From IMG/VR virus record IMGVR_UViG_3300017751_000187, positions 1 to 26,238 of that record: a DNA stretch of 26,238 nt; one strand, written 5' to 3'. Below are positions 1-26,238 of this stretch, piece after piece (positions within the stretch are counted from its first letter, which is position 1; the number at the start of each line of letters is the position of its first letter). The DNA is from a virus. The notes under the pieces are model-generated. The model saw only the letters and a program-made list of their open reading frames with translations, was not told where the DNA came from and ran no database searches. Made by a program: the position numbers and the translations under genes.

Positions 1-201
1 CATTGTGCCATATCCTTTACGGCGAGTTAATTTAGCAATACGTTTAGCGTCTTCACTAGACATTATTTGTATTGAGTTACCTGTTTTGTGATTAATTACT
101 GGTGCACAACCATACGCTTCGACTGAAGAGCAGGAGACACATACTTTGAAGCCGAGACGTAGTCGACCTTCTGGGATTTGTTTATTACATTTACATTTCA
201 T
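1..201 (-). CDS. Cys-rich zinc-ribbon-like small protein, partial
   Basis: Translated by hand; it starts at the ATG at 201-199 and runs off the left edge, so the C-terminus is missing. The start reads MKCKCNKQIPEGRLRLGF, followed by KVCVSCS. The C-x-C (residues 3 and 5) and C-x2-C (about 21 and 24) pairs could bind one zinc ion, as in DksA/TraR-like or ribbon proteins. The later part is basic (TRRKGYGTM). A bipartite promoter-like motif (208-229) sits six bases before the ATG. No function is claimed; a small DNA-, RNA- or RNA-polymerase-binding protein is one possibility. The gene call is supported by the sensible reading frame and the upstream motif. Confidence 0.6.
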   Translation of the reverse strand, partial: MKCKCNKQIPEGRLRLGFKVCVSCSSVEAYGCAPVINHKTGNSIQIMSSEDAKRIAKLTRRKGYGTM

Positions 202-207
202 ATATAT

Positions 208-229
208 ATTATCCTACTTTATTCGTATT
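208..229 (-). promoter_or_regulatory. Bipartite promoter-like motif, copy 1
   Basis: On the minus strand this reads AATACGA, nine bases, GATAAT, then six bases to the ATG of the Cys-rich gene at 201. It is one of six copies with identical spacing in the first 2.2 kb. GATAAT resembles a bacterial -10 box. If so, transcription would start at or next to the start codon, giving a leaderless or near-leaderless mRNA. That it is a promoter is inference from its position and orientation. Confidence 0.55.
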
Positions 230-358
230 TGTTTTGTGTTTTGCCTTTCTTGTATACTTCTTTTTATTCTTATGTATCTTAGACTTATAAGGCAAATGTC
301 CTAGTTCCTGATCTACTTCACGCCTGATCTTACTCTTCTGTTTGTTATTTAGTTTCAT
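209..358 (-). CDS. Very basic 49-residue hypothetical protein
   Basis: This short gene was read by hand. The start codon at 358-356 overlaps the stop of the upstream gene by one base (TAATG), which suggests translational coupling. The protein begins MKLNNKQKSKIRREVDQELG and ends in a lysine/arginine/threonine-rich tail (…YTRKAKHKTNTNKVG). It is strongly cationic with no hydrophobic segment, so nucleic-acid binding is plausible but unproven. Its stop codon lies inside the promoter-like motif of the following gene. I do not recognise the family. The overlap and the lack of a competing frame are the main support. Confidence 0.5.
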   Translation of the reverse strand: MKLNNKQKSKIRREVDQELGHLPYKSKIHKNKKKYTRKAKHKTNTNKVG

Positions 359-624
359 TAGTCTAACCCATCTCTGTGACCACCTAAGTGACCTGTGAAG
401 TGTGTTTTATCTGCTTTCACCATTGCACCGATACAAGCCGCTAACCTTTCCGCTTCAGGGCATGGCTCTTTTATCTCTTCAAATTGCTTTTCTAATTCTA
501 GATCGTTGAGTAAATCGTTGATTTTATCAGCGTGAATATAACCTAAATGATATTCTTTACCATATTTCTCTGTATATATCGAGTAAACCGTGTTACCTGA
601 GTATGTTTGTAGTTTTATTTTCAT
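358..624 (-). CDS. Hypothetical protein, 88 residues
   Basis: A small soluble protein of unknown function. The first half is rich in Tyr and charged residues (MKIKLQTYSGNTVYSIYTEK). The middle is an acidic helix-like stretch around LNDLELEKQFEEIKEP. The C-terminus carries CPEAERLAACIGAMVKAD and a His/Gly-rich end (HFTGHLGGHRDGLD). No catalytic motif or membrane segment is visible. It lies one base downstream of the secreted-protein gene's stop and overlaps the next small gene by one base, so the three form a tight leftward operon. The function is not recognised. Confidence 0.6.
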   Translation of the reverse strand: MKIKLQTYSGNTVYSIYTEKYGKEYHLGYIHADKINDLLNDLELEKQFEEIKEPCPEAERLAACIGAMVKADKTHFTGHLGGHRDGLD

Positions 625-625
625 A

Positions 626-907
626 TTAGTTTTCTTTTATTTCATTAAATCTTTTAGCGTATAAATCTGACATTATATCTCTATTCTTTGACTTGATCGC
701 TAACACTTGGTTGATATAGTACATACCTTTTTCGTCTGTTAGAAAACCATAGTACATATCCATTCTTATAGCGTCTATAATATCGTCTATTTGATACTCG
801 ATCGACTTGAATGTCTCCACTTCTTTCTCGTATTTATCGTTTACACATTGAGCATAGCTCATTCCCGCAATTAATAGTGCTGCTACACTCATAGTTATTT
901 TCTTCAT
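626..907 (-). CDS. Small secreted protein with Sec signal peptide
   Basis: The first 20 residues form a textbook Sec signal: MKKITMSV, a hydrophobic core AALLIAG, then MSYA before QC. Signal peptidase I cleavage after Ala19 is likely. The residue set before Cys is not a convincing lipobox, so a lipoprotein is less likely. The mature part (about 73 residues) is helical, charged and Tyr/Met-rich (around DDIIDAIRMDMYYGF), with no recognised domain. A phage product sent to the periplasm among small early genes could act in host takeover or superinfection exclusion, but that is inference. It is the third gene of a leftward cluster whose likely promoter is the motif at 1056-1077. Confidence 0.65.
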   Translation of the reverse strand: MKKITMSVAALLIAGMSYAQCVNDKYEKEVETFKSIEYQIDDIIDAIRMDMYYGFLTDEKGMYYINQVLAIKSKNRDIMSDLYAKRFNEIKEN

Positions 908-917
908 ATTATTTATT

Positions 918-1049
918 TTAAGCGTATGATACTTTAGCGAATATCCACTCGTAGCAAGTCTTTCTATCCTCGTGAGAGAAAACGATCTTGTTAGTGTGAT
1001 TTGTAGTCACTGTCCATATTTTGTATTTATTGTTATATATTATTCTCAT
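918..1049 (-). CDS. Hypothetical protein, 43 residues
   Basis: This short gene was read by hand from the ATG at 1049-1047 to the TAA at 920-918. The product starts MRIIYNNKYKIWTV and continues with KIVFSHEDRKTCYEWIFAKV; a beta-strand-rich start followed by a helix is plausible. It fills what would otherwise be a gap between two leftward genes. It also begins exactly six bases after the GATAAT of a promoter-like motif, the same spacing seen for the gene at 201. That placement is the best evidence that it is real. The family is not recognised. Confidence 0.5.
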   Translation of the reverse strand: MRIIYNNKYKIWTVTTNHTNKIVFSHEDRKTCYEWIFAKVSYA

Positions 1050-1055
1050 ATTATT

Positions 1056-1077
1056 ATTATCTTACTATATTCGTATT
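1056..1077 (-). promoter_or_regulatory. Bipartite promoter-like motif, copy 2
   Basis: Minus strand: AATACGA, nine bases, GATAAT, then AATAAT and the ATG of the 43-residue gene. Spacing within the motif and to the ATG matches copy 1 exactly, although the nine spacer bases and surrounding sequence differ. It would drive the cluster running from 1049 down to 209. Confidence 0.55.
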
Positions 1078-1086
1078 GATATTGTA

Positions 1087-1356
1087 TTATTTTACTATTA
1101 ATTCATATTCACCTGAGTTAAACTCTTTAAGCTCACTTACTCTTAAGAAAGGATTTTCTTCGTGACTACTAAAAGAACAGTAGCCATCTGGTCCACTTCT
1201 TAATACTTTGACTTCACCATAACCTTCCCACCAAGGATTGTTATTATAGTCTACTATTATTTGTTTTACTTCTGGTGTTTTAGAGTGATCGAAGTTAAAC
1301 CAAGCAGTCTTTAGTGCTTCTCTGTGTGCTCTCACTTTATCTATATTTTTTGACAT
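1087..1356 (-). CDS. Hypothetical protein, 89 residues
   Basis: A soluble orphan. The N-terminal third is a charged helix (MSKNIDKVRAHREALKTAWF). The middle has a Trp/Asn-rich motif (NNNPWWEGYGEVKVL), followed by SGPDGYCSFSSHEENPFLRV. It ends in a short strand, GEYELIVK. There is no signal peptide, membrane segment or recognised catalytic motif. It lies downstream of the tRNA-like element, with only 27 bases between them, and has no copy of the promoter motif of its own. It is probably co-transcribed from the motif at 1828-1849 through the gene at 1522-1773. Confidence 0.55.
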   Translation of the reverse strand: MSKNIDKVRAHREALKTAWFNFDHSKTPEVKQIIVDYNNNPWWEGYGEVKVLRSGPDGYCSFSSHEENPFLRVSELKEFNSGEYELIVK

Positions 1357-1383
1357 AGTTATATATTTTATTATTAAACATTA

Positions 1384-1437
1384 GTTGTAGTATGAGAATC
1401 GAACTCACATACCTCGGCGGTATTACCATTACTACAG
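1384..1437 (-). other. Truncated tRNA-like element (T-arm plus acceptor)
   Basis: Minus strand. A clear T-arm is visible: stem GTGAG/CTCAT with a seven-base TTCGATT loop (1408-1392). It is followed by a 3' acceptor strand ACTACAA and a C. An upstream CTGTAGT (1437-1431) pairs with six of those seven bases. Only 22 bases lie between acceptor and T-arm, about half the normal number, so normal D and anticodon arms cannot both fit; ATACC/GGTAT could form one short stem. TTGGAGT at 1447-1441 is an alternative 5' acceptor, also with one mismatch. CCA is not encoded. It could be a decayed tRNA, an attachment-site remnant or a tRNA mimic. The rest of the gene-free stretch 1357-1521 holds one more short inverted repeat (AGTGG/CCACT near 1471-1495) and nothing else I can name. 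Confidence 0.4.
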
Positions 1438-1521
1438 TGTACTCCAAATACTTGGTCATTCATATTTTATAGTGGGAAACGTACTCAACTACCACTTTTG
1501 GCTCAAGAAAATTACTTACTA

Positions 1522-1773
1522 TTATTCAGTAATTGTTTGAAGATTTCTACAGAATGCTGGTACTGCATTTGAGTTAGTATAACTTTTATACTTTTGAAAA
1601 CAATTCATTGACTCGAATTTTTCTTTATGAGTATTATATACTTCATCATGATTATAAGAAACAACTTCTTGTTTTTTATTAGTGAAAGTAATTACAGTAT
1701 TTTTACCGATTAATGACTTTCTGATTACAAATCTTTTAGTTTTAAGTTCTTCAACTTTGTTTAACTTTGACAT
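1522..1773 (-). CDS. Hypothetical protein, 83 residues
   Basis: A basic, soluble orphan and the first gene leftward from the divergent control region. It starts with a charged helix (MSKLNKVEELKTKRFVIRKS), has a strand-rich centre (KNTVITFTNKKQEVVSY) and ends with two Cys residues (NCFQKYK and PAFCRNLQ). No recognised domain. A 54-base, very AT-rich leader separates the ATG from the GATAAT of the motif at 1828-1849, so this gene, unlike those at 201 and 1049, should have an ordinary 5' leader. The likely early timing is inferred from small size and position only. Confidence 0.5.
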   Translation of the reverse strand: MSKLNKVEELKTKRFVIRKSLIGKNTVITFTNKKQEVVSYNHDEVYNTHKEKFESMNCFQKYKSYTNSNAVPAFCRNLQTITE

Positions 1774-1827
1774 AATTTATTTATTTAGTTATTATTAATT
1801 TATTTTATTTAGTTTGTTTGTATTTAT

Positions 1828-1849
1828 ATTATCTATTGCTAGTCGTATT
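1828..1849 (-). promoter_or_regulatory. Bipartite promoter-like motif, copy 3
   Basis: Minus strand AATACGA, nine bases, GATAAT. It faces the gene starting at 1773, with a 54-base AT-rich leader between motif and ATG. Upstream context (GTC before AATACGA) resembles copy 2. Confidence 0.55.
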
Positions 1850-1956
1850 GACATTGTAAAAGTATATACTTTGTTTAGTTGTATTATTGTACACTACTGC
1901 TACTGCCCGCCGTTTCACTGTGCACAAATTATATTTGTTTTACTGTTTACATTTAT

Positions 1957-1978
1957 ATTATCATTTGTTGGTCGTATT
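1957..1978 (-). promoter_or_regulatory. Bipartite promoter-like motif, copy 4
   Basis: Minus strand AATACGA, nine bases, GATAAT, preceded by AGTA and followed by ATAAATGTAAACAG. No open frame follows within 100 bases, so it either adds a second start for the leftward transcript or has another role. The downstream GTAAACAG is shared with copy 5. Confidence 0.5.
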
Positions 1979-2043
1979 TACTGTGCAATTATTATTATTT
2001 CATTTCAATTTCGTTGTTGTTGATCGTTTCTGTTTACGTTATT

Positions 2044-2065
2044 ATTATCATTGTCGCATCGTATT
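2044..2065 (-). promoter_or_regulatory. Bipartite promoter-like motif, copy 5
   Basis: Minus strand AATACGA, nine bases, GATAAT, followed by AATAACGTAAACAG. It is the outermost leftward copy and lies 46 bases from the rightward copy, forming a divergent pair. Confidence 0.5.
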
Positions 2066-2111
2066 TAGTTTGCATTAATATAATTATATAATTATTGATC
2101 GATACAAAGTA

Positions 2112-2133
2112 AACACGAGAAAAAGATGATAAT
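2112..2133 (+). promoter_or_regulatory. Rightward promoter-like motif, copy 6
   Basis: Plus strand AACACGA (one base off AATACGA), nine bases, GATAAT, preceded by AGTA and followed by AT as in copy 4. It faces the rightward genes, leaving a leader of about 200 bases before the ATG at 2345. Because it points the opposite way from the other five yet still points toward genes, it supports the reading of this motif as a promoter. Confidence 0.5.
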
Positions 2134-2146
2134 ATCAATAGAAAGT

Positions 2147-2207
2147 CGGCGGGGGCGGCCAAAAAAAGCTGTTTTTGGTGGGGGTGGGTGGCCTTATGGA
2201 GGAGGGG
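2147..2207 (+). other. G-rich element with A/T hairpin
   Basis: Runs of G in an AT-rich genome: CGGCGGGGGCGGCC at 2147-2160, GGTGGGGGTGGGTGG at 2177-2191 and GGAGGAGGGG at 2198-2207. The second has four G tracts joined by single T bases and could form a two-layer G-quadruplex. Between the first two lies a hairpin with stem CCAAAAA/TTTTTGG (2159-2165 with 2172-2178) and a six-base loop. It would be near the 5' end of a transcript from the motif at 2112. The function is unknown; an RNA structure, replication site or packaging signal are all possible. Confidence 0.45.
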
Positions 2208-2241
2208 CTATGCAGTGCTTCTATATTTATAATAACTTTTT

Positions 2242-2288
2242 TGTGACATAAGCCTATTAACAAGGTATAGTAACAGGCAAGTGTCACA
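2242..2288. repeat. Interrupted inverted repeat
   Basis: TGTGACA (2242-2248) pairs with TGTCACA (2282-2288), and an inner GCCT (2252-2255) pairs with AGGC (2275-2278), leaving a 19-base loop. In RNA this gives a two-part hairpin in the leader of the rightward genes; in DNA it could be a dimer-binding operator. No U-run follows, so it is not a simple terminator. Confidence 0.5.
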
Positions 2289-2318
2289 CTTTATGTAAAT
2301 TATTATTTTACCGTGTAA

Positions 2319-2337
2319 TTATTAGTTTAACTAATAA
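2319..2337. repeat. Inverted repeat just before first rightward gene
   Basis: TTATTAGTT and AACTAATAA are perfect nine-base arms around a single T, ending seven bases before the ATG at 2345. The size and near-perfect symmetry fit a repressor operator. A one-base loop makes a stable RNA hairpin less likely. The binding protein is unknown; the winged-helix protein at 10940 is one candidate. Confidence 0.45.
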
Positions 2338-2344
2338 CAAGAAT

Positions 2345-2692
2345 ATGTCATTTAAAATGAAGGGTCCGTCCCTATATAGAAATACTAAGGTAACTAGTTC
2401 TGGATACAGAAGTAATAGTCCTGACGTTAACAATAAACAAAACATAATACCTGGTAACACCATATCTATGAAAGAGGAGAATGGTAAACCTCTTAAAAAA
2501 GGTTCTATAAAAGGAAAGGGAATGACAACAGGTAAAACTAAGGTAATGAAGCCTGGTAAAGATTATAAGTTTCCTGGAGATAAAGCGGTATTAGAAACTC
2601 CATTAAAAAAGAAAGACTGTAATTGTTGGGCGGGTCACAGTAGAGTTCCTGGCACGAAGCCTTGTGCTAAAGGTAGTTGTAAGAAAGACTAA
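2345..2692 (+). CDS. KMKG-tagged basic protein with Cys-rich tail
   Basis: First gene of the rightward block. It starts MSFKMKG, the tag shared with several genes downstream. The body is Lys/Gly-rich with many short KxGK patterns, contains SNSPDV (about residue 23-28) and a TPLKK motif (85-89) that resembles the S-P-x-K-Q motif of its relatives. The last 25 residues hold four cysteines (C92, C94, C107, C112) in DCNCWAG and KPCAKGSC, possibly a small zinc site. There is no hydrophobic segment and the protein looks largely disordered. The stop overlaps the next start by one base. The function is unknown; packing with virion DNA is an inference from charge and family. Confidence 0.6.
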   Translation: MSFKMKGPSLYRNTKVTSSGYRSNSPDVNNKQNIIPGNTISMKEENGKPLKKGSIKGKGMTTGKTKVMKPGKDYKFPGDKAVLETPLKKKDCNCWAGHSRVPGTKPCAKGSCKKD

Positions 2693-3108
2693 TGGCTTTT
2701 AAAATGAAGGGTTTTGTCGCTCACAATATGTATGACAAAAAGAAAGCGGAAACACATAAGGAGCATTTAGAGCTTAAGAAGAAGGGTTACACTCATTCTC
2801 CCGTTAAAAAGAAGTCTTGTTCTCCTATGAAGGCAGATGTAAAAAAAACAATAGGACCAGGTAAAAACTTTAATAAAGCAAAATCAACAGGTACTGGTGC
2901 TGAGGCTGGAGGAGGTATGACACAGAAAGGTGTTAACTCTTATAAAGCTAAAAACCCAGGTAATAATTTAAAAACAGCTGTAACTACAGATCCTTCTAAA
3001 TTAAAAAAGGGTAGTAAAGCATCTGGAAGAAGAAAATCATTTTGTGCTAGATCAGCAAGTTGGGACGGTCCTAGAGGAAAAGCTGCTAGACGTAGATGGA
3101 ATTGTTAA
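2692..3108 (+). CDS. KMKG-tagged basic protein with SFCARS…RRRWNC tail
   Basis: It starts MAFKMKGF and carries two S-P-x-K motifs, SPVKK (36-40) and SPMKA (44-48), in a lysine-rich, mostly disordered body with a Gly-rich middle (GTGAEAGGGM). The C-terminus is distinct: GRRKSFCARSASWDGPRG followed by RRRWNC at the very end. Similar SFCAR…RRW-C endings occur, from memory, in other marine phage proteins of unknown role. Two conserved Cys flank basic residues, so metal or nucleic-acid binding is possible. Its start codon overlaps the previous stop, indicating coupled translation. Confidence is good for the gene and low for the role. Confidence 0.6.
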   Translation: MAFKMKGFVAHNMYDKKKAETHKEHLELKKKGYTHSPVKKKSCSPMKADVKKTIGPGKNFNKAKSTGTGAEAGGGMTQKGVNSYKAKNPGNNLKTAVTTDPSKLKKGSKASGRRKSFCARSASWDGPRGKAARRRWNC

Positions 3109-3131
3109 ATAACATGTTAAAATAATTAAAA

Positions 3132-4460
3132 ATGGCATACAAACAAAACAGATCAATAATAGCAGGTACATCAGGGCATCGTTCAGCTTTAAAACAAAAA
3201 ATGATGATACGTGAGGGGAAGCCTTTACAGCCTTTACCACAGCAACCGGAAAAACCTATTAAGATAGGGAAAATAGATGCTAAATCTATGAAAAAGAAAG
3301 TGGGTAAACTAAACTCAAAGTCTGCTTTAAAGCAAAAAGGTGAAATAGTATACAAAGACGGCAAGAAGTTCTATAAAGCTTCTGATGGTACGCTACATAC
3401 TGGGCAGGTAAGTGACTACGAAACTGAAAAAGCTAACGATATAAAAGCTAAAAAAGCTAAAGCTAAAAAGAAAAAAGACGTTCCTTACAAAGGAGAGAGA
3501 AAACAACCTACTTACGAGGGAACTGATGAGTATAGAAAAGAAAAAGACATACCTAAAAAAGAATTTAAAGAAAGAGGTATTAAAAAAGGTAAAAAATCAC
3601 CTTTAAAACAAGCAAAAACTAAAGAAGATTACATGGCTTTAGGTTTTAGCCAAAAAGATGCTGATAAAATGATGGCTGATGGCGCTGTTTCTGGTGTTTT
3701 AGCAGGTGGAGCGATGAAAAAGAAGAAAAATATCAAAAAACAAACTCTTAATGTTAAAAAAGGCTCAGCAGCTGATAAAAAGTCTAAATTAACAGCTAGT
3801 AGATCTCCTATGAAGCAAATGGATAAGGATTTAGTTAAATCTGTTAACTCTGCTAGCAAATCTAGCGCCGACGCTTCTATTAAAATGAGCAAAAACTCTG
3901 GTGACGCTTTAACTTCTTTAGCTGGTAATGTTAGTAAAGGGTTAAAAATGGCCTCTGGTATGAAGTATAAGAAGTCACCTGCTAAGCAAACAGCTAAGCA
4001 AAAAGCAAAGTTACCTAAAACAATAGTAAATGCTATAGCTAAAAAGCAAGGTAAGTCTCCTATGAAGCAGTTAAAAGATCTTAGAAAAAAAGACAAGTAC
4101 GTAGACCTTGACAAAGGAGCTGACATGCCGGTTAAGAAAGGTGGTTTTGGACCTAGAAAAGGAAACGTTCCTAATCCTGAGTTAAAAGGAATGAATAAAA
4201 AGGTAAGGAAAAGAAAAGTAATGAATGATGGGCCTAAAACAGGCTATACTATAACTGATAAAAAAGGTACTAGAAAAGGTACAGATAATTGGACTAATCC
4301 CAAAGCTGTTAAATCTGATTTCCAAAAGAAAGTAGATGCAAAGAAAGCGGCATACGCTAAAATGACACCTGCTCAAAAGAAAGCCTCACAAGATGCTGCT
4401 AACGATAAAGCAGATAGATTTCACAAGAGAGGTAAGTACGCTGTTAAAAAATCTAAATAA
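3132..4460 (+). CDS. Large Lys-rich protein with six S-x-x-K-Q repeats
   Basis: 442 residues, extremely basic. It starts MAYKQ rather than the full KMKG tag. Six five-residue motifs are spread along it: SALKQ (18-22, 64-68), SPLKQ (156-160), SPMKQ (225-229, 309-313) and SPAKQ (282-286). Between them lie lysine runs (KAKAKKKK near 108-115). A Ser/Ala helical stretch without long hydrophobics (about 230-275) follows GFSQKDADKMMADG, which resembles a short UBA-like helix turn. It looks like a multivalent scaffold or DNA-coating protein; the S-P-x-K pattern recalls DNA-binding S-P-K-K turns of histone H1, but that is analogy only. A 22-base A/T-rich gap precedes it, and the next gene begins one base after its stop. 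Confidence 0.6.
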   Translation: MAYKQNRSIIAGTSGHRSALKQKMMIREGKPLQPLPQQPEKPIKIGKIDAKSMKKKVGKLNSKSALKQKGEIVYKDGKKFYKASDGTLHTGQVSDYETEKANDIKAKKAKAKKKKDVPYKGERKQPTYEGTDEYRKEKDIPKKEFKERGIKKGKKSPLKQAKTKEDYMALGFSQKDADKMMADGAVSGVLAGGAMKKKKNIKKQTLNVKKGSAADKKSKLTASRSPMKQMDKDLVKSVNSASKSSADASIKMSKNSGDALTSLAGNVSKGLKMASGMKYKKSPAKQTAKQKAKLPKTIVNAIAKKQGKSPMKQLKDLRKKDKYVDLDKGADMPVKKGGFGPRKGNVPNPELKGMNKKVRKRKVMNDGPKTGYTITDKKGTRKGTDNWTNPKAVKSDFQKKVDAKKAAYAKMTPAQKKASQDAANDKADRFHKRGKYAVKKSK

Positions 4461-4461
4461 C

Positions 4462-5142
4462 ATGGCATATAAAATGAAAGGTTTTGAGTATCCTGGAAAG
4501 TCTCCAGTGAAAAGTGCTGGTGCAGATGCCTTAGCTATGAGCAAGGCTAGACTTAACAATCAAGAGCATGGAAGACAAGTCAACGCACAAGCAAAGGCAG
4601 ACAACCAGCCAAACCTAAAAAAATCACCTTTTTTACAAAAACAAAAGAAACGTAGAAAAGATATTAAGGTTGATAACTCTGATGGTACTACTAGAGTAAA
4701 ACCTGTTAAAACAGTCAAGGGTTCTGATGGTAGAGTTCAAGTACAACAAATCAAGTATGCTGATGGTTCGAGTCATTTTAATAGGTATGAAGACGGTAAA
4801 ATGGTTGATCAGAACTTTATGCCAAAGAAGATGCGTAAAAAGAGAATCAAAAAGATTAGAACAAAGAGAAACACACCAAAACTGATCAAACCCCTACCAA
4901 TGCCAGATTTTCCTGAACAAGAGGTAGTATTGGATGCTGAAGATCAAGCGGAATACGATAGAAGAGAAGAGCTAGCTAATAAAAAGAAAGCAGCCGCTGA
5001 AAGAAAGAAAAACCGTCCAGTTACTAAAAAAGTAACCGACGCTGTTAAAAATGTAGTTAGTAAGATACCAAAAATAAAAAGACGTCCAAGGGGTAGAACT
5101 GTTAAAAACCTAGTTACTGGTAAAAATAATAAACTAAGATAA
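4462..5142 (+). CDS. KMKG/SPVK-tagged basic protein
   Basis: I place the start at the ATG at 4462, one base after the preceding stop. An upstream in-frame ATG at 4393 would add 23 residues that overlap the previous gene and hide the conserved MAYKMKGFEYPGKSPVK start. The start is nearly identical to those of the proteins at 11732 and 12033. A second SPFLQKQ follows at about residue 55. The middle (DGTTRVKPVKTVKGSDGR, then YADGSSHFNRYEDGKMVD) looks like beta-hairpin repeats, as in MORN- or WG-like segments. The C-terminal half is helical and very basic. 226 residues. The stop overlaps the next start by one base. Confidence 0.6.
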   Translation: MAYKMKGFEYPGKSPVKSAGADALAMSKARLNNQEHGRQVNAQAKADNQPNLKKSPFLQKQKKRRKDIKVDNSDGTTRVKPVKTVKGSDGRVQVQQIKYADGSSHFNRYEDGKMVDQNFMPKKMRKKRIKKIRTKRNTPKLIKPLPMPDFPEQEVVLDAEDQAEYDRREELANKKKAAAERKKNRPVTKKVTDAVKNVVSKIPKIKRRPRGRTVKNLVTGKNNKLR

Positions 5143-5957
5143 TGAACTATAAAAACACAGGAGGAGTTTCACCAGTTAAACAATCTTACTATTATAAGAT
5201 AAATGGTAAGAATGTTAGTAAAGCTGAATATAACAATTACACTAACAAACCTGGTAGTGACGAGCCTGGAAAGTCTACTAACGACCCTGACGCTAGCGGA
5301 CGTATAGCAAAAAGAGAGGTTGCTAGATCTAAGAACAAAGCGTCGAAAAGACCCACAGCTTTAACTGAAAAACAAACTGAACTAAAAGATCAAGGAACTA
5401 AAGCACCTAAGAAACAACCACCATTCAAAGCTAGAAAAGGACAAACCTTAGGTGGTACTGGTAGATCACCATTACACTTTGATTGGAAAAGTGCGCTTGA
5501 CTATGCTCAAACTGGTTTAACAGCCGCTGGAACAATTCCTGGTTTTGGTATGATTGCTGACGGTATAAACACGGCTACATCATTAGGTAGAGCTGGTTAC
5601 GCTAAAGCTACTGGAGACACGCAAGGTGTTAAAGACCATATGATCAACGCTGGTACCAATGCGGCTATGATGATTCCTGTTGTTGGCCAAGGAGTTGCTG
5701 GTGCTAAATTAGCATACGCTGGTGGTAAGGAAGTTTTAAAACAAGGAGGTAAAGAGCTAGCTAAAGCAGTGGTTAAGAAAGGTGTTAAAAAAGGAGTTAA
5801 GACTGGAGTTGCAAAAGGAATTAGTGAAGGAGAAAAAATAATTACCAAAGGCTCTACAAAAAAGAATAAATCCAACATGACTATGAACACCACTAAGTCA
5901 ACGAAAAAAATAGGCAAGAACCAAAAAGTCACAGCACCTAAAACACAAACAGCTTAA
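5142..5957 (+). CDS. SPVKQ protein with hydrophobic IPG helical hairpin
   Basis: 271 residues. The start MNYKNTGGVSPVKQ keeps the SPxKQ motif (10-14) but not KMKG. Residues 1-110 are polar and disordered. Residues about 115-200 form a Gly/Ala-rich hydrophobic unit: two amphipathic halves each with an I-P-hydrophobic-x-G signature (TIPGFGMIADGIN and MIPVVGQGVAGAKLA). This resembles the hydrophobic linker that precedes toxin domains in polymorphic toxins and some membrane-active phage proteins. A basic tail follows (VKKGVKKGVKTGV, then a Lys/Thr-rich end). No enzyme domain is present. It may insert into membrane during DNA entry; this is inference. Confidence 0.6.
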   Translation: MNYKNTGGVSPVKQSYYYKINGKNVSKAEYNNYTNKPGSDEPGKSTNDPDASGRIAKREVARSKNKASKRPTALTEKQTELKDQGTKAPKKQPPFKARKGQTLGGTGRSPLHFDWKSALDYAQTGLTAAGTIPGFGMIADGINTATSLGRAGYAKATGDTQGVKDHMINAGTNAAMMIPVVGQGVAGAKLAYAGGKEVLKQGGKELAKAVVKKGVKKGVKTGVAKGISEGEKIITKGSTKKNKSNMTMNTTKSTKKIGKNQKVTAPKTQTA

Positions 5958-6002
5958 CTTATTAATAAAACAAGTAATAATAGTAATATAAAACATAAAA
6001 TC

Positions 6003-6581
6003 ATGGCATACACACCGTTTAAAATGAAAGGACATACTCTTCCAGGTATAAACCAAAAGGGTAACAAAACAGTAAAAGGAGCTTCACCAGCTAAAGCGCT
6101 AGCAAACAACCAGGAATCAAAAGACCATGCTAAAAGAATGGACTATAAGAAAAGACAGCTTAGCGAGCAAAAAGTTAGCACTGAAACAGCTCAATCAAAA
6201 GCCGTGGAAAGAGCAGCTAAAAAAGGAAAAGTTAGTCCAATGAAGCAAGGCTTAAGAGATCCAAAAAAAGATTACACTGATCCAGCAGTTAGAAAAGCGG
6301 AAATCGAAGGTAACAAGAGAATGATTGAAAATAGAAAAAGAGCTAATCCTAAATCTTTCAAGAAAAATCCAATGGATGTAAGACCTTCAGATAAAAATAA
6401 AGGTAAAAGAAGTAAAGGTGGACTAAAGAAGCTAACACCTGAGATGAAAGCTAAAATGGCTTCTAATACAAAAAAGCCAAGTCCAGTAAAAGGATTTTTA
6501 GGAGACTTAGCTAAAGGAAAAGGAGCATTAGGAGCTATAAACCCACTTGGAGCTATAGGAAGTAAAATGGGTATGTTCTAA
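6003..6581 (+). CDS. KMKG/SPMKQ basic protein with Gly/Ala tail
   Basis: 192 residues. The tag is shifted inward: MAYTPFKMKGHTLPG. Motifs SPAKA (28-32), SPMKQ (78-82) and SPVKG (160-164) follow. The centre is a highly charged helix (AKRMDYKKRQLSEQKVST, then KAEIEGNKRMIENRKRA). The last 28 residues are small and hydrophobic (FLGDLAKGKGALGAINPLGA), similar in feel to the IPG unit of the previous gene. A 45-base AT-rich gap precedes the start. After the stop, a small hairpin TAGGG/CCCTA (6590-6604) with no U-run lies before the next gene. The function is unknown. Confidence 0.58.
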   Translation: MAYTPFKMKGHTLPGINQKGNKTVKGASPAKALANNQESKDHAKRMDYKKRQLSEQKVSTETAQSKAVERAAKKGKVSPMKQGLRDPKKDYTDPAVRKAEIEGNKRMIENRKRANPKSFKKNPMDVRPSDKNKGKRSKGGLKKLTPEMKAKMASNTKKPSPVKGFLGDLAKGKGALGAINPLGAIGSKMGMF

Positions 6582-6636
6582 AAAATATATAGGGAAAGAC
6601 CCTACACCAAGTCAGTATTAACCAAAAACCAAAATT

Positions 6637-6927
6637 ATGACTTATTTGTATTACAAGACCAGTACAACTGGCAACCTAAAACCAAATCCAATAACTATAA
6701 AGCATTGGGAGCATTTGGCTTCTAAATCAAATTGGAGAATAACACAGCTACCTAGTGGCTTTTACCAAACAGAGTGTAGTGACCCTGACAATCCAAAGAT
6801 TTGGCAGGACGTAACTAGACGCGAAACAATAGAAGGCGCTGAAGCGGCTATTGATGGTAGCATCGAGCATTTTAATAAAAAGCTAGAAGCAACAAAAGGA
6901 CCTAAAGTAGTTAAAACATTCGAGTAA
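6637..6927 (+). CDS. Small orphan upstream of groEL
   Basis: 96 residues, soluble. It begins MTYLYYKTSTTGN and contains HWEHLASKSNWRITQLPSGF, where an aromatic helix precedes a strand. The C-terminal half reads VTRRETIEGAEAAIDGSIEHF and looks like a helix. The pattern suggests a compact alpha/beta fold rather than a disordered protein, unlike the neighbours upstream. From memory, near-identical small proteins are common in marine phages without a known role. Only 24 bases separate it from groEL, so co-transcription is likely. Confidence 0.6.
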   Translation: MTYLYYKTSTTGNLKPNPITIKHWEHLASKSNWRITQLPSGFYQTECSDPDNPKIWQDVTRRETIEGAEAAIDGSIEHFNKKLEATKGPKVVKTFE

Positions 6928-6951
6928 CAATTTAATAAAATTTAATTTAAT

Positions 6952-8520
6952 ATGGAGTACAATTTACCGTCTCAAATTGTCAAAGATTTAAACTTTGGCA
7001 GTGAGGCTAAAACTAAAATAGTAGCTGGTGTTGAAAAACTAGCTAAAGCAGTGAAATCAACCTTAGGCGCTTCGGGTAAGTGTGTAGTTTACGAAGACGA
7101 CAGAGGTAAACCGGTCATCACAAAAGACGGAGTAACAGTAGCAGAATCTGTTGTCTTATTTGATCCGGTTGAAAATATGGGAGCAACCCTTATTAAAGAA
7201 GCTGCTAGGAACACAGTGAGAGAAGCAGGTGATGGTACTACTACAGCTACTGTCCTTGCTGAATCACTACTTAAACATGTTAACAATCATACTAATTTTA
7301 ATATTAGAGAAATAAAAGACGGTATAAAAACTGGTCTTGTAAAAATAAACGACTATCTAAATAAGAATTCTGTCAAGATCGAGGGCGATATGCTGAAATC
7401 CGTAAGCTCAATCTCATGTAACAACGATGATGAGTTAGGTAAGATTATAGCGGAAGCTTATGATAAAGTTGGTAAAGATGGTGTTGTTTTGATGGAAGAA
7501 GCTGAAGCTGATATTACTTATGTCGATGTGGTTGATGGTGTTCAGTTAGATCAATGCGGTTTAACATCACAGCATTTTATAACTAACACCGAGAAGTTAA
7601 AATGTGAACTAGAAGACCCTTTAATTCTAATAGTTTATTCTGAAATAAAAACAGTAAGAAAAATACAAAGCATATTAGAGTATGTTATAAAAAATAAAAG
7701 ATCATTATTGATAGTTGCTTCCGTAGATCAACAAGTTAAGGCCGCGTTAATGATGAACAAGGTAAAAGGCAATATAAGCGTTAATATAATAGACCTACCT
7801 GGTTTTGGACCAACTAAAAAAGACACAACAGACGATTTAGCTATACTAACAGGTTGTACGGTTATAAACGAAGAGTTAGGAGATGATTTAGACCTTATAG
7901 ATCCTAGTGTATTAGGTGTTGCTAGTTTTTGCTCTACAGATGACAAAAGCACTGTTATAACACTTTTAGAAAACGAACAGACTGAGCTTGAAGAAAGAAT
8001 ACTAGATGTAAAGAAAAAGATAAAGTCTGAAAAAAATGGTTTCTTAAAAAAGAAGTTAGAACAAAGATTAGCTATGCTATCAGGATCAGTGGGTATAGTT
8101 AGAGTTGGTGCTAGTTCTAAGGTAGAGATGAAAGAAAAGAAAGATAGAGTTGAAGACGCTATTTACGCTACAAAAGCTGCTTTGAAAGAAGGTATAGTTT
8201 CTGGTGGTGGTGTTGCTTTGCTTAATGCATCACAAAATCTAACACCAGATAATATTGGAGAAGAACTATTATTCAAAGCTATAAAATCTCCATTTAATAC
8301 TATATTAGAAAATGCTGGTTTAGAGCAGGTAGCGCCGAGACCACAAAAAGGTTTAGGTGTAGATGTTGTAACTGGTGAATCAGTTGACATGATTAAGTCT
8401 GGTATCATTGATCCAGTACTTGTGACTAAGTCAGCACTTAAAAATGCAGTAAGTGTAGTATCAACAATTATATCTGCTGATTGTGTAATTTCAAATATGA
8501 GAGATGAAAGCAATAAATAA
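6952..8520 (+). CDS. groEL: Phage GroEL-type chaperonin
   Basis: 522 residues, versus about 548 in E. coli GroEL. Equatorial nucleotide-binding landmarks are present: TLGASGK (about 37-43), ITKDGVTVA (56-64) and DGTTTAT (94-100). The catalytic Asp sits in [16 protein letters not shown] (near 398-413), followed by [13 protein letters not shown] and [12 protein letters not shown] are further family signatures. The apical domain (about 185-375) is more divergent but keeps LPGFG (281-285). The C-terminus ends DESNK and lacks the Gly-Gly-Met tail that lines the usual cavity. The Lys of LGPKG is replaced by Ser. It probably folds a phage virion protein. groES overlaps its end, the reverse of the usual groES-groEL order. 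Confidence 0.95.
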
Positions 8521-8761
8521 TTACATAGTAGTAGATAATATAAAAATAGAACCTAAAAAGATTGGTGGTCTAATAATGACAGAAGACACTGATGTTGACA
8601 ATAGGTTTATAAAAGCAAAAGTATTATCCGTTGGTAATAAAGTTGAAGGACTTAAAAGCGGTGATATTATATTTTACGACAAACACGCTGGACACGGTAT
8701 AACGTGGAAAGATGATTTTTATTATGTTATAAGAAGTCATGACGTTGTTTTAGTAGAATAA
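8504..8761 (+). CDS. groES: Phage GroES-type co-chaperonin
   Basis: 85 residues, slightly shorter than bacterial GroES (about 97). The N-terminal strand ([13 protein letters not shown]) leads into a mobile loop with GGLIM (21-25), equivalent to the GroEL-binding Gly-Gly-Ile-Val-Leu of E. coli GroES. It then has IKAKVLSVGNKVEG, LKSGDIIFYDKH and a last strand ending SHDVVLVE, all in canonical order. The loop between (DIIFYDKHAGHGITWKDD) is His-rich. The start overlaps the end of groEL by 17 bases in another frame, so the two are made together and probably pair as lid and barrel. Confidence 0.88.
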   Translation: MKAINNYIVVDNIKIEPKKIGGLIMTEDTDVDNRFIKAKVLSVGNKVEGLKSGDIIFYDKHAGHGITWKDDFYYVIRSHDVVLVE

Positions 8762-8828
8762 ACCCAAACCTAAAACCTTAACCAAAAAAACCTAAAACAA
8801 ACATTTATTAACTAAACAATTTAAAAAG

Positions 8829-9200
8829 ATGAATTACGGAAACGAAGAACACTATGTTTACTTTGCGGACGCTGAAGCTGCTAATCACGCTGCTTGCTTT
8901 AAGGCTAGCACATTTTTAGGAGCTAGACCTCTTAGTAGAACTACGACAACCTTGCATTTTCAAGGAATGACACATGATAACAATGCTGATGATGTTGTTA
9001 CTATAACTCACCAAAACGATATGTTTGTTGAAGTTGTAGAAACGGTTTGTGCTGCTTTAAGTAGAAAAGGTGGTAGCGTTATGATGACTACTGTTGCTGA
9101 TGACAATTTAGTAACTGGAAATCTTGACGCTGGTAACAACGCACCATTAACATTAAACGGGACAATTGAAGTTGGAACAACAATAGCATTTGACTCATAA
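8829..9200 (+). CDS. Small virion-like protein, paralogue A
   Basis: 123 residues, acidic to neutral with few Lys, unlike the KMKG block. It opens with EHYVYFADAEAANHAAC, then LHFQGMTHDNNADDVVTITH, a helix VEVVETVCAALSRKGG and a final beta-rich part ending GTIEVGTTIAFDS. The core pattern (strand ending in F, a D-x-V-x-[IV]-T strand, a helix, then G) recurs in the next two genes. This suggests tandem duplication of one structural fold. A 67-base leader rich in A and C (repeated AACCTAAAAC) precedes it. Probably a decoration or other abundant virion protein; no direct evidence. Confidence 0.6.
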   Translation: MNYGNEEHYVYFADAEAANHAACFKASTFLGARPLSRTTTTLHFQGMTHDNNADDVVTITHQNDMFVEVVETVCAALSRKGGSVMMTTVADDNLVTGNLDAGNNAPLTLNGTIEVGTTIAFDS

Positions 9201-9218
9201 CATAATAAAAATAAAAAA

Positions 9219-9593
9219 ATGGCAAATAATAGTTTAAACACAGAGGTAGTTAGCTACCTAAGATTCTGCGATACAGCAGGAAATAAAACAAAAACTGGAG
9301 CGAATAATTATACAGATTTAGTTATACCAACAAACACTATACTAGCTATAGGAGGAGATGCTGGTGCAGCTGCTATTAAAATAGTTTTTCAATCAGTTAA
9401 AGGAGATTCAACAGAAGACTCTGTAGATGTGACATACGATATAACTAAGTTCGGATTACCACACGTAATCAATGAAATAGTTCAAGCGATACAAAAACCA
9501 GGAGGTGGAGTAACGACAGTATGTGATGCAAACACAGGAGTAGTATGCACACCAGCATTAACCGGAGCTTGTACTATTAACGTTCAAGACTAA
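9219..9593 (+). CDS. Small virion-like protein, paralogue B
   Basis: 124 residues. It shares layout with the preceding protein: N-terminal VSYLRFCDTAGN, then IKIVFQSVKGDSTEDSVDVT, a helix around GLPHVINEIVQAIQKPGGG and a C-terminal strand pair ending CTINVQD. Four Cys are present (C17-like in RFCD, VCDA, VVCT and GACT). There is no signal peptide or enzyme motif. Small A-rich gaps (18 bases before, 11 after) place it in a run of similar genes. Role inferred as virion structural. Confidence 0.58.
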   Translation: MANNSLNTEVVSYLRFCDTAGNKTKTGANNYTDLVIPTNTILAIGGDAGAAAIKIVFQSVKGDSTEDSVDVTYDITKFGLPHVINEIVQAIQKPGGGVTTVCDANTGVVCTPALTGACTINVQD

Positions 9594-9604
9594 AAATAAA
9601 AAAA

Positions 9605-10444
9605 ATGAAAAACTATATATATTTTGGAATAAACAATCAAGGTCACTACGACATAGCTCAAAACATGACTGGTAACCTTACAATAGACACTAGCGCTTCT
9701 GCTGACGCGGGAAAAGGCGATTTAGGTGGCGCTGCATTAAGAACAGCATTAGTTCCTGGTAACGTTAAGGTAGAGGTTATACCTGCTAATAGTGTAACTA
9801 ATTACTTTGGTACAGATTACGCTGCTCACGGTTTACTAGGCACTAAAAATTGTGTTGCTGGTAGAAAATACTTATTATCACAACCTGAGACTCTTACTTG
9901 GGCAAATAATTCAGAAGACCCAGTTTTAGTATTTCAATCTGGTGAATCTGGTGATACTGCTCACGGTATAAGTGGTAAAGCTGGTGATAAAATAATTATA
10001 ACTGTTAAAGGTGGTGCAGCTACAGATGGTACTGGCGTAGATACATACGGTCACCCAATCAAGCCAACGGCTGTTGGTGGAGCTGGAACATTTAACTTTG
10101 GTACTGATGGAGACGGAGACGGTTCAACAGGTACGGGTATAGATAGAGGTAAGGGTTTAAGCGGTATATGTACTGTTTATCCTGAAGATTGTTTCTTAGG
10201 AGGCCAAATCACGTCTGCAACTTCAACAGCTCTTTACTTTAAATCGCCAGATGGTACTTACGATAGAGATACTGTAACATTTACTCATGCAACAGGTAAG
10301 GGAAAACAATTGTTAGAAGAAGCTACTGCTTTAATTACGAACTCAAAACCTTACGCTGGTATGACTAGAATCTACGATGGCGTTCAACCTCAATTTACAT
10401 TACTTTCACCTGGACTAGGTATAATAGGTGTAACGATTGTATAA
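9605..10444 (+). CDS. Virion-like protein, paralogue C with extra domain
   Basis: 279 residues. The first 20 (MKNYIYFGINNQGHYDIAQN) and the last 100 match the pattern of paralogues A and B: TALYFKSPDGTYDRDTVTFT, then KQLLEEATALITNSKPYAGM. Between them lies an extra beta-rich region (about 30-190) with KVEVIPANSVTNYFG, PVLVFQSGESGD and a Gly/Asp loop FGTDGDGDGSTGTG that could bind calcium. The sequence is rich in Gly, Thr and Asp, as in virion surface proteins. Probably the largest member of a decoration-type set; inference. Confidence 0.58.
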   Translation: MKNYIYFGINNQGHYDIAQNMTGNLTIDTSASADAGKGDLGGAALRTALVPGNVKVEVIPANSVTNYFGTDYAAHGLLGTKNCVAGRKYLLSQPETLTWANNSEDPVLVFQSGESGDTAHGISGKAGDKIIITVKGGAATDGTGVDTYGHPIKPTAVGGAGTFNFGTDGDGDGSTGTGIDRGKGLSGICTVYPEDCFLGGQITSATSTALYFKSPDGTYDRDTVTFTHATGKGKQLLEEATALITNSKPYAGMTRIYDGVQPQFTLLSPGLGIIGVTIV

Positions 10445-10462
10445 CTTTAAAAAATTAAAAAA

Positions 10463-10939
10463 ATGTTAACAAAATACGTTCAAATAAATGTAGCTGTAAA
10501 TTCAGCTGCAATGTATCCTTTAGAGTCGCTTTTATCAGTTACTTGCGAAGGTAATGCAAAATTAAAAATGAGATTTAAAAGCTCAAAGCCTTTGTCTCAA
10601 AGATTAATAGATCCTAAAACAGCTGCTGTACCAGCTCAATCATTATCTACAAACTTTAATGACTCAAACGGCGATCCTATACCTGTAGATTTAGCAGGTG
10701 CTGCTGGTAGTGTTTCTTCTGCTGTAGCGGCTGTTGGTGCTTCTATAACTGCTGGAGCTATAGCTTATGATGAGATTATCTTCTCTTGTAATGCTGACGA
10801 GATCGCTGCTATGGATCAAGTTATACAAAAGCTTGCTGTAGGTGGTTCTACTAACACGTTTGTTGCTAAGATTGCTGTTGGTGATCCTGCTTTAAATCTT
10901 ATCACTGCTGTTGACTCAATTGTTTACGGAGTAGCGTAA
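10463..10939 (+). CDS. Virion-like protein, possible paralogue D
   Basis: 158 residues. It starts MLTKYVQINVAVNSAAMYPL, includes AKLKMRFKSSKPLSQRLID and ends with YDEIIFSCNADEIAAMDQVI, a short helix and a strand (LITAVDSIVYGVA). The strand/helix order echoes the three preceding proteins but similarity is weak. A central Ala/Ser-rich linker (AGAAGSVSSAVAAVGAS) is flexible. The next gene starts with a TTG codon immediately after its stop, without a gap. Confidence 0.55.
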   Translation: MLTKYVQINVAVNSAAMYPLESLLSVTCEGNAKLKMRFKSSKPLSQRLIDPKTAAVPAQSLSTNFNDSNGDPIPVDLAGAAGSVSSAVAAVGASITAGAIAYDEIIFSCNADEIAAMDQVIQKLAVGGSTNTFVAKIAVGDPALNLITAVDSIVYGVA

Positions 10940-11380
10940 TTGAGGTTATCAGCGCAAGATCTGCGAGAATTACAAATCCTGAAGTATTACAGGCTCACTA
11001 GAAAGTGGGCTTGTAAGACTCACGGATTGACAGACGCGGATTTAGAACTATTAATTTATTTAGATTGTAAAGAAAGATTTACACGACAAGAGTTTATAGA
11101 TGGTACTTACACTATGAGCTGGGATAAGCAGAGATGGGATAAACTTAGGGCTTCAGGCTGGATAGAGGTTTGGAGGCATAGAAATAGAACTACTATAAAG
11201 TATTCTGTCTTTAAAACATCTTTTAAATGCTCTCAACTAATAAGTAGAATATATAGAATACTATTAGGTGAAGAAGATGTACCTACATCACAAAGAAGTA
11301 TATTTTATAATAACAAATCATATACAGATAAAGTTTACAACAAAGCTATAGATGATATGATTAAAGATAAAGATAGATAA
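10940..11380 (+). CDS. Winged-helix (MarR-like) DNA-binding protein
   Basis: 146 residues. I take the TTG directly after the previous stop as start: the sequence from it (LSAQDLRELQILKYYRLTR) is already well-formed helix, while the first in-frame ATG lies far inside. Residues 25-100 look like a winged helix: HGLTDADLELLIYLDCKERF, a recognition region WDKQRWDKLRASGWIEVW, then a basic wing (RHRNRTTIKYSVF). A C-terminal helix (CSQLISRIYRILLG) could mediate dimerisation. MarR-type proteins bind palindromes as dimers. It may control phage transcription and could act on the inverted repeats before 2345; that link is speculative. Confidence 0.65.
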   Translation: MRLSAQDLRELQILKYYRLTRKWACKTHGLTDADLELLIYLDCKERFTRQEFIDGTYTMSWDKQRWDKLRASGWIEVWRHRNRTTIKYSVFKTSFKCSQLISRIYRILLGEEDVPTSQRSIFYNNKSYTDKVYNKAIDDMIKDKDR

Positions 11381-11727
11381 TGGGTTTTAAACTAGGATCA
11401 GAAAAAAGAAATATTAAGTCTTCAGAAACTACACCTATATATAGAAAGAAGCTTGAAGGTGGAATTCTAGGTGAAGCTAATAAAGATGGTAGTATATTTT
11501 TATCTAAAGATATACCTAAGGGTAGTAAACTTGAATCAGAGGTTATAAACCACGAAAAGGTTCATGCAAAAGAAATGAAAAGCGGTAAGTTAGACTATGG
11601 AGATGATCACGTCAGATATAGTGGAAAAACTTACCACAGAAAGAACGGTAAAATAAAGTATAACGGAAAGTGGCACGAAGAGGGGAGCAAAGCGTTTCCT
11701 TGGGAAAAAGCTGCTTATAAAAAATAG
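11380..11727 (+). CDS. Small zinc-metallopeptidase-like protein
   Basis: 115 residues. A zincin-type HExxH occurs as HEKVH (58-62) inside SEVINHEKVHAKEMKSG. A FPWEKAAY segment (106-113) near the end could supply the third, Glu ligand (E109), as in small gluzincin-like proteins where a WExxAY helix follows. Between them lie strands (DHVRYSGKTYHRKNGKIKY). The start MGFKLGS is close to the KMKG tag of its neighbours. It could cut cell-wall peptides, act in head maturation or process the tagged proteins; the sequence does not decide. Start and stop positions abut neighbours tightly (one-base overlap upstream). Confidence 0.6.
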   Translation: MGFKLGSEKRNIKSSETTPIYRKKLEGGILGEANKDGSIFLSKDIPKGSKLESEVINHEKVHAKEMKSGKLDYGDDHVRYSGKTYHRKNGKIKYNGKWHEEGSKAFPWEKAAYKK

Positions 11728-11731
11728 TAAC

Positions 11732-12031
11732 ATGGGATATAAAATGAAAGGCTGTATGTACTCTAAAAAATCACCTTTAAAACAAAAGAAAAAAACAGTT
11801 GTAGGTGAAAACACTGATGAGTTAAAAAGAGATAAAAAAGGTAATAGCTATGCATTAAACATGTATGACCAAGCTGATGGTATAAATAAAGGTGACACTA
11901 TATTTGCTCCTGATTACAAGATACCAACTAGCTATGGTTATATAGAGGGTGGAGATTATGACGCTACGGAAACTAAAAGTAGTAAAAAAAGAAAGAAAGG
12001 ACCTAGATCTTACAATATAAAAACAAAATAA
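11732..12031 (+). CDS. KMKG/SPLKQ-tagged small protein
   Basis: 99 residues. It starts MGYKMKGCMYSKKSPLKQKKK, with the same residue spacing between KMKG and SPxK as the proteins at 4462 and 12033. The body is polar: DELKRDKKGNSYALNMYDQA, then DTIFAPDYKIPTSYGYIEGG, and a basic tail (KSSKKRKKGPRSYN). No hydrophobic segment. It lies between the metallopeptidase-like gene and a further tagged gene just ahead of the holin. The tag is conserved while the bodies differ, so it probably works as a separable targeting or binding unit. Function unknown. Confidence 0.58.
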   Translation: MGYKMKGCMYSKKSPLKQKKKTVVGENTDELKRDKKGNSYALNMYDQADGINKGDTIFAPDYKIPTSYGYIEGGDYDATETKSSKKRKKGPRSYNIKTK

Positions 12032-12032
12032 T

Positions 12033-12329
12033 ATGACGTTTAAAATGAAAGGGTTTTTATACCCAGGGAAATCCCCGTTAAAACAACAAGGACCTATACC
12101 TGAAAAAAATCCAGATTTAATGAAAGGTGAAATGGAAGGAACGTGGGTTTACAAGGGTAAAGATAAAAACGAAAGAATTATTGATTTAGAAGATAGAGCT
12201 GAGTTTGCTTCAAGCGATGCTGAAGGTGCTGAGGGCAAAGAAAAGAAGAAACACTTGGCTAATGCTAAAAAACTTCAACACGAGGCTGATATTATTAGAA
12301 ACAGAAAGCCAGATAAAAAACAAAAGTAA
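12033..12329 (+). CDS. KMKG/SPLKQ-tagged small protein
   Basis: 98 residues. The start MTFKMKGFLYPGKSPLKQQG matches the 4462 protein almost residue for residue for 17 positions. The rest is charged: KGEMEGTWVYKGKDKNE, a helix DLEDRAEFASSDAEGAEGKE and a Lys-rich end. It is more acidic in the middle than its relatives. It begins one base after the preceding stop, and its own stop overlaps the holin start by one base, so all three are probably translated together. Function unknown. Confidence 0.58.
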   Translation: MTFKMKGFLYPGKSPLKQQGPIPEKNPDLMKGEMEGTWVYKGKDKNERIIDLEDRAEFASSDAEGAEGKEKKKHLANAKKLQHEADIIRNRKPDKKQK

Positions 12330-12721
12330 TGAGTATATTAACAAAAATATTTTCTTCTGGAGCAACAGAGCTTATAAAGGGTGTTGGTGGTGTTATAGAC
12401 AATCTACACACGTCGAAGGAAGAAAAGCTAGCTGCTGAACTTAAGGTTAAAGAGCTTATAGCTAGTTACGAGGCTGAAATGCAAAAACAAGTTACAGAAA
12501 GATGGAAGATGGACATGCAGTCAGACTCTTGGCTGTCCAAAAATATAAGACCATTAGTATTAATTTTTTTAGTAGTATCAACAGTGTTATTAGTTTTTAT
12601 AGACGCTGGTGTTATAGCTTTTGAAGTTAAAGCTTCTTGGGTAGACTTATTACAATTAGTATTAATAACCGTGATCGGTGCCTACTTCGGAGGACGTTCA
12701 CTTGAAAAAGTAAAAAAATAA
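12329..12721 (+). CDS. Holin of the 3-TM type
   Basis: 130 residues. It has an N-terminal amphipathic segment (KIFSSGATELIKGVGGVI), a coiled-coil region with ERWKMDMQSDSWLSKNIRP, then two clear membrane segments at about 75-91 (LVLIFLVVSTVLLVFI) and 104-122 (VDLLQLVLITVIGAYF), ending GGRSLEKVKK. The W-x-x-D-x-x-S-D-S-W-L…R-P and YFGGR-S signatures are typical of the gene-transfer-agent-like holin family. It would oligomerise in the inner membrane and open the way for lysis. No endolysin is evident beside it, unless the metallopeptidase-like protein upstream plays that part. Confidence 0.78.
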   Translation: MSILTKIFSSGATELIKGVGGVIDNLHTSKEEKLAAELKVKELIASYEAEMQKQVTERWKMDMQSDSWLSKNIRPLVLIFLVVSTVLLVFIDAGVIAFEVKASWVDLLQLVLITVIGAYFGGRSLEKVKK

Positions 12722-12724
12722 ATT

Positions 12725-13324
12725 ATGGCAACAAATTACAACTTTGATCCGTTAGGATCTATGGGTAGCGTTTATACTGACGCTAATAGCGCTGTTATAC
12801 CGCCGCAGGGAATGGTTATTACAGCTATACAATTTTTAGCAGACAATATATTAACTGAGTTACTAGCAGAACAACACCCAGCTGGCGTAGCCGCTGGACC
12901 AAAGTATATTAGTACAACTGTCGCTCATGCGGCTGGTGACGCTAGTCAAGCTTGTGGTAATGGTAATTCAGTTGGGCCAACAATAACAATGACTGGTACT
13001 AATGCAGCTGTTAAAGTAGGACAAAGAGTTACAACAGCAACACCAAGCGCTACATTTCCATCTCACCACGATTATGCCACAGGTATTGACCCTGTTTTTA
13101 TTACAGCAATATCAGCTAACGGTTTAGTTTTAACACTATCTAGAAACGTTGCACTTTCTAATGGTACTAACATGGAGTTTTCAGCTCCTCTTGGCACTGG
13201 TCACGGTGGTATAGAAACTGACAATGCTGTTTTTCCAAAAGGTTTAACTATATATGGTAGATGGACAAGCGTTAAAGCTACACCTGATGCAAATGGTGGT
13301 ATAATCTGTTACTTCGGAGTTTAA
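12725..13324 (+). CDS. Virion structural protein, beta-rich
   Basis: 199 residues. An N-terminal segment NYNFDPLGSMGSVYTDANSA is followed by a helix (VITAIQFLADNILTELLAEQ) and a long Gly/Thr/Ala-rich beta region. The end reads GLTIYGRWTSVKATPDANGG then IICYFGV, a pattern I know from virion proteins of other marine phages, where it lies beside fibre-type genes. No catalytic motif, membrane or signal segment. The gene follows the holin by four bases and overlaps the next start by one base. Probably a decoration or appendage protein. Confidence 0.6.
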   Translation: MATNYNFDPLGSMGSVYTDANSAVIPPQGMVITAIQFLADNILTELLAEQHPAGVAAGPKYISTTVAHAAGDASQACGNGNSVGPTITMTGTNAAVKVGQRVTTATPSATFPSHHDYATGIDPVFITAISANGLVLTLSRNVALSNGTNMEFSAPLGTGHGGIETDNAVFPKGLTIYGRWTSVKATPDANGGIICYFGV

Positions 13325-13740
13325 TGTTAGGCTTAAGTTTAAATGGACAAGCTTCACGCTCTTCAGCCGTAGTTATAGAAGATTATTTATGGTCTTCCGT
13401 GACAGCTGGCGAAATAACACCTAGATTTAGTGACGTTAGACTAAGCAATGTTCAAGACTTTAATGATGCTTGGGATATAGGCGAAGTAGGTAATTCCACT
13501 GGTGGTGACGCTGGTGGAGGGATGTTTAGTACTGCTTCAAGAAATCACATGATGCCAGCAACAGACCCAAACCCAAATTACTTTTCTGATGACGAAGGTT
13601 ATTGGGTTGTTACAGAGGCAAACAACTTAGCGATGACTGATGCTGAGGACATGAGGGTTGGTCAAGACGGGGATAGTGATACAGAGTTGACACCAATAGC
13701 TGTAGGAAACTTCCCTATTGGAGATGGAAATTACGTATAA
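13324..13740 (+). CDS. Acidic virion-like protein, 138 residues
   Basis: A small acidic protein with many Asp and Gly: FNDAWDIGEVGNSTGGDAGG, then DPNPNYFSDDEGYWVV and DGDSDTELTPIAVGNFPIGD. No hydrophobic segment or known motif. It is sandwiched between two appendage-like genes and overlaps the preceding stop by one base, which suggests the same structure or complex. Function not recognised; virion association inferred from neighbours only. Confidence 0.55.
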   Translation: MLGLSLNGQASRSSAVVIEDYLWSSVTAGEITPRFSDVRLSNVQDFNDAWDIGEVGNSTGGDAGGGMFSTASRNHMMPATDPNPNYFSDDEGYWVVTEANNLAMTDAEDMRVGQDGDSDTELTPIAVGNFPIGDGNYV

Positions 13741-13761
13741 AAATAAATAAAAAAATAAGAT

Positions 13762-14265
13762 ATGGCAACACCAAGTGTAGTACCTAGAGCCGACGGCGAG
13801 GGTAAAATAGGAACATCAATAAAAAGATGGTCTGAAGGTCACTATGACCAGTTAGAGTTAGGACATCCAACTAGACCTATAACAGGTTACGAGTCTTTTA
13901 TAATATGCGCGTCAGACGAAACAACAGCTATAACAACTGGAGATGACAAAGTTAGGTTTACAATGCCTTACTCATTTCACGTAGAGGAAATAAAAGCAAC
14001 ACTAAGCGCGACTAGTACTAGTGGTAATGTTACTGTTCAGGTTACTGAAAACGGTGCTGCAAATAACATAACATCAGCGGCTATATCAATAACTGCAGGC
14101 GCGGTATTAGGAACTACTACTACTTTTGGTAGTGGCGGTGGAACAAATCCAGATGCAAATATACCAGAGGATGCTGTTGTAGGTGTAAATATAGATGGCG
14201 CTGGAACAGCTGCTAAAGGTTTAAAAGTAATGATAATAGGATACAGAAGTAATCACACTTTATAA
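13762..14265 (+). CDS. Fibre-like protein with jelly-roll domain
   Basis: 167 residues. The start has VVPRADGEGKIGTSIKRWSE followed by GHYDQLEL, a repeat typical of tail or head fibre proteins (I-G-x-x-x-K-R-W). After residue 45 a beta-sandwich-like domain begins: SDETTAITTGDDKVRFTMP, then IKATLSATSTSGNVTVQV and a final GLKVMIIGYR strand. This S-D-E-T-T-A…F-x-M-P-Y pattern is frequent in phage appendage proteins. It is likely surface-exposed and may help host attachment. A 21-base gap precedes it, and the stop overlaps the next start by one base. Confidence 0.65.
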   Translation: MATPSVVPRADGEGKIGTSIKRWSEGHYDQLELGHPTRPITGYESFIICASDETTAITTGDDKVRFTMPYSFHVEEIKATLSATSTSGNVTVQVTENGAANNITSAAISITAGAVLGTTTTFGSGGGTNPDANIPEDAVVGVNIDGAGTAAKGLKVMIIGYRSNHTL

Positions 14266-15077
14266 TGAGTAATATAATTATAAATCCATTTGCTTTTGGT
14301 GGCTTTCACAACACCACAACTAACACTCAATCATTTTCGTTTGATGGGGCGGGTGATTTTCTCTCTCGTGCAGATGATAATAACTGGGATTTTATAGATG
14401 GCAGTGCTACTGGCACCGATAACGAGAAGCATAGTTTTTCTTTTTGGATGAAGAGAAACGTGGCTAATGGTACTTATGGTATAATTTCAAAATATAGCGG
14501 AGGTGCTAATAATTCTTATAGACATTTCTACCACACCAGTGGGAGTGGTGGTTTATTCTTAGATACTTATCAGGGGTCTGGTAGTGCTTACAAAAGAAGA
14601 GTTATTGAAAATCAATTTAACACCAATTGGGAGCATCACGTTTGGGTTCACGATGGAAATCCTACAGGTTGGAAACTTTACATAAATGGAGTTCTACAAA
14701 CTGACACTAATAATACGGGTGGTACTGGTGGTGAAATGGTTGATACAGCTGCTGCTGTTTATATTGGAAAAGCAAGTGGCTTGTCTGATTTAGCTGGTAA
14801 GATGTGTCAGTTCATGGCTTGGAAAGGTATTGAGTTAGACCAAGCAGCAGCGACATATCTGTATGCCGGCGGTACAGCAATGAGAAACCCAACGTTAGCA
14901 GGTAATCAAGGAACTGGAGTTTACACACAAACACAAGCAGACGGTTTGTTAGTTTGGTTACCCATGGACGATGCTAATGGTGCTGATGATCACTCGGGGT
15001 CAACTCATGGAACACATAATTTTACAAAAAACGGTAACTGTGACGTTACAACAGGAGCGGGTAACGTACCATTCTAA
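14265..15077 (+). CDS. LamG/concanavalin-like virion adhesin
   Basis: 270 residues. The LamG-type lectin fold is seen from SFSFDGAGDFLSRADDNNWD (about 23-42), through HSFSFWMKRNVANGTYGIIS, to WEHHVWVHDGNPTGWKLYIN and AAVYIGKASG. F-D-G-x-x-D-x-L, the S-F-W-M-K strand and W-K-L-Y-I-N-G are classic landmarks of the family. A shorter Tyr/Gly tail (TYLYAGGTAMRNP, then WLPMDDANGADDHSG) follows. It probably binds host surface sugars from the virion. After the stop there is a 58-base gap with a 16-base palindrome. Confidence 0.72.
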   Translation: MSNIIINPFAFGGFHNTTTNTQSFSFDGAGDFLSRADDNNWDFIDGSATGTDNEKHSFSFWMKRNVANGTYGIISKYSGGANNSYRHFYHTSGSGGLFLDTYQGSGSAYKRRVIENQFNTNWEHHVWVHDGNPTGWKLYINGVLQTDTNNTGGTGGEMVDTAAAVYIGKASGLSDLAGKMCQFMAWKGIELDQAAATYLYAGGTAMRNPTLAGNQGTGVYTQTQADGLLVWLPMDDANGADDHSGSTHGTHNFTKNGNCDVTTGAGNVPF

Positions 15078-15096
15078 TAAGTTATCTACAATACGT

Positions 15097-15112
15097 GTAA
15101 CTATATAGTTAC
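15097..15112. repeat. 16-base perfect palindrome
   Basis: GTAACTATATAGTTAC reads the same on both strands and lies alone in a 58-base gap, 24 bases before the ATG at 15136. It is too symmetrical (no loop) for a good terminator and no U-run follows. It may be a binding site for a dimeric regulator or a weak promoter region. Confidence 0.35.
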
Positions 15113-15135
15113 AAAATAAACTTAAATTAAATATA

Positions 15136-15432
15136 ATGTCAAAAAACACAAGTAAAATGATAAAAGAACTTAAAGGTATTAAACCTGAAATTATCAAAAA
15201 AGAAGAATTAACTAGATTAAGAGAAATAGTTGGGGCTATAAACGAAAACAAAATGGGCATAGGAACGCTTGAAGCCCAAAAACATAGTCTAATACACCAG
15301 TTAGCTGCGATAAACGAAAGATTAACAGTTATGCAAGATGAACTAATGAAAGAGTATGGTACTCTAGATATAGACATAAACACTGGTGAAATAAAATATA
15401 ATGAAAATGACGAAGCTAATAAGAAAGATTAG
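15136..15432 (+). CDS. Coiled-coil small protein
   Basis: 98 residues. Nearly the whole protein is predicted helical: SKMIKELKGIKPEIIKKEE, then LREIVGAINENKMGIGTLEA and HQLAAINERLTVMQDELMKE, with heptad-like hydrophobics. The end DIDINTGEIKYNENDEANKK is acidic. Small coiled-coil proteins of this type are found ahead of structural genes in marine phages (from memory). It could be a tail or head-assembly chaperone. The next gene starts 32 bases before its stop in another frame. Confidence 0.6.
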   Translation: MSKNTSKMIKELKGIKPEIIKKEELTRLREIVGAINENKMGIGTLEAQKHSLIHQLAAINERLTVMQDELMKEYGTLDIDINTGEIKYNENDEANKKD

Positions 15433-15628
15433 TATAGGTAAAGACTACAAAAATGATGCTATGCATTATGCTGTTGGTCAAGAAGTATACGGTGGACATA
15501 AAATATGTGATATAGTAGAAGAGGAAACTAAGTTTTCTGTTTACATAACAAAAAACAAAGAGGTTTTACCTTGGAAAGACTTCAACAAGAACATGGCTGT
15601 ATCTGTAGAGTATAACTTACAATATTAA
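15401..15628 (+). CDS. Small orphan with RKISIGKDY motif
   Basis: 75 residues. Two ATG codons, at 15401 and 15407, are possible starts; the second would give MTKLIRKISIG. The core RKISIGKDYKNDAMHYAVGQ is followed by GGHKICDIVEEETKFSVYIT and PWKDFNKNMAVSVEYNLQY, giving a strand-rich small fold. From memory, similar proteins sit beside the terminase in other marine phages and have no known job. It overlaps the coiled-coil gene by 26-32 bases, depending on the start. Confidence 0.55.
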   Translation: MKMTKLIRKISIGKDYKNDAMHYAVGQEVYGGHKICDIVEEETKFSVYITKNKEVLPWKDFNKNMAVSVEYNLQY

Positions 15629-15633
15629 AAATT

Positions 15634-15837
15634 ATGGCATATAAACAAGCAGGGTGGTCTCCATTTACAAAGCTAGATGATAAGGCTAGAAAGAAAGAAA
15701 TAAAAACTTTCATAAAAAACAACATGGATAAAATGTCTGACGCTGAAATGATGAAAGCTGTTAGATCAAAATCTGATAATAAGACTGAGTACAATTGGAA
15801 CGTTAAAACCAAAGAAGTAGAAGCTCATGATTTATAA
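15634..15837 (+). CDS. MAYKQ-starting small protein
   Basis: 67 residues. The start MAYKQAGWSPFTKLDDKARK recalls the MAYKQ of the large Lys-rich protein at 3132, and SPFTK is a looser version of the S-P-x-K motif. The rest is a charged helix (EIKTFIKNNMDKMSDAEMMK) and a short strand. It is the only tagged relative outside the main blocks and lies in the packaging region. Function unknown. The stop overlaps the next start by one base. Confidence 0.55.
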   Translation: MAYKQAGWSPFTKLDDKARKKEIKTFIKNNMDKMSDAEMMKAVRSKSDNKTEYNWNVKTKEVEAHDL

Positions 15838-16427
15838 TGAAAAGCGTTTATAACTTTGTTGTTGAGCCTATTGGTGGTAGATATAATAATACTAAAAATG
15901 TTGGTGATTCTGAATTGATATTAAACACAGAAATGTACAATCACAAGTATGTTAATAGAGAAGCCAAAGTATTATCATCGCCTATAATAACTAATAGTAA
16001 TATAAAAGTTGGTGATAAGGTTATATTACATCACAATGTTTTTAGAAGGTGGGAAAATCAGTATGGTGAAGAGAAAAACAGCAGAAGCTATTTTGAAGAA
16101 AATAAATATTTTGTAAATGAAGATCAAATATTTTTGTACAAAAGAAATAAAGATTGGATAGCACCAAAAGAATATTGTTTTATAAAACCAATCAAAAGCA
16201 TAGACAACTACGATAATAACAGTGAAAGACCTTGTATAGGTATAGTTAAGTATTCTGTAGAAAAAAGTTTAATTGGTTGTTTAGTTGGTTTTCACCCTGG
16301 TTCTGAATACGAGTTTGTTGTGGACGGACAAAGACTATATAGAGTTTTATCAAATTTAATTACAATAAAATATGAATATCAAGGAAACGAAGAAGAATAT
16401 AATCCTAGCTGGGCAGAAAGCAGTTGA
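15837..16427 (+). CDS. GroES-like protein with two cpn10-type halves
   Basis: 196 residues. Both halves look like co-chaperonin folds. The first: YNFVVEPIGGRYNNTKNVGD, a loop, then EAKVLSSPIITNSNIKVGDK with VILHHNVFRRW and VNEDQIFLYKRN. The second: EYCFIKPIKSIDN, RPCIGIVKYS, then LVGFHPGSEYEF and LYRVLSNLITIKYE. K-V-G-D-K-V near the base and a final D-Q-I strand are typical GroES landmarks. The bona fide groES is about 7 kb upstream, so the phage carries two. It may cap a chaperonin for one client, or serve another assembly role. The end overlaps the next gene by 56 bases. Confidence 0.65.
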   Translation: MKSVYNFVVEPIGGRYNNTKNVGDSELILNTEMYNHKYVNREAKVLSSPIITNSNIKVGDKVILHHNVFRRWENQYGEEKNSRSYFEENKYFVNEDQIFLYKRNKDWIAPKEYCFIKPIKSIDNYDNNSERPCIGIVKYSVEKSLIGCLVGFHPGSEYEFVVDGQRLYRVLSNLITIKYEYQGNEEEYNPSWAESS

Positions 16428-16647
16428 AGAGCTAATTAAAGTAGCTAAAGAAGCAATCGTTGATTCAGACGATGATATATCAGCAGATAGACTTAAAAAT
16501 GCAGCTGCGACAAAGAAACTCGCTATATTTGATGCATTTGAAATACTTAACAGAATCCAAGAAGAAGAAAGCTTACTTGAAGGTAGATCACCTGAGAAAA
16601 ACAAAGAGCAAGTCTTTAAGGGTTTCGCAGAAGGTAGATCAAAATGA
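16372..16647 (+). CDS. Probable terminase small subunit
   Basis: 91 residues, entirely helical: ILAGQKAVEELIKVAKEAIV, then DDDISADRLKNAAATKKLA and FDAFEILNRIQEEESLLEG, ending in a basic tail (GFAEGRSK). Position immediately upstream of the large terminase, with a four-base overlap (ATGA), is the usual place for the DNA-recognition subunit. The A-D-x-L-K-N-A-A-A-T-K-K pattern fits small terminase-like proteins of related phages (from memory). No helix-turn-helix can be proved by eye. It begins inside the GroES-like gene; no alternative internal start is convincing. Confidence 0.55.
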   Translation: MNIKETKKNIILAGQKAVEELIKVAKEAIVDSDDDISADRLKNAAATKKLAIFDAFEILNRIQEEESLLEGRSPEKNKEQVFKGFAEGRSK

Positions 16648-18863
16648 AGTACGAGCAAACACTAGTAAAAACGATAGATCCTGTTAAAAAAACAACAATA
16701 AGCAGGCTTAATAAAAACAAAAAATGGGAATATGGATACAATAAAGAGCATGATATCGTGGTTATCTCTAAAACTGGAAAAATTGGACAAGTGGTGGAGA
16801 TTCAAAATTTGCGAATTGGGTTGCCGCTTGAACCGAAAACAGTGTACGTGCACCCTAAAAACAAATGGGTAAAATTAGATCAACCACAAGAATTAAGTAG
16901 GTTAAAAAATATATTCGACTGGAGAAGTTATCCTGAAGAGCAAAAAGAGCAGTGGTTTGATTACATAGACGAAGAGTTCAAGAGAAGAGACGAAGGTTTT
17001 TGGTTTACTAACAATGGTAAGCCAACATACATAACAGGCGCTCACTATATGTATTTGCAGTGGAGTAAGATAGATGTAGGCGCACCGGATTTTAGAGAGG
17101 CAAATAGATTGTTCTTTATATTTTGGGAAGCTTGTAAAGCAGATAAAAGATGTTATGGGATGTGCTATCTTAAAAACAGACGTTCTGGATTTTCTTTTAT
17201 GTCGTCAGCCGAAGCGGTTAATCAAGCCACTATATCAAGTGATAGTAGATATGGTATATTATCAAAAAGTGGAGCTGATGCTAAAAAAATGTTTACAGAC
17301 AAGGTAGTACCTATTAGTATAAACTATCCATTTTTCTTTAAACCTATTCAAGATGGTATGGACCGTCCTAAATCCGAGCTCGCTTATCGTGTACCTGCTA
17401 GTAAGTTTACTAGAAAAAAGATAACAACAAACGAAAAGCTAGAGAATATAAAAGGCTTAGATACAACTATAGATTGGAAAAATACTGGAGACAATAGTTA
17501 TGACGGTGAAAAACTAGCGTTACTAGTACATGATGAAAGTGGTAAGTGGGAAAGACCTGACAATATATTAAACAACTGGAGAGTTACAAAAACATGTTTA
17601 CGATTAGGTAGTAGAATTATAGGTAAGTGCATGATGGGTTCAACATCTAACGCTTTAGATAAAGGAGGCGATAACTTTAAAAAACTATACAATGCAAGCG
17701 ATGTCTCAAAAAGAAATAGAAATGGTCAGACAAAGTCTGGTTTATACTCTTTGTTTATCCCAATGGAATGGAACTACGAAGGATTTATTGATGAGCACGG
17801 AGTTCCAGTTTTCACTACTCCTGATGTCGACGTGTTTGCCCCAGACGGTGAACTGATAGATGTAGGCGTAATAGATAACTGGCAAAACGAGGCTGATGGT
17901 TTGAAGGGTGATCCGGATGCTTTAAATGAGTTTTACCGTCAATTTCCTCGAACTACAGAGCACGCTTTTAGAGATGAGGCAAAAAACAGTATATTTAATT
18001 TAACAAAAATATACGAGCAGATAGATTACAACGAAGAGCTTGGTAGAAGTTTGGGTATAACAAAAGGTAATTTTCAGTGGGTAAACGGGGTAAAGGACTC
18101 TAGGGTTATATTTTATCCAGACATAAATGGTAGGTTTAACATATCTTGGGTTCCACCTCAACCAATACAAAACAATGTAGTTATAAAAAATGGTATACGA
18201 TACCCTGGAAACGAGCATGTTGGTGCTTTTGGTTGTGATAGTTACGATATCAGTGGTACTGTAGATGGTCAAGGTTCAAAAGGAGCACTACACGGATTAA
18301 CAAAATTCTCCATGGAAGACGCTCCGGCTAATAGTTTTTTTCTTGAATACTTAGCTAGACCGCAAACAGCTGATATGTTTTTTGAGGATGTTTTAATGGC
18401 TTGTGTTTTTTATGGCATGCCTTTGTTAGCTGAAAATAATAAACCAAGATTATTGTATTACTTTAGAAGAAGAGGTTATAGAGGTTTTAGTATGAACAGA
18501 CCTGATAAAGTTTGGAACAAGCTATCTGTAGCGGAAAAAGAAGTAGGTGGAATACCAAACTCTAGTGAAGACATTAAGCAGGCTCATGCCGCTGCTATCG
18601 AGATGTATATACAAGATCACGTTGGTATGAAGCAAGATGGGACACATGGTGGTATGTATTTTAACGTAACACTTAACGACTGGAGTAGGTTTGATATAAA
18701 TAGAAGAACCAAGTATGACGCTTCTATAAGTTCTGGTTTAGCTATAATGGCTTGTAACAGACATTTGTACAGACCTAACCCAAGATTAGAAAAACAAGAG
18801 TTAAACTTAAATATTTCTAAGTATAACAACAAGGGAGTAAATTCAAAAATAATTAAACGATAA
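16644..18863 (+). CDS. terL: Terminase large subunit
   Basis: 739 residues. The ATPase N-terminal half has a modified Walker A, LKNRRSGFS (about 176-184), a Walker B LALLVHDES (291-299, D297/E298) and a coupling motif MMGSTSN (330-336). The nuclease half has Asp residues in AFGCDSYDISG (528-538) and RPQTADMFFEDVLMACVFYG (572-591), followed by LLAENNKPR with a further acidic residue; these are candidate RNase H-fold metal ligands. The protein pumps DNA into the prohead and cuts it. The lack of a canonical G-K-T/S Walker A is common in this branch of Bacteroidetes phages (from memory). The portal follows one base after its stop. Confidence 0.92.
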   Translation: MKYEQTLVKTIDPVKKTTISRLNKNKKWEYGYNKEHDIVVISKTGKIGQVVEIQNLRIGLPLEPKTVYVHPKNKWVKLDQPQELSRLKNIFDWRSYPEEQKEQWFDYIDEEFKRRDEGFWFTNNGKPTYITGAHYMYLQWSKIDVGAPDFREANRLFFIFWEACKADKRCYGMCYLKNRRSGFSFMSSAEAVNQATISSDSRYGILSKSGADAKKMFTDKVVPISINYPFFFKPIQDGMDRPKSELAYRVPASKFTRKKITTNEKLENIKGLDTTIDWKNTGDNSYDGEKLALLVHDESGKWERPDNILNNWRVTKTCLRLGSRIIGKCMMGSTSNALDKGGDNFKKLYNASDVSKRNRNGQTKSGLYSLFIPMEWNYEGFIDEHGVPVFTTPDVDVFAPDGELIDVGVIDNWQNEADGLKGDPDALNEFYRQFPRTTEHAFRDEAKNSIFNLTKIYEQIDYNEELGRSLGITKGNFQWVNGVKDSRVIFYPDINGRFNISWVPPQPIQNNVVIKNGIRYPGNEHVGAFGCDSYDISGTVDGQGSKGALHGLTKFSMEDAPANSFFLEYLARPQTADMFFEDVLMACVFYGMPLLAENNKPRLLYYFRRRGYRGFSMNRPDKVWNKLSVAEKEVGGIPNSSEDIKQAHAAAIEMYIQDHVGMKQDGTHGGMYFNVTLNDWSRFDINRRTKYDASISSGLAIMACNRHLYRPNPRLEKQELNLNISKYNNKGVNSKIIKR

Positions 18864-18864
18864 T

Positions 18865-21267
18865 ATGGCTGAGTCAGTACATGCAAATTTTCCTTCACAA
18901 GTAGTTAGCGACCTAGAAAAATCAACTAAGGAGTATGGTTTAAAGGTAGCAAAAGCTATACAGAATGAGTGGTTCCACGGAGCTCACTCAAATAAATATC
19001 TTCATTCTCAAAACAAGTTTCACAATTTAAGACTTTATGCTAGAGGAGAACAATCAATACAAAAATATAAAGATGAGTTATCTATTAATGGTGACTTAAG
19101 CTACTTAAACTTAGACTGGACACCAGTACCTATTATATCTAAATTTGTAGATATAGTTGTGAATGGTATGGCTCAAAGAACTTTTGATTTGAAATGTTAT
19201 TCTCAAGATCAATATGGTGTTAGCAAAAGAACTGAGTACATGGAGACTATCATGCGAGACATGAGAACTAAGCAGTTTAACGAGACAGCAAAGCAACAGT
19301 TAAACATGGATCTTTATAAGTCTGATCCAGACAAACTACCAGAAACAGAAGAAGAACTAGCATTACACATGCAGTTAACATATAAACAGCAGGTTGAGTT
19401 AGCTAACGAGCAGGCTATAAATACATTGTTAGAAGGTAGTAGGCATGAGCTTATAAACAGAAGAGTTTTGCAAGACTTAACTGTATTAGGCATAGGGGCA
19501 ACTAAAACGTCATTTAACTGGTCAGAAGGTGCTAAAGTAGAATATGTTGATCCCGCTAATTTAGTTTATTCTTACACTGAGTCACCTTATTTTGAAGACA
19601 TATATTATGTTGGTGAGGTTAAGACTATACCTATAAACGAGTTAGTTAAAGAGTTTCCTCACTTAAACCACGATGATTTATTAAAAATAAACAAAACAGC
19701 AAAAAGAGGTACTAACAGGTATGCTGCAACATCTACTAATGATATAAATAAAGTTCAAGTTCTTTACTTTAATTATAAAACGTACATGCACGATACTTAT
19801 AAGGTTAAGACTAACAACGCTGGTGGTCAAAAAGCTATAGCTAAAGAGGATACTTTTAAACCACCAAAAGACGCTACGGATTATTCTAGAATACAACAGG
19901 TTATGGAGTGTTTATACGAAGGCGCTATGATACTTGGTACAAACAAGTTGATAAAATGGGAGAAAGCTAAAAACATGATGCGTGATAAGAGTGATTTTAA
20001 CAAGGTTAGAACTAACTACTCTATAGTTGCGCCTAGAATGTATAATGGTAAGATAGAATCACTTGTAAGCAGAATAACAGGTTTTGCTGATATGATACAG
20101 CTTACTCACCTAAAAATACAACAGGTATTATCTAGAATGACTCCTGATGGTGTTTATTTAGATGTAGATGGTTTAGCTGAGATAGATCTTGGTAACGGAA
20201 CAAACTACAACCCGCAAGAAGCTTTAAATATGTTCTTTCAAACAGGTTCAATACTAGGTAGGTCAATGACTCAAGATGGTGATCAAAATCCTGGAGCTGT
20301 TCCTATAAAAGAAATTAATAACGGTCAAGGCGCTGGTAACAAACTACAGGCTCTTATAGGTAACTACAACTATTACTTACAGATGATAAGAGATGTAACC
20401 GGACTTAATGAGGCTGCTAGCGACACACCGGCTGTAGACTCTTTAGTTGGCATACAAAAGATGGCGGCCGCAAACTCAAACACCGCTACAAGGCATATAC
20501 TTCAAGCAAATCTATTCTTAACAGCAGAAACTTGCGAAGCCTTGTCCCTTAGAATATCTGACATACTAGAATACTCTCCAACAAAGGACGCATTCATACA
20601 GGCTATCGGCGCTCACAACATAGCGACTTTAGAAGAAATGAAAGAGTTGCATTTATATGATTTTGGTATATTTTTAGAGTTAAAACCTGATGACGAAGAA
20701 AAACAAGTTTTAGAAAACAATATACAGATGGCTTTGTCACAAAAACTAATAGATCTAGATGATGCTATAGATCTTAGAGAGGTTAGAAACTTAAAGCAAG
20801 CTAATCAACTCTTAAAGCTAAAGAGAAAGAAGAAAGCTGAAAGAGACCAGAAAATGCAACAACAGAACATAGAAGCTCAAGGTAAGTCTCAACAAGAAAC
20901 TCAACAAGCTGCTGCTCAAGCTGAAATAGGAAAACAACAAGAGATGAACAAGTCAGCTATGGAGTTAGAGAAAACAAAAAACCACTTAAAAATAGAGTAC
21001 ATGAAACAAGAGGCTATGTTAAAAAGAGAGCTAATGGATCATGAGTTCGAAATAAACATGAAGCTTAGACAAGCTGACAACCAATCAGCAATGAGTAAAG
21101 AAAAAGAAAAGGACAATAGAAAAGATCAAAGAACAAAAATACAAGCTTCTCAACAGAGTCAACTTATTGATCAAAGAAAAGGTGAAAAAGAACCTAAAAA
21201 CTTTGAGTCAGCAGGTAATGATAGTATGGGTGGAGGAGTTGAGATGGGAGGATTAACAAATAACTAA
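18865..21267 (+). CDS. Portal protein
   Basis: 800 residues. The N-terminal half has LRLYARGEQSIQKYKDELS, TPVPIISKFVDIVVNGMAQR and YMETIMRDMRTKQF, all typical of long portal proteins of Bacteroidetes podovirus-like phages. A central region carries IVAPRMYNGKIESLVSRITG and VPIKEINNGQGAGNKLQAL, near the expected stem. The last 150 residues are a Gln/Lys-rich coiled coil (about 650-765), presumably the barrel, ending with NFESAGNDSMGGG (SAGNDS at 782-787). The dodecameric ring forms the DNA gate at one capsid vertex and binds TerL. Directly downstream of TerL and upstream of the scaffold, as usual. Confidence 0.88.
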   Translation: MAESVHANFPSQVVSDLEKSTKEYGLKVAKAIQNEWFHGAHSNKYLHSQNKFHNLRLYARGEQSIQKYKDELSINGDLSYLNLDWTPVPIISKFVDIVVNGMAQRTFDLKCYSQDQYGVSKRTEYMETIMRDMRTKQFNETAKQQLNMDLYKSDPDKLPETEEELALHMQLTYKQQVELANEQAINTLLEGSRHELINRRVLQDLTVLGIGATKTSFNWSEGAKVEYVDPANLVYSYTESPYFEDIYYVGEVKTIPINELVKEFPHLNHDDLLKINKTAKRGTNRYAATSTNDINKVQVLYFNYKTYMHDTYKVKTNNAGGQKAIAKEDTFKPPKDATDYSRIQQVMECLYEGAMILGTNKLIKWEKAKNMMRDKSDFNKVRTNYSIVAPRMYNGKIESLVSRITGFADMIQLTHLKIQQVLSRMTPDGVYLDVDGLAEIDLGNGTNYNPQEALNMFFQTGSILGRSMTQDGDQNPGAVPIKEINNGQGAGNKLQALIGNYNYYLQMIRDVTGLNEAASDTPAVDSLVGIQKMAAANSNTATRHILQANLFLTAETCEALSLRISDILEYSPTKDAFIQAIGAHNIATLEEMKELHLYDFGIFLELKPDDEEKQVLENNIQMALSQKLIDLDDAIDLREVRNLKQANQLLKLKRKKKAERDQKMQQQNIEAQGKSQQETQQAAAQAEIGKQQEMNKSAMELEKTKNHLKIEYMKQEAMLKRELMDHEFEINMKLRQADNQSAMSKEKEKDNRKDQRTKIQASQQSQLIDQRKGEKEPKNFESAGNDSMGGGVEMGGLTNN

Positions 21268-21282
21268 TTTATATTTTATATT

Positions 21283-22410
21283 ATGGAAGAAAACAAAGAC
21301 AACGTAGTTGAGGAAACTACACAAGAAAAACAAACAGAAGAGACTCCTAAGATTGATGAGTCTAAGTTTGATAGCGCTGGAGATGACAGTGTTATTAAAA
21401 TTGATTTAAGTCAACCACCACCTTCTAGTAAAGAAGAGGTTGTTGAAGAAGAAGTCATTGAAGAAACAGCAGAAGTTGATTCTGTTTTAGAAGAGATATC
21501 AGAAGATTCTACCGAAGAAGAAGTTGCTGAAGTAGAAGAGCAGATTGAGGAGGTTGTAGCTGAAGCAGAAGCAACGGGTAAACCTTTACCGGAGAATATA
21601 GAAAAACTAGTAAACTTCATGGAGGAAACTGGTGGTGATTTAACAGACTACGTTAAGTTAAACGAAGACATCAATGAGATGGACGACTCGGAAGTTTTAC
21701 ACAATTATTATAAAGAAACAAAACCTCACTTGGAAGATGAGGAGATTAATTTTTTGTTAGAAGACAACTTCTCTTTCGATGAAGAGTCTGATGATGACAA
21801 AGATATTAGAAAGAAAAAAATAGCGTTAAAAGAGCAAGTTGCCAACGCTAAAGCTCACTTGGAAGAGCGTAAATCCAAATACTATGAGGAAATCAAGGCT
21901 GGAAGCAAACTTACGGGCGAGCAACAGAAAGCAATTGATTTTTTCAACCGTTACGAAAAAGAGTCTGAACAAGCGATGGAAGTTCAACAAAGTCAAGTAG
22001 ATACTTTTTTAAATAAGACTAATAATCTTTTTAACGACAAATTCAAAGGTTTTGAATATAACGTCGGTGAAAAAAAGTATAGGTTTAATGTTAACAATAG
22101 AAACGAAGTAAAAGACAACCAAAGTGACATCAACAATTTTGTCAAAAAGTTTTTGAACAAAGATGGTATGATGGATAACGCGGAAGGTTATCATAAGTCT
22201 CTATTTACAGCTATGAACCCTGATGTTATTGCAAACCACTTCTATGAGCAAGGTAGAGCTGATGCTATCAAAGATGGTGTATCAAAAGCCAAGAACATAG
22301 ACACTAGTGCTAGAGGATCTCACAACGAGATTGAAGTTGGTGGTATGAAATATAGAATTTTAGGCGATGACTCAAACTCTTTAAAAGTAAAAATGAGAAG
22401 TAAAAAATAA
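21283..22410 (+). CDS. Acidic scaffolding-like protein
   Basis: 375 residues. The first 100 are intensely acidic (EEVVEEEVIEETAEVDSVLE) and disordered; the middle is a charged helical region (KKIALKEQVANAKAHLEER), and the C-terminal third is mixed (GEKKYRFNVNNRNEVKD, then MKYRILGDDSNSLKVKM). SAGDDS at 31-36 repeats the SAGNDS near the portal C-terminus. An acidic, extended protein between portal and major capsid is the expected scaffold, guiding capsid assembly and then leaving or being degraded. No protease domain is seen; the scaffold role is inferred from composition and position. Confidence 0.7.
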   Translation: MEENKDNVVEETTQEKQTEETPKIDESKFDSAGDDSVIKIDLSQPPPSSKEEVVEEEVIEETAEVDSVLEEISEDSTEEEVAEVEEQIEEVVAEAEATGKPLPENIEKLVNFMEETGGDLTDYVKLNEDINEMDDSEVLHNYYKETKPHLEDEEINFLLEDNFSFDEESDDDKDIRKKKIALKEQVANAKAHLEERKSKYYEEIKAGSKLTGEQQKAIDFFNRYEKESEQAMEVQQSQVDTFLNKTNNLFNDKFKGFEYNVGEKKYRFNVNNRNEVKDNQSDINNFVKKFLNKDGMMDNAEGYHKSLFTAMNPDVIANHFYEQGRADAIKDGVSKAKNIDTSARGSHNEIEVGGMKYRILGDDSNSLKVKMRSKK

Positions 22411-22437
22411 ATTATTAACCCATTAAAATATTAAAAA

Positions 22438-23883
22438 ATGGCAATTACAGGCGTACCGGCTACTGGATATACTCCAGCGCCAATCAAACACGCTGTTACC
22501 CAAAACTATATTGACTTCGCTACATTAGGCGCGTCAGATGGTTGGGCACAGCAATACTTACCAGATCTTATGGAAAAAGAAGCTGAGGTTTTTGGAAACA
22601 GAACTATCTCAGGATTTCTTTCTCAAGTAGGAGCTGAAGAATCTATGACTGCTGACCAAGTTGTTTGGTCTGAGCAAGGTAGATTACACTTAGCATACAC
22701 AGCAACAAGATCTGCTGATGTTGTTACAATTGTTAACGATGTTGACGGAAACGCTGTTGGTGTAAACCACGCAGTACGTGCAGGTGACATGGTTTTACTT
22801 TCTGACAATAACACTACGGTTAGAGCTTACGTTATCAACGTAGACCCAACTGCTGGTAACTATGCTGAAATTACAGTTAAACCTTATGCTACTATGGCTG
22901 GTGGTGCTGCTGCAAACATGAATGCTACTACATTAGGAACTGCTGGAATAACTTGTTTAGTTTATGGTTCTGAATATGTGAAAGGTTCTGTTGGTAGAGG
23001 CTTATCTAACGAGCCACAATTCAAATCTAGAACTAACAAACCAATCATCTTGAAAGATCAGTACAGCGTGTCTGGATCTGATGCTTCTGCGATCGGTTGG
23101 GTTGAGGTTTCTGGTGAAGATGGTCAAAATGGATACCTATGGTACTTAAAAGCTTCTGGAGATACTAGAGCTCGTTTTTCTGATTACTTAGAAATGGCGA
23201 TGTTAGAGTCTCAAAAAGCTGCACAAACTATCACTGCTGCTCAGGTTGGAGCTACTGGTACTATATCTGGTACTGAAGGTTTATTCTCTGCTTTAACTAC
23301 TAGAGGTAATCAAACTTCAGGTATTACTGGTGTTCCGTTAACTGATTTAGCTGAGTTTGACTTAATGTTAGCTGAGCTTGACAAAAACGGTGCAATTGAA
23401 GAGAACATGATGTTCTTAGATAGAACTACTGCTTTAGCTGTTGATGATATGTTAGCTGCTATGAATTCTTATGGTGCTGGTGGTACTTCTTTTGGAGTAT
23501 TCAACAACTCTGAAGACATGGCTTTAAACTTAGGTTTCTCTGGTTTCAGAAGAGGTTCTTATGACTTCTACAAGTCTGACTTTAAATACCTTAACGACAA
23601 AGGTACAAGAGGTGGTTTAAACGATGCTATCAACAACGTTAGAGGTGTAATGATTCCTGCTGGTGTATCTTCTGTATACGATGAGCAATTAGGTAAAAAC
23701 CTAAAACGTCCATTCTTACACGTGAGATACAGAGCTTCTCAAACAGATGACAGAAAGCTAAAAACTTGGACTACTGGTTCGGTTGGCGCTACTACTTCTG
23801 ATTTAGATGCGATGGAAATGCACTTCTTATCTGAAAGATGTTTAGTTGTACAAGGAGCGAATAACTTCTTTATGTTAAACTAA
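22438..23883 (+). CDS. Major capsid protein (HK97-type)
   Basis: 481 residues. The N-terminal part has DFATLGASDGWAQQYLPDLM and GNRTISGFLSQVGAEESM. A beta-rich insertion follows (about 80-190), then RARFSDYLEMAMLESQKAA with a long helix, a large domain with TTALAVDDMLAAMNSYGAGG, and a C-terminal RPFLHVRYRASQTDDRKLKT then MEMHFLSERCLVVQGANNFF. The last motif resembles the capsid proteins of crAss-like and related Bacteroidetes phages (from memory). Codon choice seems more even than in neighbours, with fewer rare-looking codons, as expected for an abundant product. It is followed at once by a strong terminator. Confidence 0.85.
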   Translation: MAITGVPATGYTPAPIKHAVTQNYIDFATLGASDGWAQQYLPDLMEKEAEVFGNRTISGFLSQVGAEESMTADQVVWSEQGRLHLAYTATRSADVVTIVNDVDGNAVGVNHAVRAGDMVLLSDNNTTVRAYVINVDPTAGNYAEITVKPYATMAGGAAANMNATTLGTAGITCLVYGSEYVKGSVGRGLSNEPQFKSRTNKPIILKDQYSVSGSDASAIGWVEVSGEDGQNGYLWYLKASGDTRARFSDYLEMAMLESQKAAQTITAAQVGATGTISGTEGLFSALTTRGNQTSGITGVPLTDLAEFDLMLAELDKNGAIEENMMFLDRTTALAVDDMLAAMNSYGAGGTSFGVFNNSEDMALNLGFSGFRRGSYDFYKSDFKYLNDKGTRGGLNDAINNVRGVMIPAGVSSVYDEQLGKNLKRPFLHVRYRASQTDDRKLKTWTTGSVGATTSDLDAMEMHFLSERCLVVQGANNFFMLN

Positions 23884-23895
23884 TAGTTAGTTTTT

Positions 23896-23930
23896 AAAAG
23901 AACCGGGGCTTCGGCCTCGGTCCTTTTTAT
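23896..23930 (+). terminator. Strong hairpin terminator after capsid gene
   Basis: Stem ACCGGGGC/GCCTCGGT (23902-23909 with 23914-23921; one G-U pair) around a TTCG tetraloop, extended outward by AAAAG/CTTTT after one mismatch. A run of T follows (CTTTTTATTTTATT). It is 12 bases after the capsid stop and would end the late transcript. The A-run on the other side may let it work in both directions. Confidence 0.88.
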
Positions 23931-23957
23931 TTTATTAATTTTATTATATATTATATT

Positions 23958-24812
23958 ATGGCAAAAAAACAAGAAACAAAAAAAGAAAAGGTTGAATCGG
24001 TAAAAGTTGAAACTGAAACTGTTACTGTAGAAAAACCAAAACCAGTTGTAGAAAAACCTGCACCTGTTATTAAAAAACAAATAAAACCTGAATGGGAAGT
24101 AAAAGATCGTATATACGAGTTGAAAGGAGCTAGACCGTTAATGAAGGCTATTAAAACTCACAGTATATATTACTTTGACGAGAAAAAAGGTTTTGAAAGA
24201 GAATTGAAACACACTACAAATCAAAAAACTTGTTTTGTTGATGAGTTTCCAGAAGGATCTAGACAAGTGTTAGAGCACATTATATTTAGAAATGGTGTGT
24301 TAGCTGTGCCTAGAAACAAAGTAACGCTACAAAAGTTACTATCACTTTACCACCCAGATAGAGATAGATTGTGGTTTGAAGTAAATAAAGTTGAAGCAGC
24401 TAGAGAAGAAATACTAGATTTAGACCTGCAGTTAGATGCGATGAATATAGCTAGAGACATGGAGATTGATGACGCTGAAGCTATACTTAGAGCTGAGAAA
24501 GGTTCTATGGTGTCTAAGTTGAGTTCTAAGGAGCTTAAAAGAGATTTGCTTATATTTGCTAGAGAAAACGCACGTCTGTTTATAGAGTTAGCCTCTGACG
24601 ACAACGTTTACTTGAGAAATATTGGTGTTAAAGCTGTTGAGGGAGGTATACTAAGATTATCTCCAGACAATAGAGCTTTTTACTGGGGTTCTAATGATAG
24701 AAAACTATTTGTAGTTCCTTTTGATGAGCATCCTTACTCAGCGTTAGCCGCTTGGTTTAAAACTGACGAAGGCATGGAAGTATTCAAAAGTATTGAAAAA
24801 AGGTTAAATTAA
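23958..24812 (+). CDS. Probable virion protein downstream of capsid
   Basis: 284 residues. The first 40 are a repeated Lys/Val/Pro linker (ETVTVEKPKPVVEKPAPVIK). The body has WEVKDRIYELKGARPLMKAI, KTHSIYYFDEKKGFERELKH, then EHIIFRNGVLAVPRNKVTL and LLSLYHPDRDRLWFEVN. The C-terminal half is helical with KELKRDLLIFARENARLFIE and ends LAAWFKTDEGMEVFKSIEKR. I recall similar proteins next to the capsid gene in other marine phages but not their function. A connector, minor head or internal-scaffold role is possible. Its own terminator follows, so it may be a single-gene transcription unit. Confidence 0.6.
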   Translation: MAKKQETKKEKVESVKVETETVTVEKPKPVVEKPAPVIKKQIKPEWEVKDRIYELKGARPLMKAIKTHSIYYFDEKKGFERELKHTTNQKTCFVDEFPEGSRQVLEHIIFRNGVLAVPRNKVTLQKLLSLYHPDRDRLWFEVNKVEAAREEILDLDLQLDAMNIARDMEIDDAEAILRAEKGSMVSKLSSKELKRDLLIFARENARLFIELASDDNVYLRNIGVKAVEGGILRLSPDNRAFYWGSNDRKLFVVPFDEHPYSALAAWFKTDEGMEVFKSIEKRLN

Positions 24813-24826
24813 TTACCTTTCATATT

Positions 24827-24858
24827 CCCCGGTGATTTTAAAGTCACTGGGGTTTTAT
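24827..24858 (+). terminator. Hairpin terminator
   Basis: CCCCGGTGA (24827-24835) pairs with TCACTGGGG (24844-24852), one G-U pair, around an eight-base loop, followed by TTTTAT. It lies 14 bases after the stop of the 284-residue gene and 21 bases before the start of the next. Confidence 0.85.
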
Positions 24859-24879
24859 GAAATAAACTAAAAAAACATC

Positions 24880-25587
24880 ATGGCAATAAGTGTAGATACA
24901 GTATATCAAAGAGTGTTAGCGTTAGCTAATAAAGAACAGAGAGGTTATATAACCCCTCAAGAGTTTAACTTACTAGCTAATCAAGCTGAACTTGAAATAT
25001 TTGAAATGTACTTTTATGACATGAACATAAGAGAAAGAGTAGATGTAGAGAGAGACCCGCATACTACTGAATCTGATATATCCCAATTGATAGGTTTAAA
25101 ACTAAAGCCTTTCACTACTGTAGCTACCGTTACTGGTGGTGACACATTCCCCGCTGCATACATGATAGGTAGAATATTTTTCAACAATAGGCTTTGTAAA
25201 AAAGCAGATAGAAACGAAATAAGAAATATACTTGATTCAGTAAGACATAATGTTATATTAAAAAGAGATCCAATGTACTGTGAGTCTCTTACGAACGGTG
25301 ATGACATAGAGGTATACGGCGCAACAAACGGTGCCAAAGCAACAACAGGTGTTACTTGTGAAGTTATAACATCGCCTACTGGCAACGTAGCTTGGGGTTA
25401 TGTTGTGGTAAATGAAAAAGCTCTTTACAACGCGAACACTTCTGTTAACTTTAACCTACATGACTCTGAAGAAACAAATTTAGTTATGAAAATTGCTGAG
25501 ATGGCTGGTATAGTTATAAACAAAGCTGGTTTTGCTAGTACGTTTGCTAGTAGAGATCAAAACGAATTACAAATTAAAAAACAATAA
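24880..25587 (+). CDS. Head-tail connector-like protein
   Basis: 235 residues. The N-terminus AISVDTVYQRVLALANKEQR, then GYITPQEFNLLANQAELEIF is a recurring start in structural proteins of marine phages (from memory). The middle is beta-rich (KPFTTVATVTGGDTFPAAYM, GDDIEVYGATNGAKATTG) and the end has SVNFNLHDSEETNLVMKIAE, then MAGIVINKAG. The L-H-x-S-E-E-T-x-L-V-x-K-I motif is a good marker of the family. Probably an adaptor between portal and tail; the position after capsid genes agrees. The next gene follows after three bases. Confidence 0.6.
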   Translation: MAISVDTVYQRVLALANKEQRGYITPQEFNLLANQAELEIFEMYFYDMNIRERVDVERDPHTTESDISQLIGLKLKPFTTVATVTGGDTFPAAYMIGRIFFNNRLCKKADRNEIRNILDSVRHNVILKRDPMYCESLTNGDDIEVYGATNGAKATTGVTCEVITSPTGNVAWGYVVVNEKALYNANTSVNFNLHDSEETNLVMKIAEMAGIVINKAGFASTFASRDQNELQIKKQ

Positions 25588-25590
25588 AAC

Positions 25591-26238
25591 ATGGGATTAG
25601 GATTACCAGGAGCTAATGATAGCGCTTACTATGTTGCTAATGGAGCGCATGGAGAATACCAGTATTTAACACTAGAAGATATAGTTGAAGCTTTTGTTGC
25701 GACGTATATAGGTAAAGACAAGATATGTGAAGGTGTCAATGTGTCTGACGTGCACTTCCACGCTACAAGAGCTTTGCAAGAATTAAGCTACGATACCTTA
25801 AGATCTATAAAATCTCAAGAGTTAGAAATACCACCCTCACTACAAATGTTACTACCAAGAGACTTTGTTAACTATGTTAAATTTACTTGGAGTGATTCTG
25901 GAGGAGTTGAACATGTTATATATCCTACTTCTAAAACTTCAAACCCAACAGATATTGGCTATACCGCTTCTACCGACACTTATGCTTTTACAGGTAGCGT
26001 TTTAAACTCAGACGAAGTGTCTGATACTGTTACAAACTTTAAGTCAGCTACACCTGTCGACAATCAAAACAACTCAGATGATGATGATTACGATTTATTA
26101 AATGGTCAAAGGTTTGGTTTAGACCCACAGCAAGCTCAGGTTAATGGTTCGTTTTTTATTGACTACGCTACAGGAAAAGTTCACTTTTCATCTAATATTG
26201 CTGGAAAAACTGTGATTATAAAATACATAAGCGATGGG
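25591..26238 (+). CDS. Ring/connector-like virion protein, partial
   Basis: Read by hand from the ATG at 25591; it runs off the right edge after 216 codons. It begins MGLGLPGANDSAYYVANG, continues YLTLEDIVEAFVATYIGKDK, VSDVHFHATRALQELSYDT and LEIPPSLQMLLPRDFVNYVK, then SGGVEHVIYPTSKTSNP. The block F-H-x-x-R-A-L-Q-E-L-S and L-P-x-D-F-V-N-Y-V-K is, from memory, widespread in virion proteins of marine podoviruses. Probably part of the head-tail connector or tail ring. The C-terminus and exact length are unknown. Confidence 0.65.
   Translation, partial: MGLGLPGANDSAYYVANGAHGEYQYLTLEDIVEAFVATYIGKDKICEGVNVSDVHFHATRALQELSYDTLRSIKSQELEIPPSLQMLLPRDFVNYVKFTWSDSGGVEHVIYPTSKTSNPTDIGYTASTDTYAFTGSVLNSDEVSDTVTNFKSATPVDNQNNSDDDDYDLLNGQRFGLDPQQAQVNGSFFIDYATGKVHFSSNIAGKTVIIKYISDG

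What the first reader, a model, noticed from the sequence alone, without database searches (positions are those of the whole stretch)
208..2133. Six copies of a bipartite motif, AATACGA-N9-GATAAT, facing outward from the control region
Five minus-strand copies (208-229, 1056-1077, 1828-1849, 1957-1978, 2044-2065) have perfect AATACGA and GATAAT boxes and an invariant 9-base gap, while spacers differ. One plus-strand copy (2112-2133, AACACGA) faces the rightward genes. Each copy points toward the genes on its own side. GATAAT resembles a -10 box, but AATACGA sits too close for a normal -35 and does not match the Bacteroidetes TTG / TAnnTTTG promoter. This may be a phage-specific promoter read by a phage RNA polymerase or a sigma/activator-modified host enzyme.
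Basis: partly seen in the sequence, partly recalled or inferred. Interest (0 to 1): 0.75.

Follow-up and report, generated by a model that had tools for sequence, protein, structure and literature searches.

The report
Phage promoter tied to phage sigma factor
The repeated DNA signal is almost certainly the start switch for a block of genes in a large, uncultured family of marine flavobacterial phages, and it is most likely read by the bacterium's own RNA polymerase after the phage fits it with a sigma factor of its own.

Summary
In detail: six exact copies, about 0.003 expected by chance. The motif is larger than reported. From 202 distinct copies, the element is ACAAAcTAAATACGA–N9–GATAAT–N6–purine, covering −36 to +1. 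The 9-base gap is essentially invariant. A pyrimidine–purine step falls 7 bases after GATAAT. In 41 copies an ATG with an open frame starts on that base, so those mRNAs would be leaderless; two are in the window. Nearly all copies (198/202) are intergenic. It is almost certainly a promoter.

The window is a 26-kb fragment of an uncultured phage related to Elemovirus and Callevirus. Every motif-selected contig of 60 kb or more (24/24) encodes a sigma-70-family protein. Sigma-bearing contigs with enough upstream sequence have the motif, typically 5-13 copies, mostly in the 6-8 kb before the sigma gene. Sigma-less relatives (MW202828, elemoF, phi38:1) lack it. Host genomes almost never have it, and known flavobacterial promoters differ.

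Most likely host core polymerase plus the phage sigma reads it. That step is inferred: all carriers form one clade, and how transcription starts at time zero is unexplained. No phage RNA polymerase gene was found.

The parts
201..237 (-). Promoter copy 1 (-36 to +1; AATACGA 229-223, GATAAT 213-208); predicted start at 201 = A of the ATG of ORF 1-201 (leaderless)
1049..1085 (-). Promoter copy 2; predicted start at 1049 = A of the ATG of ORF 918-1049 (leaderless)
1821..1857 (-). Promoter copy 3, proximal of three tandem leftward copies; predicted start 1821, about 48 nt before the ATG of ORF 1522-1773
1950..1986 (-). Promoter copy 4 (tandem, leftward); predicted start 1950
2037..2073 (-). Promoter copy 5 (tandem, leftward, outermost); predicted start 2037
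2104..2140 (+). Divergent copy 6 (AACACGA variant) facing the structural genes; predicted start 2140; lower matrix score (26.4 against 31.7-46.3)
1..201 (-). Small cysteine-rich (zinc-ribbon-like) early gene, cut by the contig end; homologues in most sigma-bearing contigs
918..1049 (-). 43-aa early gene behind promoter copy 2
1522..1773 (-). First leftward gene (83 aa); homologues in most sigma-bearing contigs
2243..2287 (.). Inverted repeat GTGACATAAGCC...AGGCAAGTGTCAC in the late leader, probable operator; a second copy in relatives overlaps the start of the HTH-sigma operon

Best explanation
The motif is the core promoter of a phage-specific transcription class. An upstream element (ACAAAcTAAATACGA, -36 to -22) and a -10-like box (GATAAT, -12 to -7), separated by a fixed 9 bp, position the enzyme so that RNA starts at a purine 7 bases after GATAAT. 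About a fifth of the promoters start exactly on the A of an ATG. In relatives held almost whole, 5-13 copies per genome drive a 6-8 kb block of small leftward genes that leads up to an HTH-sigma gene pair; in a minority a weaker divergent copy faces the structural genes. The most likely reader is the host core RNA polymerase carrying the phage's own sigma-70-family factor, possibly helped by the co-encoded HTH protein, so the block would feed forward on itself. Shown: sequence, geometry, location, start-codon coincidence, association with the sigma gene.
For: Promoter: gap exactly 9 in 166 copies against at most 1 at any other gap; 202 distinct copies with C at -35 in 185, purine at +1 in 198 and pyrimidine at -1 in 174, none of these used for selection; ATG exactly at +1 in 41 copies, all 41 open for 30 codons or more, against 0.7% at random positions; 198/202 not inside a same-strand gene against 51% of random positions; found de novo. 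Reader: sigma-70-family protein in G032 and in 49 contigs, with motif copies concentrated upstream of it; the converse, contigs chosen by the motif alone, gives sigma in 24/24 of 60 kb or more and 37/47 of 45 kb or more, and the ten without are cut 12-5641 nt downstream of the nearest listed motif; relatives without sigma have no motif (MW202828, elemoF, phi38:1); extended motif found only 10 times in 257 Gb of bacterial genomes; two sigma genes have a copy at exactly -28, i.e. a leaderless promoter of their own; region 2.4 residues aligned with E. coli Q437 and T440 are invariant G107 and R110 while the promoter has G at -12; mapped flavobacterial promoters differ (PMC6847099, PMC9723704). 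The window's close relative G076 (terminase 87%) carries the sigma.
Against: No transcript data. All carriers belong to one clade (59/59 share the terminase), so the association is phylogenetically one event. Host-type -7 elements are missing from the control region and early intergenic DNA, so how the first sigma is made is unexplained. Replication and structural genes almost lack the motif. Motif variants do not track sigma residues. The sigma gene itself is not in the window.
Confidence: 0.62

Rival explanations
1. The motif is an immediate-early promoter read by host RNA polymerase with one of the host's own sigma factors, perhaps with a phage activator; the phage sigma, made from this block, serves other (late) promoters.
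For: Copies cluster in the small-gene block next to the control region, where early promoters usually lie, and are nearly absent from replication and structural genes. That block has almost no host-type -7 element, so something available at time zero must read it.
Against: Does not match mapped flavobacterial promoters (TAHHTTTG, TAnnTTGY, sigma54, CGT-type ECF). The motif is essentially absent from bacterial genomes. It is absent from sigma-less relatives that infect the same class of hosts. No second repeated motif was found at late genes for the sigma to read.
Confidence: 0.25
2. An unrecognised phage RNA polymerase, for example the giant virion protein, reads the motif, as in N4 or crAss-like phages.
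For: A 1,800-4,000-aa protein sits at the end of the structural cluster. A time-zero reader would solve the start problem.
Against: No T7-type polymerase, with T7 itself as positive control; no multisubunit polymerase; no PHROG, Pfam, NCBIfam or PDB match for the giant protein to a polymerase. Sigma-less relatives also have a giant protein but lack the motif. No hairpin enrichment at the sites, unlike N4 early promoters.
Confidence: 0.08
3. The motif is not a promoter but a binding site for another process (operator, replication origin or RNA processing site).
For: Three copies are tandem in a non-coding stretch (1828-2065).
Against: Strictly directional, intergenic, no palindrome, with a pyrimidine-purine start and leaderless ATGs at the right distance. 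A separate inverted-repeat element exists in these phages.
Confidence: 0.04
4. The motif is a T7-type promoter: AATACGA-N9-G has the same geometry as TAATACGA-CTCACTATA-GGGAGA.
For: Seven bases and the spacing coincide (sequence shown directly; T7 promoter from own knowledge).
Against: No T7-type polymerase gene in eleven records including the window. Conservation extends to -36 and to +4 with no TATA at the T7 -4 to -1 positions. Leaderless ATGs fit a start 7 bases after GATAAT, not at its G.
Confidence: 0.01

Closest known systems
phiEco32 / 7-11 phage sigma factor and its promoters (PMC4331800)
   Same: A podovirus encodes a sigma-related factor that redirects host core polymerase to a short phage-specific motif; its promoters lie upstream of the sigma gene.
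   Different: There the phage promoters drive middle and late genes and host promoters start the early part. Here the motif sits in the block before the sigma gene, no host-type promoter is evident, and the element (-36 to -22 plus -10) is unrelated in sequence to tAATGTAtA. No sequence match of the sigma to any cultured phage.
Bacteroidota housekeeping sigmaA promoters (TTTG / TAHHTTTG; PMC6847099, PMC9723704)
   Same: Box about 12 to 5 bases before the start; host core polymerase.
   Different: GATAAT instead of TAHHTTTG; strong -36 to -22 element; about 20% leaderless at the predicted start against 5.5% in F. psychrophilum.
phiKZ-type virion polymerase promoters (AR9: AAATATATATTAT-6N-G; PMC5312081)
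   Same: AT-rich conserved box 6 bases before a conserved purine start; strong consensus; early genes.
   Different: Read by a virion multisubunit polymerase, which was not found here.
T4 middle promoters (MotA box plus -10; own knowledge)
   Same: A non-canonical element around -30 stands in for the -35 and works with a -10 box.
   Different: T4 uses host sigma70 with AsiA and MotA; here the -10 is not the host's and a phage sigma exists. Whether the co-encoded HTH protein acts like MotA is untested.

Membership tests
Sigma-70 family (the phage protein in relatives) | Region 2 (-10 recognition, core binding) | tested here: met
   Pfam Sigma70_r2 at 24.3 bits, cut-off 24
Sigma-70 family (the phage protein in relatives) | Region 4 helix-turn-helix (-35 recognition) | tested here: met
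   Sigma70_r4 at 28.2 bits, cut-off 24.1
Sigma-70 family (the phage protein in relatives) | Whole-protein family model and fold | tested here: met
   TIGR02937 at 64 bits, cut-off 42.9; phrog_351 E 6e-23; Foldseek best hits are sigmaA, probability 1.00, low TM as domains are placed differently
Phage-encoded sigma regulon (phiEco32 type) | Sigma gene in the same phage as the motif | tested here: met
   In relatives, 24/24 contigs of 60 kb or more; the window itself is cut before that locus
Phage-encoded sigma regulon (phiEco32 type) | Repeated phage-specific motif before phage genes, including upstream of the sigma gene | tested here: met
Phage-encoded sigma regulon (phiEco32 type) | Host-type promoters start the cascade | tested here: not met
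   Host -7 element depleted in early intergenic DNA
Phage-encoded sigma regulon (phiEco32 type) | Sigma-dependent transcription from the motif | not testable with these tools
   Needs biochemistry or infection RNA-seq
Bacteroidota sigmaA promoter | TAnnTTTG at -7 with TTG near -33 | tested here: not met
   Logo of 202 copies against the published consensus
T7-type promoter | Cognate single-subunit polymerase gene and TATA at -4 to -1 | tested here: not met
N4 virion-polymerase early promoter | Small hairpin at the promoter | tested here: not met
   Hairpins in 27% of sites against 32% in shuffles
N4 / crAss-type virion RNA polymerase (giant protein) | Polymerase domain or catalytic signature | tested here: inconclusive
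   No family or PDB match and no convincing DxDGD signature, but the fold model was poor

The most novel reading that the evidence does not exclude
The phage sigma is carried in the virion and injected with the DNA. It would program the host polymerase from time zero, so that these phages bypass the unusual Bacteroidota housekeeping sigma completely in their early block, which would explain why host-type -7 elements are missing there.
Probability: 0.12. Interest if true: 0.85.

Novelty: new variant of a known kind. Interest (0 to 1): 0.62.

Why it matters
Bacteroidota use an unusual housekeeping sigma and promoter. How their phages take over transcription is known mainly for crAss-like phages with a virion polymerase (own knowledge). 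A large family of uncultured flavobacterial phages with its own sigma and a precisely defined promoter would be a second strategy, and a testable one. It also predicts exact start sites, corrects start codons for many tiny early genes, gives a DNA signature for finding these phages in metagenomes, and offers a candidate orthogonal expression system for flavobacteria.

Tried and rejected
Residue-by-residue covariation of the phage sigma with motif variants in 25 loci gave nothing beyond multiple-testing noise, and near-identical region 2.4 sequences (L144, L145) go with different bases at -13. Host promoters TTG-N17..21-TAnnTTTG are not enriched overall in any genome and are absent just upstream of the sigma gene in most loci. 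De novo search for a second repeated promoter at late genes found nothing clear. The late leader as a conserved structured RNA: RNAalifold found only a 3-bp stem, although the window's own leader folds somewhat better than shuffles (z -2.2). Profile comparison of the HTH partner with the sigma gave no relation, although in one genome a weak region-4 hit falls on it. The AF2 model of the giant protein's conserved end was too poor to use. No phage in the INPHARED collection carries the sigma. Papers naming this motif, or a sigma in crAss-like phages, were not found.

Full report
CHECK. The six copies are exactly where stated. The expected number is 0.0025 per window. The window is a 26,238-base IMG/VR fragment of a phage whose terminase, portal and capsid proteins match PHROG head genes. 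Its terminase is 64% identical to MW202828 (Manatee Spring), 45% to Elemovirus and 37% to Cellulophaga phi38:1 (Callevirus). The named relatives with a host infect Flavobacteriia.

WHAT THE ELEMENT IS. In relatives the motif recurs in the same setting. Aligning 202 distinct copies gives tACAAAcTAAATACGA-N9-GATAAT-AtAAAY-R-TAA. Only AATACGA (loosely) and GATAAT were used to pick the copies, so C at -35 (185/202), A at -36 (192/202), A at -6 (196/202), pyrimidine at -1 (174/202) and purine at +1 (198/202) are independent evidence. The gap of 9 is essentially absolute (166 copies against at most 1 at any other gap). Matrix scores are cleanly split: real copies score 22-49, the best score in reversed genomes is 12. 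A de novo dyad search recovers it without prior input.

WHY A PROMOTER. Copies avoid genes (198/202 are not inside a same-strand ORF of 60 aa or more, against about half of random nearby positions) and 41 of them have an ATG exactly at the predicted +1; all 41 ATGs open a frame of 30 codons or more (random: 0.7%). In the window this applies to ORFs 1-201 and 918-1049. GATAAT then occupies -12 to -7, AATACGA -28 to -22 and ACAAAc -36 to -31.

WHO READS IT. G032, a 68.7-kb record with the motif among the first terminase relatives, encodes a 255-aa sigma-70-family protein. It matches regions 2 and 4, the NCBIfam sigma-70 superfamily model, a PHROG sigma family, and sigmaA structures by fold. A scan found 49 viral contigs with it. 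In these, motif copies fill the stretch from about 9 to 2.5 kb upstream of the sigma gene on its strand, roughly every kilobase, and are rare elsewhere. Of the 49, 41 have a copy within one mismatch; the other eight begin within 3.9 kb upstream of the sigma gene. In nine genomes held almost whole there are 5-13 copies each, almost all in this block, plus a late-facing copy in some. The reverse test, choosing contigs by the motif alone, gave the sigma in 24 of 24 contigs of 60 kb or more and 37 of 47 of about 45 kb or more. The ten without it end 12-5641 nt downstream of a motif copy. The relatives lacking the sigma lack the motif and also the HTH gene that overlaps or abuts the sigma gene in most loci. 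Bacterial genomes contain the extended motif only in ten stretches of 257 billion bases, and one of those contigs has four copies and is probably a phage. Mapped flavobacterial promoters are TAHHTTTG, TAnnTTGY, sigma54 or ECF types (PMC6847099, PMC9723704).

A SPECIFIC READING HYPOTHESIS. The HMMER alignment to sigmaA/sigma70 structures pairs the phage's KRIRGAIRRAID with WWIRQAITRAIA. In E. coli, Q437 and T440 contact the T at -12 (own knowledge). Here those positions are invariant G107 and R110 in 24 diverse phage sigmas, and -12 is G. An arginine reading a guanine is chemically natural. This is an inference that one substitution would test.

WHAT DOES NOT FIT. First, all carriers are one clade (59 of 59 contigs tested carry the same terminase, mostly 71-87% identical to the window's), so the two-way association counts as one evolutionary event. 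Second, host-type -7 elements are missing from the control region on the early strand (0.19 per region against 0.48 in shuffles) and almost absent from early intergenic DNA. Third, replication and structural genes have almost no copies; a divergent copy faces the structural genes in 8 of 21 control regions, in six of them at a fixed 123-125 nt from a conserved block. These points keep the rival 'host enzyme reads it first' alive at about a quarter.

EXCLUDED OR WEAK. A T7-type polymerase is absent with a working positive control, despite the curious T7-like geometry. Multisubunit polymerase is absent. Hairpins are not enriched. The giant virion-cluster protein shows no polymerase similarity, but this is not conclusive.

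A SECOND ELEMENT. A 43-46 bp inverted repeat (GTGACAnTAGCC...GGCTAnTGTCAC) occurs one to four times per genome, typically in the late leader (window 2243-2287) and over the start codon of the HTH gene. It is absent from the sigma-less relatives tested. It is probably an operator that couples the HTH-sigma operon to late genes; its binder is unknown.

VERDICT. Promoter: about 0.95. Read by host core plus phage sigma: about 0.62. As a kind, phage sigma with its own promoter is known (phiEco32, PMC4331800). New here are the element itself, its concentration in the block before the sigma gene, the frequent leaderless starts, and its presence in a family of uncultured phages of flavobacteria.

Noticed in passing
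window 2243-2287; second copy at the HTH gene start in relatives (e.g. L116 near 9356): Long inverted repeat GTGACAnTAGCC...GGCTAnTGTCAC, one to four per genome: in the leader of the late genes and overlapping the start codon of the HTH-sigma operon; absent from sigma-less relatives.
   Followed up: partly
window 2134-2242 and the same place in relatives: G-rich segment (often GGGGCCC) followed by a conserved ATATYTAA...TTTTTTT block between the divergent promoter and the late genes.
   Followed up: partly
relatives: directly upstream of the sigma gene (e.g. L094:3712-4329 minus strand): Conserved ~205-aa protein with a C-terminal helix-turn-helix, overlapping or abutting the sigma gene in most of 47 loci; no family match beyond a weak HTH hit.
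   Followed up: partly
L087 (MW202828) 43745-51768 and 55154: About 15 copies of a perfect palindrome GTGTCGTTAACGACAC, mostly between its rightward early genes; this relative has neither the sigma nor the motif.
   Followed up: no
L090 (phi38:1) minus strand, about 11.9-29.7 kb: Ten copies of ACACTATCAA, mostly right after a stop codon; MW202828 has a similar AACACTATC just before some ATGs.
   Followed up: no
window 2345-2692, 2692-3108, 3132-4460, 4393-5142, 6003-6581, 11732-12031, 12033-12329: Several genes of the late cluster share an N-terminal [FY]KMKG peptide and/or repeated SPxKQ motifs, as if they carried a common targeting or processing signal.
   Followed up: no
window 1376-1462 minus strand: tRNA-like stretch: TGTAGTA...TACTACA ends and a GTTCGATTC-type arm but no D arm; ARAGORN finds no tRNA and the fold is no better than shuffles.
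   Followed up: partly
window 6952-8520, 8504-8761 and 15837-16427: Phage GroEL with a small gene in GroES position right behind it, plus a second GroES-like gene near the terminase.
   Followed up: no
G131 (129,537 bases): IMG/VR contig that looks like two related phage genomes joined: two sigma genes and two terminases.
   Followed up: no
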